A stretch of DNA of 64,000 nucleotides from Rhodospirillales bacterium. GTDB taxonomy: Bacteria; Pseudomonadota; Alphaproteobacteria; JAJFIK01. The stretch lies in contig JAJFIK010000089.1 in the NCBI GenBank assembly GCA_021775005.1, positions 1-64,000 of the forward strand. The letters run 5' to 3'. The position numbers and the translations under genes were made by a program. The notes beneath the pieces are model-generated. The model was not told the origin of the DNA. It worked only from the letters and a program-made list of their open reading frames with translations, and made no database searches. Positions 1-64,000 of the stretch are shown here, piece after piece. Every line of letters begins with the position of its first letter. Position 1 is the first letter of the stretch.

Positions 1-246
1 ATGACCGGCGCGGATGATTGGGTAACGCCGCCGGTGGAAAACTTGCCTTTGCTTGAGCACTACGCCGCTGAAGCTGGGAACCAGCATGTTGTGACCATGA
101 CTTTGCCCCGCGCCGACCATCGATTGGAGCGTGGCTTTTACACGGACGATAGCGTCCAGTGGCACTGGTTTGAAATTGCATCTGAAGCGCGAGAGGCTAT
201 TCCAGCGTTTCTGCGGGAGCATGTTGGATTGACGTTGACTGAGTAA
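1..246 (+). CDS. Alpha/beta hydrolase, C-terminal part (cut by window edge)
   Basis: The gene enters the window from the left, so the true start is not visible. The visible 81 residues look like the end of an alpha/beta-hydrolase fold enzyme. A GADDWVTPP segment near residues 3-11 fits the strand carrying the acid of the catalytic triad. ADHRL near residue 40 fits the loop carrying the catalytic histidine, and a cap-like helix closes the protein. The nucleophile elbow lies outside the window, so substrate class cannot be told. It converges on the sulfatase gene with 12 bases between the stops. Family call is moderately sure; function is unknown. Confidence 0.55.
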   Translation: MTGADDWVTPPVENLPLLEHYAAEAGNQHVVTMTLPRADHRLERGFYTDDSVQWHWFEIASEAREAIPAFLREHVGLTLTE

Positions 247-258
247 GTCGCACGCGCC

Positions 259-1797
259 CTATGCCCCTACAAAAAGTGGGTAGCGCGGAGCAGAGCGTTT
301 CTTCACGCCCTCAGGTGTGATTGCCACATGGGTAAGGGTTTGCTCGTCATGGGTCATGCGCCAGGTGAGCATTTTTTGCGCCATCTCTAAAAGTACCGGC
401 ATCATTGCTGGATCATTTGCCAGATTGTCGAATTCATGGGGATCGTTTTCCAGATCGAACAGAAGCGGCGGCAGACCAGCGAAGTGAACATATTTATATT
501 TGTCACCGCGGATCACATTGATCGCACATTGGTGCATTGAAATTCCCAGGTCCTGCTCCGCAAAGTCGTTGGTGGGATTGCGGAAGTCATATTCCCAATG
601 CGCTTCGGTGCGCCAGCCTTGGGGCGTTTCGCCGGTTTCGATGAGCGGGGTGAGGTCCATGCCGTCACATTGCACTGGAATGTTAACACCGGCGCGGGCC
701 AACAGGGTTGGCATGAGGTCAACATTTTCTGTGAAGGCGTCGACTTGCGATCCGCGGGCATCGTCAGCGACGGTGCCGGGTTCACGAATAATCAGTGGAA
801 TATGATAGGACGCGTCGAAATAACCGCATTTGCCGCGCAGCCAATGATCGCCCATCTGTTCGCCATGGTCTGAGGTGAAGATAATCAGAGTGTTGTCATA
901 CACCTGTTGCGATTTCAGGAACGCAATCAACCGGCCCATATTGTCGTCTACCTCGGTCATAAGGCCGAAATAGACCGCCTTGTGACGCCGCAGTGATTTT
1001 TCGTTGGCCGGGGCGCGATAAAGCTTTTGGTCGAGCTGGTGGGCGAGCCACGGATGCTGTTTGGCTTCGTCTTCCGGGCGATCCTTGCGCGCCATATCCG
1101 GCACGTCGTTGGGGTCGTACATGGCATTATAAGGTTCGCTGGCGATCCATGGCGGATGCGGACGCATGACCGAAAGATGCACTGCCCAAGGGGCCTTTTG
1201 CTCACCCACATAGTCCATCACCCGGTTGAACAAATACGCGGTGTCATTATCCTCCTTGCTGATCTTGAGCGGTTTCGGGGCGGGCCCGCCATTTTCCCAC
1301 TCCGGGCCCGGATCGCGGTGGCCATAAAGCAGGGGGCGCCATTCGGGCATATCGTAACCCTTGGCCTTGCAGTACTCAAACCAAGGGCCCGGCTCGGAAG
1401 TCATCTCAATAATGGGTTTGAGGCCGGGCAGGTTCCCCTCCCAATTTGTCAAGACAGGATCGCCTTCCGGATGCGCGCGGGGGTCCGGCACGGTGTCGGT
1501 ATAGCCAAACAGCACCGGATCGTACCCTGCGGTCCGTAGCTCCAGGGCCCAATTGGTGTGGCGAAGATCCAGCGGTGTCATATTGGTGCCGGAGCGATGG
1601 TTCTGAAGATACATACCCGTGTGAATGCTGGCGCGACTGGGCGCGCACGGTGCGCAATTGGCGAAGTGCTTGGTAAAAGCAACGCCCTCAGCCGCCAGCG
1701 CATCAAGATGGGGGGTCTTCACCATCGGATGACCAGCAAGGCCAAGGCAGTCACCACGCCATTGGTCAGCCGTAATAAACAGAATGTTTGGTTGCAT
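259..1797 (-). CDS. Sulfatase family, probable phosphonate/phosphodiester monoester hydrolase
   Basis: A 512-residue alkaline-phosphatase-superfamily hydrolase. The N-terminal NILFITADQWRGD block supplies metal ligands (Asp11). C51-A-P-S-R55 is the CxPSR signature whose cysteine is converted to formylglycine by a maturase. FTSDHGEQMGDH in the second half is the usual metal-binding SDHG motif. Length and the QWRGD start resemble the phosphonate monoester hydrolase branch more than strict arylsulfatases. There is no signal peptide, so it is likely cytoplasmic. It is transcribed divergently from the SET-like pair. Substrate could be a sulfate ester, phosphodiester or phosphonate monoester; the sequence alone does not decide. 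Confidence 0.85.
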   Translation of the reverse strand: MQPNILFITADQWRGDCLGLAGHPMVKTPHLDALAAEGVAFTKHFANCAPCAPSRASIHTGMYLQNHRSGTNMTPLDLRHTNWALELRTAGYDPVLFGYTDTVPDPRAHPEGDPVLTNWEGNLPGLKPIIEMTSEPGPWFEYCKAKGYDMPEWRPLLYGHRDPGPEWENGGPAPKPLKISKEDNDTAYLFNRVMDYVGEQKAPWAVHLSVMRPHPPWIASEPYNAMYDPNDVPDMARKDRPEDEAKQHPWLAHQLDQKLYRAPANEKSLRRHKAVYFGLMTEVDDNMGRLIAFLKSQQVYDNTLIIFTSDHGEQMGDHWLRGKCGYFDASYHIPLIIREPGTVADDARGSQVDAFTENVDLMPTLLARAGVNIPVQCDGMDLTPLIETGETPQGWRTEAHWEYDFRNPTNDFAEQDLGISMHQCAINVIRGDKYKYVHFAGLPPLLFDLENDPHEFDNLANDPAMMPVLLEMAQKMLTWRMTHDEQTLTHVAITPEGVKKRSAPRYPLFVGA

Positions 1798-1899
1798 GGC
1801 CGGGCTCTCCTTTGCTACCTCCTATTAGAGGGCCTGTATGGCGGGCTGTCGAGCCCGCCCCCGGGTGGAAGTATTTCGTCGAATAGAAATGGGTGGAGC

Positions 1900-3084
1900 G
1901 TGGTCAAAATTGCCTCAGAGAATACGGATATTGAACGCGAACTAGTGAAGCTGTGCGGTCTTCTTGAGACATATGGCGGATTTATTGATGAGCGGCTTAC
2001 GATCCGGGAAAAGGGTGGCAATCTGAGCATCGAAGCACCAGAGGAGGTCTCTAAGACCACCACTATATTGCGCGCGCCCCGTGATGCTCTGCTTTATCTG
2101 GACCTGTTCGATGTTGCCGCCGAGGGTGATGACTTTGTCTTGAAGAATGTCAAACCAGAAGCCAACGAAGCACAGCGCTCCCTGATGGAGAGCATGCTTA
2201 CGGTCTATAATCTCTGCGGCAAGATTCCGGATTACAAGAAATATGCGACGGTAAATCTGCTGTCCCATGATCGACCATTATTGACGCGACTTCTAAATGA
2301 AAAGGTCGTTCAGGAAGTTGAACGCAAGTTGGCCCAAAATCCTCCTGTCTCCGGATTCTTTCATACGCGCCAACTGGGGACGAAAAAACTAAATGAGGCC
2401 AAAGTCCGCGCCGCGCTCATGCCCGTTATCGATTTTCTTAATCACAATTTCGCTGCCGGTAACTATCACCTTAAAGATGAAGACCTTGAGATCATGCGCT
2501 CTTCCTCGGCACAAGGAGGGGCTGAATGTTTTGTACGTTATGGCGCCTATGACTCTTTCGATATGCTCATGACGTATGGCTATGTAGATCCGACCGCGCC
2601 ATATGTTTATGCTCGACCCACTACACTCGAGGTTGAAGGTGTCGGCTCGATCCGTGTTGAATTGCAGAATCGCAAATTTCAAAACAAGAAACTGCCTGCG
2701 CAAGTGAGCGATCTGCGAGGGTTTTTTCCGCCATTGCAAAAGGTCGGTGGGGCAGGCGAATTGATGGTAGGCTTCTTACGCATTCCAACGCTTGGATCAC
2801 CGCGGGCCTTGCGGCGTGTCCTTAGGGCAATCATCTCGACAATGTCTACAGGTAGCCTCCCGGAAGAAATAATGGCGTTTGTCGACACTGCAGAGCGCCA
2901 GATCGTCGAAGGAACTCGTAGTTTTTATGAGGAGCTCAATCGAGATATGGCTGCATATGACGCCAATCCGGAAGTCGCACCCATTATTCAAAATATTTAC
3001 GATGTGGCGAAAATTCAGCTCAACTATTTGAAAGCATATGATTATGACATTGCCCGCACTGACCGCCCCGCGCGCAAAGCCTAA
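1900..3084 (+). CDS. SET-domain protein, Rubisco-LSMT/SETD3-like (copy 1 of tandem pair)
   Basis: A 394-residue protein starting at GTG 1900; this start matches the second copy residue for residue. I read it as a SET-domain lysine methyltransferase-like fold of the LSMT/SETD3 type. Residues 40-65 fit the N-terminal SET strand pair (GNLSIEA...ILRAP). An insert follows at about 90-165. Residues 173-182 contain MPVIDFLNH, equivalent to the eukaryotic DLLNH motif. Residues 211-230 give FVRYG...DML.TYGYVD, equivalent to FISYG..N.ELLL.YGFVD, with Y214 as the likely catalytic tyrosine. The helical C-terminal part (270-394) would be the substrate-binding region. No signal peptide. The ribosome site is weak (GGTGGAG very close to GTG). 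The target is unknown; the SET call is inferred from motif order and not from a search. Confidence 0.7.
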   Translation: MVKIASENTDIERELVKLCGLLETYGGFIDERLTIREKGGNLSIEAPEEVSKTTTILRAPRDALLYLDLFDVAAEGDDFVLKNVKPEANEAQRSLMESMLTVYNLCGKIPDYKKYATVNLLSHDRPLLTRLLNEKVVQEVERKLAQNPPVSGFFHTRQLGTKKLNEAKVRAALMPVIDFLNHNFAAGNYHLKDEDLEIMRSSSAQGGAECFVRYGAYDSFDMLMTYGYVDPTAPYVYARPTTLEVEGVGSIRVELQNRKFQNKKLPAQVSDLRGFFPPLQKVGGAGELMVGFLRIPTLGSPRALRRVLRAIISTMSTGSLPEEIMAFVDTAERQIVEGTRSFYEELNRDMAAYDANPEVAPIIQNIYDVAKIQLNYLKAYDYDIARTDRPARKA

Positions 3085-3135
3085 CGGCTCCATATAACTG
3101 TTACTCACAAATTATAGTTTGGAAGCGAGTTTGCA

Positions 3136-4329
3136 GTGGTAGAAATTGTATCCAGCGATACGGATATCGAACGCGAGCTGAGAGAGCTTTGCGATTTGGT
3201 GCGTGATAATGGGGGGCTGGTGGACGATGGCCTAACCATTCGGGCCCTTGACGGGAATGTTCGAATTGAGGCGAGTCCCGACATCACCAAGGGTAAGCGA
3301 ATTCTGCACCTCCCTTCCGAGCTGCTATTGCCGCTTGACGAATTTGATGTTGCCGTCGAGGGCAACGACTTTGTACTGAACGGAGTCAATCGGGAGGTGA
3401 GTAAAGTCCGCCGCGCACTCATGGAACGCCAACTCGCCATTTATAATCTCACCGGAAAAATTGCCGACCACCAAAAGTGCGCCACGGCAAACCTTTATTT
3501 TCATGACGCCGACTTATTGCAACGGATATTCGGCAAAGAGGTACTTGAGCGCTTGAAGGTAGAGTTTGACGAGAACCATGACGCAAATATGTTCCTGCGC
3601 ACAAGGCGTATTGGCGCAAAAGTTGTCGCCGGTGGTACCGCTCAAAGCGCACTTATGCCAGTCATCGACTTTCTGAATCACCACATTCTTGCTGACGATT
3701 TTAAAATGGGTGAGGCGGGGTTATTCGTGCAGCGGTACTCACCAGAAGGTGGTGCGACTGAATGTTTTGTGAGATATGGAGTTTACGATGCGCTTGATAT
3801 GCTCAACAACTACAATTACGTAGAATCCAATCCGTGTTTTGTTTATGTAAGGCCGATGGAAATAGAGGTCCCGGGGTTGGGTACAATTGATATCAAGCTA
3901 CGAAACCGAAAGTTCATTAGTAAAAAAGAACTTCCCGAGAGTTTGCGGGGCTTGCGTGGGTTTTTTCCGCCGATCCAGTGCGATGAAGGATCGGATAGAG
4001 TGTCCGTTGGGTTTTTGCGCATCCCGATGCCGAACTCTCCACGTGCCTTGCGCCGAATGGCAGCAGCGCTCATATCTATTCTGGCGTCGGGCGAGAAACC
4101 GAACAATACCATTGAGCTCATTGACTTTGTTGAGCGCGAAGTGATTGAGCGCACGCGTACCTTCTATGAGGACCTCAAGCGCGACATGGAGGTCTATGAA
4201 GACAATGCAGAGATTGCGACGGTTATTCAAAACATTCGCGACGTAGCGCAGGTGCAGCTAGGGCATCTTGCGGCTTATGACTATGAAAAAGCGCGCGCGA
4301 GTCAACCTGTACCAAGACCAGGGCGCTAA
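3136..4329 (+). CDS. SET-domain protein, Rubisco-LSMT/SETD3-like (copy 2 of tandem pair)
   Basis: A 397-residue paralogue of the preceding gene, 51 bases downstream, starting at GTG 3136 behind GGAAGCGAG. The two align from end to end with nearly the same motif positions: GNVRIEAS...ILHLP (40-60), ALMPVIDFLNHH (172-183), CFVRYG (210-215), and a diverged NYNYV where copy 1 has TYGYV. FLRIP.P.SPRALRR is conserved in the C-terminal half of both, suggesting a shared partner. The pair probably arose by duplication and forms one transcription unit. AdoMet-binding and catalytic positions look retained in both, so neither is an obvious dead copy. Function and substrate are unknown. Confidence 0.7.
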   Translation: MVEIVSSDTDIERELRELCDLVRDNGGLVDDGLTIRALDGNVRIEASPDITKGKRILHLPSELLLPLDEFDVAVEGNDFVLNGVNREVSKVRRALMERQLAIYNLTGKIADHQKCATANLYFHDADLLQRIFGKEVLERLKVEFDENHDANMFLRTRRIGAKVVAGGTAQSALMPVIDFLNHHILADDFKMGEAGLFVQRYSPEGGATECFVRYGVYDALDMLNNYNYVESNPCFVYVRPMEIEVPGLGTIDIKLRNRKFISKKELPESLRGLRGFFPPIQCDEGSDRVSVGFLRIPMPNSPRALRRMAAALISILASGEKPNNTIELIDFVEREVIERTRTFYEDLKRDMEVYEDNAEIATVIQNIRDVAQVQLGHLAAYDYEKARASQPVPRPGR

Positions 4330-4673
4330 CCTTCCGCGCGTTTGGGATCTTCGTTGCGCAGCTCATCCCAGACATCAAATTCATGGGCAATGCATGCTTC
4401 GATCATTGTGCGCCAAACCGGCTCGGCAATATTGGCCGAAAGGCCCTGGCGTTTGGCCTCTGCCAATACCTTTGTCACCACATCTTCGATGCGCGCCGGG
4501 TCGCGCACCGTATCGCGGTCCCCTTTAATGCGCGCGGCCGCATCCATATAGCTTTGGCGCTCTGCGATCAGCTTCACCAGCGCCCGGTCCAGCCGGTCCA
4601 CTTCAAAGCGAACGTCAGGCATGGTCTGGCATTCGGGGCCGGTCTTGCGGCGCAGGTCGGTTGGATCACTCAT
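4326..4673 (-). CDS. Chorismate mutase, AroQ type
   Basis: A 115-residue all-helical protein of the AroQ class, which rearranges chorismate to prephenate for phenylalanine and tyrosine synthesis. Typical features are VDRLDRALVKLIAERQSYMDAAARIK (helix 1, about residues 25-50, with the Arg and Lys that hold the substrate) and the closing helix around VWRTMIEACIAHE. The length fits a free-standing mutase; the close relative isochorismate-pyruvate lyase (PchB type) is an alternative. The stop overlaps the end of the convergent SET-like gene by 4 bases. ATG start at 4673. Confidence 0.85.
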   Translation of the reverse strand: MSDPTDLRRKTGPECQTMPDVRFEVDRLDRALVKLIAERQSYMDAAARIKGDRDTVRDPARIEDVVTKVLAEAKRQGLSANIAEPVWRTMIEACIAHEFDVWDELRNEDPKRAEG

Positions 4674-4879
4674 ATAAGGGGCTCACTTCAAATCAATTTG
4701 GCTCACCATAGGGAAACTGGCGCAATTTGCCACCTTGGGATGAGAGGCAAAGCGGCGCAGTCTTGCGCCCCGTTCCACAACCTGCCATCAGGCAGGGCGA
4801 ATGCCCCTTGCAGTGGCGGGGGGCTTGATCTACATGCTGTTTCGAGTAAATAAAAAGAATAACATATAAAATACGTTAA

Positions 4880-5944
<1,065 letters not shown>

Positions 5945-5952
5945 GCGTTGTC

Positions 5953-6047
5953 GTCATTCCAGGGTCGCGCAAAGCAAGGCTCCAGGTATCTTGAGCGGCA
6001 TGTTGTATGGCAAGATCCCGGACTCGGCTTTGCCGCCCCGGGATGAC
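5953..6047. repeat. Palindromic intergenic repeat, family B copy 1
   Basis: The element begins GTCATTCCAGGG and ends CCCCGGGATGAC, so its ends are imperfect inverted repeats. Inside are GATCCCGG and CTTGAGCGG-type segments. A second copy with the same ends and similar interior lies at 27051-27147. It sits just after a stop codon, as extragenic palindromic elements commonly do. Confidence 0.65.
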
Positions 6048-6065
6048 AGGCAAGGGATGCAGAAC

Positions 6066-6353
6066 ATGACGCTGTCCATCACCTTTGAAGATGATGGCAC
6101 CAAGGGCCGGTACGTCACTCATGTTGAAGGTCATGAGGGGACGATGTCCTTTGTCCACGCAGGCGCAAATGAGATTATCGCCGACCACACACTTGTTCCC
6201 GAAGCCATTGGCGGGCGCGGCATTGCGGGTGAACTGGTCGCCCATGCGGTGGAAGACGCCCGCGCGCGGGGCTGGAAAATCCGGCCCACTTGTTCTTATG
6301 TGGTGGCGCAATTCAAACGTCACCCGGAATGGGTTGATGTGCTCGCAAAGTAG
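6066..6353 (+). CDS. Small GNAT-fold N-acetyltransferase (YjdJ/NATD1-like)
   Basis: A 95-residue protein of the minimal Gcn5-related acetyltransferase type. Strands at TLSITFED...GRYVTHVEG are followed by FVHAGANEIIADHTLVPEAIGGRGIAGELVAHAVEDAR, where GGRGIA is the acetyl-CoA pyrophosphate loop (Q/RxxGxA-like) and DHT.VPEA is typical of this subfamily. It ends CSYVVAQFKRHPEW, a signature of YjdJ-like proteins. ATG 6066 is chosen because it begins the conserved fold; upstream sequence is the repeat element. The substrate is unknown. Followed after 6 bases by the ferredoxin gene. Confidence 0.8.
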   Translation: MTLSITFEDDGTKGRYVTHVEGHEGTMSFVHAGANEIIADHTLVPEAIGGRGIAGELVAHAVEDARARGWKIRPTCSYVVAQFKRHPEWVDVLAK

Positions 6354-6359
6354 GCCGTT

Positions 6360-6680
6360 ATGAAACTCGTCGTCACTGATCGCGCTGGCAAGACCCAGGA
6401 ACTTGAAGCCCTTGAGGGCTGGCGCGTCATGGAAGTCATCCGCGATTACGGTTTGCCCATCAAGGCGGAATGCGGCGGGGCCTGCGCCTGCGCCACCTGC
6501 CATGTTTATGTAGATGAAGCATGGCTGGCAAAGCTCTATCCGCAAACCGATGAGGAGATCGACATGCTGGATGAGGCGTTTGAGGTGCAGGATAACTCCC
6601 GCCTCTCCTGCCAGATCCTCATGGAAGACAAGTTCGATGGGCTTCAAGTAACCCTCGCGCCGGGCATTGAACCGGACTAG
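6360..6680 (+). CDS. 2Fe-2S ferredoxin (adrenodoxin type)
   Basis: A 106-residue electron carrier. The cluster ligands are the three cysteines in AECGGACACATCHVY (about residues 38-50) plus the fourth in RLSCQI (about residue 86), the vertebrate/ISC-type adrenodoxin pattern. LYPQTDEEIDMLDEAFEV is the usual acidic interaction helix. Known relatives serve Fe-S assembly, P450s or ferredoxin-NADP reductase; the reductase gene at 4892 is the likely local partner. The frame starts at ATG 6360, 6 bases after the GNAT stop. Confidence 0.9.
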   Translation: MKLVVTDRAGKTQELEALEGWRVMEVIRDYGLPIKAECGGACACATCHVYVDEAWLAKLYPQTDEEIDMLDEAFEVQDNSRLSCQILMEDKFDGLQVTLAPGIEPD

Positions 6681-6688
6681 CGCTTCCG

Positions 6689-6976
6689 ATGTCATACTTT
6701 GTCTATATCCTCGCAAGCAAGCAGAAGGGAACACTGTACACCGGCTCCACAAACAACATTGCCAGGCGCGTATCTGAACACAAAGAGGGTGTAGCGCCCG
6801 GCTTCACCAAGACCTACGCCGTGACGCGCCTCGTGCTTGTCGAGCAGTACAGAACGTATGCTGAGGCCGCTCAACGTGAAAAGAGAATCAAAAAGTGGCC
6901 GCGCCGTTTCAAATTGAACTTGATTGAAGCGAGTAATCCCGAGTGGCGCGACCTGTACGGCGACTTAAACAGTTAG
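6689..6976 (+). CDS. GIY-YIG domain protein (UPF0213-like)
   Basis: A 95-residue single-domain GIY-YIG nuclease-like protein. FVYILASKQKGTLYTGSTNNIARRVSEHKEG carries the GIY-equivalent VYIL, the YIG-equivalent LYTG and the catalytic-site arginine (R27 or R28). FTKTYAVTRLVLVEQY and EKRIKKWPRRFKLNLIE complete the family pattern. Such small proteins are common in bacteria and mostly of unknown role. The gene starts 8 bases after the ferredoxin stop, so it may be cotranscribed. Confidence 0.9.
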   Translation: MSYFVYILASKQKGTLYTGSTNNIARRVSEHKEGVAPGFTKTYAVTRLVLVEQYRTYAEAAQREKRIKKWPRRFKLNLIEASNPEWRDLYGDLNS

Positions 6977-6980
6977 CTCG

Positions 6981-7052
6981 ACGCGCCCCGGTTTATCCGG
7001 GGTGCCCAGATGAGAGCCAGCCTGGGTCCCCCGAACAAGTCGGGGGACGTCG
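6981..7052. repeat. Palindromic intergenic repeat, family A copy 1
   Basis: Two hairpins in 72 bases: CCCCGG-TTTAT-CCGGGG and TCCCCCGA-ACAAG-TCGGGGGA, joined by GTGCCCAGATGAGAGCCAGCC. A second copy with the same layout lies at 9657-9728 (joiner GTGCCCAGATCAGAGTTTG). Both are immediately downstream of a stop codon. Confidence 0.7.
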
Positions 7053-7097
7053 AAGCGAAAGATTGTAAATCTCGCGGTGTCTCTTTATCTTCAGCCC

Positions 7098-7718
7098 ATG
7101 AATCTCTGGGACGAATATATTGCGCCGCCGCTGGTAAGCTTTGCTTGCTCTATGAAGCCCATCCGCTATCAGCGCGCCAAGGTGGTGCCGAAGGCGAGCG
7201 GCACGGTGCTCGAGGTGGGCTTTGGCTCGGGGCTGAACCTTCCCTATTACAATGCCGATAAAGTGGATCGCCTGTTCGCGCTGGAGCCGCACATGGCCAT
7301 GCGCAAGCGCGCGGCCAAGCGCGTTGATGCCAGCCCGCTTGATATTGAATACCTCGACTTGCCGGGGGAGGAAATCCCGCTGGAAGATCACGCGGTGGAT
7401 ACGGTGCTTGTCACCTACACCATGTGCACCATTCCCGATGTGGCCAAGGCGCTTGCCGGCATGAAGCGCGTCATCAAGCCCGGCGGGCAGATGATCTTCT
7501 GTGAACATGGGCTCGCGCCTGACGAAGACGTTGCCAAATGGCAGCGGCGGATTGAGCCCGCATGGAAAGTCATTGCAGGGGGCTGTCATTTGACGCGCGC
7601 CATTCCAGACCTCATCAATGAGGCAGGCTTTGAGATCACCGAGACCGAGACCATGTACCTGCCGTCATCGCCGCGCCCGCTGGCGTTCAATTATTGGGGC
7701 ACGGCGCGACCGGCATAG
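7098..7718 (+). CDS. Class I SAM-dependent methyltransferase
   Basis: A 206-residue Rossmann methyltransferase. Motif I is VLEVGFGSGLNLPYY (about 38-52), with the acidic AdoMet ribose ligand in FALEPH. Motif II/III is DTVLVTYTMCTIPD, and FCEHGLAPDEDVAKWQRRIEP is characteristic of METTL7/phospholipid-methyltransferase-like proteins. ATG 7098 (MNLWDEYIAPPL) is the family-like start; an earlier in-frame ATG is less likely because it falls in the tail of the repeat. The substrate could be a lipid or a small thiol and is not determined here. Followed by a membrane protein gene after 10 bases. Confidence 0.8.
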   Translation: MNLWDEYIAPPLVSFACSMKPIRYQRAKVVPKASGTVLEVGFGSGLNLPYYNADKVDRLFALEPHMAMRKRAAKRVDASPLDIEYLDLPGEEIPLEDHAVDTVLVTYTMCTIPDVAKALAGMKRVIKPGGQMIFCEHGLAPDEDVAKWQRRIEPAWKVIAGGCHLTRAIPDLINEAGFEITETETMYLPSSPRPLAFNYWGTARPA

Positions 7719-7728
7719 AGAGGCTTCC

Positions 7729-8139
7729 ATGAGTGAGATCGACTACATCACCAACCTGAACGATTGGTATGAAGCGGCAACGATCCATTTTTCGGCTATG
7801 ACCACGTTTGTTGTTCTTTACCTCGTCGGTCTCTACGCGTTTTTGCGAAAAGCGCCGATGGCAGTACGCGTTCTTGCATACGTATTTTTTGTTGGCACAT
7901 TTCTGGTCTATGCGCGCATGGGCATTGGATTTCTGGATAATGTTTATGCCACCCAAGACCTTGTCGGAGTTTACATCAGCCAAGGCGGGGCCAGTGAGGA
8001 ATTCTTGGCGTGGGCCACGCCCCGTTGGTATGGCACCGTTCCCATCGCGGGCGTTTGGTATTTGCTTGTCTTTGCGACCGTATTCGCGCTCGGCTGGCTG
8101 ACGTTCTTTTTCCGCTGGCGGCAAGAAGGCGAAGAATGA
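7729..8139 (+). CDS. Small integral membrane protein, unknown function
   Basis: A 136-residue protein not recognised. Three clear hydrophobic segments lie at about residues 22-41, 47-66 and 107-128. A soluble loop of about 40 residues between segments 2 and 3 contains DNVYATQDLVGVYISQGG. There is no signal peptide cleavage site. ATG 7729 follows AGAGAGGC. The stop overlaps the start of the globin gene (ATGA), so the two are translationally coupled; a redox or gas-sensing link to the globin is only a guess. Confidence 0.7.
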   Translation: MSEIDYITNLNDWYEAATIHFSAMTTFVVLYLVGLYAFLRKAPMAVRVLAYVFFVGTFLVYARMGIGFLDNVYATQDLVGVYISQGGASEEFLAWATPRWYGTVPIAGVWYLLVFATVFALGWLTFFFRWRQEGEE

Positions 8140-8537
8140 CCAAAGAGGTCATCGAGGCCTCATTCGAAGCTGTTGCGGAGGCGGCGGGCGACCCGGTGCT
8201 GCTTATCTATCATAAGCTGTTTGAACTGCATCCCGAGATGGAGCCGCTGTTCATTCTGGATAACGACTGTGCGGCGCGCGGCAATATGCTGGCTGAGTTT
8301 CTTGACTGCCTGCTTGATTTGGCCGGGGAGCGCAAATATGCAGCGGCCCATTTGCAAACTCTGCGCATCAACCATGATGAGTTGGGCGTGCCGGTTGAAG
8401 TGTTTCCAATTTTTTTCAGCATTGTGAGGGACACCTTCCGCAGCGTCCTTGGGGCGGAATGGTCGCCTTTGTTTGAATCCGCGTGGGATGCTCTAGGCCA
8501 AGATTTCGCAACCGTGCTAGAGTTGGAAACCGTTTAG
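8136..8537 (+). CDS. Globin-like haem protein
   Basis: A 133-residue protein with the pattern of single-domain globins. VLLIYHKLFELHPEMEPLF fits helices B-C (Phe/Leu core). HLQTLRINHDELGVPVEVFPIFFSIV fits helices F-G, with the histidine of NHDELGV as the probable proximal haem ligand. It is shorter than myoglobin-type globins, and a distal ligand is not obvious. Start overlaps the stop of the membrane protein gene by 4 bases (ATGA). Roles could be oxygen/NO sensing or detoxification; it has no attached output domain. Confidence 0.7.
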   Translation: MTKEVIEASFEAVAEAAGDPVLLIYHKLFELHPEMEPLFILDNDCAARGNMLAEFLDCLLDLAGERKYAAAHLQTLRINHDELGVPVEVFPIFFSIVRDTFRSVLGAEWSPLFESAWDALGQDFATVLELETV

Positions 8538-8559
8538 GCAAGAGGGTGAGGGGCTTCAC

Positions 8560-9645
8560 ATGATCCGGATTGTAAGCATTGGACTTGGGCTGATTATTGT
8601 TGGTCTTGCCGGGTATCTTTCGTTTTGGCCGGTGCCCATTGACCCGCTGGCGTTTGAAACGCCCAACAACCCCGGTCTGGTGGGCCCCTATGCTGAGAAC
8701 GAACGCCTGACCGAGGCGGAACGCATCGCGGACGGATTGCTCAATGGCCCTGAAGACACAGCAATGGATTCAGATGGCACTATTTTCACAGGGCTTCTTG
8801 ATGGCCGCATTGTCAGCTTTGATCCCGATGATGCCGTCGCGACATTCACCGAAGTTGCTAATACCGGCGGTCGGCCTTTGGGTCTTCAATTTCATCCCGA
8901 CGGTTATCTTGTTATTGCCGATGCGTTCGAAGGCCTGCTGGCGCTAGACACAGACAGCGGCGAGATTCGCGTGCTGGTGGATAGCTATCAAGGCACCAGG
9001 ATGATTTTTGTTGATGACGTGGACATTGGCCAGGATGGCACCATCTGGTTTTCAGATGCCTCGCAACGTTGGGACCTGCACGACAACATTACTGATTTTT
9101 TTGAACGGCGGCCCACAGGGCGGCTGTTTTCGTACCATCCGGGCTTAGATGAGCTGACGCTTCAACTGGACGACCTCTATTTTGCAAACGGTGTCGCCCT
9201 TGGGCCGGGCGGGGCCTATGTGCTTGTGAACGAAACCTTTGCCTATCGCATTTCGCGGCTCTGGCTCACGGGGCCGCGGGCGGGTGAACATGACCTCTTC
9301 GCCGAAGCCTTGCCCGGTGCGCCAGATAACCTCTCCTTCAACGGCTATGACACATTCTGGGTCGCCTTTGCTGTACCGCGCACAGATGCAGCGGACGTCG
9401 CCAATGGCTCGCCCTTTTTTCGGAAGATGTATTTCCGTTTAGCGAATCTACTCAATGCCACACCTGTTGTGGCGCACGGCTTTACTGTGGGGTTTAATCT
9501 CGATGGTGAGGTGACGCACAACTTCCAAAGCGCCAGCGGGGAGGTGTGGATGACCACCTCCATCAATCAGCACAATGACGGGCTCTATGTGGGCAATCTG
9601 CTGAATGATTTCGTTGTGCGCCTGCCGCTGGATGGGGCGGAGTAA
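8560..9645 (+). CDS. Membrane-anchored SMP-30/strictosidine-synthase-like beta-propeller
   Basis: A 361-residue protein with an N-terminal hydrophobic anchor (about residues 4-22) and a six-bladed propeller. GPEDTAMDSDGTIFTGLLDGRI begins the strictosidine-synthase/APMAP-like repeat; GRPLGLQFHPDGYLVIAD and DVDIGQDGTIWFSDAS are the next blades; YFANGVALGPGGAYVLVNET follows. Known relatives are lactonases or arylesterases with a calcium ion in the central channel. It should face the periplasm. GAGGGG lies before ATG 8560. The substrate is unknown. Confidence 0.8.
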   Translation: MIRIVSIGLGLIIVGLAGYLSFWPVPIDPLAFETPNNPGLVGPYAENERLTEAERIADGLLNGPEDTAMDSDGTIFTGLLDGRIVSFDPDDAVATFTEVANTGGRPLGLQFHPDGYLVIADAFEGLLALDTDSGEIRVLVDSYQGTRMIFVDDVDIGQDGTIWFSDASQRWDLHDNITDFFERRPTGRLFSYHPGLDELTLQLDDLYFANGVALGPGGAYVLVNETFAYRISRLWLTGPRAGEHDLFAEALPGAPDNLSFNGYDTFWVAFAVPRTDAADVANGSPFFRKMYFRLANLLNATPVVAHGFTVGFNLDGEVTHNFQSASGEVWMTTSINQHNDGLYVGNLLNDFVVRLPLDGAE

Positions 9646-9656
9646 TTTTCTTGCTG

Positions 9657-9728
9657 ACGCACCCCGGCTTGACCGGGGTGCCCAGATCAGAGTTTGTATG
9701 GGTCCCCCGGTCAAGCCGTGGGACGTCG
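9657..9728. repeat. Palindromic intergenic repeat, family A copy 2
   Basis: Same layout as the element at 6981-7052: a perfect first hairpin ACCCCGG-CTTGA-CCGGGGT, the joiner GTGCCCAGATCAGAG, then a second, imperfect hairpin CCCCCGGTCAAGCCGTGGG. It fills the space between two convergent genes. Confidence 0.7.
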
Positions 9729-9729
9729 G

Positions 9730-10266
9730 CTAAGAAGCGTCCATCAACACAGCGACCAGCAGCGCAGGCTCAGTGCCTTTGTTGACCCAGGCGTGGTTGG
9801 TGCCGCGCTGGATCACCACATCGCCAGGTTTAAGGCCTTTTGCTTCGCCGTCATCCACCAGCATATCCACCTCGCCTTTGATGACGATAATGTAGTCCAC
9901 CGTCTCGGTCTTGTGCATCATAGGGTGGCGGGCGGTATCAACACGGGCGTGGCTGGCGCCCACGGCCTCAAACCCAAAGGCGGCGGCGGCTTCCATATCT
10001 TCCGCCGATACGTCACTGTTTTCCGGCGGTACTGCGAACCAGCGCACTTTGGTGGCGCCTTTTGGGGGACAAAGTTGTGGGTCAGTGCCTTTCAGCGTGT
10101 CCACAGCTGCGCCTTTGTTTTGCGCGGCGGGATCTTCCGTCAGCCAAATCTCAAACAGCCCCGAGCCGTTGGCTTCCAGCTGCGTGGCGGGCCCGCCGTC
10201 AATATCGATGGTGGATTTGCCGGCGGCATTGTGGCCGGTGACGACGCGGCGAAGGGTTTCAAACAT
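9730..10266 (-). CDS. Cupin-domain protein
   Basis: A 178-residue protein with one conserved cupin barrel in the C-terminal half. HPMMHKTETVDYIIVIKGEVDMLVDDGE carries a variant first metal motif, and GLKPGDVVIQRGTNHAWVNKGTEPALLVAVL the second, with the histidine of TNHAW as a ligand. The N-terminal half is a beta-rich extension with IWLTEDP. ATG 10266 is chosen for its strong AAAGGAG site 6 bases upstream. The protein probably binds a metal and a small substrate; which one is not visible. A LexA box lies about 90 bases upstream, but the best promoter overlapping it points away from this gene. Confidence 0.8.
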   Translation of the reverse strand: MFETLRRVVTGHNAAGKSTIDIDGGPATQLEANGSGLFEIWLTEDPAAQNKGAAVDTLKGTDPQLCPPKGATKVRWFAVPPENSDVSAEDMEAAAAFGFEAVGASHARVDTARHPMMHKTETVDYIIVIKGEVDMLVDDGEAKGLKPGDVVIQRGTNHAWVNKGTEPALLVAVLMDAS

Positions 10267-10330
10267 GGGCACTCCTTTGGGTTCACTGGTGACCGTTGGA
10301 AATTGTGAGGCCGAAGTCAACAAATCCCGC

Positions 10331-10370
10331 TTGACTTGGGTGTACGACAGGATTAGAACAAAGCAAGAAC
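10331..10370 (+). promoter_or_regulatory. Rightward promoter overlapping an orphan LexA (SOS) box
   Basis: TTGACT at 10331-10336 and TAGAAC at 10354-10359, with a 17-base spacer, make a plausible rightward promoter. GAAC-AAAGCAA-GAAC at 10356-10370 is an exact alphaproteobacterial SOS box (GAAC-N7-GAAC) overlapping the -10. The recA box at 28235 has the same form. No clear downstream gene was found, so the regulated transcript is unknown. A leftward effect on the cupin gene is also possible. Confidence 0.55.
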
Positions 10371-10627
10371 ATACTTTGAGGGGCAACGGCAACCGAGCCC
10401 CAGAATTTCAAGAAGTGAAGGCGGCCGAACAGGGGCTCTCCGGCATGGTCAAACATGTGCTCCAACCGTCAAATTCATCCCCTGGCCCAAGGGGCATGGA
10501 TCGTCGCCTTCCCGGCGGCGGGCAAATTCGCAAACGCGCTGCACGATGTGCACCCCCCCCTCGACCCCCCAGCGATCTGCCCGCCGCCGCCCGTGGACAG
10601 GCGTTGCAGGAGCGGGCCGCAAAAAAT

Positions 10628-10655
10628 CTCCCCGCGTCACGTGATTTTCATTGAG
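10628..10655. repeat. Relic junction repeat matching 12184-12211
   Basis: About 25 of 28 bases match the segment at 12184-12211, which forms the end of paralogue 3 and the start of the gap before paralogue 2. Its core is GTCACGTGATTTTCA. Here it lies beyond the last paralogue, as if a further copy had been lost. Confidence 0.5.
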
Positions 10656-10681
10656 ATATAAAACGCTAACAACCGCGAGAG

Positions 10682-11398
10682 TTATCGAAAGGGAGTACTC
10701 CGCGCCGCCAATCTGCGATATCGGTCTGCGCGTTCCGAAAATGCCTCGGCCTGATCGCCATCAAGGTTCTCTGAAAGCTCAGTTAGATCCGTTGCTGCCT
10801 GCAAAGCCATCCTTCTGCACCACGAATATCGCGCTTCCCATGCAGGAATTGGCTCCGGGCGCGACACGGGAAAATCAGAATCGGTACGGATCGCATACCA
10901 GGAGTGCGACGGGCCAAATTCAATGGGTCGCACACAGCGAAACCCAACAAGCAAGTCAGGCCAAGCGATTGAGCCAATCCATCCGTCGCGCAACCGTCGC
11001 CCTTCGGCCCAGAATTCAAAAGCGATTTCCGTCGCTCGCACTGGGTCCGACATGTAGCCCGGATACCGGCTCATGAAGTCAACAATTTCCTGTATCTCGC
11101 GGGTCATCTCAGCGGCGCGATACGCGGCCTTACCTTCACTCCCCTCGCCCTCAATGGGGCATCGGATCAACAAAGAGCCCTCATCAAGATAGGCCGCGAC
11201 GCCCACCGGGTCTGTCGCGCTAAGGCTCAGCAGAAACTCTTCGAATGCGAGGCATTCGCCTTCTGCGGCCATTTCGTCAGCATAATATTGCCAATCAAAT
11301 TGCGCGGATGGCAGGGGCCACATGAGCCACGCGATGAAAGTGCCAACGGCCAGAACGCCAGCGCCTAGTACCGAAAGAACAATGTTTCTTGCTCGCAT
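10682..11398 (-). CDS. Membrane-anchored four-cysteine protein, tandem paralogue 1
   Basis: A 238-residue protein of a family I do not recognise. An N-terminal signal-anchor (MRARNIVLSVLGAGVLAVG, helix to about residue 27) is followed by WPLPSAQFDW and a soluble part that should lie in the periplasm. Four cysteines are shared by all three paralogues, in contexts GEC, IRC, GFRC and SWC, suggesting two disulfides. The AWPDLLVGFRC block is the best-conserved core. It is the last gene of a leftward trio and the most diverged of the three. ATG 11398 follows a short gap of 15 bases. Confidence 0.75.
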   Translation of the reverse strand: MRARNIVLSVLGAGVLAVGTFIAWLMWPLPSAQFDWQYYADEMAAEGECLAFEEFLLSLSATDPVGVAAYLDEGSLLIRCPIEGEGSEGKAAYRAAEMTREIQEIVDFMSRYPGYMSDPVRATEIAFEFWAEGRRLRDGWIGSIAWPDLLVGFRCVRPIEFGPSHSWYAIRTDSDFPVSRPEPIPAWEARYSWCRRMALQAATDLTELSENLDGDQAEAFSERADRYRRLAARSTPFR

Positions 11399-11413
11399 AC
11401 TATTGCCTCATCC

Positions 11414-12169
11414 TCATCGCGTCACGGGATCGTCGGTTTCAGAAACCACTGGCTGCCAACTTAAAGCCAATCGCTCATATCGCTCTGCACGGCGCAAAAA
11501 ATCTCTTGCCTGTTCGGCTTTTGTCTCCGCGTTCAATGATTCGCGAATGCGGCCTGCCTCTTCTATGGCAAACTCACCACATGCAGCCTTGCGGTTTTCC
11601 CATTCAGATATCAACGACGGACGGTAACCTGAAAAGACAGCATAGGAATCTAGACGAGCATTGTACCAGGATGACTGGCCCCCAAGATCTAGTGGACGAA
11701 TACATCGAAAGCCCAACACAAGATCTGGCCAGGCAAGAAACCCGAAAACACCGCTTCGATTAAGCGCGCGCCCCTCACTCCAAAACACAAGAGTGTCCCG
11801 TAAAGAGTTTACAAGTCCCGGCGCAGTGTCTTGATGGCTCGCGTCGAACTCAAGTTGAGAGTTGATCTCTCTTTCAAAGAATTCACTGCGGATTTCGCCA
11901 CCAACGAATTCGGTATCGTCGATCGAGGGGCACCAATCAGCAAGAGAATGGCGACCCAAGGCATCTGCCACTCCCTCAGGGTCAGCGTGGCTCACATTGT
12001 AGATATAGAGTCCGAACAGACGACAATCGTCATGTTCGACAAGCTCGCCGGCAATCTGTTGCCAATCAAATTGCGCTGATGGCAAGGGCCACATGAGCCA
12101 GGAGATGAAAGTGCCAACGGCAAAAACACTCGCGCCTAGCACCGAAAGAACAATGTTTCTTGCGTTCAT
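11414..12169 (-). CDS. Membrane-anchored four-cysteine protein, tandem paralogue 2
   Basis: A 251-residue paralogue with the same signal-anchor (MNARNIVLSVLGASVFAVG) and WPLPSAQFDWQQ, then DDCRLFGLYIYN, WCPSIDDTEF, AWPDLVLGFRC and KAAC, the four conserved cysteines. It is closer to paralogue 3 than to paralogue 1. DNA identity across the anchor-coding segment is nearly complete among the three genes, which points to recent duplication or gene conversion. Probably periplasmic and held in the inner membrane. No function can be assigned. Confidence 0.75.
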   Translation of the reverse strand: MNARNIVLSVLGASVFAVGTFISWLMWPLPSAQFDWQQIAGELVEHDDCRLFGLYIYNVSHADPEGVADALGRHSLADWCPSIDDTEFVGGEIRSEFFEREINSQLEFDASHQDTAPGLVNSLRDTLVFWSEGRALNRSGVFGFLAWPDLVLGFRCIRPLDLGGQSSWYNARLDSYAVFSGYRPSLISEWENRKAACGEFAIEEAGRIRESLNAETKAEQARDFLRRAERYERLALSWQPVVSETDDPVTR

Positions 12170-12203
12170 ACTCTTACCTCAACCTCCCCGTGTCACGTGA
12201 TTT

Positions 12204-12965
12204 TCAACGAGGGTCGACGGTTTCAGGAGTTATGGGCCGCCAACGCAATTCCGAAGTCCTGTAACTAAAGGCAAGACCTTTGAGGTCTTCCCGCTGTTCG
12301 GGATCCTCATATCGATCCAAACTTTGATCAATCCGTTCCGCCTCATGTGCGGCGAGATTGCTGCATGCTGCGCGGCGGGCCTCCCACGGTGCTAAAACCA
12401 AGGGGTTGGGCTCATAGAATACAATGCCCGAATTTAATCGCGCATTATACCAAGGGGCTTGAGAGTCATGGTCTAGAACGCGCTCGCATCTAAACCCAAG
12501 GACAAATTCTGGCCATGCGAAGAAACTGAGCCCCTCTGTACGGCGCAGCTCACGACCCTCACGCCAAAATGAAAGCGCTTCCCTGAGGGCATTCCAATAT
12601 CCCGGTACCAAATTCGGATAACGCGCATCGAAATCCACCGATAGGGCGATGCCTTCAGCGATAACCCTTGTAGAAAAATCACTGGGGCTTTCATCAAGAA
12701 AGAACTCTGAGTCGTCAATTGACGGACACCACTCAGCAAGGGAATGGCGTTCAAGTTCCGCTGTCACGCCAGCCGGATCGACCAAGCTTGCATTGTAAAT
12801 AAAAAGACCAAATTGACTGCAATTGTCTTGCTCAACCAACTCTTCTGCAACTTGACGCCAATCAAATTGCGCCGATGGCAGGGGCCACATGAGCCACGAG
12901 ATGAAAACGGCGACGGCAAAAACACTCGCGCCTAGTACCGAAAGAACAATGTTTCTTGCTCGCAT
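12204..12965 (-). CDS. Membrane-anchored four-cysteine protein, tandem paralogue 3
   Basis: A 253-residue paralogue, first gene of the leftward trio. It shares MRARNIVLSVLGASVFAVA, WPLPSAQFDWRQ, DNCSQFGLFIYN, WCPSIDDSEF, AWPEFVLGFRC and RAAC with its neighbours. The first cysteine region and the SIDD(S/T)EF motif are strongly conserved with paralogue 2. A conserved W(Y)NAR motif follows the GFRC core. The unlinked coiled-coil gene at 13092 is divergent from it across 126 bases, so the two may share a control region. Function unknown. Confidence 0.75.
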   Translation of the reverse strand: MRARNIVLSVLGASVFAVAVFISWLMWPLPSAQFDWRQVAEELVEQDNCSQFGLFIYNASLVDPAGVTAELERHSLAEWCPSIDDSEFFLDESPSDFSTRVIAEGIALSVDFDARYPNLVPGYWNALREALSFWREGRELRRTEGLSFFAWPEFVLGFRCERVLDHDSQAPWYNARLNSGIVFYEPNPLVLAPWEARRAACSNLAAHEAERIDQSLDRYEDPEQREDLKGLAFSYRTSELRWRPITPETVDPR

Positions 12966-13091
12966 ATTGCCGCCTATTCACATCAAGATTGCCAGGAATC
13001 GGCCGTTCAACAGGCTACACCAATAAGTAATCCCCGCGCTCCTGCACCAGCTTATTATGGGCCCCCGAAAACGGCAAATCAGGAGACCAAA

Positions 13092-13748
13092 ATGAAATTT
13101 CGCGGCAAAACAGTAAGAGAGGCGATTAGAAAGGCGGTGCGTAATGAATCGATTGCCCAAGCCAAGCTCGATCAAGCATGCGTTCAATTATGGATTGAGG
13201 GAGAGAACTTGGCCGATCAACTAGGTGACTATGGCAGGCGCTTGGACGCCCTCAATGACGAAATAGGAACGCTTGTACGCAGACAAAGCGATGCCTTGGA
13301 CGAAGTGGTGAAAAATGCAATATCTGTCGCATTCTCGCTTTTGCTGCCAATAAGGAAATTGTCTCAGGCAATCGGCGGCCTCAGCGGAATTTTCCGTCGC
13401 AATAGAATGACTGCCGTCGAACGCGGGTTGAGTGAATTGGATCGTCCAATTGATGATGCCACGTCAGCCCTGGTGAACATTGAAACAATTCTCAGCGCAC
13501 ATCGTGAGCTTGCCCCCCTAAATCGTGAAGTAGCGCAAATCAGAAAGGATTCGATTGCGATGCGTGTCAGAATAAGAAAGTTTCAATCCGAAGCGCGGCG
13601 CCTCGACTGCGACAACATTCCCACGGGAGCGGACGACGATTTGCAGGGTATTGGTTTTCGCAAAAGCGCCCAGGTAAACCCCACGCCGCGATGGCCTCGA
13701 CTACCGGCTCAGCTCTTTCATGGCCGCGTCGAGGCCTTCCAGCGTTAG
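13092..13748 (+). CDS. Coiled-coil-rich protein, unknown function
   Basis: A 218-residue protein not recognised. It is highly charged and helical, with heptad-like segments at about residues 45-75 and 115-175. One hydrophobic patch (NAISVAFSLLLPI, about 77-89) is too short or amphipathic to be a sure membrane helix. AGGAGA lies 6 bases before ATG 13092, a good ribosome site. Its 3' end overlaps the convergent VWA gene by 48 bases, so the last residues (RWPRLPAQLFHGRVEAFQR) may have been gained by loss of an earlier stop. Pairing with the divergent triplicated genes is possible but unproven. Confidence 0.6.
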   Translation: MKFRGKTVREAIRKAVRNESIAQAKLDQACVQLWIEGENLADQLGDYGRRLDALNDEIGTLVRRQSDALDEVVKNAISVAFSLLLPIRKLSQAIGGLSGIFRRNRMTAVERGLSELDRPIDDATSALVNIETILSAHRELAPLNREVAQIRKDSIAMRVRIRKFQSEARRLDCDNIPTGADDDLQGIGFRKSAQVNPTPRWPRLPAQLFHGRVEAFQR

Positions 13749-14876
13749 CGGGAACATGCGGTCACCCATGAGCTGCCGCGTCATCTCAATGGATGGTGTG
13801 TTGGCCCAATACCGCTCCGGCGTGGGGTTGAGCCAAATGGCGTTCTCATAAATGTCCGCAAGGCGCTGCATCCAGATAGCACCAGGCTCTTCGTTCCAAT
13901 GCTCCACGCTGCCGCCGGGATAGGTGATCTCGTAAGGCGACATGGTAGCGTCCCCCACAAAGATCACTTTGTAATCGGCGGGATAGGTGTGCAGCACGTC
14001 CCAGGTTTCCATGCGCTCAGTATGACGGCGGCGATTGTTCTGCCAGACAAACTCATAGAGGAAATTGTGGAAGTAGAAATATTCCATGTGTTTGAACTCG
14101 GTGCGCGCGGCTGAGAACAACTCCTCGCAGAGCCGAATGTGCGGGTCCATGGAACCGCCCACATCAAAGAACAAAAGCACTTTCACCGTGTTGTGGCGTT
14201 CGGGGCGGAAGATGAGATCGAGATAGCCCTGGTTCGCCGTCGCCTTGATGGTGTCGTCAAGGGCGAGTTCCGTTGGTGCGCCTTCGCGGGCAAAGCGGCG
14301 GAGGCGGCGCAGGGCCACTTTGATATTGCGCGTGCCGAGTTCAACTGAATCGTCGAGGTTTTTGTATTCGCGCTTGTCCCACACTTTCACGGCCTTGCCG
14401 TGGCGGCCTTCCTGCTGGCCGATGCGCACCCCTTCGGGATTGTAGCCAGAGTTCCCGAACGGAGACGTGCCGCCGGTGCCGATGGCTTTGCTGCCGCCCT
14501 CATGGCGCTTGTCTTGTTCCTCCAAGCGTTTTTTAAGCTCCTCCATGATCTTGTCCCAACCGCCCAGGGCTTCAATCTCAGCCTTTTCCTCTTCAGTGAG
14601 GAATTTTTCTGTGAGCGCTTTCAGCCACTCATCGGGTAGCTCGGCGGACATCACCTCATCCATGTAATCAAGGCCCTTGAAGACGTGAGCAAAGACCTGA
14701 TCGAACTTGTCTAAGTGGCGCTCGTCTTTCACCAGTGTGGCGCGGCCAAGGTAGTAGAAGTCGAGCACTTGATAATTGGCGAGGTTCTTGGACAGCGCTT
14801 CCAAGAGCAGCAGGTACTCCTTCAACGACACCGGAATGCCGACACGCTTTAGCTCTGTGAAGAAATGGTAGAACAC
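13701..14876 (-). CDS. VWA-domain protein, CoxE-like
   Basis: A 391-residue protein of the CoxE-like family that partners MoxR-type AAA+ ATPases. The N-terminal half is helical (FYHFFTELKRVGIPVSLKEYLLLLEAL begins it, as in relatives). The C-terminal half is a von Willebrand A domain with a variant MIDAS, FFDVGGSMD near residue 240 (DxGGS in place of DxSxS), and VIFVGDATMSPYEI further on. These pairs are thought to insert metals or remodel protein complexes. Here the ATPase gene is separated from it by a small membrane-protein gene. Cytoplasmic. Confidence 0.85.
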   Translation of the reverse strand: MFYHFFTELKRVGIPVSLKEYLLLLEALSKNLANYQVLDFYYLGRATLVKDERHLDKFDQVFAHVFKGLDYMDEVMSAELPDEWLKALTEKFLTEEEKAEIEALGGWDKIMEELKKRLEEQDKRHEGGSKAIGTGGTSPFGNSGYNPEGVRIGQQEGRHGKAVKVWDKREYKNLDDSVELGTRNIKVALRRLRRFAREGAPTELALDDTIKATANQGYLDLIFRPERHNTVKVLLFFDVGGSMDPHIRLCEELFSAARTEFKHMEYFYFHNFLYEFVWQNNRRRHTERMETWDVLHTYPADYKVIFVGDATMSPYEITYPGGSVEHWNEEPGAIWMQRLADIYENAIWLNPTPERYWANTPSIEMTRQLMGDRMFPLTLEGLDAAMKELSR

Positions 14877-14878
14877 GT

Positions 14879-15451
14879 TCAGATACTTCCTTTTCCGCGT
14901 ATGATTGGCAGTAACTTGTCCTCGACGGTTTTCTCAATTTGATTGAGTTTGAGCTGAATCTTATCGTCTTCACGGCCAGCAAAAACAGATTCAAATGCTT
15001 CCCGATTCTCAGCGCGGTGCGATTGATTGCCATCCCCCCAGACAACCCAGGCGTCGATTGCGAGTTTGTTTCGCAGTTTGAGAAGGTATTCGACTTCGTC
15101 AACCAGCTCCTTCCCCAAAAATGCCTTACATCGTGGGATGACGGCAATCAATTGATCAAAGTACTTGTCGTGTTGGTCGATCCGATTCATGTAGAATTTT
15201 AGTACATCATCGCCAGCTGTCATCATGTTTCGAATGCTACCAAACACTCTTTGGCCCTCATAGGTGAGAGCCAAGACTTCCTCTGCGACCTCTGCTTGAC
15301 GTGTTGTATGACGCTCCTTTCGGATCCTGCTAACTGTTCGGATGGCAAACAATGTAGCGGAGCCAAGTAAAAGTAGATTGAGAATTGCGAATATCTCTGC
15401 CCAACCAAATGCCCACACATTTGTTGCTTCGCCTACGACCGAAATCTCCAT
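14879..15451 (-). CDS. Single-helix membrane protein between MoxR and VWA genes, unknown
   Basis: A 190-residue protein with one hydrophobic helix at about residues 18-40 (AEIFAILNLLLLGSATLFAI). A long cytoplasmic helical region follows, rich in charged residues (RKERHTTRQAEVAEEVLAL, then EVEYLLKLRNKLAIDAW). No known domain is recognised. It lies 2 bases upstream of the VWA gene and 3 bases downstream of the MoxR gene, so the three must be cotranscribed. In most genomes the MoxR and CoxE-like genes are adjacent, so this insertion is the odd part. Confidence 0.7.
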   Translation of the reverse strand: MEISVVGEATNVWAFGWAEIFAILNLLLLGSATLFAIRTVSRIRKERHTTRQAEVAEEVLALTYEGQRVFGSIRNMMTAGDDVLKFYMNRIDQHDKYFDQLIAVIPRCKAFLGKELVDEVEYLLKLRNKLAIDAWVVWGDGNQSHRAENREAFESVFAGREDDKIQLKLNQIEKTVEDKLLPIIRGKGSI

Positions 15452-15454
15452 CGC

Positions 15455-16303
15455 CTACCCCCGGCTTTCACGCCGTGCCAAAAACGCCAGCCGTTCAAAC
15501 AGCGTCACGTCTTGTTCGTTCTTCAAGAGCGCGCCGTGCAGCGGCGGGATCAGTTTTGTCGGGTCGCGCTCTTTGAGAATTTGCGGATCCACATCTTCCA
15601 CCAAGAGAAGCTTGAGCCAATCCAGCAACTCGGACGTGGAAGGTTTTTTCTTCAGCCCCGGTGTGTCGCGCACTTCATAGAAGACGTTGAGAGCTTCTGT
15701 GAGCAACTGTCCCTTCAAATCAGGGAAGTGAACCTCAACGATTTCCGTCATGGTGTCGCGATCGGGGAACTTGATGTAGTGGAAAAAGCAGCGGCGCAGA
15801 AACGCGTCGGGCAATTCTTTTTCATTGTTTGAGGTGATGATCACCATAGGGCGCTGCTTTGCCACAATGCGCTCCCCGGTCTCATAGACAAAGAATTCCA
15901 TGCGATCGAGCTCAAGCAGCAAGTCGTTTGGAAATTCGATGTCGGCCTTGTCGATCTCATCAATCAGCAAGACTGGCCGGTCGCCCATGACAAAGGCTTC
16001 CCACATCTTACCTTGCTTGATGTAGTTGCCGATGTCTTTGACCCGTTCATCGCCCAGTTGGCCATCGCGCAGGCGCGAGATCGCGTCATACTCATAAAGC
16101 CCTTGTTGCGCCTTGGTGGTGGATTTGATGTGCCACTGGATCAGCGGTGCGCCCAATGCCTCGGCCACTTCGTGGGCGAGCACGGTTTTGCCGGTGCCCG
16201 GTTCGCCCTTGACGAGCAGCGGGCGCTCCAGGGCGATGGAAGCATTCACCGCAACCCTTAGGTCCTCGGTGGCGATATAGGATTTGGTACCTTCGAACTG
16301 CAT
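15455..16303 (-). CDS. MoxR-family AAA+ ATPase
   Basis: A 282-residue AAA+ ATPase of the MoxR/CoxD type. Walker A is GEPGTGKTVLAHEVAEALG (about residues 36-54), Walker B is PVLLIDEIDKAD (about 109-120), sensor 1 is VIITSNNEKELPDAFLRRC with the arginine finger region. The C-terminal lid carries VDPQILKERDPTKLIPPLHGALLKNE. Such ATPases act as chaperones together with VWA partners, here the gene at 13701. First gene of the leftward three-gene unit. Cytoplasmic; client unknown. Confidence 0.9.
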   Translation of the reverse strand: MQFEGTKSYIATEDLRVAVNASIALERPLLVKGEPGTGKTVLAHEVAEALGAPLIQWHIKSTTKAQQGLYEYDAISRLRDGQLGDERVKDIGNYIKQGKMWEAFVMGDRPVLLIDEIDKADIEFPNDLLLELDRMEFFVYETGERIVAKQRPMVIITSNNEKELPDAFLRRCFFHYIKFPDRDTMTEIVEVHFPDLKGQLLTEALNVFYEVRDTPGLKKKPSTSELLDWLKLLLVEDVDPQILKERDPTKLIPPLHGALLKNEQDVTLFERLAFLARRESRG

Positions 16304-16394
16304 TACTCACTCCGACAGTTTGTCATTGGCTGCCGAAACTAGGGGGCGGGTGGGGCAGAGTCTAGGCGGGGCGGATTGCCGTAGGGGCAGCGCC

Positions 16395-16444
16395 TTCACC
16401 CCCACCCGATGCTACGCATCGACCTCCCCCCTCAAGGGAGAGGT
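16395..16444. repeat. GC-rich palindromic repeat (GATGCTACGCATC type)
   Basis: Contains the perfect hairpin CGATGC-TAC-GCATCG (16407-16421), then ACCTCCCCCCTCAAGGGAGAGGT, a second hairpin (16422-16444). The combination of this palindrome with a CCTCAAGGG hairpin is a familiar intergenic repeat in alphaproteobacterial genomes. A third, weaker inverted repeat (CCCCTCCCCCTTTGGGGCAGGG) follows to 16484. It fills the gap between the MoxR and lysozyme genes. Confidence 0.55.
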
Positions 16445-16497
16445 GTGCCCGTGCCTTGTTTTCCCCTCCCCCTTTGGGGCAGGGCCAGGGTGGGGGG

Positions 16498-17280
16498 TTA
16501 GCGCCGCCCTTGGCGCCAATCATCAATGCGCGCCCAGATGATGTAGAGCATCGCCAAGACAAACGCGCCGCCAACAAACAACCATGCCTCCGGCGGCCAG
16601 CCTTCGATCCAACGCAGCACTGGTTGCACCACGGGGTGATCCATGTCGAAGGAAAAGGCGAGATCGGCGAGGACAGCGGCAAAGCCCAATAGGCCGAGCA
16701 CAAAGCTGATGATCGCCCCTTGAAGGGTGCGGCTATGGGCGAGATTGCTGCGCCGGTCAGGGTGCTCAAGGGGTACTGTGCGCGGGGAGATCACGGCAGC
16801 TTGCCCGGGGGAGGCCGCGGTTACCGGCCCGTCCATGGTGACGGGCTCCAAGAAAAGCGCCCGTTCCTCAGCCCGGCGCCAGGTGACGCCTCGCAACTCG
16901 GTGAGCTTTCCGTTAATGCGTGCTTTGGTCCACCAATCAAACGCGTCGCCTGCGCCCGCGCGATCATTGCGATTGAGGCGTTTGAGAACCTGGCTTTTGC
17001 GGAAGTTCTTCACGCCCAAATTAATGACAAACGACGCCAGTGCTGAGAACTCGTTTTCGTTTAAGTCGACCTTGACGTGTTTGCGGATGATCTTGCTGGC
17101 TTCAGCAATGTCGCGATCAAGAAACCCATCGGCTTCGGTTGACGTGATGGTCATGCCTTTGTGGGCCACATGCAGATGCCCATAGCCGATGACCCAGCGC
17201 CCGGCGCTGTCCTGATACGCATTTAAGGCCAGACCCTCGGCACGCTTAATCAGCGCCCGGCCTTCCGCATTGACCTGCAT
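16498..17280 (-). CDS. GH24 lysozyme-like protein with two C-terminal membrane helices
   Basis: A 260-residue protein. Residues 1-150 match phage-type (T4/lambdoid) muramidases: E15 in AEGLALNAYQD, D24, then IGYGH. By spacing, position 30 should be the catalytic threonine (T4 Thr26) but is valine. The C-terminal part has two hydrophobic helices (about 192-215 and 234-254) and a basic tail. There is no N-terminal signal peptide. ATG 17280 is chosen for its GGGAGG site; an in-frame ATG at 17292 lacks one. Domain call is sure; muramidase activity is doubtful because of the T-to-V change. A phage-derived gene taken over by the host is likely. Confidence 0.75.
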   Translation of the reverse strand: MQVNAEGRALIKRAEGLALNAYQDSAGRWVIGYGHLHVAHKGMTITSTEADGFLDRDIAEASKIIRKHVKVDLNENEFSALASFVINLGVKNFRKSQVLKRLNRNDRAGAGDAFDWWTKARINGKLTELRGVTWRRAEERALFLEPVTMDGPVTAASPGQAAVISPRTVPLEHPDRRSNLAHSRTLQGAIISFVLGLLGFAAVLADLAFSFDMDHPVVQPVLRWIEGWPPEAWLFVGGAFVLAMLYIIWARIDDWRQGRR

Positions 17281-17464
17281 GAGACCTCCCATGTCCTCAA
17301 AAAATACCCGAGGGTTCCACGCCACTGATTTCCCAAGGGCTAGTTTAGCGCGCCAATGCGGCAAGGTTAAGAACCCACACGGCAACTTGATTCGCTGGTT
17401 CCGGGGTCACACAACCTGGCTCCTATATGGAAAACATGAGGTATATCAGAGGTTTAGCTTTTTG

Positions 17465-17493
17465 TTGATTGGGTAACGGCTCGTCGTTATAGT
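17465..17493 (+). promoter_or_regulatory. Predicted housekeeping promoter of dksA
   Basis: TTGATT at 17465-17470 and TATAGT at 17488-17493 with a 17-base spacer, about 40 bases before the dksA start. A GTTAGGAG ribosome site follows. Confidence 0.55.
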
Positions 17494-17535
17494 CCGCGCG
17501 TTTTTCCGGGTGGGTATTAGTTAGGAGCGCGTCAG

Positions 17536-17979
17536 ATGGCGGTAGCCAAGAAGAAGAATCCAGAAATCGTCGAAGTGCCAGAAGGCTACGTGCCAACTGA
17601 AAAAGAGAAATTCATGAACCCTGTGCAGAAGGAATACTTCCGCCAGAAGCTTCTTTCCTGGAAAGAAGAAATTATCGAAGAGAGTAAGGGCACTATCGCC
17701 GCTCTTCAGGAAGAAAATAACAACCATCCTGATCTCACCGACCGCGCGTCAAGCGAGAGCGAACGCTCATTGGAACTCCGCACCCGTGATCGTCAACGCA
17801 AGTTGGTGTCCAAGATTGACTCAGCCCTGCGCCGGGTCGAGGACGGGACGTATGGCTATTGCGAAGACACCGGCGAGCCCATTGGCATCAAACGCCTGGA
17901 TGCACGCCCCGTGGCGACGCTTTCCATTGAGGCGCAAGAAGCGCACGAGCGCCGCGAGAAAGTCTTCCGGGACGACTAG
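17536..17979 (+). CDS. dksA: RNA polymerase-binding transcription factor DksA
   Basis: A 147-residue DksA. The coiled-coil hairpin spans about residues 35-95 (RQKLLSWKEEIIEESKGT...NNNHPDLTDRASSESERSLELRTRDRQRKL), with the D-x-x-D/A tip region in DLTDRAS. The C-terminal globule has VEDGTYGYCEDTGEPIGIKRLDARPVATLSIEAQEAHERR. Only one of the four zinc cysteines is present, the usual form in alphaproteobacteria. With ppGpp it tunes transcription, notably of rRNA and amino-acid genes. ATG 17536 has GGAG 8 bases upstream. Possibly cotranscribed with the small membrane protein gene that follows. Confidence 0.95.
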   Translation: MAVAKKKNPEIVEVPEGYVPTEKEKFMNPVQKEYFRQKLLSWKEEIIEESKGTIAALQEENNNHPDLTDRASSESERSLELRTRDRQRKLVSKIDSALRRVEDGTYGYCEDTGEPIGIKRLDARPVATLSIEAQEAHERREKVFRDD

Positions 17980-18037
17980 ACGTACCGCGGTCCGGCTTTT
18001 CCGACCGACAAGGCCTTTCTTTATCGAATCATATTTG

Positions 18038-18292
18038 ATGTCCGCTGCTGTGGTTGCGGGCGTTGCATTGTTGTTTGGCTTCGGGGCGCTGGCATACGGG
18101 TTTGCCGTTTTCACAGAAGCCGACGTGCCTGGGTTTGTCAGCAACTGGGGAAAGCCGCTGGAGAATCCACTCGCCTTCTGGCGCGTCGGGCATATGCACA
18201 ACTTTTCCTATCTCGGCGGCGGCGCAGGCGCGCTTGTGGGATTGAGCTTCATGATCTGGTGTGGCGGGTGCGAGCGGAAACGCCACAGCTGA
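18038..18292 (+). CDS. Small two-helix membrane protein, unknown
   Basis: An 84-residue protein with hydrophobic helices at about residues 3-26 and 58-77. The loop between has EADVPGFVSNWGKPLENPLAFWRVGHMHNFSYLGG, and the tail is CGGCERKRHS. Not recognised. ATG 18038 begins the first helix; TTG 18035 is directly before it and no clear ribosome site is seen, so the exact start is uncertain. Composition is typical of a genuine membrane protein, and it lies between dksA and a secreted-protein gene. Confidence 0.55.
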   Translation: MSAAVVAGVALLFGFGALAYGFAVFTEADVPGFVSNWGKPLENPLAFWRVGHMHNFSYLGGGAGALVGLSFMIWCGGCERKRHS

Positions 18293-18423
18293 GGGACTGA
18301 GCGTTGAATTATCGATTAGGTTAGTTGATGGGCAGCGATCACGCAGATTGCTGCTCTTTTTCGTGGGGTGCCGGAAATCTGCTAGTGTGCAATTTGAGGC
18401 GAATTTGCTGGGGGCTTGGTGTC

Positions 18424-20226
18424 ATGAATTTCCGTATTCAGTTTATGGCTTTGGCGATTTTGACAATTGCTGCATCTGCTGGCGCTAGCGCGCAAGAAGC
18501 CGAAGGCTATGTGCCACCGGATGAATTCATCGAACTCTCTGAGGACGCGGCCAATCTTGCGGAAAATCAACCTGATGCGGAAGTTGATGACAACGACGTA
18601 TCCATCATGCCGCCCACCGTTGAGGAAGCTGAGAAAGTTGTCCCCGCCTTCATCGGCTACACAGAAGACCGCGAAGAAGAAGCTCCCACCACTTGCACTG
18701 GCGAGGACTGCAGTTTCAACAACAGTGACATCCGTACCCCCGACACCATTATTGTCACTGTGCCTGAACTAGCGGAGCCCACCTACCCGGCGGAGGTGGA
18801 ATGGGATGAGGACCGATTTACCTCTCCCTATGAGGCGAGAGGTGTGGCACCTGCATGCGGCGTCGAGCCCGAAATCATTTGCGTTGATCTCGATAACAAC
18901 GACTCCGATGCCTGCGCGCAGCGTGTGGCCGCGTGGCAGACGGAGTGTCGGGCATGGCAAAGCGACGCTAGGCCCGCAACGGGTTCAAGAGCAAGTTGCC
19001 ATCAGGCCTGCGATCTTATGAGCAGCACTGGCACAATCAATCATTGGCTGCAACGGCACGCCACATTTGTGCTGGGACGCCGCTATGACAACTTCATCAT
19101 GCAGCTTGACCGCTTGGCACTGGTGATGGAAGACGATGTCTTTGAAGATCACACTGACATTGATGCTTGGTTTGCTGATCGCCATGGCTTGATCAATGGC
19201 GGTAATGGCTACCCAAACCCCAATGCAGTTTGCACCGAACCGCAGGCGAATGCGGACACAGCGTCTTGCCATCAAGCCTGCAATATCGCACCCGAAGGCG
19301 GCGCAGGGCCGACGGGGACGTGCATCCCCTATTGGATGCTTGCCTTGGCAACCTCTGTGGAGGGCGAGGACATGTTCAATGTGGAACATCTCTATGAGGG
19401 GTTACTTGATGCCAGCGAAGTGGACCTGGCAATCGCGCCGGAGGAATGCACCCAAAGTGGCAACGAAGACGCAACTTGCGCGCCTGTTGATGGGCTGGAT
19501 GTCGAAGAGCCTGAGAACGATGTGTGTGATGAAGATGGCGCCGATGGAACTTGCGTGCCAGAAGATGGTTTTGACTTTGTCGGCGGCGATTCCTACTGCG
19601 ATGAACTCCCCGGGTCCTCAAGTTGTCTGCCGGACGGGGCGGATGACACACCCCTTCAGCCTTATTGCGAAGACGGCGACGACGCCGACACTTGCGAGCC
19701 TTTGGAGTTTGAGCTTGGTGGCTTTGAGGACTTTGAGGTCATTATTGAACCGCCATTTTATCCCGAGCCTGAGGGCACCTGCTCTGATGAGCGTCATGCC
19801 CAACTAGTGGCCGAGCTAGAGGAACATCGGCGACGGCTTGCTGAAATTAACGAGCAGCTTGCTGCGCAGCATGTTGAGCGGCAGCAGCTCATTGATGAGC
19901 GCATTGCTAATGAGGCTCAACTCGAAGCCACCGATTTGCAGCTCCGGCGCTTGAGATTGGTATTTGACGGCGTCAGCCATCCCCCGCCTGATGAAACTGC
20001 GGAAGAAATCAGTAACCGGAACGCCCTCATGGCGAGGTTGCGCAGGGATATTGAGGCCGCAGAAAGAAATCGCTCGATCTATCGCAGCCGTGTGGGGCTT
20101 ATGTTGCGCATGACCGGGCAACTCTCAGCAAAGAGCAATCTCTATCGGCAAAGCCAGGTGTTCACGAGCGGCTATATGCACCGGGCCCATAACAACTTGG
20201 ATCACTTTGAGGACGCCTGCTATTAG
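18424..20226 (+). CDS. Large acidic, cysteine-rich secreted protein with coiled-coil tail
   Basis: A 600-residue protein with no recognised domain. Residues 1-23 are a signal peptide (cleavage near ASA-QE). Next is an acidic stretch, then a cysteine-rich region with two SCHQAC motifs about 90 residues apart. About residues 340-425 hold four units of the form C-x8/9-C in acidic surroundings (for example CDEDGADGTC and CEDGDDADTC), resembling short calcium-binding-like repeats. The last 140 residues are a long coiled coil (about 455-560). Export to the periplasm or surface is likely. It precedes a TPR membrane protein by 79 bases. Role unknown. Confidence 0.75.
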   Translation: MNFRIQFMALAILTIAASAGASAQEAEGYVPPDEFIELSEDAANLAENQPDAEVDDNDVSIMPPTVEEAEKVVPAFIGYTEDREEEAPTTCTGEDCSFNNSDIRTPDTIIVTVPELAEPTYPAEVEWDEDRFTSPYEARGVAPACGVEPEIICVDLDNNDSDACAQRVAAWQTECRAWQSDARPATGSRASCHQACDLMSSTGTINHWLQRHATFVLGRRYDNFIMQLDRLALVMEDDVFEDHTDIDAWFADRHGLINGGNGYPNPNAVCTEPQANADTASCHQACNIAPEGGAGPTGTCIPYWMLALATSVEGEDMFNVEHLYEGLLDASEVDLAIAPEECTQSGNEDATCAPVDGLDVEEPENDVCDEDGADGTCVPEDGFDFVGGDSYCDELPGSSSCLPDGADDTPLQPYCEDGDDADTCEPLEFELGGFEDFEVIIEPPFYPEPEGTCSDERHAQLVAELEEHRRRLAEINEQLAAQHVERQQLIDERIANEAQLEATDLQLRRLRLVFDGVSHPPPDETAEEISNRNALMARLRRDIEAAERNRSIYRSRVGLMLRMTGQLSAKSNLYRQSQVFTSGYMHRAHNNLDHFEDACY

Positions 20227-20305
20227 GCCAACAAAGCCTGCTCGACGTTTTGTCTTTGATATGCGACTCTTAGGCCCACATAGGCACTGAGTCAGGCGGT
20301 TTGAG

Positions 20306-22159
20306 ATGGAAAACCTGTTGCGGGAATTACAGCGGCGCAGCCTTGTGCGCATCGCTGTGGCCTATGTGGTGGTGGGCTGGATCTTGATCCAGGTTGCCGA
20401 CACGATTCTGCCGACGTTCAATGCGCCAGGCTGGGTCCAGCAAGTTTTTGTCCTGTTCGTCGTCATGGGATTTCCGCTCGCCCTGGTGCTGGGCTGGGCC
20501 TTTGGCGATACAAGCGACAGTGACGATGCGGCCCCCGTGCGTGTGACGGAACGCCATATCATTACTGATGGGGTGCTGGTCTTCTTGATGCTCGTTCTGG
20601 TGGCCATTAGCACGGTGGGTCAATTCACCCGCGCGCCGACGATTGTCATCGCTGAAACCAACGCCAATGCGTCCATTGCGGTGCTGGCCTTTGAGGACCT
20701 TAGCGAAGACGGCAATCAGGAACACTTTGCCGATGGGATTTCAGAAGAAATCCTGAACGCCTTGGCGCAAGTACCTGACCTGCGCGTGGCAGCGCGCACA
20801 TCCTCATTTTCATTCCGGGGCGGGAACGCCACCGTTCAGGAAATCGGTGAACGGCTCGGTGTCGCTTATGTGTTGGAAGGGTCGGTGCGTATCGCAGGCG
20901 ACAATATGCGCATCACCGCCCAGCTGATTGATACGGTCACGGGCTTTCATGCCTGGTCCAATAACTACAATCGGCGCATCGAGGATATTTTTGCGATCCA
21001 GGACGAAGTGACCGGCCTGATCCTTGCGGCCCTGAACGAGGAGATGGGCACAAGCTTCAACGTTGTGGAACACGATCAAGGCACTGAGAATGTCGCGGCC
21101 TACAACGCTTATCTTCTTGGCCGCCATCAGATGCAGCAACGTGAAGCCGAACCTATGCGGTTGGCCGTTAGCGCCTATGAGCAAGCCATTGCTCTTGATC
21201 CGCTTTACGCTGATGCCTGGGCGGGTTTGGCGCGTGCTTACTACCTGAACTACGACGCCTTCACAGATGAAGAAGTGGCGGAACATATGCGCCCGGCATT
21301 GGCCGAGGCGATTGCTCTTGATCCTGACAATGCCGTCGCAATTGCCACGCTGGCGCTTGCCAATCTGGGCTTGAACAATGAGGACCAGAATATTCTGGAA
21401 GGGATGATCCTTGCTCGGTTAGCGTTGGAGCTTGCGCCGGACGATATTGAAATCCGTATGTCTTATGTGAATTCACTGATGGCCGCGCAACGTTACCGCG
21501 ATGCCTTTGCGGAGCTGCAGAATATCCTCGCAGACGCCCCTGATTTTCCGCCTGCGCTCACCAATTTGATGAATGTCTATTTCGCCCTCAAACGCTTTGA
21601 CCTGAGCTATCCTATGTTGCTGGAACAGGCCGACGGGGTGCCGCTCACAACCGAAACAGCGCAGCTCTACATGGGGCTTGGATTTACCTCCTATTTGATT
21701 GGTGACGAGGCGGGCCTGGCGCGGATTCGGGAAGCCTTTGCCGCTGCAACAGACCTTTTGATCGTGCGCAATTTTGAGATCCTTGAAGCGGGCCTCGCCG
21801 GGTTTGAAGGTGATGCGGAGCAAATCATCGAGTTGGTTGATTCTGGACGGATCGACGAAATGCCATCAATTGATCAAAATTGGGACACCGAAGACGTCGC
21901 CGGCATCTATGCCGCAGCGAGGCGGTATGATCGCGCCTTCGAACTTTTCAATCAGGCCTATGATGAAGGCAATTACGACGCCCTTTTTCTGGAGGTCAAT
22001 CAAATCCCGATTGAGCCGGAATTCTTCTCCGATCCGCGCTGGGAACAATTGCTCAACCGGCCAGAAACACGCGAAGCCCATCGCCTGCACCGCATCGCGC
22101 AGGAGCAAGGCCAGTGGGAAGCTCTGACGGACGAGGAAGCAGGCGTTCTCACGAACTAG
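20306..22159 (+). CDS. Membrane protein with TolB-N/FlgO-like domain and TPR repeats
   Basis: A 617-residue protein. Three hydrophobic helices occupy about residues 15-35, 45-68 and 88-108. Then comes the domain often seen after transcription-regulator or cyclase modules (SIAVLAFEDLSEDGNQEHFADGISEEILNALAQVPDLRVAARTSSFSFRG...YVLEGSVRIAGDNMRITAQLIDT, about 122-215). TPR-type helical pairs run from about 275 to 560 (AYEQAIALDPLYADAWAGLARAYYLNYDAF; EAIALDPDNAVAIATLALANLG). No DNA-binding or cyclase domain is attached. It likely acts as a membrane scaffold or sensor, possibly with the secreted protein encoded upstream. Confidence 0.8.
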   Translation: MENLLRELQRRSLVRIAVAYVVVGWILIQVADTILPTFNAPGWVQQVFVLFVVMGFPLALVLGWAFGDTSDSDDAAPVRVTERHIITDGVLVFLMLVLVAISTVGQFTRAPTIVIAETNANASIAVLAFEDLSEDGNQEHFADGISEEILNALAQVPDLRVAARTSSFSFRGGNATVQEIGERLGVAYVLEGSVRIAGDNMRITAQLIDTVTGFHAWSNNYNRRIEDIFAIQDEVTGLILAALNEEMGTSFNVVEHDQGTENVAAYNAYLLGRHQMQQREAEPMRLAVSAYEQAIALDPLYADAWAGLARAYYLNYDAFTDEEVAEHMRPALAEAIALDPDNAVAIATLALANLGLNNEDQNILEGMILARLALELAPDDIEIRMSYVNSLMAAQRYRDAFAELQNILADAPDFPPALTNLMNVYFALKRFDLSYPMLLEQADGVPLTTETAQLYMGLGFTSYLIGDEAGLARIREAFAAATDLLIVRNFEILEAGLAGFEGDAEQIIELVDSGRIDEMPSIDQNWDTEDVAGIYAAARRYDRAFELFNQAYDEGNYDALFLEVNQIPIEPEFFSDPRWEQLLNRPETREAHRLHRIAQEQGQWEALTDEEAGVLTN

Positions 22160-22162
22160 CTT

Positions 22163-22642
22163 CTATTTCTTCCAGTATTCTTTCATGAGTTCTTTGGACC
22201 ACGGCGGCTCATAGAAATCGCCCCGCGGCAGAAACCCTTCCATCACCGGTTTGATGTCGACGACCGGGGTGCCATCAATGGCGTCCAGGCCCTCAACCTC
22301 AAGCACATGGCCTTCGAGCTTTTTTACTCTTGCCATGGTGGCACCGAGGCGATTGGGACGAGCTTTGCCACGCTGAGCGAAAATACCAATGCGCGGCCAT
22401 TGCAGATTGCCGCGCGGGTGGCGAGCAGTGCTTTCCACCTTGTCCTCGGCCACTTGGTCGAACAGAAAGATCACCTCAACATGGGAGAATTGGTCCAACC
22501 CCTCAAGCGCTTCTGCGGGGAATTGCGTGGCATCAAGCTCGATGCGGCATTGCTCGCTGTCCCAATTGTCGTCGGTGGCTTCGGTGCGGCTGGCGCAGAC
22601 CCAGCCGATAGGGCGGAGGGAAAAATTACGGATACTGGGCAT
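22163..22642 (-). CDS. trmO: tRNA (N6-threonylcarbamoyladenosine37-N6)-methyltransferase TrmO family
   Basis: A 159-residue protein of the UPF0066/TsaA-like family, which methylates t6A37 in tRNA-Thr using AdoMet. Family features are RPIGWVCASRTEATDDNW near the start, LEGLDQFSHVEVIFLFD (about 47-63), STARHPRGNLQWPRIGIFAQRGKARPNRLG (about 72-101) and the closing VEGLDAIDGTPVVDIKPVME. The length equals the single beta-barrel domain without the C-terminal extension of E. coli TrmO. Its stop lies 3 bases from that of the convergent TPR gene. A related function outside tRNA is possible for short members. Confidence 0.85.
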   Translation of the reverse strand: MPSIRNFSLRPIGWVCASRTEATDDNWDSEQCRIELDATQFPAEALEGLDQFSHVEVIFLFDQVAEDKVESTARHPRGNLQWPRIGIFAQRGKARPNRLGATMARVKKLEGHVLEVEGLDAIDGTPVVDIKPVMEGFLPRGDFYEPPWSKELMKEYWKK

Positions 22643-22871
22643 GAGGCACGCACTCCGGGCACAAGAATTAACTACGAGCCGGGTGTAGCAGATGAGCTTT
22701 TCGAATCAAGAACCTTTGCCGAAATCGGTTGACGTAGGGTTAGGGAAAACAGGGCGTTAGGGCCGTAAAGGTTGCTGTAACCGAATCAGTCACAATGGGC
22801 GCAGAATCGGCTCCAGCGCCGCATCGGGCGTGTGGGACGGGTGAGAATGAGAAAGCGTCGGGACGACATCA

Positions 22872-25403
22872 ATGGCATTAACCGCATCAGACAATGACGA
22901 CACCGGCCAAGACGGCTTCGACGCGGAAGACAACCACGTTACAGGGGGCGATTTGCCCCGCGGTTATGCTTGGTTTCGTCTCTTGCCGTGGCTAAAGGGG
23001 TTGGCCGCAGCTGGAGCACTCATCGCCACATTTTCAGCCATTATTGGTGCAGGGACGACCGTTGACGGCGGCCTGGGATTGACCCTTGGCCTTTTCTTGG
23101 TGACGTCTGTGGTGATCTTTGCGCTCTTCCGCGGGGCGTTCTGGCCCAATGCGCTGGCTGCCGCGGAGGTGCCATGGGTAGACGCCATCGATGTCTTGCC
23201 GGAGGCGCTATTTGTGACCTCTCGCGGCGGGCGACTGGTCTATGCCAACAGCGCTTATAAAACGCTCCTCAAGGGCTTGGGGGAGCGCCGCTCCATTACG
23301 CTTGCGCGCGCCTTTGCCAAAGACCGCGGCCTTGGTCCAGCGCTCTATCGCCTTGAGATCAGCGCCCGGCGGGGGGCCCCGGTGCGCGAGGACATGGAAT
23401 TCACCGATATGGATGGGACTAAGCGGCGCTTTATCATTGAGGCCGATGCCGTGGGTCCGACATCACGCCACGTGGTTTGGCGCTTGCGGGAATGGGGCCG
23501 CCCCATGCGCTCCGCGATTACGCGCGGGGATCGCTCGTTCCTGGAGACCTTGCCCTTTCCCGCGCTGCGGCTTGATCAAGATGGCGTAGTGGTGGCGCTC
23601 AACCGCGATGCCTTGGGTAAGTTTGGCGGCGAGATGGCGGACCTTGATGCGCGTCCAGCATCAGACCTATTTGCCGGCGCTGATTTTTCCATGTGGGCGC
23701 AACAACCTACCAATGATCTCACCATGCTTGCAGCGACGGCAGTGCCCCTCAAAGGCGGTGCGGGACCCATGAGCCTATGGCGACTCAATGCGGGTGAAGA
23801 CGGGGACATGCTTCTTTGCCTGGCACCGGCGACCCGCAACGAAGGCCTCAGCGAGGAAGTGGCCGAAGCCATTGAGCGGATCATGGCCCAGGCACCCCTT
23901 GGTGTCGCGGTGCTGTCTCCCGATGGTGAAGTGACCAGATCCAATAGCGCCTTTGCGCGGCTTGCCCACGATGGCGCGCGGCATGGCAAACCATTAGCCG
24001 ATTTGTTGGATGCGTCCTCACAAGAAATTTTAACGGAGTTGCTGGATAAAGCCGGAAACGGCAGTGGCACGTTCCCCTTGCCTGAGCTGGCATTCCCCAA
24101 TCCAGACGCCATTCCGGCCGAAGGCGATGACAGAACCCATCGCGCCGCAACAGTAATTGTGCCCCTGGGCGATGGGGGGGAACGACTGCTCTATGCCATT
24201 GACGTCACGGACCAAAAACGCCTGCAAACACAATTCTTGCAGGCGCAAAAAATGCAAACCGTGGGACGACTTGCGGGCGGCATCGCCCATGACTTCAACA
24301 ACCTGCTCACCGCCATCATCGGGTTTTGCGACTTGCTGCTGGTACGCCACCAAGTGGGCGACCCCAGTTTTGCGGACCTCAATCAAATTCGAGAAAATGC
24401 AACGCGCGCAGCAAATCTGACCGGGCAACTTTTGGCATTCTCCCGTCGTCAGACGCTGGTGCCAAAAGTCATGAGCCTGACAGACTTCCTTTCTGATACA
24501 GGCTCTCTATTGCGCCGCATGATGGGCGAAAAGGTGGATCTGGAGCTGACCCACGCGCGGGACCTGGGTAACGTGAAGGCTGATGAAAGCCAACTTTTGC
24601 AGGTGATGACGAACCTGGCGGTTAATGCGCGCGATGCCATGTCAGATGGCGGTAAACTTTCTATCCGCACCAAGAACATATTGGCCGACGACGTGCACGC
24701 CTTGGGTCACAGGATCATGCCGCCTCAGGATTATGTGTTGATTGAAGTGGCAGACACAGGAACCGGCATTCCGGCAGAAGTGCGCGATCAAATTTTTGAA
24801 CCGTTCTTTACCACTAAGAGCACCGGCGAAGGCACAGGCCTGGGGCTCAGCACGGTTTACGGTATCGTCAAACAAACCGGCGGGTTTATCTTCTGTGACA
24901 GCGAAGTGGGGGCGGGTACCACGTTCCGTATTTATCTTCCCACAAACGATGGCACGGTGGAAAAAACCGACGTGCGTGATGTGCGCGAGGCTGTCGATAC
25001 CACAGGGCAGGGCACCATCTTGCTGGTGGAGGATGAGAAACCTGTGCGCGTTTTTGCTACGCGCGCGCTTACCATGCGCGGCTACACGGTGCTTGAAGCC
25101 GAGCACGGGCTTGAGGCTTTAGAGGTGATCGCCAATTATGATGGCCCGCCCATTGATCTGGTGATCTCGGACGTTGTCATGCCAGGGCTGGATGGGCCGG
25201 GGCTGGTGGAAAAGCTTCGCGCCTCGCGGCCGGACCTCAAGGTCGTTTTCATCTCCGGCTATGCCGAAGGCGACTTCCGGCAAAAGGTTGCCGATGGAGA
25301 AGCAGAAATTCACTTCCTGCCAAAGCCGTTCTCGTTGCCTCAACTCACTACCAAGGTGCGCGAAGTGCTGGATGCCGCTGAAGATGAAGCCGAGGTGGCG
25401 TGA
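22872..25403 (+). CDS. cckA: Hybrid histidine kinase CckA
   Basis: An 843-residue kinase matching CckA, the cell-cycle kinase that feeds phosphate through ChpT to CtrA and CpdR. Two membrane helices lie at about residues 38-60 and 65-85. PAS-like domains follow at about 100-430. The HisKA domain has [17 protein letters not shown] with the phospho-accepting H473; the ATPase has NAR-DAM, DTGTGIP and [13 protein letters not shown] receiver domain ends the protein with phospho-acceptor D767 in VISDVVMPG. It is typically essential in this class. No strong ribosome site is seen before ATG 22872, so the start may be slightly different. Confidence 0.93.
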
Positions 25404-25586
25404 GGGGCGGCCCTCCAAAAATTGCCAGGCGCGCAGGCTTCGCACTGCAACGTTGAATGTTGTTGTTCTGATTGCTCGAAGTGCCCAATTTCGCCCCCTC
25501 AAGGGCAAAGGGCTATGCGAGGATTATTGATTAGCTCTACTGTATCTTGGGTTAGCGTGGTATAGCGCGGATACGATTTAGCGCGT

Positions 25587-26783
25587 GTGCAATGTATTGG
25601 GGGCATGGTCATTCAACAGCAGCTTAGAGAATCCTCGTCACAGCCGGAGGCGAAACCAAAACTTGTCGTAGTCGATGCAGGTGAGCATTGGACGCAAAGG
25701 CTATATTCCGAGCTCGCCTCTACCCATGACGTGTTGCTGGTTAAGCTGCCGACGCCCCGTGCGCTTATCAAGGGCAAGGGAGTATTTTTTTCAAAAACAA
25801 CACGACTAGAAAACGGCGTACAAGTGCTTTCGGTTCAAATGCCGCCTTGGTACCTGACAACAATGTGGCCACTGGCGCGTCGTTTGATCACGATTGCGGT
25901 GCGCGCTGCCGGCTTTGGCGAGCCAGATGTGCTTGTACTTTCCTATCCTTACTACACCGAGCTGATAGAGCAGCTGGGCGCGAAAAAATCGCTGTATTAC
26001 ATATATGATGAATACAGCAAGTATTGGCCGCGTCATGCCGAAAGTGTTCTCGCAAAAGAAGCGGCGCTTATTGCCAAGGCCGATGTAGTGATCACGGTCT
26101 CGAAGTATAATGCGGATCGGCTCAAAGCGATGCATCCGGCGAGAGCGGATGCCATCCACCATGTGCCCAATGGGCTCAATCCCAAGTACATGGCTGACCA
26201 ATTGGAGCCCGCGCCCCTACCGCCTGCCCTGGCAGAGATACCGGCGCCAAGGGCGGGCTATATCGGATCATTGAATTTTAGATTTGATTACGCGTTGCTT
26301 GCGGAAGTTGCGTCGCAACGCCCTGACGTTTCCTTCGTGCTCGGTGGTTGGTACCCAAACCCTGTTCCCGATACAGCGGACTGGAAGGCGGCGTTTGCCC
26401 GCGCCAAGTCCATGCCAAATGTGCATTTTATTGGCGAAGTGCCCTTTGAGGAATTAGGTCATTATTGGATGGGCTTTGATGTCTTCCTGATACCCTATGC
26501 CAAGTGCCTCTTTAACGACGTCGCCTGCCCCATAAAGCTTTGGGACTATCTCGGTATTGGCGGGCCCATTGTTGCCAACGACAGCAATCCTGAGACGCTG
26601 CTTTGGGCGGACTATGTCAGGATCTGCGCCACACCTGAGGCGTTCGCGCAAGGGATCGATGAAGCCCTTGCCGAAGGCCGGTCGCGGGCTCCGGAATTGA
26701 TGGCCGTGGCGCGGGAACATACCTGGGACAAAATTGCCCGCCGTGTGGAAGCGATTATTGAGGGCCTGCCCGCAGGCGGGTGA
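25587..26783 (+). CDS. Glycosyltransferase, GT4/GT1-like
   Basis: A 398-residue GT-B-fold glycosyltransferase. The first domain has the donor-free Rossmann half with DVLVLSYPYYTELIEQLGAKKSLYYIYDEYSKY and ADVVITVSKYNADRLK. The second has PRAGYIGSLNFRFDYALLAEVASQRPDVSFVLGGW and the C-terminal HFIGEVPFEELGHYWMGFDVFLIPY...PIKLWDYLGIGGPIVANDSNPE, the usual nucleotide-sugar-binding pattern. It lacks an obvious membrane anchor. The start may be GTG 25587 or ATG 25605; neither has a clear ribosome site. Acceptor is unknown; surface polysaccharide is plausible. Confidence 0.8.
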   Translation: MQCIGGMVIQQQLRESSSQPEAKPKLVVVDAGEHWTQRLYSELASTHDVLLVKLPTPRALIKGKGVFFSKTTRLENGVQVLSVQMPPWYLTTMWPLARRLITIAVRAAGFGEPDVLVLSYPYYTELIEQLGAKKSLYYIYDEYSKYWPRHAESVLAKEAALIAKADVVITVSKYNADRLKAMHPARADAIHHVPNGLNPKYMADQLEPAPLPPALAEIPAPRAGYIGSLNFRFDYALLAEVASQRPDVSFVLGGWYPNPVPDTADWKAAFARAKSMPNVHFIGEVPFEELGHYWMGFDVFLIPYAKCLFNDVACPIKLWDYLGIGGPIVANDSNPETLLWADYVRICATPEAFAQGIDEALAEGRSRAPELMAVAREHTWDKIARRVEAIIEGLPAGG

Positions 26784-27019
26784 TGCGTGCGCGGGTATTG
26801 GCAGGCCTCTGGGAGCGTCAGGTAAGACGCCTCGCTTTTCAATTTGCGCTAGCATGGGGTGCAGCGACCTATGTAGCCGCCAAGGCCGTGGGCACCGCGG
26901 TGGACGTGACCACTGCGGCGGTCTCGGTCACTGCGCATGGTGCGGGCGCTGTTGTGGGCGTCGTTACCGGCGGCGATGATTGCGACGACGATGACAGCGA
27001 CAACGAAGACTGCGAGTAA
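26783..27019 (+). CDS. Small protein with hydrophobic core and Asp/Cys-rich tail
   Basis: A 78-residue protein starting at ATG 26783, which overlaps the glycosyltransferase stop (TGATG), so translational coupling is likely. After a basic start (MRARVLAGLWERQVRRLAFQ), a long Ala/Val/Gly-rich hydrophobic region runs from about residue 20 to 60. The tail is GGDDCDDDDSDNEDCE, ten acidic residues with two cysteines. It could be an amphipathic or membrane-inserted small protein with a metal-binding tail. No family is recognised. Confidence 0.55.
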   Translation: MRARVLAGLWERQVRRLAFQFALAWGAATYVAAKAVGTAVDVTTAAVSVTAHGAGAVVGVVTGGDDCDDDDSDNEDCE

Positions 27020-27050
27020 CGCGGGCTAGCGCCACAAGCACACAATTGCT

Positions 27051-27147
27051 GTCATTCCGGAAATGGCGTCAGCGATTGTCCGGGATCTCGAGCCTGGTGC
27101 TCGCTTGAAGATCCCAGGCTCGGGTGTGCCACCTGCCCCGGGATGAC
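27051..27147. repeat. Palindromic intergenic repeat, family B copy 2
   Basis: Begins GTCATTCCGG and ends CCCCGGGATGAC, with interior CCGGGATCTCGAGCCTGG and AAGATCCCAGGCTCGGG that pair. Matches the ends and parts of the interior of the copy at 5953-6047. Confidence 0.65.
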
Positions 27148-27156
27148 GAAAAGACC

Positions 27157-27187
27157 TTGAACCTACAAGCATTGTAGCTCCTATATG
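27157..27187 (+). promoter_or_regulatory. MerR-type operator/promoter before the ICMT/CzcN-like gene
   Basis: TTGAAC at 27157-27162 and TATATG at 27182-27187 are separated by 19 bases, the stretched spacing typical of MerR-activated promoters. The spacer contains the dyad CTACAA-GCA-TTGTAG. The two operators at 54057 and 57617 carry a related TGTAG/CTACA dyad. No regulator gene is adjacent. Confidence 0.6.
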
Positions 27188-27216
27188 GAGAGGGTTCTCA
27201 ACCGGGAGGCTCTCTC

Positions 27217-27780
27217 ATGCTGAAAATATTGCTCTATCTCGCCGCTGCTAACGCGGTGCTGGCGATCCCCATGATGCTTATCTGGCGTAGGGATTTCGCC
27301 ACGCGCGGCCGCACCTCACTCTTCTCGGCGGTGCTGAGCGGCGTGGTTATGTACGGTTACGGTATTTTGACTTTTGCAGTTGCCTGGGTTGATCGCGGCG
27401 CGCTGGGCCCGCTCTCGCCCGCCGCAACGTATGCGGGGGCAGCTCTTGTGATCATTGGAGCCGCCATCATCTTCGCCGGTCGTTATGCCTACGCCTCGCG
27501 TGCCCGGGTGTTCGGCATGCTCGAGGACAAACTGATCGAACAAGGCGTTTACCGCTGGAGCCGGAACCCGCAGTATTTCGGCTACACGGCAATGATGTTC
27601 GGCGCCGCCTTTGCCGCGCTTTCGGCCTGGGCATTGCTGCTGGCCATGGCTTTTGCGGTTATGGTCCACATCCATATCGTGGGCGTGGAGGAACCCCATT
27701 TACGCCGCGTCTTTGGCAAAGCCTACGAAACTTATTGCGCCCGCGTGGCGCGTTATTTCGGGCGGCCAAAAAGTGCCTAG
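27217..27780 (+). CDS. Isoprenylcysteine carboxyl methyltransferase (ICMT)/CzcN-like membrane methyltransferase
   Basis: A 187-residue integral membrane protein with five hydrophobic segments. The C-terminal half carries the ICMT/phospholipid methyltransferase signature YRWSRNPQYFGYTAMMFG and VEEPHLRRVFGKAYETYCARVARYF, where R-NPxY and EE bind AdoMet. Bacterial relatives include MddA-like thiol methyltransferases and CzcN of heavy-metal resistance clusters. A MerR-type operator directly upstream supports a metal or thiol role. GGGAGG lies before ATG 27217. Substrate not determined; no czc genes are nearby. Confidence 0.8.
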   Translation: MLKILLYLAAANAVLAIPMMLIWRRDFATRGRTSLFSAVLSGVVMYGYGILTFAVAWVDRGALGPLSPAATYAGAALVIIGAAIIFAGRYAYASRARVFGMLEDKLIEQGVYRWSRNPQYFGYTAMMFGAAFAALSAWALLLAMAFAVMVHIHIVGVEEPHLRRVFGKAYETYCARVARYFGRPKSA

Positions 27781-28112
27781 CTCCTGACAAAGGCAATGCT
27801 TCGCGAAATCCAATCGCGCAGCAGGGCATCATCTTTGATGAGCCTGGACGGCAGTACTGCATAGTCTTTTTTCACGGGGGCTTTGGGAAAGTACTTCAGA
27901 GGTTTCGCGCCTTTGGCAAAAGCGGTCTTGCGATCATCTTCGGAAAGTTTCAGTGCCAATCCGACGGGGGTGAGGGACATGAAAATCGTGCCGTCGAAAT
28001 AGCACGCCGCACCGCTGAAAAAGTGTTTGCACAAAAGCTGAGACCGCACAGCTTTTGACAGGCTGGCACGCTCAATAGTGTTTCGCAGGTTAGCCAGATA
28101 TGGTTCTGCCAT
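27777..28112 (-). CDS. TfoX N-terminal-domain protein
   Basis: A 111-residue protein consisting of one TfoX/Sxy N-terminal domain. Family features are LCKHFFSGAACYFDGTIFMSLTPVGLALKL (about 27-57), FAKGAKPLKYFPKAPVKKDYAVLP, and the closing helix LLRDWISRSIAFV. The DNA-uptake regulator Sxy also has a C-terminal domain that is missing here. Relatives of this length are common and uncharacterised. The stop overlaps that of the convergent ICMT-like gene by 4 bases. Confidence 0.85.
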   Translation of the reverse strand: MAEPYLANLRNTIERASLSKAVRSQLLCKHFFSGAACYFDGTIFMSLTPVGLALKLSEDDRKTAFAKGAKPLKYFPKAPVKKDYAVLPSRLIKDDALLRDWISRSIAFVRS

Positions 28113-28234
28113 GGGTGATCCTATCAGGGGTCCCTGAAAATCAGGCGGAGATTTGGGTGAGAAGAGACCGCCGACTCACTTCACTCTGAGGCAGTATTCC
28201 ACTTGTTTGGCGTTTACCATATGACACCAATTCA

Positions 28235-28249
28235 GAACAATATAAGAAC
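28235..28249 (+). promoter_or_regulatory. LexA (SOS) box upstream of recA
   Basis: GAAC-AATATAA-GAAC, the exact alphaproteobacterial SOS box (GAAC-N7-GAAC), 119 bases before the recA start in an AT-rich leader. LexA repression of recA through this site is well known in the class. Confidence 0.85.
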
Positions 28250-28367
28250 ATATTGTAGATATTATTGTAATATCAACAACATAGTGGGGCTTTTCTTTTT
28301 GGAACAAACAGGGTACATTCACATGAATTGAAAGCTGCTGACCCGTATGAAATAAGGAGGGGGCCCC

Positions 28368-29453
28368 ATGGCCAGTAACGTCGTTCGTCTCGCGGAAAAG
28401 GACAATATGGACAAACAAAAAGCACTGGAGGCGGCGCTCGGCCAAATCGATCGCGCCTTTGGCAAAGGCTCAGTGATGAAGTTGGGTGAGCGCAATGTTA
28501 TGGATGTGGAATCGGTGCCCTCCGGCTCGCTTTCGCTGGATATTGCGCTTGGCATTGGCGGGCTTCCCAGGGGCCGGGTGATTGAGATTTATGGCCCTGA
28601 AAGCTCAGGCAAAACCACTCTGGCGCTGCATGTGGTGGCAGAGGTGCAAAAGGCCGGCGGCATTGCGGCCTTTGTCGATGCTGAGCATGCCCTCGACCCC
28701 ACCTATGCCAATAAACTTGGGGTGGATATTGACGAGCTGCTGATCTCGCAGCCTGACACGGGCGAGCAAGCCCTTGAGATTACCGACACCTTGGTGCGCT
28801 CCGGCGCAGTGGATGTGATCGTCATCGATTCTGTTGCGGCATTGACCCCGCGGGCGGAAATTGAAGGGGAGATGGGCGATGTACTACCGGGGCTGCAGGC
28901 GCGCCTCATGAGCCAAGCCCTCAGAAAGCTCACCGGATCCATTTCCAAATCCGGCACCATGGTCATTTTCATCAACCAGATCCGCATGAAGATCGGCGTG
29001 ATGTTTGGCAATCCTGAAACCACTACCGGCGGCAATGCGCTGAAATTCTATTCCTCTGTGCGTCTCGATATCCGCCGTATTGGCGCCATCAAGGATCGCG
29101 ATGAGGTGGTGGGCAATCAAACCCGCGTCAAAGTGGTCAAGAACAAGGTCGCGCCGCCGTTCCGGCAGGTCGAATTTGATATCATGTATGGCAAAGGGAT
29201 CTCCAAAACCGGCGAGATTTTGGACCTCGGCGTGAAGGCCGATGTGATTGAGAAATCCGGCTCATGGTTTTCCTATGACAGCCAGCGCATGGGCCAGGGC
29301 CGAGAAAACGCCAAGCAATTCCTTGAGGATAACCCGGACATCATGGAGACGATTGAGCGGTCCATCCGCGCCAATGCAGGCCTGATAGAAGAAGTGATGC
29401 TGGTGGGCGAGACAGAGACCGACCCTGAGGATAAAGAAGAAGCCTCCGCCTAG
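28368..29453 (+). CDS. recA: Recombinase RecA
   Basis: A 361-residue RecA that forms filaments on single-stranded DNA for recombination and SOS induction. Key parts are the Walker A loop [14 protein letters not shown] (about 75-88), Walker [25 protein letters not shown], loop L1 and L2 regions ([41 protein letters not shown]), and an acidic tail DPEDKEEAS. The start has a strong GGAGGG site. A LexA box lies upstream and a hairpin terminator downstream, so it is monocistronic. Confidence 0.98.
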
Positions 29454-29505
29454 GATAATTCAACCATGGGAGGGGCTTTTACTCCGGCGAAAATCAGCTA
29501 AGTCT

Positions 29506-29543
29506 AAGGGTCCGTGGCCAATTGGCGCGGACCCTTATTTTTT
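29506..29543 (+). terminator. Rho-independent terminator after recA
   Basis: Stem AAGGGTCCG (29506-29514) pairs with CGGACCCTT (29528-29536), followed by ATTTTTTTG. It lies between recA and alaS. Confidence 0.8.
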
Positions 29544-29563
29544 GCAGTGATTTGGACCTGTCG

Positions 29564-32224
29564 ATGACCAGCCTGAAAGACATTCGTAGCCAGTTCCTTT
29601 CTTACTTTGAGGGCAATGACCACGAGATCGTGCCTTCAAGCCCTCTTGTGCCGCATAACGATCCGACTTTGCTCTTTACCAATGCGGGCATGGTGCAGTT
29701 CAAGAACGTCTTTACCGGCGCGGAGACGCGGCCCTATACGCGCGCGGCGTCCTCGCAGAAATGCGTGCGTGCCGGCGGCAAGCACAATGACCTTGGCAAT
29801 GTGGGCTACACAGCACGGCACGGTACCTTCTTTGAGATGCTTGGCAATTTTTCCTTTGGCGACTACTTCAAGGAAGAGGCGATCTCTTACGCTTGGGAAT
29901 TTGCCACCAAGAACCTGGGTCTCGACAAGGCCAAACTTATGGTGACGGTCTACATAGATGACGATGAGGCCGCCGATTTGTGGCGCAAAATTGCAGGCTT
30001 TGGCGATGATCGCATTGTCCGTCTGACGGCGGATAATTTCTGGGCTATGGGCGACACTGGGCCCTGTGGACCCTGTTCTGAAATCTTCTTTGATCATGGT
30101 GAGGATGTGCCGGGTGGGCCACCAGGCAGTCCGGACGAAGACGGTGATCGCTTCATTGAGTTCTGGAACCTCGTCTTCATGCAGTTCGATCAAGTGACAA
30201 AGGAAGAGCGCGCCAATCTGCCCAAGCCCTCGATCGATACGGGGATGGGCCTTGAGCGAATTACGACGATCCTTCAAGGGGTGCACAATATTTTTGACAC
30301 GGACCTTTTTCGTGTTTTGGTTGCCGCAAGTGAAGACTTGACCGGTGTGGCGGCGCGCGGCGCGCACCAGGCAAGCCACCGCATTATTGCCGATCACCTG
30401 CGCTCCACATCATTTTTGCTGGCAGACGGTGTTATGCCGTCGAACGAGGGGCGCGGTTATGTGCTTCGCCGCATCTTGCGCCGGGCCATGCGTCATGCTC
30501 ATTTGCTGGGGGCGAAAGACCCGCTGATGTATCGTCTGGTGCCGACTCTGGTCGCTGAGATGGGCGCGGCCTATCCTGAGCTCGGGCGGGCGCAACCGAT
30601 GATTATGGAGACGCTTCGTCTTGAAGAGGAACGGTTTCGCCAAACCCTGGCACGCGGCATCAAGTTGCTTGATGAAGAGACGCAAAACTTAGGTAAAGGC
30701 GGCACCTTGCCCGGGGCGGTGGCGTTTAAACTCTATGATACATTTGGCTTTCCTTATGACCTCACGGAAGACGCCTTGCGCGCGCGCGGTATCAGTGTTG
30801 ATCGCGCGGCGTTTGACAGCGCCATGGAAAAACAGCGTCGTGATGCCCGCGCGAACTGGGTCGGTTCTGGCGAAGCGGCCACTGACAAAGTTTGGTTTGA
30901 TATTCGCGACCAATGCGGCGCCTCGGAGTTTGTTGGCTACGCGGCCACATTTGCCGAAGCCCAGGTGACCGCGCTGATCAAAGATGGCCAGCCCGTTGAT
31001 ACTCTAAAAGCGGGCGATAACGGAATGGTTCTGCTTTCGCAAACACCGTTTTATGCGGAGTCCGGTGGTCAGGTGGGGGACACCGGCGCGCTTAATTCCT
31101 CTGATGGATTTGCCGCGCGGGTCAGCGATACCAAAAAACAATTGGGCGACATGCATGTGCACCTCGTCCATGTGGAGGCCGGAGAAATCACAATCGGCGG
31201 CGTTGTTGAAGCACAAATCGATGAAAAGCGTCGCGCGGCCATTCGTGCCAACCACTCGGCGACGCATCTGCTTCATGCGGCGTTGCGCAATGTCCTGGGC
31301 GATCATGTGACGCAAAAAGGATCGCTAGTGGCAGACGATAAGTTGCGCTTTGACTTCTCGCACCCCAAAGCCCTGACGCCGCAAGAAACTGCTGCAGTGG
31401 AAGATCAAGTCAATGAAGTCATTCAGCAAAACATTGAGGTTTCGACCCGATTGATGTCGCCCGACGCCGCCATGGAGGCGGGGGCCTTGGCCCTCTTTGG
31501 TGAAAAATATGGTGATGAAGTGCGCGTGCTGACCATGGGCGTAGGGCTCAGCGATGATGCAGCCCCTTATTCGGTGGAACTTTGCGGTGGCACGCATGTT
31601 GCCCGCACCGGCGACATTGCCCTTTTCAAGATCACAGGTGAAAGCGCAGTGGCCGGCGGCATTCGGCGGGTTGAAGCGGTCACAAAAGAAGGTGCGCGCG
31701 CCTTTTATGAAGAAAACCTGAGCCGGGTTGTGGAAGCCGCGGGCGCTCTTAAGGCAAGCCCGGCGGAGCTTACTGCGCGCGTAACAGTGCTTGCGGCAGA
31801 TCGCAAACGTCTGGAGCGGGAATTGACTGACGCCAAAAAGAAGCTCGCGCTGGGCGGCGGCACCAGCGATGGCGCATCAGATTTCGCCTCCGTCGATGTG
31901 GGCGGGGTCAATCTGGTGGCCCAGGCGTTGCACGGCGTTGCGCCTAAAGACCTGCGCGGGTTGGTTGACGCGGCGAAGAAGAAACTTGGGTCCGGCGTGA
32001 TCGCATATGTCGGCGTCAATGACGGTAAGGCCGCATTGGCCGTTGGCGTAACCGCTGATCTGACGTCCAAGCTAAGCGCGGTGGAACTGGTACGCGCCGG
32101 CGCTGAAGCCATTGGCGGCAAAGGTGGCGGCGGCCGACCAGACATGGCGCAGGCGGGTGGGCCGGATGGGGCGAACGCCCAGGCCGCGCTTGACGCCATC
32201 AAGTCGCACTTGTCGGCGGCCTAG
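29564..32224 (+). CDS. alaS: Alanyl-tRNA synthetase
   Basis: An 886-residue class II synthetase charging tRNA-Ala. The start [30 protein letters not shown] is typical. The catalytic core has [17 protein letters not shown], the motif-2 [22 protein letters not shown], and [10 protein letters not shown]. The editing domain has the zinc ligands [13 protein letters not shown] (HxxxH) and CGGTHV. The C-Ala domain ends with [17 protein letters not shown] 29564 is chosen over an upstream in-frame start that would lie in the terminator. recA-alaS order is usual in alphaproteobacteria. Confidence 0.98.
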
Positions 32225-32228
32225 GCGG

Positions 32229-33479
32229 ATGACGGATACGGGCTCTTCCTTGTCCCGTGTTGCGCGCCTCAAGCGCCGCCTCTACGTCATTCTTGAAGCA
32301 GGAAAAACGCAAGATCTGCCAAGTCAAATCTTTGATTGGTTCATGGTCACGTTGATCTTGGCAAATGTTGCCGCGTTCACCGCTGAAACCGTTCCCAGTA
32401 TTGCCGAGGCCTGGGGTCCACAATTGGCCCTGTTCAACGTAATATCAATTGTTGTTTTTACAGTGGAATATGCCTTGCGGCTTTGGGTTTGCACGGAGCA
32501 TCCACCCTTGCGCCACATCAATGGTTGGCTAGCGCGAGGGCGGTTTGCCCTCCACCCCGTGATGCTGATCGATCTTTTCGTGATCCTACCGTTCTATTTG
32601 AATATTTTAATTGGCGTTGACCTTCGCGTGTTGCGGATCGTGCGGCTGTTGCGGTTTATGAAACTGGTGCGGTTTTCCCCAGCGCTCACCACCCTCTCGA
32701 ATGTGGTCTATGCCGAACGTCGGGCGCTGGTTGGTGCCTTGATCATTATGTTCGGGCTTTTGGTCTTCGCGGCGAGCGCCATTCACCTTGCGGAACGGGT
32801 CGTGCAGCCAGAGGTGTTTGGTACCATCCCGGACGCCATGTGGTGGGCCATAGCCACACTCACCACAGTTGGTTACGGCGATGTTGTGCCGGTAACAGCA
32901 TGGGGCCGCATTATCGGCGCGATCGTCATGATATTTGGTCTCGCCATGTTTGCTCTGCCAATTGGCATTATCGCGACGGGCTTTAGCCAGGAAACTCACC
33001 GTCGGCAGTTTGTGGTGAATTGGGGGCTGATCTCGCGGGTTCGATTGTTCTCTGACCTCGATGCCGCTGAGCTCGCCGAAGTAATGTCCCTGTTGCGCAC
33101 GCAGATCGTCCCTGCCGATAGCATCATCATGCGCCAGGGGGACGAGGCGGACGCGATGTATTTCATCTCATTGGGCCGCGTTGAAGTGGCGCTGGCTGAT
33201 CGCACAGTGGTTCTCAGTGAGGGCGATCACTTTGGCGAAATTGCCCTTTTGCGGCATGTGCGCCATGTGGCGACCATGCGCGCCCTGAGCCAAGTTCACC
33301 TGTTGATATTGGAGGCTGATGATTTCCGCGCTTTGCTAAAACATCATCCCCGCCTTGGCGAGCGCATTCGCGTAGCAGCAGAAGAAAAACTCAAAGCCGG
33401 GTTTGGAAAAACGAGCGGGGAGCTTCTTGAAGAAGAGCTCCGCCGCCCGCAAAGTGAAAGCGCCAACGTGCCCGAATAG
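32229..33479 (+). CDS. Voltage-sensor K+ channel with cyclic-nucleotide-binding domain
   Basis: A 416-residue channel. S1-S4 lie at about residues 35-160, with the S4-like charged helix LRVLRIVRLLRFMKLVRFS. The pore helix and K+ filter read TLTTVGYGDVVP (about 216-227), followed by S6 (IIGAIVMIFGLAMFALPIGIIATGF). The C-terminal cyclic-nucleotide-binding domain has DHFGEIALLRHVRHVATMRALS, where FGE and R..ATxRA are the phosphate-binding cassette. It resembles MlotiK1, which is gated by cAMP. Starts 4 bases after the alaS stop, suggesting cotranscription. Confidence 0.9.
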   Translation: MTDTGSSLSRVARLKRRLYVILEAGKTQDLPSQIFDWFMVTLILANVAAFTAETVPSIAEAWGPQLALFNVISIVVFTVEYALRLWVCTEHPPLRHINGWLARGRFALHPVMLIDLFVILPFYLNILIGVDLRVLRIVRLLRFMKLVRFSPALTTLSNVVYAERRALVGALIIMFGLLVFAASAIHLAERVVQPEVFGTIPDAMWWAIATLTTVGYGDVVPVTAWGRIIGAIVMIFGLAMFALPIGIIATGFSQETHRRQFVVNWGLISRVRLFSDLDAAELAEVMSLLRTQIVPADSIIMRQGDEADAMYFISLGRVEVALADRTVVLSEGDHFGEIALLRHVRHVATMRALSQVHLLILEADDFRALLKHHPRLGERIRVAAEEKLKAGFGKTSGELLEEELRRPQSESANVPE

Positions 33480-33482
33480 GCC

Positions 33483-34697
33483 CTATGCCATGGCTTTCTG
33501 GAAATTCGCATCGACCGCATCAAGAAAGCCCTCGGTGGTGAGCCAGCTCTGCTGATCGCCAATGAGGATCGCTAGGTCTTTGGTCATTTCACCGCCTTCA
33601 ACGGTCTTGATGACAGTGGCTTCCAGTGTATTGGCAAAGTCGATCAGTGCTTGGTTTTCATCAAGCTTGCCGCGATGGGCGAGGCCGCGCGTCCAGGCAA
33701 AAATTGAGGCAATGGAGTTTGTGCTGGTGGGTTTGCCTTGCTGATGCAAACGATAATGCCGCGTCACCGTGCCGTGGGCGGCTTCTGCTTCCACAGTGCG
33801 TCCATCCGGCGTCATCAACACAGAGGTCATAAGGCCCAAGGAGCCATAGCCCTGCGCCACGGTATCAGACTGCACATCACCGTCATAATTCTTGCACGCC
33901 CAGACATAACCGCCGTCCCATTTCATCGCGGCGGCCACCATGTCGTCGATCAGACGGTGCTCATAGGTGATGCCGAGCTTTTCGAAGTCGGTCTTGAACC
34001 CAGTGTCGAACACTTCCTGGAAAAGGTCCTTGAAGCGGCCATCATAGGCTTTGAGGATGGTATTTTTAGTGGAAAGGTACACCGGCCAATTGCGTCCCAA
34101 GCCAAAGTTGAAGCTGGCGCGGGCAAAGTCGCGAATGGAATCGTCAAGATTGTACATCCCCATGGCAATGCCTGATGAGGGGAAATCAAAGACATCGAAG
34201 TCTAGCTCAGCGCTGCCATCGGCAGGAGTGAACTTCATGGTCAGTTTGCCAGGGCCCGGAACTTTGAAATCTGTGGCGCGGTACTGGTCGCCAAAGGCGT
34301 GACGGCCAATGACGACAGGGCGCGTCCAGCCCGGCACAAGGCGTGGCACGTTGCTGACCACGATGGGTTCGCGAAACACAACACCGCCCAAAATGTTCCG
34401 GATGGTACCATTGGGCGAGCGCCACATTTTCTTGAGGCCAAATTCTTCGACCCGCGCTTCGTCCGGCGTAATGGTGGCGCATTTAACGCCCACGCCGTGT
34501 TTTTGGATGGCGTTCGCCGCATCGACGGTAATCTGATCATCGGTGGCATCCCGCGATTCCATCCCTAGATCGTAGTATTCCAGATCAATATCGAGGTAGG
34601 GGTGGATCAGCTTGTCTTTAATGAGCTGCCAAATGATGCGGGTCATCTCGTCGCCATCGAGCTCAACGACCGGGTTTTGAACCTTGATTTTTGCCAT
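33483..34697 (-). CDS. icd: Isocitrate dehydrogenase (NADP+)
   Basis: A 404-residue enzyme of the eukaryote-like, homodimeric class II type, making 2-oxoglutarate and NADPH in the TCA cycle. It starts [31 protein letters not shown]. Substrate residues lie in [16 protein letters not shown] and [14 protein letters not shown]. The metal site is [55 protein letters not shown] holds the NADP pocket. Convergent with the K+ channel gene; divergent from the methyltransferase gene. Confidence 0.98.
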
Positions 34698-34816
34698 GGT
34701 GCAGACTGATACGTCCTGTTCTAAATTGGATTTGGAAAGAGGCCGCTAGGCCCGCTGGGATGCGGCGCGAGAGCTATCGTATCCATCGTTGAAATGCAAA
34801 TTTTGGGAGCCCATCG

Positions 34817-35584
34817 ATGACACAGAGAGACAAGAGCCCTGAAGGGTCCGCTGACCGGCCGGCGGTGGTTCTTGTGCGCCCGCAAATGGGTGAAAATATC
34901 GGTGCCGCGGCGCGGGCAATGTTCAATTTCGGACTGACGGAGCTTCGCCTGGTCGCCCCTCGTGATGGCTGGCCCAACGCCAAAGCCGAAGCCATGGCTG
35001 CAGGAGCGCTGGAGGTGGTCCAGGCGGCCGAGATATACCCCAGCACGAAGGAGGCCCTGGCGGATTTCAACTATGTGATTGCGACCACCGCACGGGGGCG
35101 GGAGGTCTCCAAGCCGGTAATGACCCCTGGCCGGACGGCGCAAGAGTTACACGCGCGCCATGGGGCGGGCTCGCGCACAGCACTTTTGTTTGGAGCGGAG
35201 GCCTCAGGCCTGGAGAATGACGATGTGGCCCTGGCGGATGTCATGGTGACGATCCCGGCTAACCCTGCGTTTTCCTCGCTCAATCTGGGCCAGGCAGTGC
35301 TGCTCTTGGCCTATGAATGGATGCGGGCGGGGGATGAGACCGCTCCAGTACAGCTTGATCGCCGCGGCTATGTTCCCGCGCCGCGGGGCGACCTCACTCA
35401 CCTTTTTGATCATCTGGAGGCCACATTGACGCGCTCAGGCTTCCTGCGCCCGCCGGAAAAGGCCCCGGTGATGATGCGCAATATCAAGGCGATGCTGACG
35501 CGAGCGGATTTCTCCGACCAGGAAGTCCGTACTTTGCGCGGGATTATCACCTCGCTGGAGCGCTTGGACGTGCCCAAAAACTGA
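34817..35584 (+). CDS. trmJ: SPOUT RNA methyltransferase, TrmJ (TrmH group 1) family
   Basis: A 255-residue knotted (SPOUT) methyltransferase. VVLVRPQMGENIGAAARAMFNFGLTELRLVAPRDGWPNAKAEAMAAGA is the N-terminal motif 1 block. ALLFGAEASGLENDDVALADVMVTIPANPAFSSLNLGQAVLLLAYEW forms the AdoMet-binding knot. Family members 2'-O-methylate position 32 of tRNA. The C-terminal helical region (about 185-255) is typical of TrmJ. ATG 34817 follows AGCCCATCG without a strong ribosome site. tRNA specificity is inferred. Confidence 0.85.
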   Translation: MTQRDKSPEGSADRPAVVLVRPQMGENIGAAARAMFNFGLTELRLVAPRDGWPNAKAEAMAAGALEVVQAAEIYPSTKEALADFNYVIATTARGREVSKPVMTPGRTAQELHARHGAGSRTALLFGAEASGLENDDVALADVMVTIPANPAFSSLNLGQAVLLLAYEWMRAGDETAPVQLDRRGYVPAPRGDLTHLFDHLEATLTRSGFLRPPEKAPVMMRNIKAMLTRADFSDQEVRTLRGIITSLERLDVPKN

Positions 35585-35598
35585 GGAATTCTGCCTGT

Positions 35599-35626
35599 TT
35601 GACATGGCGCTGAGGATGGCTATATT
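35599..35626 (+). promoter_or_regulatory. Predicted rpsD promoter
   Basis: TTGACA (35599-35604) and TATATT (35621-35626) with a 16-base spacer, leaving a leader of about 115 bases before rpsD. The leader contains inverted segments and could hold the S4 autoregulatory site, but no defined structure was assigned. Confidence 0.6.
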
Positions 35627-35747
35627 CCGCGCCTTCGCCGCACAGGGTTCGCCCTGACCGGTGACTACGGGAGATGCAAGACCCGCCGTTGAGATCGCGA
35701 CCACCATGGGGGTGTTCGCCGGGCTGCGTCAGTGAAAGAGGCATACG

Positions 35748-36368
35748 ATGTCAAAGCGACTATCGTCGAAATATAAAATTGACCGCCGGATGGGTGAAAA
35801 CATCTGGGGTCGCCCAAAAAGCCCCGTCAATAAACGCGAATATGGTCCTGGCCAGCACGGTCAACGTCGCCGCAGCAAGAAGTCCGACTTCGGTCTGCAG
35901 TTGATGGCCAAGCAAAAGCTCAAGGGCTATTACGGCAATATCACCGAAAAGCAATTTCGCCGCGTCTATGACGATGCCAACCGGACCAAAGGCAACACCG
36001 CTGAATCAATGATCGGTCTGCTTGAGCGTCGCCTTGATGCCTTGGTCTATCGCGCAAAGTTTGTGCCCACGGTTTTCGCTGCTCGTCAGTTCGTGAGCCA
36101 CGGCCATGTGAAAGTGAACGGCAAGCGGGTCAACATCCCCAGCTATCGTCTGCGCGAAGGCGATGTGGTGGAAGTGCGCGATCGCTCAAAGCAGTTGACT
36201 GTGCTGCTTGAGGCAGTGGATAGCCCCGAGCGTGAAGTGCCGGATTATGTTGAGGCTGATCATGCCAAGATGACCGCAAAATTCTTGCGCGTTCCGGCCT
36301 TGGCCGACGTGCCTTACCCTACCAAGATGGAACCCAACCTGGTGGTCGAGTTCTACTCCAAGGCGTAA
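35748..36368 (+). CDS. rpsD: 30S ribosomal protein S4
   Basis: A 206-residue S4 that nucleates 30S assembly by binding the five-way junction of 16S rRNA. It starts [42 protein letters not shown], the cysteine-free alphaproteobacterial type. The S4 RNA-binding domain is at [46 protein letters not shown] (about 95-140). Single gene with its own promoter, followed by terminators. Confidence 0.98.
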
Positions 36369-36433
36369 GCGCCTTTTTTCCCGAAGCTCAGAATCAAAAA
36401 GGGTCGCTCCAGCGGGGGCGACCCTTTATTTTC
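36361..36433 (+). terminator. Double hairpin terminator after rpsD
   Basis: The first hairpin, AGGCG-TAAG-CGCCT plus TTTTT (36361-36379), contains the rpsD stop codon in its loop and is short. The second is strong: AAAGGGTCGC (36398-36407) pairs with GCGACCCTTT (36418-36427), followed by ATTTT. Confidence 0.75.
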
Positions 36434-36451
36434 GTGTGCGATGGTCGTGGC

Positions 36452-36799
36452 TTAGGCCGCGTTGACCTGAACGCCCTTGTTCGCAAAAAGGTCGCGCAAC
36501 TCACCCGCTTCAAACATCTCACGGATAATGTCACAACCGCCAACAAACTCACCCTTCACATAGAGCTGCGGCACTGTTGGCCAATTTGAAAAATCTTTGA
36601 TGCCGCTCCGCAGCTCGTCGCTCTCCAGCACATTGTGCGATGCGAAGGGAACGCCGAGATAGTCCAGCACCTGGACTACGGTGGAGGAAAATCCGCATTG
36701 GGGGAATTGCGGGGTGCCTTTCATGAAAAGCACCACGTCATTTGATCCCACTTCTGACTTTAGCCAATCGTTGATTGGGGCTGTAACTTGGTCGGTCAT
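36452..36799 (-). CDS. grxD: Monothiol glutaredoxin GrxD
   Basis: A 115-residue CGFS-type glutaredoxin that carries Fe-S clusters and usually partners BolA. The active site is FPQCGFSSTVVQVLDYLG (about residues 33-50), with WPTVPQLYVKGEFVGGCDII as the glutathione-binding part. The bolA-like gene lies 78 bases upstream on the same strand, consistent with a known protein pair. Cytoplasmic. Confidence 0.96.
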   Translation of the reverse strand: MTDQVTAPINDWLKSEVGSNDVVLFMKGTPQFPQCGFSSTVVQVLDYLGVPFASHNVLESDELRSGIKDFSNWPTVPQLYVKGEFVGGCDIIREMFEAGELRDLFANKGVQVNAA

Positions 36800-36877
36800 T
36801 GAGGCTCTCTCCGGGTTAAAAGCCGCGGGTGGTAATTCTGTTTGTTGTCCAAGAAATAGGCATGGCCCTTGGGCAGG

Positions 36878-37108
36878 TCAAGCGCTGCGAGTTTTTAGTT
36901 GAAGCGCGTGCAGTTCTCCGCCCATACGGCCTTTTAGGGCAGCATAAACTGCCTGGTGTTGCTGGATGCGGCTCTGGCCTTCAAAACCGGCCCAAATAAT
37001 TTCAGCGGAATAGTGATCACCGTCACCTGCAAGGTCCGTGATGGTTACACGGGCGCCCGGCAGGGCGGCCAAAATCAGCCGTTCAATATCCGGCGCTTGC
37101 ATGGCCAT
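36878..37108 (-). CDS. BolA family protein
   Basis: A 76-residue BolA/IbaG-type protein. ALPGARVTITDLAGDGDHYSAEIIWAGFEGQSRIQQHQAVYAALKGRMGGELHALQLKT is the complete domain, with the conserved histidines of DHY and QQHQAVY that ligate the shared 2Fe-2S cluster with a CGFS glutaredoxin. It is upstream of grxD in the same direction. Confidence 0.92.
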   Translation of the reverse strand: MAMQAPDIERLILAALPGARVTITDLAGDGDHYSAEIIWAGFEGQSRIQQHQAVYAALKGRMGGELHALQLKTRSA

Positions 37109-37219
37109 GGAACAATCCTGTTATTGCTAGTTGAATTAGAATGGGCTTAGCATCAATGAGTTGAAGAATCCAATGGTCGTCTGGGATGGCCTTGGGTGGG
37201 CCTGCAGGAGGGAGCAAGA

Positions 37220-37624
37220 ATGGACGCAGCAAAAGTCCGGCGCGACGAAGATCTTGGAGCATTAATTATCGAGGTTTTGAAGCCAATTTCCTACCGTGAG
37301 ATATTGGATCTTGTGCGTGAGGAACTTGAACCCAATCCAACGCGCCACCTGATATGGAATGTTCACCCCGGGACAGCGGGCCAGCTTACGACCGATGACT
37401 TCAAGGACTTCTATACCAAGCAGCGCAGTAAGATCCTTACCCGCCGCGACGGGATTACGATCTATGTGGCGCCGGGGGATGCGGAAAACGCGCTGTGTCG
37501 CTGGGCGCAGGTTTATGTGGAGAAGGTGGCCGATGTGCCCATCAGCATCCATGTGGTCCGTTCATTTGAAGAAGCGCAGCAGATTTTGACCGAGGCTAAT
37601 ACCCTGTCGCCATCCTCATCGTGA
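37220..37624 (+). CDS. SpoIIAA-like (STAS-related) protein, unknown role
   Basis: A 134-residue protein whose pattern fits the SpoIIAA-like/STAS-related group: YREILDLVREEL, then HLIWNV (the WDV-like strand), TTDDFKDFYTKQRSKI, GITIYVAPGDAENALCRW, and a terminal VVRSFEEAQQIL. ATG 37220 is chosen because it has GGAGG 7 bases upstream. Relatives bind lipids or act as stress-related anti-anti-sigma-like folds, but most are unstudied. Single gene between divergent bolA and convergent purL. Confidence 0.6.
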   Translation: MDAAKVRRDEDLGALIIEVLKPISYREILDLVREELEPNPTRHLIWNVHPGTAGQLTTDDFKDFYTKQRSKILTRRDGITIYVAPGDAENALCRWAQVYVEKVADVPISIHVVRSFEEAQQILTEANTLSPSSS

Positions 37625-37668
37625 TGCTGATTTAAGCGCCATTGTCCGGTTGTCCGCTGCGGGCAACG

Positions 37669-39852
37669 CTAGAGCTGATCGTGCATCAGACCTTCAAAAA
37701 AGCCTTCATGGGCGCTGCGAAGCGCTTCTACCATGACTTCTGCAACACCATCGAACGTGAGGCATGAACCGCCCGTCGTGCCGAGGCGCAAAACAGGAAG
37801 ATCGCCTGCTTCCAGGGTATCGGCGTCAGCGGCAGACATAGTCACGACGTAGCGCGCCTGGTCCTCGCCAAACAAAAAGGCATGCGCAGGCAGATCATCC
37901 GGCAGATCAATTGTCGCGCCAATGCCCGACGCCATCGCCATATCGGCAAGGGCAGTAGCAAGACCGCCATCTGAGCAATCATGCACCGCGGTAATTTTGC
38001 CACTGCGAATAAGCCCACGCACAAAGTCCCCATTGCGTTTCTCTGTGGCCAAATTCACCGGCGGCGGAGCACCTTCTTCGCGGCCTGCAATGTCGCGCAA
38101 GAAAAGCGACTGCCCCAAGTGTCCGCGCGTCTCACCAACAAGGAAGATCACTTCATCCTCGGCTTTGAAGGCAATGGTGGCCATCTGGCTGACATCGGGC
38201 AGAACCCCGACGCCGCCAATGGCAGGGGTCGGCTTTACGCCAATGCCGTTGGTCTCGTTGTAAAATGAGACATTGCCCGACACGACAGGGTAGCCAAGGG
38301 CGCCGCTGGCTTCTGCCATGCCATCAATGCAGCCTATGAACTGTCCCATAATTTCAGGGCGCTCCGGCGAGCCGAAATTCAAGCAATCCGTATAAGCAAG
38401 CGGGTCCGCACCAACGGCGGTAAGATTTCGCCAGGTCTCAGCCACCGCCTGCTTGCCGCCCTCAAAGGGATCAGCCTGGCAATAGCGCGGCGTCACGTCT
38501 GTACAAACCGCCAAAGCCTTTGTTGTGCCATGCACGCGCACCACAGCCGCATCGCCGCCGGGGCGCTGCACGGTATCTGCCATCACGGTGTAATCATATT
38601 GTTCATAAACCCAGCGGCGGGAGGAAAGCTCCGACCCACCCAAAAGTTTGAGCAGTGCCTCACCAAGATCGTTGGGGGCAGGCACGTCATCAGGCGAAAT
38701 ATATTCTGCCTTGGGGGTCGCCACATGGGGCCGATCATACAGGGGCGCGAAATCAGCCAAGGGGCCAAGGGGGATGTCTGCCACCTCTTCACCTTTGTGG
38801 CGAAGGGTGAGGTGGCTGGTATCTGTCGTGATGCCGATAATGGCAAAATCCAAGCCCCATTTTTCAAAAATGTGCCGCCCGATGTCTTCATGGCCCGGTT
38901 TGAGGACCATCAGCATGCGTTCCTGGCTCTCTGACAGCATCATCTCGTAGGCCGTCATGTTCTCTTCGCGCTGGGGTACCTGGTCGAGGTCAAGCTCAAG
39001 GCCGGTCTCACCCTTGGAGGCCATTTCCACCGCCGATGAGGTCAGCCCCGCCGCGCCCATATCCTGGATCGCGATGATGACGTCTTCGGCCATCAGCTCC
39101 AGGCAGGCTTCAAGCAACAGCTTTTCCGTAAACGGGTCACCAACCTGAACGGTAGGGCGCTTTTCATCTGAGTCATCGTCGAATTCTGCGGACGCCATGG
39201 TGGCCCCGTGAATGCCGTCGCGGCCGGTTTTGGAGCCCACATAGACGACGGGGTTTCCCACCCCTTTGGCGGCGGAGTAAAATATATTGTCCGTATCCGC
39301 GAGGCCGACGCACATGGCGTTGACGAGAATATTTCCGTTGTAGCTCTTGTCGAAATTCACTTCACCGCCGACGGTCGGCACACCCATGCAATTGCCATAG
39401 CCGCCAATGCCAGCGACCACACCGCCCACCAGGTGCCGGGTCTTGGGGTGATCGGCCGCGCCAAAGCGGAGCGCATTCAACAACGCTACCGGGCGCGCGC
39501 CCATGGTAAACACGTCACGCATGATGCCGCCCACGCCTGTCGCCGCCCCTTGATAGGGTTCAATATATGAAGGGTGGTTGTGGCTTTCCATTTTGAAGAT
39601 GGCGGCTTGCCCATCGCCAATATCGATAACCCCAGCGTTTTCGCCAGGACCTTGAATAACGCACGGCCCTTCGGTGGGGAGTTTTTTCAAATGCAGCCGC
39701 GACGACTTGTAGGAGCAATGCTCCGACCACATCACCGAGAAGATGCCAAGCTCCGTCAGGTTGGGTTCCCGGTTCAGGCTACGCACAATGGTATCGTATT
39801 CGTCGCGGCTTAAGCCGTGCTCGGCGATCACCGCATCAGTATTGGAATTCAC
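37669..39852 (-). CDS. purL: Phosphoribosylformylglycinamidine synthase subunit PurL
   Basis: A 727-residue small-type PurL that converts FGAR to FGAM with ATP and ammonia supplied by PurQ, step 4 of purine synthesis. Features include [23 protein letters not shown], the ATP-site [27 protein letters not shown] and the second half-repeat with [12 protein letters not shown] and [17 protein letters not shown]. It is the last gene of the leftward purC-purS-purQ-purL run and overlaps purQ by 4 bases. Confidence 0.98.
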
Positions 39853-40514
39853 GACAGCGCCTCCGTCAGCGCCGCAAACAAGGGTGCGCCATCGGTGCCA
39901 CCAAGCTGCTGGTCAATGACGCGTTCAGGGTGGGGCATCAGGCCCAGAACATTACTTTTGGCATTGACGATGCCAGCAATATCTCGCGCGGAGCCATTGG
40001 GGTTGTCATTGGCATAGCGGAAGGCGACCTGGCCTTCCCCCTCGACCCGATCAAGAGTGTCGGCATCGGCAAAATAATTGCCGTCGTGGTGGGCGATGGG
40101 CACATCAATCACCTCGCCTTGGCCATATTTGCTGGTGAATACGGTGTCGGTGTTTTCCACGCTTAGGGGCACAGTCTTGCAAACAAAATGCAGTCCGGCG
40201 TTGCGCATCAGCACTCCTGGCAGCAGGCCGCATTCCGTAAGTACCTGAAAGCCATTGCAAATGCCCAGCGTTGGTGTGCCGGCTTTCGCTTTCTTGATCA
40301 CTTCTTTCATGATCGGTGATTGAGATGCCATGGCCCCGCAGCGCAGATAGTCGCCATAAGAAAATCCGCCCGGAAGAACGATTAAATCCACCTCCGGCAG
40401 GTCACTGTCGCCATGCCAGACCATGTGCGGCTTGGAGCCGGAAATGCGCTCAAGCGCGACCGCCGCATCCCGGTCACAGTTAGAAGCGGGAAAAACGATG
40501 ACGGCTGACTTCAT
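39849..40514 (-). CDS. purQ: Phosphoribosylformylglycinamidine synthase subunit PurQ
   Basis: A 221-residue class I glutamine amidotransferase subunit that delivers ammonia to PurL. The nucleophile cysteine is in [18 protein letters not shown] (about residue 86), and the His/Glu pair is in MPHPERV near residue 197. The oxyanion region is [18 protein letters not shown]. Lies 3 bases after purS and overlaps purL by 4. Confidence 0.97.
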
Positions 40515-40517
40515 GTC

Positions 40518-40760
40518 TTAAGCCTCCAAGTCGATGGCGTAGTTTTCGATCACGGTGTTGGCGAGCAGCGCCTCGCACATGCGGGTCAGATTATCGCGCG
40601 CCGTGGTTTCATCGGAATCGGCGATTTCTAGTTCGATGTACTTGCCCTTGCGGACGTCATTGACACCATCAAAACCAAGTGAGCCGAGCGCATTTTCGAT
40701 CGCTTTGCCTTCGGGGTCCAATACACCCGCTTTCAAGGTGATGTGAATACGCGCCTTCAT
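40518..40760 (-). CDS. purS: Phosphoribosylformylglycinamidine synthase subunit PurS
   Basis: An 80-residue dimeric subunit that bridges PurL and PurQ in the three-protein FGAM synthase. Typical start [43 protein letters not shown]. It overlaps the purC stop by 4 bases. Confidence 0.96.
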
Positions 40761-41542
40761 GTCTCATCCTTGTTCTTACCGGTGGCGATATTGACCACAT
40801 TGTCAGGGGTGTCTTGAATATCTTTGAGAAGACCCAAACGCTTTGCCACTTCTTGATAGGCTTCCGTGACACCACCCATGTCCCGGCGGAAGCGGTCCTT
40901 GTCTAGCTTGTCGCCAGACTTTGCGTCCCAAAGGCGGCAGCTATCGGGGCTGATTTCGTCCGCCAATAAAATCCGCAGCAGGTCATTTTCCCAATGGCGG
41001 CCGAATTCAAGTTTGAAATCCACCAGCTTGATACCGACGCCCATAAACAGACCGGAGAGAAAATCATTGATGCGAATGCTGAGCTGCAAGATCTCATCAA
41101 GTTCCGGTGGGCTCGCCCAGCCGAAGGCGGTGACATGTTCCTCTGAAACTAGAGGGTCGCCGAGCTCATCGTTCTTGTAACAAAATTCAATGATGGAGCG
41201 GGGCAGGGGTGTGCCTTCTTCAATGCCAAGGCGTTTTGAAATCGACCCCGCTGCAATATTGCGCACGATGACTTCGACAGGGATAATCTCAACTTGGCGC
41301 ACCAACTGTTCGCGCATATTGAGCCGGCGGATAAAGTGCGTCGGAACGCCAATACCGTTGAGCTGTCCCATGATGTATTCGGAAATACGGTTATTCAGCA
41401 CACCTTTCCCTTCGATGGTCCCCTTCTTTTCGTTGTTGAAGGCGGTCGCATCGTCTTTGAAATGCTGAATAATCGTTCCTGGCTCAGGCCCTTCGTAAAG
41501 AATTTTGGCCTTGCCTTCATAAATCTGACGTCGGCGGGTCAT
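40757..41542 (-). CDS. purC: Phosphoribosylaminoimidazole-succinocarboxamide synthase
   Basis: A 261-residue SAICAR synthetase joining aspartate to CAIR using ATP. It starts [34 protein letters not shown], with GKAKILY as the ATP-site loop. [18 protein letters not shown] near residue 205 is the conserved C-terminal part. First gene of the leftward pur unit, with a predicted promoter just upstream (41618-41645). Confidence 0.97.
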
Positions 41543-41617
41543 AGGTCTCCATCCGGGGCAGCGGGCGGTTTGGATCCAACCTTTGACGCGGCCCGCTTGA
41601 AAGCAGATAGGGGCCCC

Positions 41618-41645
41618 TATATCGGGCTCGAATCTACGGCGTCAA
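41618..41645 (-). promoter_or_regulatory. Predicted promoter of the purCSQL operon
   Basis: On the leftward strand TTGACG (41645-41640) and GATATA (41623-41618) are separated by 16 bases. The purC start is 75 bases further on. No PurR-type operator or riboswitch was recognised. Confidence 0.5.
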
Positions 41646-41781
41646 CCTAACGGAATGCCGCATCCCATACAATCGGGTCTGAGCCCCTCTGGGGGCGCTT
41701 GCACTTGGCCCTAGACCCCGCTAAGCCATGTGAGAAATTGGCTCGCGGGCGATCCTGTGGGCACCAAAGATGGAGCTTGTC

Positions 41782-42105
41782 ATGTCCTCATTCAAGGACC
41801 GGGAAAACGCCTTCGAGAACAAATTTGCCCATGATCAGGAACTTCAGTTTCGGGCCACCGCGCGCCGGAACAAGCTTTTTGGCCTCTGGGCGGCGGAGCT
41901 TATGGGCCTGACCGGTGATGCGGCAGAGGCCTATGTGGCTGAAGTGATTCGATCTGATCTGAACGAGCCCGGCGACGAAGATGTCTTCCGCAAGGTATTG
42001 GGCGACCTCCAGGCAAAGCAAGTCGATTTATCCGAGCACCAGATACGACGCCGGTTCGAAGAGTGCATGGCCGAAGCCATGAAACAGATTCAAGACGCCA
42101 GCTAA
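41782..42105 (+). CDS. DUF1476 protein, F1Fo-ATPase inhibitor zeta subunit
   Basis: A 107-residue helical protein of the alphaproteobacterial zeta family, which in Paracoccus blocks ATP hydrolysis by the F1 motor. It begins MSSFKDRENAFENKFAHDQELQFRATARRNKLFGLWAAELMG (inhibitory N-terminal helix) and continues YVAEVIRSDLNEPGDEDVFRKVLGDL. ATG 41782 has GGAG 7 bases upstream. Its stop overlaps the convergent DUF1272 gene by 4 bases. Divergent from purC. Confidence 0.92.
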   Translation: MSSFKDRENAFENKFAHDQELQFRATARRNKLFGLWAAELMGLTGDAAEAYVAEVIRSDLNEPGDEDVFRKVLGDLQAKQVDLSEHQIRRRFEECMAEAMKQIQDAS

Positions 42106-42281
42106 GCCGCCTCGCGTTTTGGCCGCTGGGTCAATTCACCTTTACAATTTGGGCAGGTGAGGCGGTGCGTCTTGTCTGCGCAAGGGGCACAAAAAGTACA
42201 CTCATATGAGCAAATGAAGGCGGTGCTGTCCTGAGCAATTGGTTTTGCGCAGGTTTCGCACACGGATTTCATTTCAAGCAT
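42102..42281 (-). CDS. DUF1272-like zinc-ribbon small protein
   Basis: A 59-residue protein read directly from the leftward strand: ATG 42281 (MLEMKSVCETCAKPI), then AFICSYECTFCAPCADK, and LTCPNCKGEL, ending at TAG 42102. Nine cysteines in C-x2-C pairs fit the DUF1272 family of small zinc-binding proteins. An AGGGAGAG ribosome site lies upstream. Its position between purB and the zeta gene, and clear coding pattern, support a real gene; function unknown. Confidence 0.85.
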   Translation of the reverse strand: MLEMKSVCETCAKPIAQDSTAFICSYECTFCAPCADKTHRLTCPNCKGELTQRPKREAA

Positions 42282-42342
42282 GTTCGCTCTCCCTGTCTCG
42301 CGGGCAGGGGGACACTAACAATTTTTGTTAGCAGATTGGACC

Positions 42343-43656
42343 TCAGCTCTCGCCAAATACCCGGCGAAAGATCGTATCGACGTGCTTGGTGTGGTAGCTG
42401 AGGTCAAAAAGGCCCTCAAGCTCTGCATCGCTCAGCTTCGCAGAAACATCGGGGTCCGCCTTCAGCAATTCAAGGAATTGCCCTTCGCCGCGCCATACCG
42501 GCATGGCGTTGCGTTGCACCAGACGATAGGCGTCTTCCCGCGCCACGCCTGCCTGGGTCAGCGCCAGCAGAATCCGTTGGGAATGCACAAGGCCCCCAAG
42601 TTTATCGAGATTTTCCTGCATGCGATCTGGGTAGACCAGCAATTTGGCGATGACCCCGGTGAGCCGTACCAACGAGAAGTCCAGCGCCACCGTGGCATCG
42701 GGGCCAATGGTCCGCTCAACGCTGGAGTGGGAGATGTCCCGCTCGTGCCACAGCGCCACGTTTTCCATGGCCGGGATGGCATAGGCGCGGATTAGTCTTG
42801 CCTGGCCGGTCAGGTTTTCCGTCAAAATGGGGTTGCGCTTGTGGGGCATGGCCGACGAGCCCTTTTGCCCGGCAGAGAAATACTCCTCAGCTTCCAGAAC
42901 TTCTGAGCGCTGCAAGTGGCGCACCTCTGTCGCCAAGCGCTCTATGGATGAGGCGATGACGGCGAGGGTGGCAAAATACATCGCGTGGCGATCGCGCGGG
43001 ATCACTTGCGTGGATACCGGCTCGACCTCGAGCCCCATGGCCTTGGCGATGTGTTCTTCAACGCGCGGGTCCACATTGGCAAAGGTTCCCACCGCGCCGG
43101 ATATAGCGCAGGTGGCGATTTCCGCGCGCGCCGCGCGCAGGCGCTCCAAGCCGCGATCAAATTCCGCATAGGCTTGGGCGAGCTTGACGCCGAAGGTGGT
43201 GGGCTCGGCATGGATGCCATGGCTGCGCCCAATACAAACCGTGTTCCTGTGTTCCTCGGCGCGGGTTTTCAGTGCTTTGAGCAAGCCCTCCATATCCTTG
43301 ATCAGGAGATCGGTGGCCCGGACCAGCTGCACGCTAAAACACGTGTCGAGGATGTCCGATGAGGTCATACCCTGATGCACAAAGCGCGCTTCGGGGCCAA
43401 TTTGCTCAGCCAACCAGGTCAGGAAGGCGATGACGTCGTGTTTGACTTCCGCCTCGATCTCATCGATGCGCGCCACATCCACCTGCTCCAGTGCCGGGCG
43501 CCCCTTGTCCCAGATGACCTTGGCGGCGTCTTTGGGGATGACCCCCAAGTCAGCCAAGGCATCACAAGCGTGGGCTTCAATTTCGAACCAGATACGGAAC
43601 TTCGATTCGGGGGTCCAAATGGCCGCCATTTCGGGGCGGGTATAGCGCGGGATCAT
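42343..43656 (-). CDS. purB: Adenylosuccinate lyase
   Basis: A 437-residue fumarase/aspartase-superfamily lyase acting twice in purine synthesis (SAICAR to AICAR, and adenylosuccinate to AMP). It starts MIPRYTRPEMAAIWTPESKFRIWFEIE. The catalytic loop SSAMPHKRNPILTENLTG is near residue 261, and TSSDILDT and GRSHGIHAEPTTFG are the other active-site regions. ATG 43656 fits the family start; the frame stays open further upstream. Leftward, separate from the purCSQL unit. Confidence 0.97.
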   Translation of the reverse strand: MIPRYTRPEMAAIWTPESKFRIWFEIEAHACDALADLGVIPKDAAKVIWDKGRPALEQVDVARIDEIEAEVKHDVIAFLTWLAEQIGPEARFVHQGMTSSDILDTCFSVQLVRATDLLIKDMEGLLKALKTRAEEHRNTVCIGRSHGIHAEPTTFGVKLAQAYAEFDRGLERLRAARAEIATCAISGAVGTFANVDPRVEEHIAKAMGLEVEPVSTQVIPRDRHAMYFATLAVIASSIERLATEVRHLQRSEVLEAEEYFSAGQKGSSAMPHKRNPILTENLTGQARLIRAYAIPAMENVALWHERDISHSSVERTIGPDATVALDFSLVRLTGVIAKLLVYPDRMQENLDKLGGLVHSQRILLALTQAGVAREDAYRLVQRNAMPVWRGEGQFLELLKADPDVSAKLSDAELEGLFDLSYHTKHVDTIFRRVFGES

Positions 43657-43727
43657 CGGCACCTCATGGCAATAGGTGAGCGGGCCTTCTGATAGAACGC
43701 GGGGGCGAGGGACGCAAGTGGCGCGGG

Positions 43728-44741
43728 CTATTCCGCTGCGGCCGCCCAAGCGGGCAGGCGGCCTTCCTCAACCCCGTGGCAGGCCGCAGCAAAGTTGGCA
43801 GCACCTTTAAGTTTGGGGTCTTCGGACTTGCAGCGCTTGTTGGCGAAGGGACAGCGCGGATGATAATGGCAGCCAGGGGGACGGCTCATGGGGTTGGCGA
43901 CCTCACCCACCACATGGCTGCGCTCGCGGGTCGTCATGTCAAGCCGAGGAATGGCATCAAGCAACATGCGTGTATAGGGGTGTTGTGGCGCTTTGAAGAG
44001 CTGCTTCTTCTCGGCGACCTCCACAAGGCGACCAAGATACATCACGCCGACGACGTCACTTACGTGAGCGATCACCGCCAAATTGTGGCTGATGAACAAA
44101 TATGTGAGCCCAAGCTCGTCTTGCAGGTCTTTCATCAAATTTAGAATTTGTGCCTGCACGCTTACATCCAGTGCAGACGTTGGTTCATCGCAGACGAGGA
44201 ATTCCGGTTCACTGGCGAGCGCGCGCGCGATGGAGATGCGTTGGCGTTGGCCACCAGAAAATTCGTGCGGAAATTTCTCGCCATCAACGGCCACAAGGCC
44301 CACTTGGTCCAGAAGTTCGCCCGCGCGTTTGGCACGGGCCAGGCTGTCGCGCATGCCTTTGCGCAACAAGGCCTCGCCAATAATATCCACCACGCGCCAG
44401 CGCGGATTAAGGCTGGCAAAAGGGTCCTGGAAGATCATTTGCAAACGCCCGCGGCCAATGCCGCGCCCACCGCCTGGCGCTGAGACGGGTTTGCCATCGA
44501 ATGTAATGCTGCCGTTTGAAGGTTGCATCAGCCCCACCGTCATGCGGGCAACTGTGGATTTACCAGAACCAGACTCGCCCACAAGGCCAAAGGTCTTCCC
44601 CTTAGGGATGGAGAAGCTGACGCCGTCCACTGCAGGAAGCAGCAGGCGGCTGCGACCTGTGAGCGCCGCAAGCCATGCGGCTTCCGTCAGGTCAAATATT
44701 TTGGAGAGGTTTTTAACCTCTAGCAGCGGCGCATCGCTCAT
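43728..44741 (-). CDS. Oligopeptide/nickel-type ABC importer, ATP-binding protein (DppF/OppF)
   Basis: A 337-residue ABC ATPase. Walker A is GESGSGKST (about 51-59), Q-loop FQDPFASLNP, signature FSGGQRQR, Walker B FLVCDEPTSALD, and switch H in ISHNLAV. The C-terminal OppF/DppF extension has PPGCHYHPRCPFANKRC, with cysteines typical of the family. Last gene of a five-gene unit; its start overlaps the preceding stop (ATGA). The imported substrate is a peptide or similar and is not determined. Confidence 0.93.
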   Translation of the reverse strand: MSDAPLLEVKNLSKIFDLTEAAWLAALTGRSRLLLPAVDGVSFSIPKGKTFGLVGESGSGKSTVARMTVGLMQPSNGSITFDGKPVSAPGGGRGIGRGRLQMIFQDPFASLNPRWRVVDIIGEALLRKGMRDSLARAKRAGELLDQVGLVAVDGEKFPHEFSGGQRQRISIARALASEPEFLVCDEPTSALDVSVQAQILNLMKDLQDELGLTYLFISHNLAVIAHVSDVVGVMYLGRLVEVAEKKQLFKAPQHPYTRMLLDAIPRLDMTTRERSHVVGEVANPMSRPPGCHYHPRCPFANKRCKSEDPKLKGAANFAAACHGVEEGRLPAWAAAAE

Positions 44742-45712
44742 TGGTCGGCCTCCCGCTGAAGAAGCCAGCAAGCCGCCTGGCTACTGTCACCCTTCATCAG
44801 CTCTGGCCGCTTTTGATCACACGGCTCAAAGCGTTTGGGGCAACGAGGATGAAACGCGCAACCTTGCGGAATATCGGTGGGGCGGGGCATGGAGCCTTTG
44901 ATATGAGCAAGGCGCGCGTCGTCTTTACCAAGCCGCGGGATAGACGCCATCAGCCCTTGGGTATAGGGATGGTTGGGCGCTTGCACGACATTGCGCACCG
45001 CGCCAATTTCAACAATGCGCCCGGCATACATCACTGCGACCCGGTCGCAGGTTTCTGCAATAACGCCCATGTCATGGCTGATGAGCATGATTGCCGCGCC
45101 ATTATCTGCCGCAAGGCGCTTCAGCAAGTTGATGATTTGCGCCTGTACAGAAACATCCAGCGCCGTTGTGGGTTCGTCCGCAATGATCAGTTTAGGATTG
45201 TTGGCAAGAGCCAGGGCGATCACCACGCGTTGGCGCATGCCGCCGGAAAACTGGTGCGGGTATTGCCCGATGCGTTCGCTCGCCGCCGGAATGCCGACTT
45301 CGTCCAGAAGCTCAATGGCGCGGGCTTTCGCCGCGGTTTCCGACAAGGGTTGGTGGGTCCGCAAAGTTTCGCTGAGCTGCCGCCCAATGGTGTAGAGCGG
45401 ATTGAGGCTGGTGAGCGGGTCTTGAAAAATCATCCCGATGGCGGCACCGCGGATGCGCCGCAACTCACGATATTTGAGATTGTCGATGCGCTTGCCTTCA
45501 AGGCGAATTTCCCCGCCGCCGATCCGGCCAGGAGGCTCCAAAAGGCCGATAACCGCCGCGCCGGTGAGAGATTTCCCAGCGCCGCTTTCCCCCACAACGC
45601 CGAGGATTTCGCCGGGCGCTATGTCAAACGAGACATCATCCACGGGCACCAGAAGATGGCGACGCGTGGGGATTTCCACGCTGAGGTTTTTGACTTCCAG
45701 AAGCGCGCTCAT
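44738..45712 (-). CDS. Oligopeptide/nickel-type ABC importer, ATP-binding protein (DppD/OppD)
   Basis: A 324-residue ABC ATPase paired with the DppF-like one. Walker A is GESGAGKS, the signature is FSGGMRQR, Walker B is LIIADEPTTALD, and the switch is ISHDMGV. The OppD extension has PQGCAFHPRCPKRFEPC. ATG 45712 is chosen, with GAGGT 4 bases upstream; GTG 45718 is an alternative. It overlaps the permease stop. Cytoplasmic side of the inner membrane. Confidence 0.93.
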   Translation of the reverse strand: MSALLEVKNLSVEIPTRRHLLVPVDDVSFDIAPGEILGVVGESGAGKSLTGAAVIGLLEPPGRIGGGEIRLEGKRIDNLKYRELRRIRGAAIGMIFQDPLTSLNPLYTIGRQLSETLRTHQPLSETAAKARAIELLDEVGIPAASERIGQYPHQFSGGMRQRVVIALALANNPKLIIADEPTTALDVSVQAQIINLLKRLAADNGAAIMLISHDMGVIAETCDRVAVMYAGRIVEIGAVRNVVQAPNHPYTQGLMASIPRLGKDDARLAHIKGSMPRPTDIPQGCAFHPRCPKRFEPCDQKRPELMKGDSSQAACWLLQREADQ

Positions 45713-45714
45713 GG

Positions 45715-46677
45715 TCACCTCAACTTCGGATTCAAAGCGTCGCGGAGCCAGTCACCGAGCAGGTTCACCGCAAGTACGAGCACAACAAGAGCGCCGGAAG
45801 GAAAGAGCGTGATCCACCATTCGCCGCTGAACAAGAAGTCATTACCAATGCGGATGAGCGTTCCCAGCGACGGCGTTGTCGGCGGCACGCCAACACCCAG
45901 AAACGAAAGCGTTGCTTCGGAGGTGATCGCAAGTGCCAACCCGATGGTGCCAAGCACTAGCACGGGCCCGAGAATATTCGGTAACACATGGCGCAGCAGG
46001 ATGACCCAAGATGGTGTGCCGATGATGCGCGCCGAGGCAACGTAGTCCTTTACTTTTTCTGACATAGCGCCGGAGCGTGCCACCCGTGCATATTGCGGCC
46101 AGTTGGAAATCCCGATGGCAAAGATCACCACATAGATGGCGATTTCCTCGCGCATGTCAGAAGGAAGCGCTGTGCGCGCTATCCCGTCTACAAGCAAGGC
46201 GATAAGAAGCCCCGGAATGGTGAGCTGGATGTCGGCAAAGCGCATGAGGAGCGCGTCAAACCACCCGCCCACAAAGCCGCTGATCAGGCCCACCAAAACC
46301 CCAAGGGCAATGGAAAAGACCACAGCCGCAAAACCCACCATGAGTGAAATACGCGCGCCATAGATGATGGTGGAGAAAATATCGCGGCCCTGATTATCGG
46401 TGCCGAGTAAAAACCGCGCGTCGCCGCCTTCCACCCATGACGGAGGAAAGAAGGAGTCCATCAACGACAATGAAGCCGGATTAAACGGGTCGTGGGGTGC
46501 GACCAGGGGCGCAAAGATGGCTGCCAGTATGAAAATCACGGTGATCAGGAAGGCGACAACAACAACAGGCTGGCGCACAAATGAGTAAAGAAGATCGCTA
46601 CCCGCAAAGCGGCGGATGCCGTCAACCATACGGCTGCCAAGGCTTTGATGCGGGATGTGAGCTTGTTGATCAGTCAT
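45715..46677 (-). CDS. ABC importer permease, DppC/OppC type
   Basis: A 320-residue permease with an N-terminal OppC-type leader region and about six membrane helices. The ATPase-coupling EAA loop is ARIIGTPSWVILLRHVLPNILGPVLV (about 213-238). The periplasmic part has NPASLSLMDSFFPPSWVEGGDARFLLGTDNQGRDIFSTIIYGAR, the classical DppC motif. Lies 2 bases after the DppB stop. Confidence 0.93.
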   Translation of the reverse strand: MTDQQAHIPHQSLGSRMVDGIRRFAGSDLLYSFVRQPVVVVAFLITVIFILAAIFAPLVAPHDPFNPASLSLMDSFFPPSWVEGGDARFLLGTDNQGRDIFSTIIYGARISLMVGFAAVVFSIALGVLVGLISGFVGGWFDALLMRFADIQLTIPGLLIALLVDGIARTALPSDMREEIAIYVVIFAIGISNWPQYARVARSGAMSEKVKDYVASARIIGTPSWVILLRHVLPNILGPVLVLGTIGLALAITSEATLSFLGVGVPPTTPSLGTLIRIGNDFLFSGEWWITLFPSGALVVLVLAVNLLGDWLRDALNPKLR

Positions 46678-46679
46678 TG

Positions 46680-47666
46680 CTACACCCCGGCCTTAACGCG
46701 GCGCTCAGTTCGCAGCCGCGGATCGATGACCACATATAAAATGTCCACCACCAAATTTGTCAGCACGAAAATAAGGCTCGCCAATACCAGATAAGCGGAC
46801 ATGACAGGCACATCAGCAAACTGCACCGCCTGCACAAACAAAAGCCCCATGCCCGGCCATTGGAAAACGGTTTCGGTGACGATAGAAAAGGCGATGAGCC
46901 CGCCGATGTTGAGACCGACAATAGTGATCACCGGGATCATCGTGTTCTTGAGGGCGTGGCCGAAATTGATGGCGCGATTTGTAAGCCCGCGCGCGCGAGC
47001 AAACTTGATGTAGTCAGTGCGCAGCACCTCCAGCATCTCTGCGCGCACAAGGCGCAAGATCAGCGTGAGTTGATAGAGCCCCAGGGTGATGGCCGGCATG
47101 ATGATGGCGCGCCATCCATCGACGGTCAGAAGCCCGGTGGTCCAGCCGCCGAGCGCTGTTGTCTCCCCGCGCCCGAACGAGGGCAGCCATTGCAGGGTTA
47201 CGGAGAACACATAGATCAGCAATATGCCCACAACAAATGTTGGTAGCGATACACCCGCCAGCGAAACCGTGAGGATCAAACGGCTACCCCAAAAAGTGCG
47301 GTAGAGCGCTGTGAAGATGCCCAAGGGAATGCCAACCACCAACGCGAAGATGGCGGAGACCATCACAAGCTCCAGCGTGGCGGGAAGGCGCTCTGCCACA
47401 AGGTCGCTTACGGGGCGTTGCAAACGATAAGAGATGCCGAAGTCACCCTGCAAGGCGTTGCCAATAAAGCGCACGAATTGCACTGGCGCGGGGTCATTGA
47501 GGCCAAGGTCTTCGCGTAGTTGATCGCGGTCTTCCTGCGTTGCCTCTTGCCCCACCATGTTGGAGATCGGATCTCCCACATAGTTGGACAGAACGAACGC
47601 AGCCATGGCGACGACGATCATCACCAATGCTGCTTGGAATACACGATTGAGTATGAGAAATCCCAA
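46680..47666 (-). CDS. ABC importer permease, DppB/OppB type
   Basis: A 328-residue permease. It begins MGFLILNRVFQAALVMIVVAMAAFVLSNYVGDPI as in DppB, with about six membrane helices. The coupling loop is FARARGLTNRAINFGHALKNTMIPVITIVGL (about 225-255). Second gene of the unit, 17 bases after the binding-protein stop. Confidence 0.93.
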   Translation of the reverse strand: MGFLILNRVFQAALVMIVVAMAAFVLSNYVGDPISNMVGQEATQEDRDQLREDLGLNDPAPVQFVRFIGNALQGDFGISYRLQRPVSDLVAERLPATLELVMVSAIFALVVGIPLGIFTALYRTFWGSRLILTVSLAGVSLPTFVVGILLIYVFSVTLQWLPSFGRGETTALGGWTTGLLTVDGWRAIIMPAITLGLYQLTLILRLVRAEMLEVLRTDYIKFARARGLTNRAINFGHALKNTMIPVITIVGLNIGGLIAFSIVTETVFQWPGMGLLFVQAVQFADVPVMSAYLVLASLIFVLTNLVVDILYVVIDPRLRTERRVKAGV

Positions 47667-47683
47667 CGCCCTTGTGCTCCTAG

Positions 47684-49255
47684 CTAATCTGTAAACCGGC
47701 CCATATAGAATTGGGGCGTGTTGTTGGCGACAATAGGCTGATCGAACTCATCACTTACGGCCCAAACAATGACTTGATGGTGGAGCGGTAGAAACACAAT
47801 GTCTTCGGTTGCAATGGCCCACGCCTCGGCGATCATCTCATTGCGGCGTGCCTCGTCAAGTTCCTGAGCCATTAGATCGGTTAATTCATCAAGGCGCGCG
47901 TTTGAGTATCCGGTGCCATTGTTGCGGCGACCTGTGTAGTAAAGAAACTGAAATACGTATTCACTATCGAGGGTGGGAACGCCCCAGCCCTGCATGTAGA
48001 AGTCGGTCTCGCGATTGTCGATCTTGGGGAAGTGAAGCGATTTTGGTTGCGCATCTAACGTCACCTCAATGCCGATGCGCGCGAGCATGGCAACGGTGGC
48101 TTGGCAAATCGCTTCATCATTGACATAGCGGTTGTTGGGGCAATCAAGGGTCACGCTGAAGCCATCGGCGTAGCCTGCGTCAGCCATCAGTTGCCGGGCG
48201 GCGTCCGGGTCAAACCCGGGCCGTGTATCGAGCGCCGCCGTGTGTCCATTGATAGGGGGCGAGATAATTACCCCCGCCGGCTGTGAAAGGCCCCGCATAA
48301 TGCGCGACTGGATCGCGTCAATGTCGATGGCTTGGTACATGGCCAATCGAACGCGGCGATCAGCAAACGGGTTGGCGCCGCGAATGTTGGAAGACCGCAA
48401 CTCGTCGCTCGCTTGGTCCAGACCAAAAAATATGGTGCGTACTTGCGCGGTTTGCTGCACTTGAAGCCCTGGCGCGCTTTCAAGGCGTCGTAAATCTTGC
48501 AGCGGCGGGTCGAGCACAAAGTCTACCTCGCCAGACAAGATGGCCGCCACGCGGGTCGCGTCGTTGGTAATGGGGGTGTAAATGATCCGGTCCACATTGT
48601 GAGGCTCAAACACCTCAAGCCCCCACCAGCCATCAAAGCGCGTGAAGACCGAACGAATGTCCGGTTCGCGTAACTCAAGTGTAAATGGTCCGGTGCCATT
48701 GGCGTGGCGTACGGCATAGTTTTCCTCGCCGGCCGCGAAATCCTGTGCCTCTTCCACATTATGCGTGCTCGACCACGCCGCTGACATAATGAAAACGTCG
48801 GTGAGATTGGCGACCAAAAGCGGAGTGGGGACGCTGGTGTGCACCCGCACCACATGGTCGGAGACGACCTCTACGCTTTCAATGGTGTTGATGAGGGAGC
48901 GAAAGTCAGATGAATCCCCTTGCGCACGGGTGAGGGAGAACGCCACATCTTCTGCCGTAAAGGGTGTGCCATCGTGAAAGGTAACCCCTTCGCGCAATTG
49001 AAATTCCCAAACGGTCGGTTCGGTGATTTCCCATGACGTTGCCAGGCGCGGCATGAGGGTGAGTGCCGCATCCCGGCTCACCAGCGTCTCATAAACTTGT
49101 GTCAGCGCGGTAATGGTGGGGGTTTCGTTCTGCCCATGGGGATCAAACGTGAGCGCGTCGCCCCGGCTGGCCCAGCGCAGTACATTCTCGTCTTGCGCGG
49201 CGGCGGGCAGGACCATGCCCATCACTACGCAAATGGCTATGAACAATCGCGTCAT
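47684..49255 (-). CDS. ABC importer substrate-binding protein, family 5 (DppA/OppA type)
   Basis: A 523-residue periplasmic binding protein, first gene of the importer unit. A signal peptide MTRLFIAICVVMGMVLPAAAQ is followed by the family-5 pattern: LRWASRGDALTFDPHGQNETPTI, WEFQLREGVTFHDGTPFTAEDVAFSL, GTGPFTLELREPD, and a C-terminal RRNNGTGYSNARLDEL. It has no lipobox cysteine, so it is soluble. ATG 49255 is chosen because it begins the signal peptide. The ligand is unknown. Confidence 0.92.
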   Translation of the reverse strand: MTRLFIAICVVMGMVLPAAAQDENVLRWASRGDALTFDPHGQNETPTITALTQVYETLVSRDAALTLMPRLATSWEITEPTVWEFQLREGVTFHDGTPFTAEDVAFSLTRAQGDSSDFRSLINTIESVEVVSDHVVRVHTSVPTPLLVANLTDVFIMSAAWSSTHNVEEAQDFAAGEENYAVRHANGTGPFTLELREPDIRSVFTRFDGWWGLEVFEPHNVDRIIYTPITNDATRVAAILSGEVDFVLDPPLQDLRRLESAPGLQVQQTAQVRTIFFGLDQASDELRSSNIRGANPFADRRVRLAMYQAIDIDAIQSRIMRGLSQPAGVIISPPINGHTAALDTRPGFDPDAARQLMADAGYADGFSVTLDCPNNRYVNDEAICQATVAMLARIGIEVTLDAQPKSLHFPKIDNRETDFYMQGWGVPTLDSEYVFQFLYYTGRRNNGTGYSNARLDELTDLMAQELDEARRNEMIAEAWAIATEDIVFLPLHHQVIVWAVSDEFDQPIVANNTPQFYMGRFTD

Positions 49256-49341
49256 GCGCGGAATTCCCTTGATTTTGCTCGCCCCACCAGCGGGGATCAT
49301 AGGGATTTCGCAGCAGAAGGCAAAGGGGGAGCGGAGAGCTG

Positions 49342-49809
49342 CTACCACTCCTCATCGATGGTATCGAAGGTGCAGCCGGGGGTCTCGTTGGCCCAGGTTT
49401 CGGCTTCGTCGCGGTCGAATGTCGCCCAGCCATCGACGAAGTAGACGAGAATGTCGGGCTCGGGATCGCGCAACACCTCAAATGTAAACGCTATCGTACC
49501 GTCTCCTTGGCAATTGGGAATGAGAGAGGCGCTAACCAAGTTGCCGGGTGGCTCGTGAGTGAAAACACAGTCTCCCATTCCATGCCCAGCAACGCAGATC
49601 AAAAGATTTCCTTCGTCATCGGTATCCAACTGGATCCAAGTTCCCTCGCGGAAAACAAAAGGTGTCCACAAAATGCTCTCGGATGACATATTGGTAATAA
49701 AGCCTGCCCGTTCATACGGTTCGACGGGCGGAAAATTGCCGTCTGGTTTGGCCAGGCTGTTTGCACTAAGGGCAACAAGCAGTGCAGCAGCTAGAGTTAT
49801 TCGGGTCAT
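49342..49809 (-). CDS. Small secreted protein, unknown function
   Basis: A 155-residue protein with a clear signal peptide (MTRITLAAALLVALSANSLA). The mature part is beta-rich with four cysteines (in LICVAG, GDCVF, PNCQG and PGCTF), suggesting two disulfides, and an acidic end FDTIDEEW. No family recognised. It follows the possible DUF4329-like fragment; a periplasmic partner of that gene is imaginable but not shown. Confidence 0.65.
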   Translation of the reverse strand: MTRITLAAALLVALSANSLAKPDGNFPPVEPYERAGFITNMSSESILWTPFVFREGTWIQLDTDDEGNLLICVAGHGMGDCVFTHEPPGNLVSASLIPNCQGDGTIAFTFEVLRDPEPDILVYFVDGWATFDRDEAETWANETPGCTFDTIDEEW

Positions 49810-49827
49810 GATGCTCTCTTCAATTTG

Positions 49828-50118
49828 CTAGTATTGAGTAACTCCGCCGCGAATCGAATAGAGGTAGAAATTAACCTCGACCCTGCCGCTGTTCGCACCA
49901 CGATCCTGGCGCACATAGTTGGTTGTTGTAGTTCTGTTCCGAGTGTCGTCTGAGGACGCTTGATTGTCCATCCAGTGAGCGTGAAGAATAGCAACGATGT
50001 TGCCCGAGCGAGGCACTCCAAATTCGCCTGATCCGTCTCGATAACGTCGCCCAACATAAAGCCCATCATAGGAATACCGCTCTCGTCCGCTGCCAAGATT
50101 TAGCCAGTCGTCCACCAA
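49828..50118 (-). pseudogene. Possible DUF4329/JAMM-like domain fragment
   Basis: A 96-residue frame without an ATG or ribosome site (TTG or GTG start only). It has IVAILHAHWMDNQASSDDTRN, resembling the HxH...S..D metal motif of DUF4329/JAMM-like domains, and ends NFYLYSIRGGVTQY, like the C-terminus of DUF4329 proteins from polymorphic toxins. The N-terminal part and the glutamate of a full domain are missing or unclear. It is likely a truncated remnant. It sits between a secreted-protein gene and radC. Confidence 0.35.
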
Positions 50119-50137
50119 AATGCGGGCCGCTGAGCGA

Positions 50138-50818
50138 CTAGATCAACCCGGTTTGGCGCAGGCTTACGTGGCTGCCCCGCCCGATGATCAAATGATCGAT
50201 CACCTGGATCTTGAGCGCGCGGGCGGCCTCTTCAATTTCCTTGGTCATATCGATGTCAGAACGCGACGGCGTCGGATCGCCGCTGGGGTGATTGTGCACC
50301 AGCACAATGGCAGAGGCGCCGAGATCAAGGGCGCGCTTGACCACTTCGCGGGGGTAGACCGGCGTGTGATTGACGGTGCCGCGCTGTTGCACTTCATCAG
50401 CAACAAGGGCGTGTTTATGGTCCAGAAACAAAACGCGAAATTGTTCTGTGGTGTCATAGGCCATTGAGGCGGTGCAATAGTCCACGACCTTGGCCCATGA
50501 TCGGAGCACCGGGCGATTGAGCACGCGCGCTTGGGAAAGTTTTAGGGATGCCGCTTGCACGATCTTAAGTTCAATGACCGCCGCTTCGCCAAGTCCCTCC
50601 ACCTCGCGCAAGCGTTCCACTGGCGCGCTGATCACTTCAGAAAAGCTCCCAAATTGATCAATGAGTTGTTTGGCGAGGGGTTTTAAATCCCGCCGCGGAA
50701 TGGCGCGGAACAACACAAGTTCCAGAAGCTCGTAGTCCTGCAAACCTTTTTCACCGGCCGCAAGAAATCGCTCACGTAGGCGCTGGCGATGTCCGGTGTA
50801 ATGCGGCTTGTCCGCCAT
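50138..50818 (-). CDS. radC: RadC family JAMM-domain protein
   Basis: A 226-residue RadC-like protein. N-terminal helix-hairpin-helix region: [30 protein letters not shown]. The C-terminal JAMM domain has [33 protein letters not shown] and [21 protein letters not shown], the HxHPSGxPxPSxxD metal motif (about residues 173-190). Once linked to DNA repair, its real role is unclear. ATG 50818 ([18 protein letters not shown]) is the family start. Lies 10 bases after map. Confidence 0.92.
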
Positions 50819-50828
50819 CCGTTGGCGC

Positions 50829-51653
50829 TCAGCCCGTAAAGGGCGGCCGATCAAGGCCAGTGGGGGATTTGGTAAAGACCTCGCAGCCATCAGAAGTGAC
50901 ACCAATGGAGTGCTCAAATTGAGCAGATAGAGAGCGGTCTTTGGTCACCGCCGTCCAACCATCATTGAGCATTTTGACCTGCCACTTGCCAGCATTGACC
51001 ATGGGCTCAATGGTGAAGAACATGCCTTCGCGCAAAGCAACGCCGCTGCCGCGTTCGCCATAATGCAAAATGTTTGGCGGCTCGTGAAAAATGCGTCCCA
51101 AGCCATGGCCGCAGAAATCGCGCACCACGGAATAGCGCGCCGCTTCCACATGTTCTTGAATGGCCGCGCCAATGTCGCCTGTCGTGGCGTCGGGTTTGAC
51201 CGCTTCGATGCCGCGCCACATGGCCTCAAATGTAATGTCAGTAAGGCGGCGGGCCTTGAGCTTTGGCTCTCCCGCCCAATACATCCGACTGGTATCGCCG
51301 TGCCAACCATCAAGAATAACCGTGACATCGATATTGACCGTGTCGCCATCCTTCAGCGTCTTGTCAGACGGAATGCCGTGACACACAACATTATTGATTG
51401 ATGTGCAAATTGATTTTGGAAATCCGCGATAATGGAGTGGGGCAGGGGTGGCACCATGATCAACAATAAATTCATGGGCGAGTTTGTTGAGGTAATCTGT
51501 CGCAACGCCGGGCGCAACTTCAGGCACCAGCATGTCGAGCGTTTCAGCGGCAAGCAGGCCCGCGTTACGCATGCCCTCAAAATCTTCTGCCTTGTGGATA
51601 CGGATCACACCAGCTGAGGTCAATTCCGTATCAAGGTCTTCTGCATAACTCAT
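50829..51653 (-). CDS. map: Methionine aminopeptidase, type I
   Basis: A 274-residue enzyme that removes the starting methionine. Metal ligands are in [23 protein letters not shown] (two Asp), [15 protein letters not shown] (His), and EPMVN and QFEHSIGVT (two Glu). PSKTLKDG and the conserved [24 protein letters not shown] form the substrate side. Lies 2 bases after sfsA. Cytoplasmic; an essential function in most bacteria. Confidence 0.97.
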
Positions 51654-51655
51654 TG

Positions 51656-52369
51656 TTAGCCTGTCCGATAAAGGTCCAATTCCAAGGGGTCAGTGACCCT
51701 GATATGTGTTTGCGTAATCTCGCATCCATAGCACAGAACTTCCACCCCGCGCGCGAGCGCTGTTTTCATGGTGTCTGCATATACAGGGTCCATGTCGGCG
51801 GCCAGCGAAAATTGCGTGCAATCGGTGCGTTGAACCAGAAACAGCATGACTGCCCTGTGGCCCGCTTCGGCCATATCCCCTAGTTCCACCAAGTGTTTGG
51901 CACCGCGGGCGGTAACGCTATCAGGAAATTCGGCAAGTGGCGGCGTGCGAGACAAGTGGACGTTTTTAACCTCTACGTAGCAAAGACGACCATCCGCGCC
52001 ATCCTCCAGAAAAATGTCGATGCGGCTCGATTTGCCGTATTTCACTTCCCGGCGCAGTGAGCCATAGCCGGTGAGCTCAGGGATGGCATCTGCCTCAATG
52101 GCTTCGGTAACCAACTTGTTGGGGTGCATCGTGTTGATGCCGACGAAGGTCTCGCCAAACTGCAATAGCTCCCAGGAATAGGCGAGCTTGCGTTTTGGAT
52201 TGTCGGACTTTGACAGCCACACCCGCATACCTGGATCGGCAAGGCCCATCATGGAGCCCGGATTGGCCACATGCGCAGTCAGCTCTTCGCCGCTATCGAG
52301 TTTCACGTCAGCGAGAAATCGTTTGTATCGTTTGATGAGCGTGGCGGGCACCAGCGGGGGGAGGTTCAT
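51656..52369 (-). CDS. sfsA: SfsA family DNA/RNA-binding protein
   Basis: A 237-residue SfsA, annotated as a sugar-fermentation stimulation protein or nuclease-like DNA-binding protein. Conserved parts are ATLIKRYKRFLADVKLDSGEELTAHVANPGSMMG, YGSLRREVKYGKSSRIDIFLEDG, CYVEVKNVHLSRTPPLAEFPDSVTARGAKHLVEL (nuclease-fold D...E-x-K). It precedes map with a 2-base gap. Function unclear. Confidence 0.93.
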   Translation of the reverse strand: MNLPPLVPATLIKRYKRFLADVKLDSGEELTAHVANPGSMMGLADPGMRVWLSKSDNPKRKLAYSWELLQFGETFVGINTMHPNKLVTEAIEADAIPELTGYGSLRREVKYGKSSRIDIFLEDGADGRLCYVEVKNVHLSRTPPLAEFPDSVTARGAKHLVELGDMAEAGHRAVMLFLVQRTDCTQFSLAADMDPVYADTMKTALARGVEVLCYGCEITQTHIRVTDPLELDLYRTG

Positions 52370-52444
52370 AGGCCCACGTTATGGGGCAGATCAATTGAGT
52401 TCAAGCGGCTGGACATCAGCGGCCGCTACATTTATCTCCACACC

Positions 52445-53197
52445 ATGACCAAACGCCCCTCTGCTGCGCTTCTTATCATTGGTGATGAAATCCTTTCAGG
52501 GCGCACCCGCGATGCGAACTTACAAACCATCGCTGTGAAGCTAAGCGGGGTTGGCGTCGACCTGGCAGAAGTGCGTGTGGTGCCAGACGACGAGGCGGTA
52601 ATCGTCGCAGCCCTGAACGCGCTTCGCCCGGCACACAAATACGTCTTCACCACAGGCGGCATAGGCCCCACTCATGATGACATTACGGCGACCTGTGTCG
52701 CCCGGGCGTTTGGTGTTCCCATTGATGTACGGGCGGATGCCTATGCCATTCTTGAAGCGCACTATCCGCCAGGGGAATTCAATGAGACCCGCCAGCGCAT
52801 GGCCCGCATTCCTGATGGGGCCACGCTCATCCCCAACCCGATCTCCAAAGCGCCGGGGTTTCAGTTGGAGAATGTTTTCGTATTGCCAGGCATCCCCATG
52901 TTGGTTGAGGTCATGCTCGATGGATTGCTCGAAAGCCTTGTGGGCGGGCCGCCGCTATATTCCCACACCATCAGCGCCTTTGTGCCGGAAAGTGTCGTGG
53001 CCAAGGGGCTCGAAATCATTCAAGATCGCTACCCGGCATTGCGCATTGGGTCCTATCCGTTCCTGCGAGATGGCAAGGCGGGGGCGAGCTTAGTGCTCCG
53101 AGGGACAGACGAATCAGCCCTTGAGAACGCGCTCCAGGACCTGCGCGAGCTGATCGCGGGATTGAACGTGCCGATTGAATTGGATGCGCGCGGCTGA
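52445..53197 (+). CDS. Molybdopterin-binding / CinA N-terminal-type protein
   Basis: A 250-residue protein with the MoaB/MogA-like fold of the CinA N-terminal domain. SAALLIIGDEILSGRTRDANLQTIAVKL begins it, and YVFTTGGIGPTHDDITATCVARAFG is the signature loop. PGFQLENVFVLPGIPMLVEVML follows. The C-terminal NMN-deamidase domain of full CinA is absent. Such short proteins are widespread in alphaproteobacteria and unassigned. ATG 52445 starts the domain; it is divergent from sfsA. Confidence 0.88.
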   Translation: MTKRPSAALLIIGDEILSGRTRDANLQTIAVKLSGVGVDLAEVRVVPDDEAVIVAALNALRPAHKYVFTTGGIGPTHDDITATCVARAFGVPIDVRADAYAILEAHYPPGEFNETRQRMARIPDGATLIPNPISKAPGFQLENVFVLPGIPMLVEVMLDGLLESLVGGPPLYSHTISAFVPESVVAKGLEIIQDRYPALRIGSYPFLRDGKAGASLVLRGTDESALENALQDLRELIAGLNVPIELDARG

Positions 53198-53478
53198 CGC
53201 CCCTGTTGCCGCACTGCCACAAATCTCGCGTGAAATTGATGCTGGATCAGGGGTTATTGCCCCATTTCGCCCCAATTAGTCGCTCATCTTGGCTTTGACG
53301 CGACGCATCATCTATTGCGATTGGCTGGTGCCGTGGTAAGAATATTGCGGATTCTGTATTGGGGACGAAACCCGGCAGATCCCAAACTAGGGCGGGAACG
53401 GCATTAGAACCACCCGATCGGTTCTGCTATGCCGGTTCTACACTTTGAGGATCGGACCGGAGGAGTAAGGAGAGTTTC
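53198..53478. other. 281-base upstream region of a small secreted-protein gene
   Basis: No gene is seen. It contains the hairpin GAACC-ACCCGATC-GGTTC (53407-53424) and a good GGAG ribosome site near 53468. Two GTTC boxes at 53421 and 53435 are spaced by 10 bases, which does not fit a LexA site. Confidence 0.5.
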
Positions 53479-53745
53479 ATGGCGAAAATATTGACCGGTG
53501 TAATGGGGCTGGCGGTCGGCGCTGTCATGATTGCTGCAGGTTCTGCATTTGCACTCGACTCGAGCGTGGAAGCAATGGACATGGGCGGCGATCACCAATT
53601 CTACGTTTGGTGTACAGGTGCTGATGATTTTGAAGACACCGCATCAGGTTCAAACTGGCGCGATGCGCAGACCAATCTTTATAATGCGCTGCAAGGCGAC
53701 GGTCGCAGCACGTGCTGGCCGGTTTGGCAGGGTTTAGTCGACTAA
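53479..53745 (+). CDS. Small secreted protein, unknown
   Basis: An 88-residue protein. A signal peptide (MAKILTGVMGLAVGAVMIAAGSAFA) is followed by about 62 mature residues with two cysteines (VWCTG and TCWPV) and the segment GSNWRDAQTNLYNALQGDG. GGAG lies 8 bases before ATG 53479 and a strong terminator follows, so it is a stand-alone gene. No family recognised. Confidence 0.7.
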   Translation: MAKILTGVMGLAVGAVMIAAGSAFALDSSVEAMDMGGDHQFYVWCTGADDFEDTASGSNWRDAQTNLYNALQGDGRSTCWPVWQGLVD

Positions 53746-53779
53746 GCTCGACCCAAGCCGAATAACAGGGTTTAAGACT

Positions 53780-53811
53780 ACGCGGGCGGCACTGGCCGTC
53801 CGCGTTTTTTA
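53780..53811 (+). terminator. Rho-independent terminator
   Basis: ACGCGGGCGGC (53780-53790) pairs with GCCGTCCGCGT (53795-53805, one G-U pair), followed by TTTTT. It ends the small secreted-protein gene. Confidence 0.85.
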
Positions 53812-53845
53812 TTGTCTAATTGGTAGGTGCGTTGATTCGCATTTT

Positions 53846-53933
53846 GGCCGCGTGGTGGAATTGGTAGACACGACAGACTTAAAATCTGTTTCCAGGTTCT
53901 GGAGTGCCGGTTCAAGTCCGGCCGCGGCCACCA
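53846..53933 (+). tRNA. tRNA-Leu (anticodon TAA)
   Basis: Acceptor stem GGCCGCG pairs with CGCGGCC, and the gene carries the 3' CCA. The anticodon stem-loop ACAGA-CTTAAAA-TCTGT gives anticodon TAA, reading UUA leucine codons. A long variable arm (about 53893-53905) and the T arm GCCGG-TTCAAGT-CCGGC complete a class II tRNA of 88 bases. A T-run follows directly. Confidence 0.97.
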
Positions 53934-54056
53934 TTTTTTTTGCGCGATGCCGCCCACCAACCCATCGCGCGGGTTCCGGTTCGAGGTTTAACCTCTCACC
54001 TCCACTAGCAAATAATATCCTCACCCAAATGTGAAGCTCATGCGCCTGAGTCCGCT

Positions 54057-54087
54057 TTGACCTTGTAGTCGCTACAGGGAGCAAAGT
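54057..54087 (+). promoter_or_regulatory. MerR-type operator/promoter of the MerT-like operon
   Basis: TTGACC at 54057-54062 and CAAAGT at 54082-54087 with a 19-base spacer. The spacer holds TTGTAG-TCG-CTACAG, then GGAG. The operator at 57617-57647 has the same TTGACC, TGTAG, CTACA and GG-G elements in the same places, so one regulator likely binds both. Confidence 0.75.
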
Positions 54088-54124
54088 GCCAACTGCCGCA
54101 CCGTTATTTTGAGGAGCACCCCTG

Positions 54125-54532
54125 TTGTCGGATATATCTCCAAATCCCGATGAAGTTGAACCGTCTGACGCCGGAAAAACTGCAGTCTCCACAAGTGGAG
54201 CGGTGGGGCTGAGCGCCATTGCCTCTTTCATTGGGCTTTGCTGTATCGGGCCGTGGTCTGTCGCGCTCTTTGGTGTGCCCGGGGCGGTGGCGTTGGCGCG
54301 GTTTCAGCCGGCGCGGCCTTATCTCCTTGTGGCAGCCGCGCTTCTTCTTGCCTGGTCGTTTTGGACGGTCTACCGCCCACAGCCCCTTACAGGTGAGGCG
54401 TGCGACACCAAGCGTCGGTCGGTCTGGCTGCAGGGGGTCTTGTGGTTGGCGGCGGCATTGCTGCTTGCGGCCATCTTTGCTGAGCAGTTGCAGTGGATAT
54501 TGGTAGACCCCACCCCCAGAGGATTGAGATGA
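54125..54532 (+). CDS. MerT-like membrane transport protein
   Basis: A 135-residue protein resembling mercuric transporter MerT. After an acidic N-terminal tail of about 25 residues, helix 1 carries the paired cysteines C39-C40 in GLCCIGPWSVALFGVPGA, the Hg-binding position in MerT. Helices follow at about 64-82 and 102-125. The loop YRPQPLTGEAC has C93, one of the two loop cysteines usual in MerT. The start is TTG 54125 behind GAGGAG. First gene of the rightward MerR-controlled operon; the stop overlaps the next start. Substrate may be Hg2+ or another thiophilic metal. Confidence 0.75.
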   Translation: MSDISPNPDEVEPSDAGKTAVSTSGAVGLSAIASFIGLCCIGPWSVALFGVPGAVALARFQPARPYLLVAAALLLAWSFWTVYRPQPLTGEACDTKRRSVWLQGVLWLAAALLLAAIFAEQLQWILVDPTPRGLR

Positions 54533-55758
54533 TGGCCCGCGTGAAATTTATTCTTTGCTTGTTGGCCTTGTTCGTACTGCCAGGAAGCGCCATGGCGCAA
54601 ACCGATGCGCCGATTGAAATTATCCCCCTGGGCGAAGACTCGCAGCGGCTCATTGATGACTTCAATGCGCGTGCGGGAACTGTGCGCCAGGTGTTCATTA
54701 TTGGGCCGACCTGCGGTGTCTGCCTGCGCGGCATGGCGGATCTCAACAGCGCGTACATCGCAGAGCGCCAGGGCGATCCGCGCTTGCACACCTTTGTTGT
54801 TTATGTTCCCGCGCTGCAAGCAACGGCTGCGGATGTGCCGCCCGTGGCTGAGCTCATGGCGGGCCCAAGGATCGATCACTATTGGCAAGAGTCCGGCATG
54901 ATCGGCGTGGATTATCAGCCGATCTTTGAAACAGAGATTTACATTTGGGATTTCTGGTTCATTTACGGGCCGGACGCCGTCTGGGAAGGTGATATGCCGC
55001 CGGTTCCAGATTTCTGGCAACACCAGTTGCGTGGCCGCTTTCCCGCTGATCGATATCTGGACAAAGAGGTCTTTACCGCTGAGGTCATCGCCATGATTGA
55101 GGCCTTACCTGAACGCACTGATCAATTGGCGCAATCGTCTGAGACAGCTGGTTCTGCGGGCTCGGTGGTTATCCCCACAGTGGCGCAAGGCTTTGGCGTT
55201 CCCATAAGGCAATATCGGGAGAGCCAAGGGGGGCAGGCGGCGATCGATGCTGTTGCGTCGCGCACCCTGACAGGGCACCTCACCACCGCCGATGCGGTGT
55301 ATGATTTGCGCGTCTCCCATGCGCGCCCCAACATCCTTCAGCGCCAACTGTTTGATGCCGAAGGGCAACCTGCGAGCGCAGAATTGCCTGACGAAGTGGT
55401 GAGTCACCTCAGCGCCAGTTTTGACTTTGATCGGCCGCTCATAAACTGGCAGGCCAAGGGGCACCAATTTACCATGGAGGGAGCGGAGCTGCTGGACGGA
55501 TTGCTCTATTGGAACCTGGTGCAAACCGATCCAGATGGCCGTCGCTGGGCCTATTTGGTTGAAACTCACACCGGCACCATTGCGCGGGAGCAAGCGTTCG
55601 ACATGGACGGTAATTTGACCCTGGTCGTGGTCAATTCTGACTTCAGGGAGGTCGATGGCGCACAGCGGGCTCACCGTGTGGAATACCGGGCTCCCGACGG
55701 TGCGGTTCATTGGGTCGAAGAGTACGACACTATTGCAATCGTTCCGACCGAACAATGA
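54529..55758 (+). CDS. Exported thioredoxin-like (CGVC) protein fused to a LolA/RseB-like domain
   Basis: A 409-residue protein. Residues 1-23 are a signal peptide. The first domain (about 30-195) looks thioredoxin-like, with VFIIGPTCGVC (C62-x2-C65) and a conserved WDFWFIYGPDAVWEGDMPPVPDFWQHQL. The second (about 235-409) is beta-rich, resembling LolA/RseB-type lipoprotein-binding folds (VSHARPNILQRQLFDAEGQ; RWAYLVETHTGTIAREQAFDMDGNLTLVVVNSDFREVDG). It overlaps the MerT-like stop (ATGA). Likely handles metal or thiols in the periplasm; the fusion is unusual and the second-domain call is tentative. Confidence 0.6.
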   Translation: MMARVKFILCLLALFVLPGSAMAQTDAPIEIIPLGEDSQRLIDDFNARAGTVRQVFIIGPTCGVCLRGMADLNSAYIAERQGDPRLHTFVVYVPALQATAADVPPVAELMAGPRIDHYWQESGMIGVDYQPIFETEIYIWDFWFIYGPDAVWEGDMPPVPDFWQHQLRGRFPADRYLDKEVFTAEVIAMIEALPERTDQLAQSSETAGSAGSVVIPTVAQGFGVPIRQYRESQGGQAAIDAVASRTLTGHLTTADAVYDLRVSHARPNILQRQLFDAEGQPASAELPDEVVSHLSASFDFDRPLINWQAKGHQFTMEGAELLDGLLYWNLVQTDPDGRRWAYLVETHTGTIAREQAFDMDGNLTLVVVNSDFREVDGAQRAHRVEYRAPDGAVHWVEEYDTIAIVPTEQ

Positions 55759-55759
55759 G

Positions 55760-56962
55760 ATGAAATCCCTTCCGCGCGCGTTAAATTTCTGGCTGTTTGC
55801 ACTGGTGATCCTTGGGGCCTGGGCCGCAATCGGTTCAGCGGATGCGAGCGAGCCTGCGTTGGAACTTCGCGTGTTTCCTGACGGTCCGATTTACGCCTAC
55901 CAATCAGATCCTGCGCGTCAGAGAAGCAATATTGTTCTGCATAGTTTGGGAGTTACAAATCTCGCGAGCGATGAGATTGAAGTAAGCGGGGTTACTTTCT
56001 CTCTTTTGGAAGAGGGGGTCGTCACGCAAATCACCACAATTGGTGCCGATGAGATCAGCCAACACGCGCCAAGTTATCGAATGGCGCAGCAAATGGGCAC
56101 GTTCCAGCGTTTCGATAGCGTATTTGGGTTTACGCCCTTGTTCGGCGAGGGCGGCCGGCTCTCCAGTGCACGGGTTTTGAGTGAGGGCCGAAGTTTAATC
56201 TTTCTGTCGCAGTATTTTTCGCTCAACGGGAACGTGGATGTGCTGCGCGTTGAGGTGATGGCCATTAGCCAAAACGGTCCCGTGACTACCGCACTCGACA
56301 TTCCTGTGGTGCACTATGATCCAGCGGCGCAATACACCTTTCCACTGAACGGCAGTTGGTTCGTCAACGTAGGACCGAACCATTTCAGCCATCATCGGTG
56401 GTCACAAAACAGCGAATTCGCGATCGACGCCATTCGTGTCGGGCGCAATGGCCGCGCCTTCGCAAGCGATGGCCAGTCGGTTGAGGACTTTTACGCTTTT
56501 GGCGCGCCGGTGTATGCGGCCGCAGAGGGGGTGGTTGTCGCCGCGATGGATGGCATTGGTCCTGCCCCGCTAAAGGGCGTTGATGAATCCTTTGATGACT
56601 TTTTTGCGCGTATGTCGGCGCGTCAGTCTGATCTCTTTGCGGAAGATCCGCTATTGGCTGCGGGTAATTTTGTCATCATTGAGCATGAGGGCGGAGAACA
56701 CTCGGTCTATGGGCATCTGCGGCAAGGGAGTTTGCAAGTGGCGGTCGGAGACAGAGTTTTGCCAGGCATGCAGCTTGGCGAAATTGGAAACTCCGGTAAC
56801 TCGCTTGAGCCACACTTGCACTTTCAGGTGATGTTGGGGGCTGATCGAATGTGGTCGCGCGGGGTGCCAGTTATTTTTCAGGGCCTAGCAGGCCGAGATA
56901 GTGATGTGATTACCCGGCAACTTCGATCTGGAGACTTTGTCTTCAGCAACCACGTTGAATAG
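55760..56962 (+). CDS. Exported M23-type metallopeptidase
   Basis: A 400-residue exported protein, 1 base after the previous stop. A signal peptide covers about residues 1-29. A beta-rich middle (about 35-190) has no known domain. The peptidase domain (about 200-385) has NHFSHHRWSQNSEFAIDA for the first zinc ligands, IEHEGGEHSVYGHLRQGSL, then GNSGNSLEPHLHFQVM with the HxH ligands (about residue 352). The HH...AxD form belongs to a variant M23 branch. Usual M23 enzymes cut peptidoglycan cross-bridges; why one is in a metal operon is unclear. Confidence 0.85.
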   Translation: MKSLPRALNFWLFALVILGAWAAIGSADASEPALELRVFPDGPIYAYQSDPARQRSNIVLHSLGVTNLASDEIEVSGVTFSLLEEGVVTQITTIGADEISQHAPSYRMAQQMGTFQRFDSVFGFTPLFGEGGRLSSARVLSEGRSLIFLSQYFSLNGNVDVLRVEVMAISQNGPVTTALDIPVVHYDPAAQYTFPLNGSWFVNVGPNHFSHHRWSQNSEFAIDAIRVGRNGRAFASDGQSVEDFYAFGAPVYAAAEGVVVAAMDGIGPAPLKGVDESFDDFFARMSARQSDLFAEDPLLAAGNFVIIEHEGGEHSVYGHLRQGSLQVAVGDRVLPGMQLGEIGNSGNSLEPHLHFQVMLGADRMWSRGVPVIFQGLAGRDSDVITRQLRSGDFVFSNHVE

Positions 56963-56964
56963 GT

Positions 56965-57204
56965 CTATTGCGCGCTGGCGCAATTCTGACCTTCTTGGAT
57001 TGGCGGGCAGGGTACATCACCGAATGAGCAGTAAACGCAACAATCACCTGGCAGTGGTTTGAGAACGGTCTTGCAGCCTTTGCAATCATAAAAATACTGG
57101 CAGGCATCGGTGGGCATGGTTTCAGTTTCCCGATGACCACATGCCGGGCAAGTGAGTGTTGACTTCAGACTTACGTCCTGTTGCGGCGCGGCGTTGTCAG
57201 GCAT
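56965..57204 (-). CDS. GDCCVxC-domain protein
   Basis: A 79-residue cysteine-rich protein of the GDCCVxC family, known from metal- and mercury-associated gene neighbourhoods, where some members carry selenocysteine. Motifs are TLTCPACGH, DACQYFYDCKGC and LPGDCCVYCSFGDVPCPPIQ. All three cysteines of GDCCVYC are coded by TGT or TGC, so this is the cysteine form. ATG 57204 overlaps the upstream stop by 8 bases; ATG 57225 is an alternative with a GGGGA site. Last gene of the leftward MerR-controlled unit. Confidence 0.8.
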   Translation of the reverse strand: MPDNAAPQQDVSLKSTLTCPACGHRETETMPTDACQYFYDCKGCKTVLKPLPGDCCVYCSFGDVPCPPIQEGQNCASAQ

Positions 57205-57592
57205 TCGAGTTTCGACCCTTTCCATATGGTCCCCATATCCATTCAAGACCATATGTTGAAATGGCAAGAAGTGCAGTCCCCCAAACAATTTCGTTTAGGA
57301 ATGCCCCCGTCGCTCCAATGATGCCGAAACCGCTAACAAGTACTCCTGCAGACCCCATTAGAAAGATTGGACCTGAGACATAACAATGGAGACGCCCGCA
57401 GCGCCCCGCGTTGATCACGCAAGCCAGCCCCATCCAGACGTAAATCCCGGCCATTATCAAAACGGTGATCTGAAATGGCAGATAGGCTTGCAAAAAATTT
57501 AGCGAAACCAGGATTGCAATCGGCAAGCCCCAGACCAAGATAAATGGCAGCGGCCGGTTGGATAAATCTCGGTTTTCTTGCTCTGCGGTCAT
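57197..57592 (-). CDS. Four-helix membrane protein of a metal-resistance type (MerC-analogue)
   Basis: A 131-residue membrane protein with about four hydrophobic helices. The conserved ACVINAGRCGRLHCYVSGPIFL carries three cysteines (C57, C64, C69 approximately), a pattern I associate with proteins near MerR regulators and GDCCVxC proteins. It is not sequence-like to MerC itself, so transport of metal is inferred from cysteines and context only. Directly downstream of a MerR-type promoter and overlapping the GDCCVxC gene. Confidence 0.65.
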   Translation of the reverse strand: MTAEQENRDLSNRPLPFILVWGLPIAILVSLNFLQAYLPFQITVLIMAGIYVWMGLACVINAGRCGRLHCYVSGPIFLMGSAGVLVSGFGIIGATGAFLNEIVWGTALLAISTYGLEWIWGPYGKGRNSNA

Positions 57593-57616
57593 GACATACC
57601 CTCAAATTGTCGCCAA

Positions 57617-57647
57617 AGACTGCACCTTGTAGTTCCTACATGGTCAA
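57617..57647 (-). promoter_or_regulatory. MerR-type operator/promoter of the leftward metal operon
   Basis: On the leftward strand TTGACC (57647-57642) and CAGTCT (57622-57617) are 19 bases apart. The spacer reads ATGTAG-GAA-CTACAA-GG, matching the dyad at 54057. It lies between the regulator stop and the membrane-protein gene. Confidence 0.75.
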
Positions 57648-57653
57648 GGCAGT

Positions 57654-58085
57654 CTAGACGTACAGGGCGTCGATGATGGGGCAGTTGGGCTTTGCACCGG
57701 TTCCACAAAGCTCCGCGAGATCTTTCAACTTTCGCTGCATTTTTTGGAGTTCGCGAATCTTTTTTTGCACGCCGCCAATGTGTTCAACAGCAATGTCGTG
57801 AATTTCTCCGCAGGAATAATTTTCATTATCCAACAGCGAACACAACCGCCGGGTTTCCTCGATGGTGAAGCCAAGTCCACGCAGCTGTAGGACGAAGCCA
57901 AGCCGTTTGCGGCCCTCGTCGTCATAAATGCGATATCCATTGGCGGCGCGGCGCGGCGGTGGCAGCAAACCATTGCTCTCATAATAGCGAATGGTCTCAG
58001 CCCCACAGCCCGTCGCGCGCGCCAGTTGCCCACGTGTGAATTCGGTATGGTCACTGCTTGCCGCGCCCACTGGAACCTCCCTCAC
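57654..58085 (-). CDS. MerR-family metal-responsive regulator
   Basis: A 143-residue regulator. The winged helix (FTRGQLARATGCGAETIRYYESNGLLPPPRRAANGYRIY, about 15-54) binds the operators described. The long dimer helix and C-terminal metal site follow, with C92 in SCGEI and C127-x7-C135 in CGTGAKPNCPIIDAL. MerR has a similar C-x8-C preceded by one upstream cysteine, so Hg or another soft metal is the probable ligand, not certain. GTG 58085 start; other starts exist a few residues further in. Same direction as the leftward operon it precedes. Confidence 0.8.
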   Translation of the reverse strand: MREVPVGAASSDHTEFTRGQLARATGCGAETIRYYESNGLLPPPRRAANGYRIYDDEGRKRLGFVLQLRGLGFTIEETRRLCSLLDNENYSCGEIHDIAVEHIGGVQKKIRELQKMQRKLKDLAELCGTGAKPNCPIIDALYV

Positions 58086-58148
58086 CTAAATAGTGATCCA
58101 TGCAAGATGGCAGAGATTGTATCCTGTCACTAGTGGAACCGCGATAAC

Positions 58149-58655
58149 TTATTCGAGACAAGCAAGGTCCCCAGCAACAATGAACTCAGGTTCAACCGCA
58201 ATCATGTTGGACTCAAGGGCTTGCCAGGTATCACCGCTTCTTAAAAAAACGCTAACCATTCGCCAAACGCCATAGCGCACCGTACCGTCGCTTAAGGTGT
58301 CTTCTTGTTCATAGACAAGTCTTGAAAATGCCACGTCGTCATAAATGTCAATCGTCACCGGGATGACATTGGTGCAGGTAATGTGATTGCCGGTTTCGTG
58401 AAAGCGCGTCCAAGAGGCAACGGCGTTGTCGCGGTTGGAAAAGCCACCGCTGGTTATCGCATCCCAATTGCGAAAGTTTTCGTGATAGCGCGTGGCATAT
58501 GCCTCAATACCTTGGTTTTCGAGCGTCGGGCCCATTTGTTCCCAGAACGTCGCGACAGAGAGTTCTTCATCGGTGAACATGTCGCCATGATGCTCTGCGG
58601 CAGCAGAGGTCATGACACCGATTGAAAAGACAGCGCCCATTAGTATTTTTGTCAT
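58149..58655 (-). CDS. Exported SnoaL/NTF2-like protein
   Basis: A 168-residue protein with a signal peptide (MTKILMGAVFSIGVMTSAAA) and histidine-rich mature start EHHGDMFTDEE. The rest is compatible with a SnoaL/NTF2-like cone fold (NWDAITSGGFSNRDNAVASWTRFHETG; VTIDIYDDVAFSRLVYEQEDTLSDGTVRYGVWRMVSVFLRSGDTWQ). Two cysteines (ITCTN, DLACLE). It is upstream of the MerR gene; relation to it is unknown. Confidence 0.65.
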   Translation of the reverse strand: MTKILMGAVFSIGVMTSAAAEHHGDMFTDEELSVATFWEQMGPTLENQGIEAYATRYHENFRNWDAITSGGFSNRDNAVASWTRFHETGNHITCTNVIPVTIDIYDDVAFSRLVYEQEDTLSDGTVRYGVWRMVSVFLRSGDTWQALESNMIAVEPEFIVAGDLACLE

Positions 58656-58779
58656 GAAATATTCCCTCCAATTCTACGGACGCATTGAATCTAAACGACC
58701 AAATGACGGCATAGGCTCACAAAGAGGTGAGGAGGGTTAGCTTGGCGTAATTTGAGGGGAACATGTCGACAATGGGAGG

Positions 58780-59712
58780 TCAGCGTCGCGCCAGTTCCAT
58801 CATTTGTTCCGGCACAAAGGCTGACCAATAATATGGCCACAGCACGGCCATCGCCGCATTGGGCGGGACTTTCATGATGACAACTTCCGAGGCCATTGAT
58901 GGCTCGCCGCTGTGCTGTGCGGCAACAGCAATGTCCGCGTAGGTGAGGTAGCCAAATGTTGCCATAATGGCGACAAGGTAGGCCGCGGCCGTGGCGCCAA
59001 TGGCCCAGCGCGTGGCCCCCCGCACTGTCGGCGTGCGACGTGCCAGGCGAGACAGCTGTTTCTTCATTGCCTCAATAGGCGTCTTGCGGCCGATAAACGG
59101 TTCCAGGCAGCGCGCAATCGTGCCGCGATCAAGGGGAATTTGAATGTCCGCGCCGTCAATCCCGCGGCAGTGCTTATCGCCAATCTTGGCGGGATAGGCG
59201 GAGACCACCTGCAGCCAGCGGTTCTCTTCTCCTGCAATAGTGTGAACTTCCGTCACCACCTCGCGGAAGTCCTGATCCTGACTGAAGATAAGCGCAATAT
59301 CGAAAGTGTTTTCGCGGGTGAGTTTTGCCACATCCAGGGCAATGCGAATATCGATGCCCTTTTCACGATTATCGCAGGCCAAATCGCGCGTGAAGATATT
59401 GACCCCCTCGCCAGCCCAAAGGGCAGCGCGGCGCATCCAGTCCTGACGGGTTTCGCCCCCGACTTTGCGGCCCTCGCCGGGGATGCCGATATAGAAATTT
59501 ACAGCTTCCAGATGCCAGCCCTGCCTCGCGCACACCAGCCGCGCGAGCTTCATAGGGTGGTAGTTCTCATAATCGCGATGGCCAAACGCTGTCCGCGCCG
59601 ACCTCCTAAGGTTGCGTCCGTCAAAGAATGCAACAACCCGCTTATGTGATGGTTCCGGCGCGTGACGCGCCTTTGCCGCTGCCCACATGGCATAAAATTC
59701 CTTGGTCCACAA
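58780..59712 (-). CDS. NYN (PIN-like) domain protein with C-terminal membrane helix
   Basis: A 310-residue protein. The NYN/LabA-type nuclease-like fold spans about residues 24-190: VVAFFDGRNL (D31), KGIDIRIALDVAKL (D121) and FSQDQDFREVV (D146, D148), the acidic set of PIN-like RNases. The C-terminal region has a membrane helix at about 236-262 (RWAIGATAAAYLVAIMATFGYL) and a periplasmic tail. Membrane attachment is not usual in this family. The RNA target is unknown. ATG 59712 begins MWTKEFYAMW. Confidence 0.8.
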   Translation of the reverse strand: MWTKEFYAMWAAAKARHAPEPSHKRVVAFFDGRNLRRSARTAFGHRDYENYHPMKLARLVCARQGWHLEAVNFYIGIPGEGRKVGGETRQDWMRRAALWAGEGVNIFTRDLACDNREKGIDIRIALDVAKLTRENTFDIALIFSQDQDFREVVTEVHTIAGEENRWLQVVSAYPAKIGDKHCRGIDGADIQIPLDRGTIARCLEPFIGRKTPIEAMKKQLSRLARRTPTVRGATRWAIGATAAAYLVAIMATFGYLTYADIAVAAQHSGEPSMASEVVIMKVPPNAAMAVLWPYYWSAFVPEQMMELARR

Positions 59713-59835
59713 AGGTCACAACCGATGGGCCCCGTCGCAAGAAAGATACCTCTGCCAGGTCAGGGGGAGCAATTGTCCTACGCCGCATGTGGTGCCTTTT
59801 GCCCACAGCCTGTGGCGGCTTTGCACCATCTGGGG

Positions 59836-60624
59836 TCAGCGCTGCGTCAGCCCCGTCAAGTCAAGGTGAGAGCCAGCATCTACGAGCATTGTCTCGCCCG
59901 TAACGAAGCCGCTGGCATCTGATGCGAAAAAGCATATGGCTTCTGCAACACTTTCAGGCGTTCCAGCCTTCTTGAGCGGCGTGGTGTCTTGCATCCGTTT
60001 CACGATTTTGTCGAAGGTTTCCTGCCCGAAGCGTTCGCGGAACCAAGGCGTGCCCACAAATCCAGGGCAGACCGCATTCACCCGCACGTTGGGGGCAAGC
60101 GCCCGCGCCAGCGAAAGCGTCATGGTGTTAAGGGCCCCTTTGGAGGCGGCATAGGCCACCGAGGAGCCAATTCCCGCAACGCCAGCGATGGACGAGACAT
60201 TTACCACCGATCCGGCACCGGATTGGATCATCGCGGGGCGGCAAGCCCGGATCATTTGAAATGGGCCGACAACATTCAGGCCGTAAATGTCGTGGAAGTC
60301 TTCTGCCTGAAGCGCATCGAGGTCGTCATGAGCGGCAAACTTCGTGGTGCCCGCATTGTTGACCAGAATATCAATGTGGCCCCAGGCGTCGATTGCTGCT
60401 TGTGCCAGCTTACGGCAGTCACTGTCTTTTGACACATCCGCCTGCACAGCGATGACCTCGCCACCGCTAGTTTTGACCTCATCCGCGATGGTTTTTGCGG
60501 CGTCAGCACTTTTGGAAAAGTTGAGCACAACTTTTGCCCCGGCTTTTGCCATCTGCCGCAGCGCTGCCTCACCAATGCCACTGGAGGAGCCGGTGATGAT
60601 CGCTACTTTATTCTTAAGGCTCAT
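59836..60624 (-). CDS. Short-chain dehydrogenase/reductase, FabG-like
   Basis: A 262-residue SDR. The cofactor loop is TGSSSGIGEAAL (about residues 11-22), NNAG follows at about 90, the catalytic Ser is in NVSSIAG, and Y-x3-K in YAASKGAL. The end FASDASGFVTGETMLVDAG is typical. It is likely an oxidoreductase of acyl-CoA/ACP or hydroxy compounds. It is cotranscribed with the enoyl-CoA hydratase gene 15 bases upstream, which suggests a beta-oxidation-like or aromatic degradation role. Confidence 0.93.
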   Translation of the reverse strand: MSLKNKVAIITGSSSGIGEAALRQMAKAGAKVVLNFSKSADAAKTIADEVKTSGGEVIAVQADVSKDSDCRKLAQAAIDAWGHIDILVNNAGTTKFAAHDDLDALQAEDFHDIYGLNVVGPFQMIRACRPAMIQSGAGSVVNVSSIAGVAGIGSSVAYAASKGALNTMTLSLARALAPNVRVNAVCPGFVGTPWFRERFGQETFDKIVKRMQDTTPLKKAGTPESVAEAICFFASDASGFVTGETMLVDAGSHLDLTGLTQR

Positions 60625-60639
60625 GCGATTTGGATCCTT

Positions 60640-61425
60640 CTAATGTCCGGCAAAAACCGGCTTGCGTTTCGCAGCATAAGCGGCGCGGCCTTCAGCGGCA
60701 TCAGCGCTTTCAAAACAAGTACCGACAGCGCGATCTGCATCAGTGAGCGCGCTCGACTTGCCATGATCGGTGAGCGCTGCCACAACCAATTTTGTGGCCC
60801 GTAGGGTAAGGGGCGCGTTTTCCGCCACCGCGTTGATCAATGCGGCGGTGTGGGTGGGATAGTGAGTTGCGTCGAAAACTTCGTGGACCAAACCCATGCC
60901 TAGGGCGCGCTGGGCATCATAACGCCGGGCAGTAAGCAATATTTCTTTGGCGCGAGCAGGCCCGACGCAATAAACTAGGTCCTTCATCAAATGCGCAGCA
61001 TAGCCAAACCCGAGGCGTGCCGCCGGGATGGAAAAACTTGCATCCGCACTGGCATAGCGCAGGTCGCATGCGGTGGCGATGGCAACACCGGCACCAAAGC
61101 AATACCCCTTGATCAGCGCAATAATGGGTTTGGGCGATGCGCGGATGGCATCAAGGGCGTGCTCCGTGGCGTTTTCATAGGCTTTGGCGTTGTTGGCATC
61201 GGAGCGATTTTCCCCGAATTCAGAAATGTCCGCGCCGGAGACAAAGGCATCCTCCCCAGCCCCTTTAATGACGATAACGCGGGTGTTTTGCTCATGCTCC
61301 AATTGTCGAATTGTCTGCCCCAGGCGCTGCCACATATGCAGGGACATGGCATTGCGTTTGGGCTCGTTGCTGATCACCACCCGCGCCACAGGTCCGTCCT
61401 GGGTTAGTTCAATGTCTCCTGCCAT
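60640..61425 (-). CDS. Enoyl-CoA hydratase/isomerase family protein
   Basis: A 261-residue crotonase. The oxyanion loop regions are EDAFVSGADISEFGENR (about residue 56) and IKGYCFGAGVAIATACDLRYASADASFSIPAARLGFGYA. ATG 61425 is chosen because GAGGAAA lies in front of it; an in-frame GTG at 61440 lies inside that site. The active-site glutamate of typical hydratases is not evident, so isomerase or hydrolase activity is possible. Upstream of the SDR gene. Confidence 0.9.
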   Translation of the reverse strand: MAGDIELTQDGPVARVVISNEPKRNAMSLHMWQRLGQTIRQLEHEQNTRVIVIKGAGEDAFVSGADISEFGENRSDANNAKAYENATEHALDAIRASPKPIIALIKGYCFGAGVAIATACDLRYASADASFSIPAARLGFGYAAHLMKDLVYCVGPARAKEILLTARRYDAQRALGMGLVHEVFDATHYPTHTAALINAVAENAPLTLRATKLVVAALTDHGKSSALTDADRAVGTCFESADAAEGRAAYAAKRKPVFAGH

Positions 61426-61490
61426 CTCGCTTTCCTCCACCTATCTACGCTATAGCTGGGACAACTTAACGACAGACAAGGTCAAGGGCT

Positions 61491-61955
61491 ATGGCAAACA
61501 CGAAGGGTGAGGGGCTCACTCAGCTGGGCGGCAAGAGCGCCTTTCCCGCTTCGCCGGAAGAGGCGGTGCTGGAACGGATCGAAAATCCTCACCAGGATGT
61601 GGATTATGCAGCGCGGTTCACTTGCCCCGAATTCACCTCGCTTTGCCCGGTGACCGGACAACCGGACTTTGCTCATCTAGTGATCGATTATGTGCCGGGG
61701 TCCTATTTGGTGGAGAGTAAATCTCTAAAGCTCTATCTCCAAAGCTTCCGCAATCATGGCGCGTTCCACGAAGACTGCACAGTTGGTATTGCCAAACGTT
61801 TAGTGGACCTGCTTGCGCCCAAATGGCTTCGCATTGGCGGCTATTGGTATCCGCGCGGCGGTATCCCCATCGATGTGTTTTATCAAACCGGAACATTGCC
61901 CGGTGGCGTTTGGGTGCCGGAGCCCGGCGTTGCGGACTATCGCGGCCGGGGTTAG
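61491..61955 (+). CDS. queF: NADPH-dependent 7-cyano-7-deazaguanine reductase QueF
   Basis: A 154-residue short-form QueF making preQ1 for queuosine tRNA modification. Key residues are the nucleophilic Cys and Asp in the ALPHA-type motif [27 protein letters not shown], and the [22 protein letters not shown] block with YLQSFR. It converges on the nitroreductase gene with a 4-base overlap. No preQ1 riboswitch was recognised upstream. Confidence 0.96.
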
Positions 61956-62584
61956 CCGGGCCAGCTCATGACAAGGTTTTTGATGTTTGGGCGCACCCGT
62001 TCGGTCGGTTTTTCGGTCGCGGTTCCGACATAAACAAACCCTGCAACACGCTCCCCGGAGCGCAGGCCCAGAGCGTCTTTGACCTGAGCGTCATAGGCAT
62101 ACCATTCGGTGAGCCATTGTGCCGCGAACCCCATGGCGCTGGCACCAATGAGAAGCTGTTGGCCCACAGCACCTGATGAAAGTTCCTGCTCCCAAAGTGG
62201 AATTTTGTGCCGCTCCATCACTGTAGACACAATGCAGATAACCAAAGGCGCGCGCATGAAGCGATTGGCTTCAAATTGCAACAGATCTTCAGGCACGTTT
62301 TCGTTTGCACCCTCAAAAACCTTGCGCAAGATGTTGCCAAACTGCGCGCGCGCTTCCCCTTGAAACAAGATGAAGCGCCATGGCGAAATTTTGCCGTGAT
62401 CAGGCACGCGGGTTGCAATGCGGAGGAGATCGTCAATCTGCTCTGGGCTGGGGCCCGGGTCGCCTAAGTTCTTCGCAACGGTGGAGCGCCGCCCAGCGAG
62501 CAATCTAAGCGTTTCATCACTGCGATAGAAGGGTGCAACTTGATCACCAAACTGCGGGGATTGCGGAATACGCGCGTCAGACAT
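61952..62584 (-). CDS. Nitroreductase family protein
   Basis: A 210-residue FMN-dependent nitroreductase. [45 protein letters not shown] is the N-terminal FMN-binding part. The middle [43 protein letters not shown] and the end [27 protein letters not shown] are family-typical (YdjA-like). Natural substrate unknown; NAD(P)H-dependent reduction of quinones or nitroaromatics is known for relatives. Confidence 0.93.
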
Positions 62585-62596
62585 TTATCATCCTGT

Positions 62597-63607
62597 TCAA
62601 GTTTTAAGGCCGGTCTCAGTTAGGAAGCGCAATGCCCGCGACCCGAACTCCGATGCAAGTTTAGACGGGAAGGCATTGAAAGCATGTATGCCGCCCGGCG
62701 CAATATCCAAGGTTGCCTGATTGCCAGCAGCAATCCACCGGGAATGCATGAAAAGACTGTCGTCCAGCAATGGGTCCATCGTGCCCACTTGAAACCGCGC
62801 TGGGGGCATGCCCGTCAGCTCACCATAAAGCGGCGAAATATCAGGCGCGCGTATGGCCGCCTCATCATATTGTCCCGGCGGAACATAATTGTCGACAAAC
62901 CAGCTCACCAGCTTGGTATCGAGGATGAGATTGCGCTCGCCCCAGTTACGCATGGACGGCGTCATGGTGAGATCATAACAACCGTAATCAAAATTGACGC
63001 CGCAGAACGGCATGAATTGATGCTTGTCTCTCAAGCGCAACAAAGTCACCGCTGCAAGGTGTGCACCCGCCGATGCCCCGCCAAGGAGCAACCGGTCGGT
63101 GCCAAATCGCGCGGCGGCTTCTGAGGCCAGCCATAACGCCGCCGCTTCGCAATCATCCGGCGCGGCGGGGTAGGGGTCCTCTGGTGCCAAACGGTACTCC
63201 ACGCTGATGGCGGCCAAGCCGGCGCGGTCCGCTATAGCCTCAAGCAATGGGTCCTGCCCATCGGCGCTGCCAAGGGTCCAGCCCCCGCCATGGAGATAGA
63301 GCAACGCGCCTTTGGGTTGGCTGGGCACAATCAAGCGCAATGTGATGTCGCCACCTGGGCCCTTGATGGTCAGGGTCTCGGCGCGATCCGACAAGGGGGG
63401 GAGTGGAAGGGAGCCCCGCCCTTCACGACGGGCCTGGCGTAATTTCTTGGGATCTTGCTCCTCCGTGCGCGGCAAAGCAGCAGCCATATCCCCCACAAGC
63501 TGGATGATGCCTTGAGTTTCCTCAGTGATGGCGTCGTCCAAGAATGTAGTAGGCAATATTGCGGCGGGACGCTGATCTGCGCCTTTAGGCATTGGCATGT
63601 CTCCCAT
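62597..63607 (-). CDS. Alpha/beta hydrolase, hormone-sensitive-lipase type
   Basis: A 336-residue esterase. The oxyanion motif HGGGW is near residue 106, the nucleophile Ser is in LLGGASAGAHLA (GxSxG, about residue 180), and the acid/His pair follow in VGTMDPLLDD and GGIHAFN. These mark family IV bacterial esterases related to mammalian hormone-sensitive lipase. ATG 63607 is used; in-frame ATG 63598 and 63592 are alternatives. Lies 12 bases upstream of the nitroreductase gene in the same direction. Confidence 0.92.
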   Translation of the reverse strand: MGDMPMPKGADQRPAAILPTTFLDDAITEETQGIIQLVGDMAAALPRTEEQDPKKLRQARREGRGSLPLPPLSDRAETLTIKGPGGDITLRLIVPSQPKGALLYLHGGGWTLGSADGQDPLLEAIADRAGLAAISVEYRLAPEDPYPAAPDDCEAAALWLASEAAARFGTDRLLLGGASAGAHLAAVTLLRLRDKHQFMPFCGVNFDYGCYDLTMTPSMRNWGERNLILDTKLVSWFVDNYVPPGQYDEAAIRAPDISPLYGELTGMPPARFQVGTMDPLLDDSLFMHSRWIAAGNQATLDIAPGGIHAFNAFPSKLASEFGSRALRFLTETGLKT

Positions 63608-63747
63608 AAGTTGCCATATGGCCTTGGCAGGCGCACAAGCGCAAGCGTCTTAACCAAATGCGTCGCCTGGCTTGCTATCGGGCGCGTGCCTTGGGAAAAT
63701 AGAACTCGAACCGCCACTTGGCTCAGCAATGAAGGATATTGCCCCTA

Positions 63748-64000
63748 ATGCCGGATACCGCAAAAGAGCTCGCGACGTTTGACCCGGTATGGGCTCAGAC
63801 CCGAGAGCAAGCCCAGGAGATTGCGGCAAAAGAGCCGATGCTGGCGAGCTATCTCCATGCCACTATTCTCAACCATGAGCGCCTTGAATGCGCGTTGAGC
63901 TATCACCTGTCCCACAAGATTGGCAGCGGTGATCTTCCCGCCATGTCTGTGCGACAACTCATCGACGAAGCGTTTGAAGCGGATCCCGCTATTTGCGAAG
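63748..64000 (+). CDS. cysE: Serine O-acetyltransferase CysE, N-terminal part (cut by window edge)
   Basis: The visible 84 residues start at ATG 63748. They match the N-terminal helical domain of CysE: PVWAQTREQAQEIAAKEPMLASYLHATILNHERLECALSYHLSHKI followed by MSVRQLIDEAFEADPAI. The catalytic hexapeptide beta-helix lies beyond the window. The enzyme acetylates serine as the first step of cysteine synthesis. Weak ribosome site. Confidence 0.9.
   Translation, partial: MPDTAKELATFDPVWAQTREQAQEIAAKEPMLASYLHATILNHERLECALSYHLSHKIGSGDLPAMSVRQLIDEAFEADPAICE

Follow-up and report, generated by a model that had tools for sequence, protein, structure and literature searches.

In canonical mer operons, merP sits directly after merT. 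These operons, represented by Tn501, Tn21 and the alphaproteobacterial merR//merT-merP-merF-merA arrangement, combine a MerR regulator containing three cysteines, a TTGAC promoter with a 19-base spacer and a dyad, and a MerT protein with vicinal cysteines in its first helix. In Roseobacter and in genome G206, a gene for a four-helix protein follows merA as an accessory. According to the account of Tn501 in PMC5027573, MerR binds Hg(II) through Cys82, Cys117 and Cys126, and the 19-base promoter spacing is a requirement (Parkhill and Brown 1990, as cited there). Elements that lack merA have also been described. Tn5563 is a published example (merR-merT-merP) that has been termed a defective mer locus; it also carries a GDCCVxC gene (L129), and elements of this type hold all four genes within a Tn3-family transposon. 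Simpler reductase-free pairs, merR//merT-GDCCVxC and merR//merF-GDCCVxC, are found in Alphaproteobacteria such as Methylobacterium (L126) and Sphingobium (L127).

We analyzed a 64,000-nucleotide stretch of a Rhodospirillales bacterium genome (contig JAJFIK010000089.1; hereafter the window) that contains a mer-type gene cluster. The cluster shares the three-cysteine MerR, the promoter type and the vicinal-cysteine MerT with canonical mer operons, but there is no MerA in the genome and no MerP in the operon, a thioredoxin-LolA-like fusion (Trx-LolA) is present instead, and the units are distributed over at least two promoters. With Tn5563-type elements it has the merA-less MerR/MerT/GDCCVxC set in common; in contrast to them, it has no MerP beside MerT, forms two to three separate units, and includes Trx-LolA, a four-helix protein and an M23 peptidase as extra genes. 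The Methylobacterium and Sphingobium pairs have the same dyad and the same reductase-free core, but unlike the window cluster they are single operons without Trx-LolA.

Gene content and promoters of the cluster

A preliminary description of this DNA had proposed a MerR-controlled metal module of two operons without a reductase. This proposal is supported. The list of open reading frames and HMM scans agree on one merR gene together with a rightward and a leftward operon. The rightward operon begins with a merT-like gene (54125-54532, + strand, TTG start), which encodes a 135-residue inner-membrane protein that scores above the curated cut-off of PF02411 (E = 1.1e-9) and below the NCBIfam equivalog cut-off for MerT. 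This protein carries the vicinal pair of mer-operon MerT in its first helix (GLCCIGP; C39 and C40) and one further cysteine (C93), and thus lacks one of two later cysteines. The next gene, trx-LolA (54532-55758, +), encodes the 408-residue fusion, which is predicted to be secreted and has a CGVC motif in its thioredoxin-like part. It is followed by a gene for a 400-residue M23 metallopeptidase (55760-56962, +; PF01551, E = 1.1e-17) with the M23 H...D...HxH residues. By inspection, both of the latter proteins begin with signal-peptide-like stretches. The merT stop and trx-LolA start overlap in TGATG and the M23 gene starts after a one-base gap, and this tight packing makes a single transcript likely.

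The leftward operon consists of genes for a 131-residue four-helix membrane protein (57197-57592, −) and a GDCCVxC protein (56965-57204, −; probable ATG at 57204, reading frame open to 57288). The merR gene (57654-58085, −; 143 residues, above the cut-offs of Pfam MerR models) is encoded upstream of this pair in the same direction and is thus not divergent from it. All genes of both operons and merR are intact reading frames. The GDCCVxC protein matches NF041374 with 105 bits against a cut-off of 40, and a literature search for this family found no paper. The four-helix protein belongs to a mer accessory family for which there is no model; its conserved motif is NA-x-RCGR-x-HC-x3-GP-x-F, it is 52% identical to the copy in a congener, and it has only three cysteines, so the earlier term "cysteine-rich" does not apply. 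Relatives of this protein are encoded directly 3' of merA in L065, L066 and L049. The L049 operon, from genome G206, reads merT-merF-merA-four-helix-HMA-OMP behind TTGTACCTGTAGTAACTACAG, and its MerA ends in SCCAV; elsewhere, therefore, the four-helix and HMA/OMP genes belong to a true mer operon as accessories. In the mer transposons of L063 and L064 (Glaciecola and an IncC plasmid; 4531-5947), merA is followed by a second MerR-like gene, a four-helix protein and a 188-residue membrane protein that has an LLCC motif and matches no family model.

The rightward operator (TTGACCTTGTAGTCGCTACAGGG, 54057-54079, +) and the leftward operator (TTGACCATGTAGGAACTACAAGG, 57647-57625, −) both match TTGACC-N-TGTAG-N3-CTACA-N-GG exactly, with the dyad in a 19-base spacer as in mer promoters. 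The predicted rightward promoter spans 54057..54087 (+) with a TTGACC −35 element, the 19-base spacer TTGTAGTCGCTACAGGGAG, the dyad TGTAG-N3-CTACA and a −10-like CAAAGT. Its leftward counterpart at 57617..57647 (−), between merR and the four-helix gene, has the same −35 element, the spacer ATGTAGGAACTACAAGGTG and a −10-like CAGTCT. Allowing up to three mismatches, we found four dyad matches, namely the two window sites counted once per strand; the expectation from shuffled sequence was 0.01. A whole-genome pattern search (2.85 Mb) found no other exact copy, and the earlier observation of one dyad shared by two promoters is thereby confirmed.

The regulator, its probable effector and a probable third unit

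The window MerR contains three Hg-type cysteines (NYSC, then ELC-x7-CPII) that align with those of merA-linked MerR proteins, and it has Cys where CueR has Ser. Its NCBIfam equivalog scores were 113 bits for CueR, 109 for CadR/PbrR and 105 for MerR (TIGR02051, cut-off 150.85, a comparison that lacks scores for alphaproteobacterial merA-linked MerRs). All fall below the respective cut-offs, and therefore family models leave the metal undecided. In a phylogenetic tree, the congener G001, a draft assembly with an estimated 8% contamination, contributed two MerRs that grouped (100/99) with the window MerR. One of these controls merT-merP-merA (L195, operator TTGACCCTGTACAAGCTACAGG). Neither the CueR pair nor the PbrR/CadR pair joined the window protein in this tree, and we rejected both identities for the regulator. 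Its best match in the PDB was Bacillus MerR.

The plasmid relatives of MerR that we examined, from Phaeobacter, Sinorhizobium, Bradyrhizobium, Pseudosulfitobacter, Roseovarius, Bosea and Acidithiobacillus, adjoin merA or merT operons. Dyads of the CTGTAG-N3-CTACAG type stand before many of these operons, including S. meliloti merT-P-merBA, and the window-type dyad also precedes mer operons of Roseobacter and Sphingobium. The kinship with merA-operon regulators and the presence of the same operator before true mer operons make Hg(II) the likeliest effector of the window MerR.

A third unit of the regulon probably lies on another contig of the same genome. An operator search of the relatives that tolerated one mismatch revealed a site at G000:C84:2612-2633 (TTGTACCTGTAGGGACTACAGG), whose mismatch falls in the −35 element (TTGTAC). 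The associated unit (G000:C84:969-2633; L198) encodes an outer-membrane-like protein with no Pfam match, a MerP-like HMA protein and a protein weakly related to MerT, and the same trio stands behind the dyad in G384:C507 and G745:C17. A reversed-pattern control gave a few chance matches at one mismatch; despite these, the recurrence of such a rare trio behind the operator in three genomes makes chance unlikely. A Vibrio alginolyticus plasmid carries the dyad TTGAACCTGTAGTAACTATAGGTTCTATACT between merR and GDCCVxC-MerT2-HMA plus a further gene, and this relative of the third unit adjoins copper genes.

Conservation of the module in relatives

The earlier description would have been refuted had no other genome kept the gene set together. 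Other genomes do keep it: merR, GDCCVxC, MerT and Trx-LolA co-occur with the window-type operator in L130 and, split over contigs, in G384. L130 (JACZWL010000009) has a single operator followed by GDCCVxC, MerT, Trx-LolA and a 183-residue membrane protein, with merR divergent; it thus differs from the window in being one operon, in lacking the four-helix and M23 genes, and in its extra membrane protein. In G384 (JAJFIN010000049), merR//GDCCVxC and merT-trx are on two contigs, each behind a dyad (CTGTAGTGACTACAG), and the merT-trx contig ends inside trx. The window MerT shares 72% identity with its G384 counterpart over 107 residues and 58% with that of L130.

The syntenic locus of the congener G001 (map, sfsA, cinA and a gene for an 88-residue protein) retains merR, the four-helix gene and GDCCVxC, and has neither tRNA-Leu nor merT, trx and M23. 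The window counterpart of the 88-residue protein (53479-53745; LDSSVEAMDMGGDHQFYVWC...) looks secreted and belongs to no family. The stretch missing as one block between the congener's 88-residue gene and GDCCVxC corresponds to window positions 53846-56962, which start with tRNA-Leu (UAA) (53846..53933, +) and run through merT-trx-M23. The difference could reflect either gain in this genome or loss in the congener. The block is possibly an island beside a tRNA gene; a search for flanking direct repeats around it found none that were convincing. By inspection, no transposase-like reading frame was recognized at 50-64 kb. At L046 of the congener (about 9240-9265), an extra CTGTAGTCACTACAG dyad lies immediately upstream of merR, which may indicate autoregulation; at the corresponding window position (about 58088-58110) the sequence is degenerate.

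The earlier thioredoxin-LolA assignment gained at most moderate support from structure comparison. The fusion had no match in Pfam or NCBIfam, and a profile search of PDB sequences was likewise empty. Foldseek returned LolA-superfamily proteins (E = 5e-5) and thioredoxins (E about 1e-3) as top matches, both from low-confidence AlphaFold models (mean pLDDT 45 for the full fusion and 49 for the thioredoxin part) that give fold hints only. Single-sequence searches of genome contigs and plasmids found no relatives of the protein, and the L130 relative emerged only with a two-sequence alignment. When the thioredoxin part was searched against 399 genomes of the phylum, no additional relative appeared, and in all we found Trx-LolA in only three genomes. 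It adjoins merT in both L130 and L131; the CGVC motif, the W/Y-rich thioredoxin part and the C-terminal half are kept in L130 and partly in L131, whose contig stops at Trx-LolA residue 254. MerT and Trx-LolA occur together, at 36-72% identity, in three lineages that all have the dyad. New here is that in these lineages, behind the shared operator, a gene for a predicted periplasmic CxxC Trx-LolA protein follows merT at the place of merP. Because of this position, the secreted CxxC domain and the co-conservation, we hypothesize that Trx-LolA substitutes for MerP.

The M23 peptidase does not share this conservation. It is absent beside the MerT-Trx pair of L130 and from every other readable relative of the module; the M23 relatives of G384 are on other contigs without mer genes, and a paralogue elsewhere in its own genome (29% identity) is unlinked. 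A class-wide search returned generic M23 matches together with these unlinked copies, and we rejected the peptidase as a conserved partner. Together with the congener locus that lacks merT-trx-M23, these results do not support the earlier suggestion that a cell-wall peptidase is coupled to the system. M23 is instead a lineage-specific gene outside the conserved module. One G384 relative (L178 478-1637; G384:C32) has the same N-terminal domain and is split across three reading frames in the assembly.

A probable mercury-type regulon without a reductase

A model search of the whole genome (97.8% complete, 97 contigs) found no MerA. The four best matches resemble lipoamide dehydrogenase or glutathione reductase, score below the cut-off (at best 386 bits against 454) and lack the C-terminal CC, for which reason we rejected a divergent MerA. 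A domain scan found no MerP or other HMA protein in the window cluster, and the only such protein belongs to the distant third unit. The earlier claim that MerA and MerP are missing nearby thus extends to the whole genome for MerA and holds locally for MerP. None of 63 related GDCCVxC loci from the class contained MerA (at least 45% identity over 200 residues) within the fetched stretches, and 22 had MerT, MerF or MerC within 2 kb; these are rough counts, obtained by tblastn with few references, and 36 of the loci have more than 6 kb on both sides. Together with Tn5563, this result makes the absence of a reductase ordinary for such modules, and reductase-less merR/merT(F,P)/GDCCVxC sets are common in the class. 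The arrangement had been called non-standard for mer, which is only partly right: the missing reductase is already known from other modules, and M23 is not supported as a part of the system. The cluster is a real, conserved mer-type set, and since merA-less modules were known before, it does not constitute a new kind of system.

MerT import without MerA should raise sensitivity (Nakahara 1979, as cited in PMC4570782). For the module to be of use, a sequestering or thiol-handling partner would then be needed, a role for which GDCCVxC and Trx-LolA are candidates. We consider it probable that the genes form a reductase-free envelope regulon under a mercury-type, Hg(II)-responsive MerR. MerR on the 19-base-spacer promoters would bind Hg(II) through its three cysteines and induce the two local units and the probable third one, a step that follows from the known family. 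The units would supply the four-helix and GDCCVxC proteins; MerT and Trx-LolA, with M23 as a co-transcribed lineage-specific passenger; and the outer-membrane-like, MerP-like HMA and MerT-like proteins. The secreted CxxC protein Trx-LolA may capture Hg(II) or Hg-thiol adducts and hand them to the MerT cysteine pair, or alternatively hold envelope thiols in the reduced state, and GDCCVxC would bind metal in the cytoplasm. Lacking MerA, the cell would sequester the metal or handle it through thiols and would not volatilize it. More speculatively, the outer-membrane protein, the HMA protein, Trx-LolA and two MerT-like proteins could form an envelope-spanning relay to transport Hg(II), possibly outward, or to park it, and GDCCVxC would accept the metal in the cytoplasm; we regard this as conceivable rather than likely.

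Several other readings must be weighed against the mercury-type regulon. The cluster could be a degenerate mer locus that has lost merA and merP and consists of fragments with little function, like the "defective" merR-merT-merP set of Tn5563. The congener, which possesses a full merRTPA operon and yet keeps merR-four-helix-GDCCVxC alone at the syntenic locus, and the cysteine lost from the window MerT fit such decay, but it appears unlikely given that every reading frame is intact, that the dyad halves are conserved, that the MerT/Trx-LolA/operator combination persists across three lineages, and that many loci of the class have GDCCVxC sets without a reductase. Somewhat less improbable, though still doubtful, is that the regulon senses a different soft metal (Cd, Pb, Zn or Cu/Ag/Au), which the MerT-like proteins would move. 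The regulator scores slightly higher with the CueR and CadR/PbrR models than with the MerR model, the loop between the cysteines has a CueR-like length, and the Vibrio relative of the third unit neighbors copper genes. These features are outweighed in our judgment by the tree, which joins the regulator with a merA-operon MerR, by the cysteine at the CueR serine position and the Bacillus MerR match, and by the same dyad ahead of merA and merBA operons.

The peptidase raises a further possibility, in which mercury damages the wall and M23 and Trx-LolA are induced jointly for envelope repair. Their one-base spacing, common promoter and signal-peptide-like starts would suit this idea; we nevertheless hold it to be very improbable, as the MerT-Trx pair of L130 has no M23 neighbor, the G384 relatives are unlinked to mer genes, and the genome itself contains an unlinked paralogue.

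Reductase-less MerR/MerT/GDCCVxC sets are common and tend to be termed defective or to go without annotation. As this genome and its two relatives show, these genes can form a conserved regulon of several units with added parts, namely Trx-LolA, the four-helix protein and the outer-membrane-like protein. The question of how a mercury regulon functions without MerA thus becomes testable, and the operator pattern helps to collect missing members. If the relay exists, it would represent a second mercury-handling strategy built from mer parts, without reduction.
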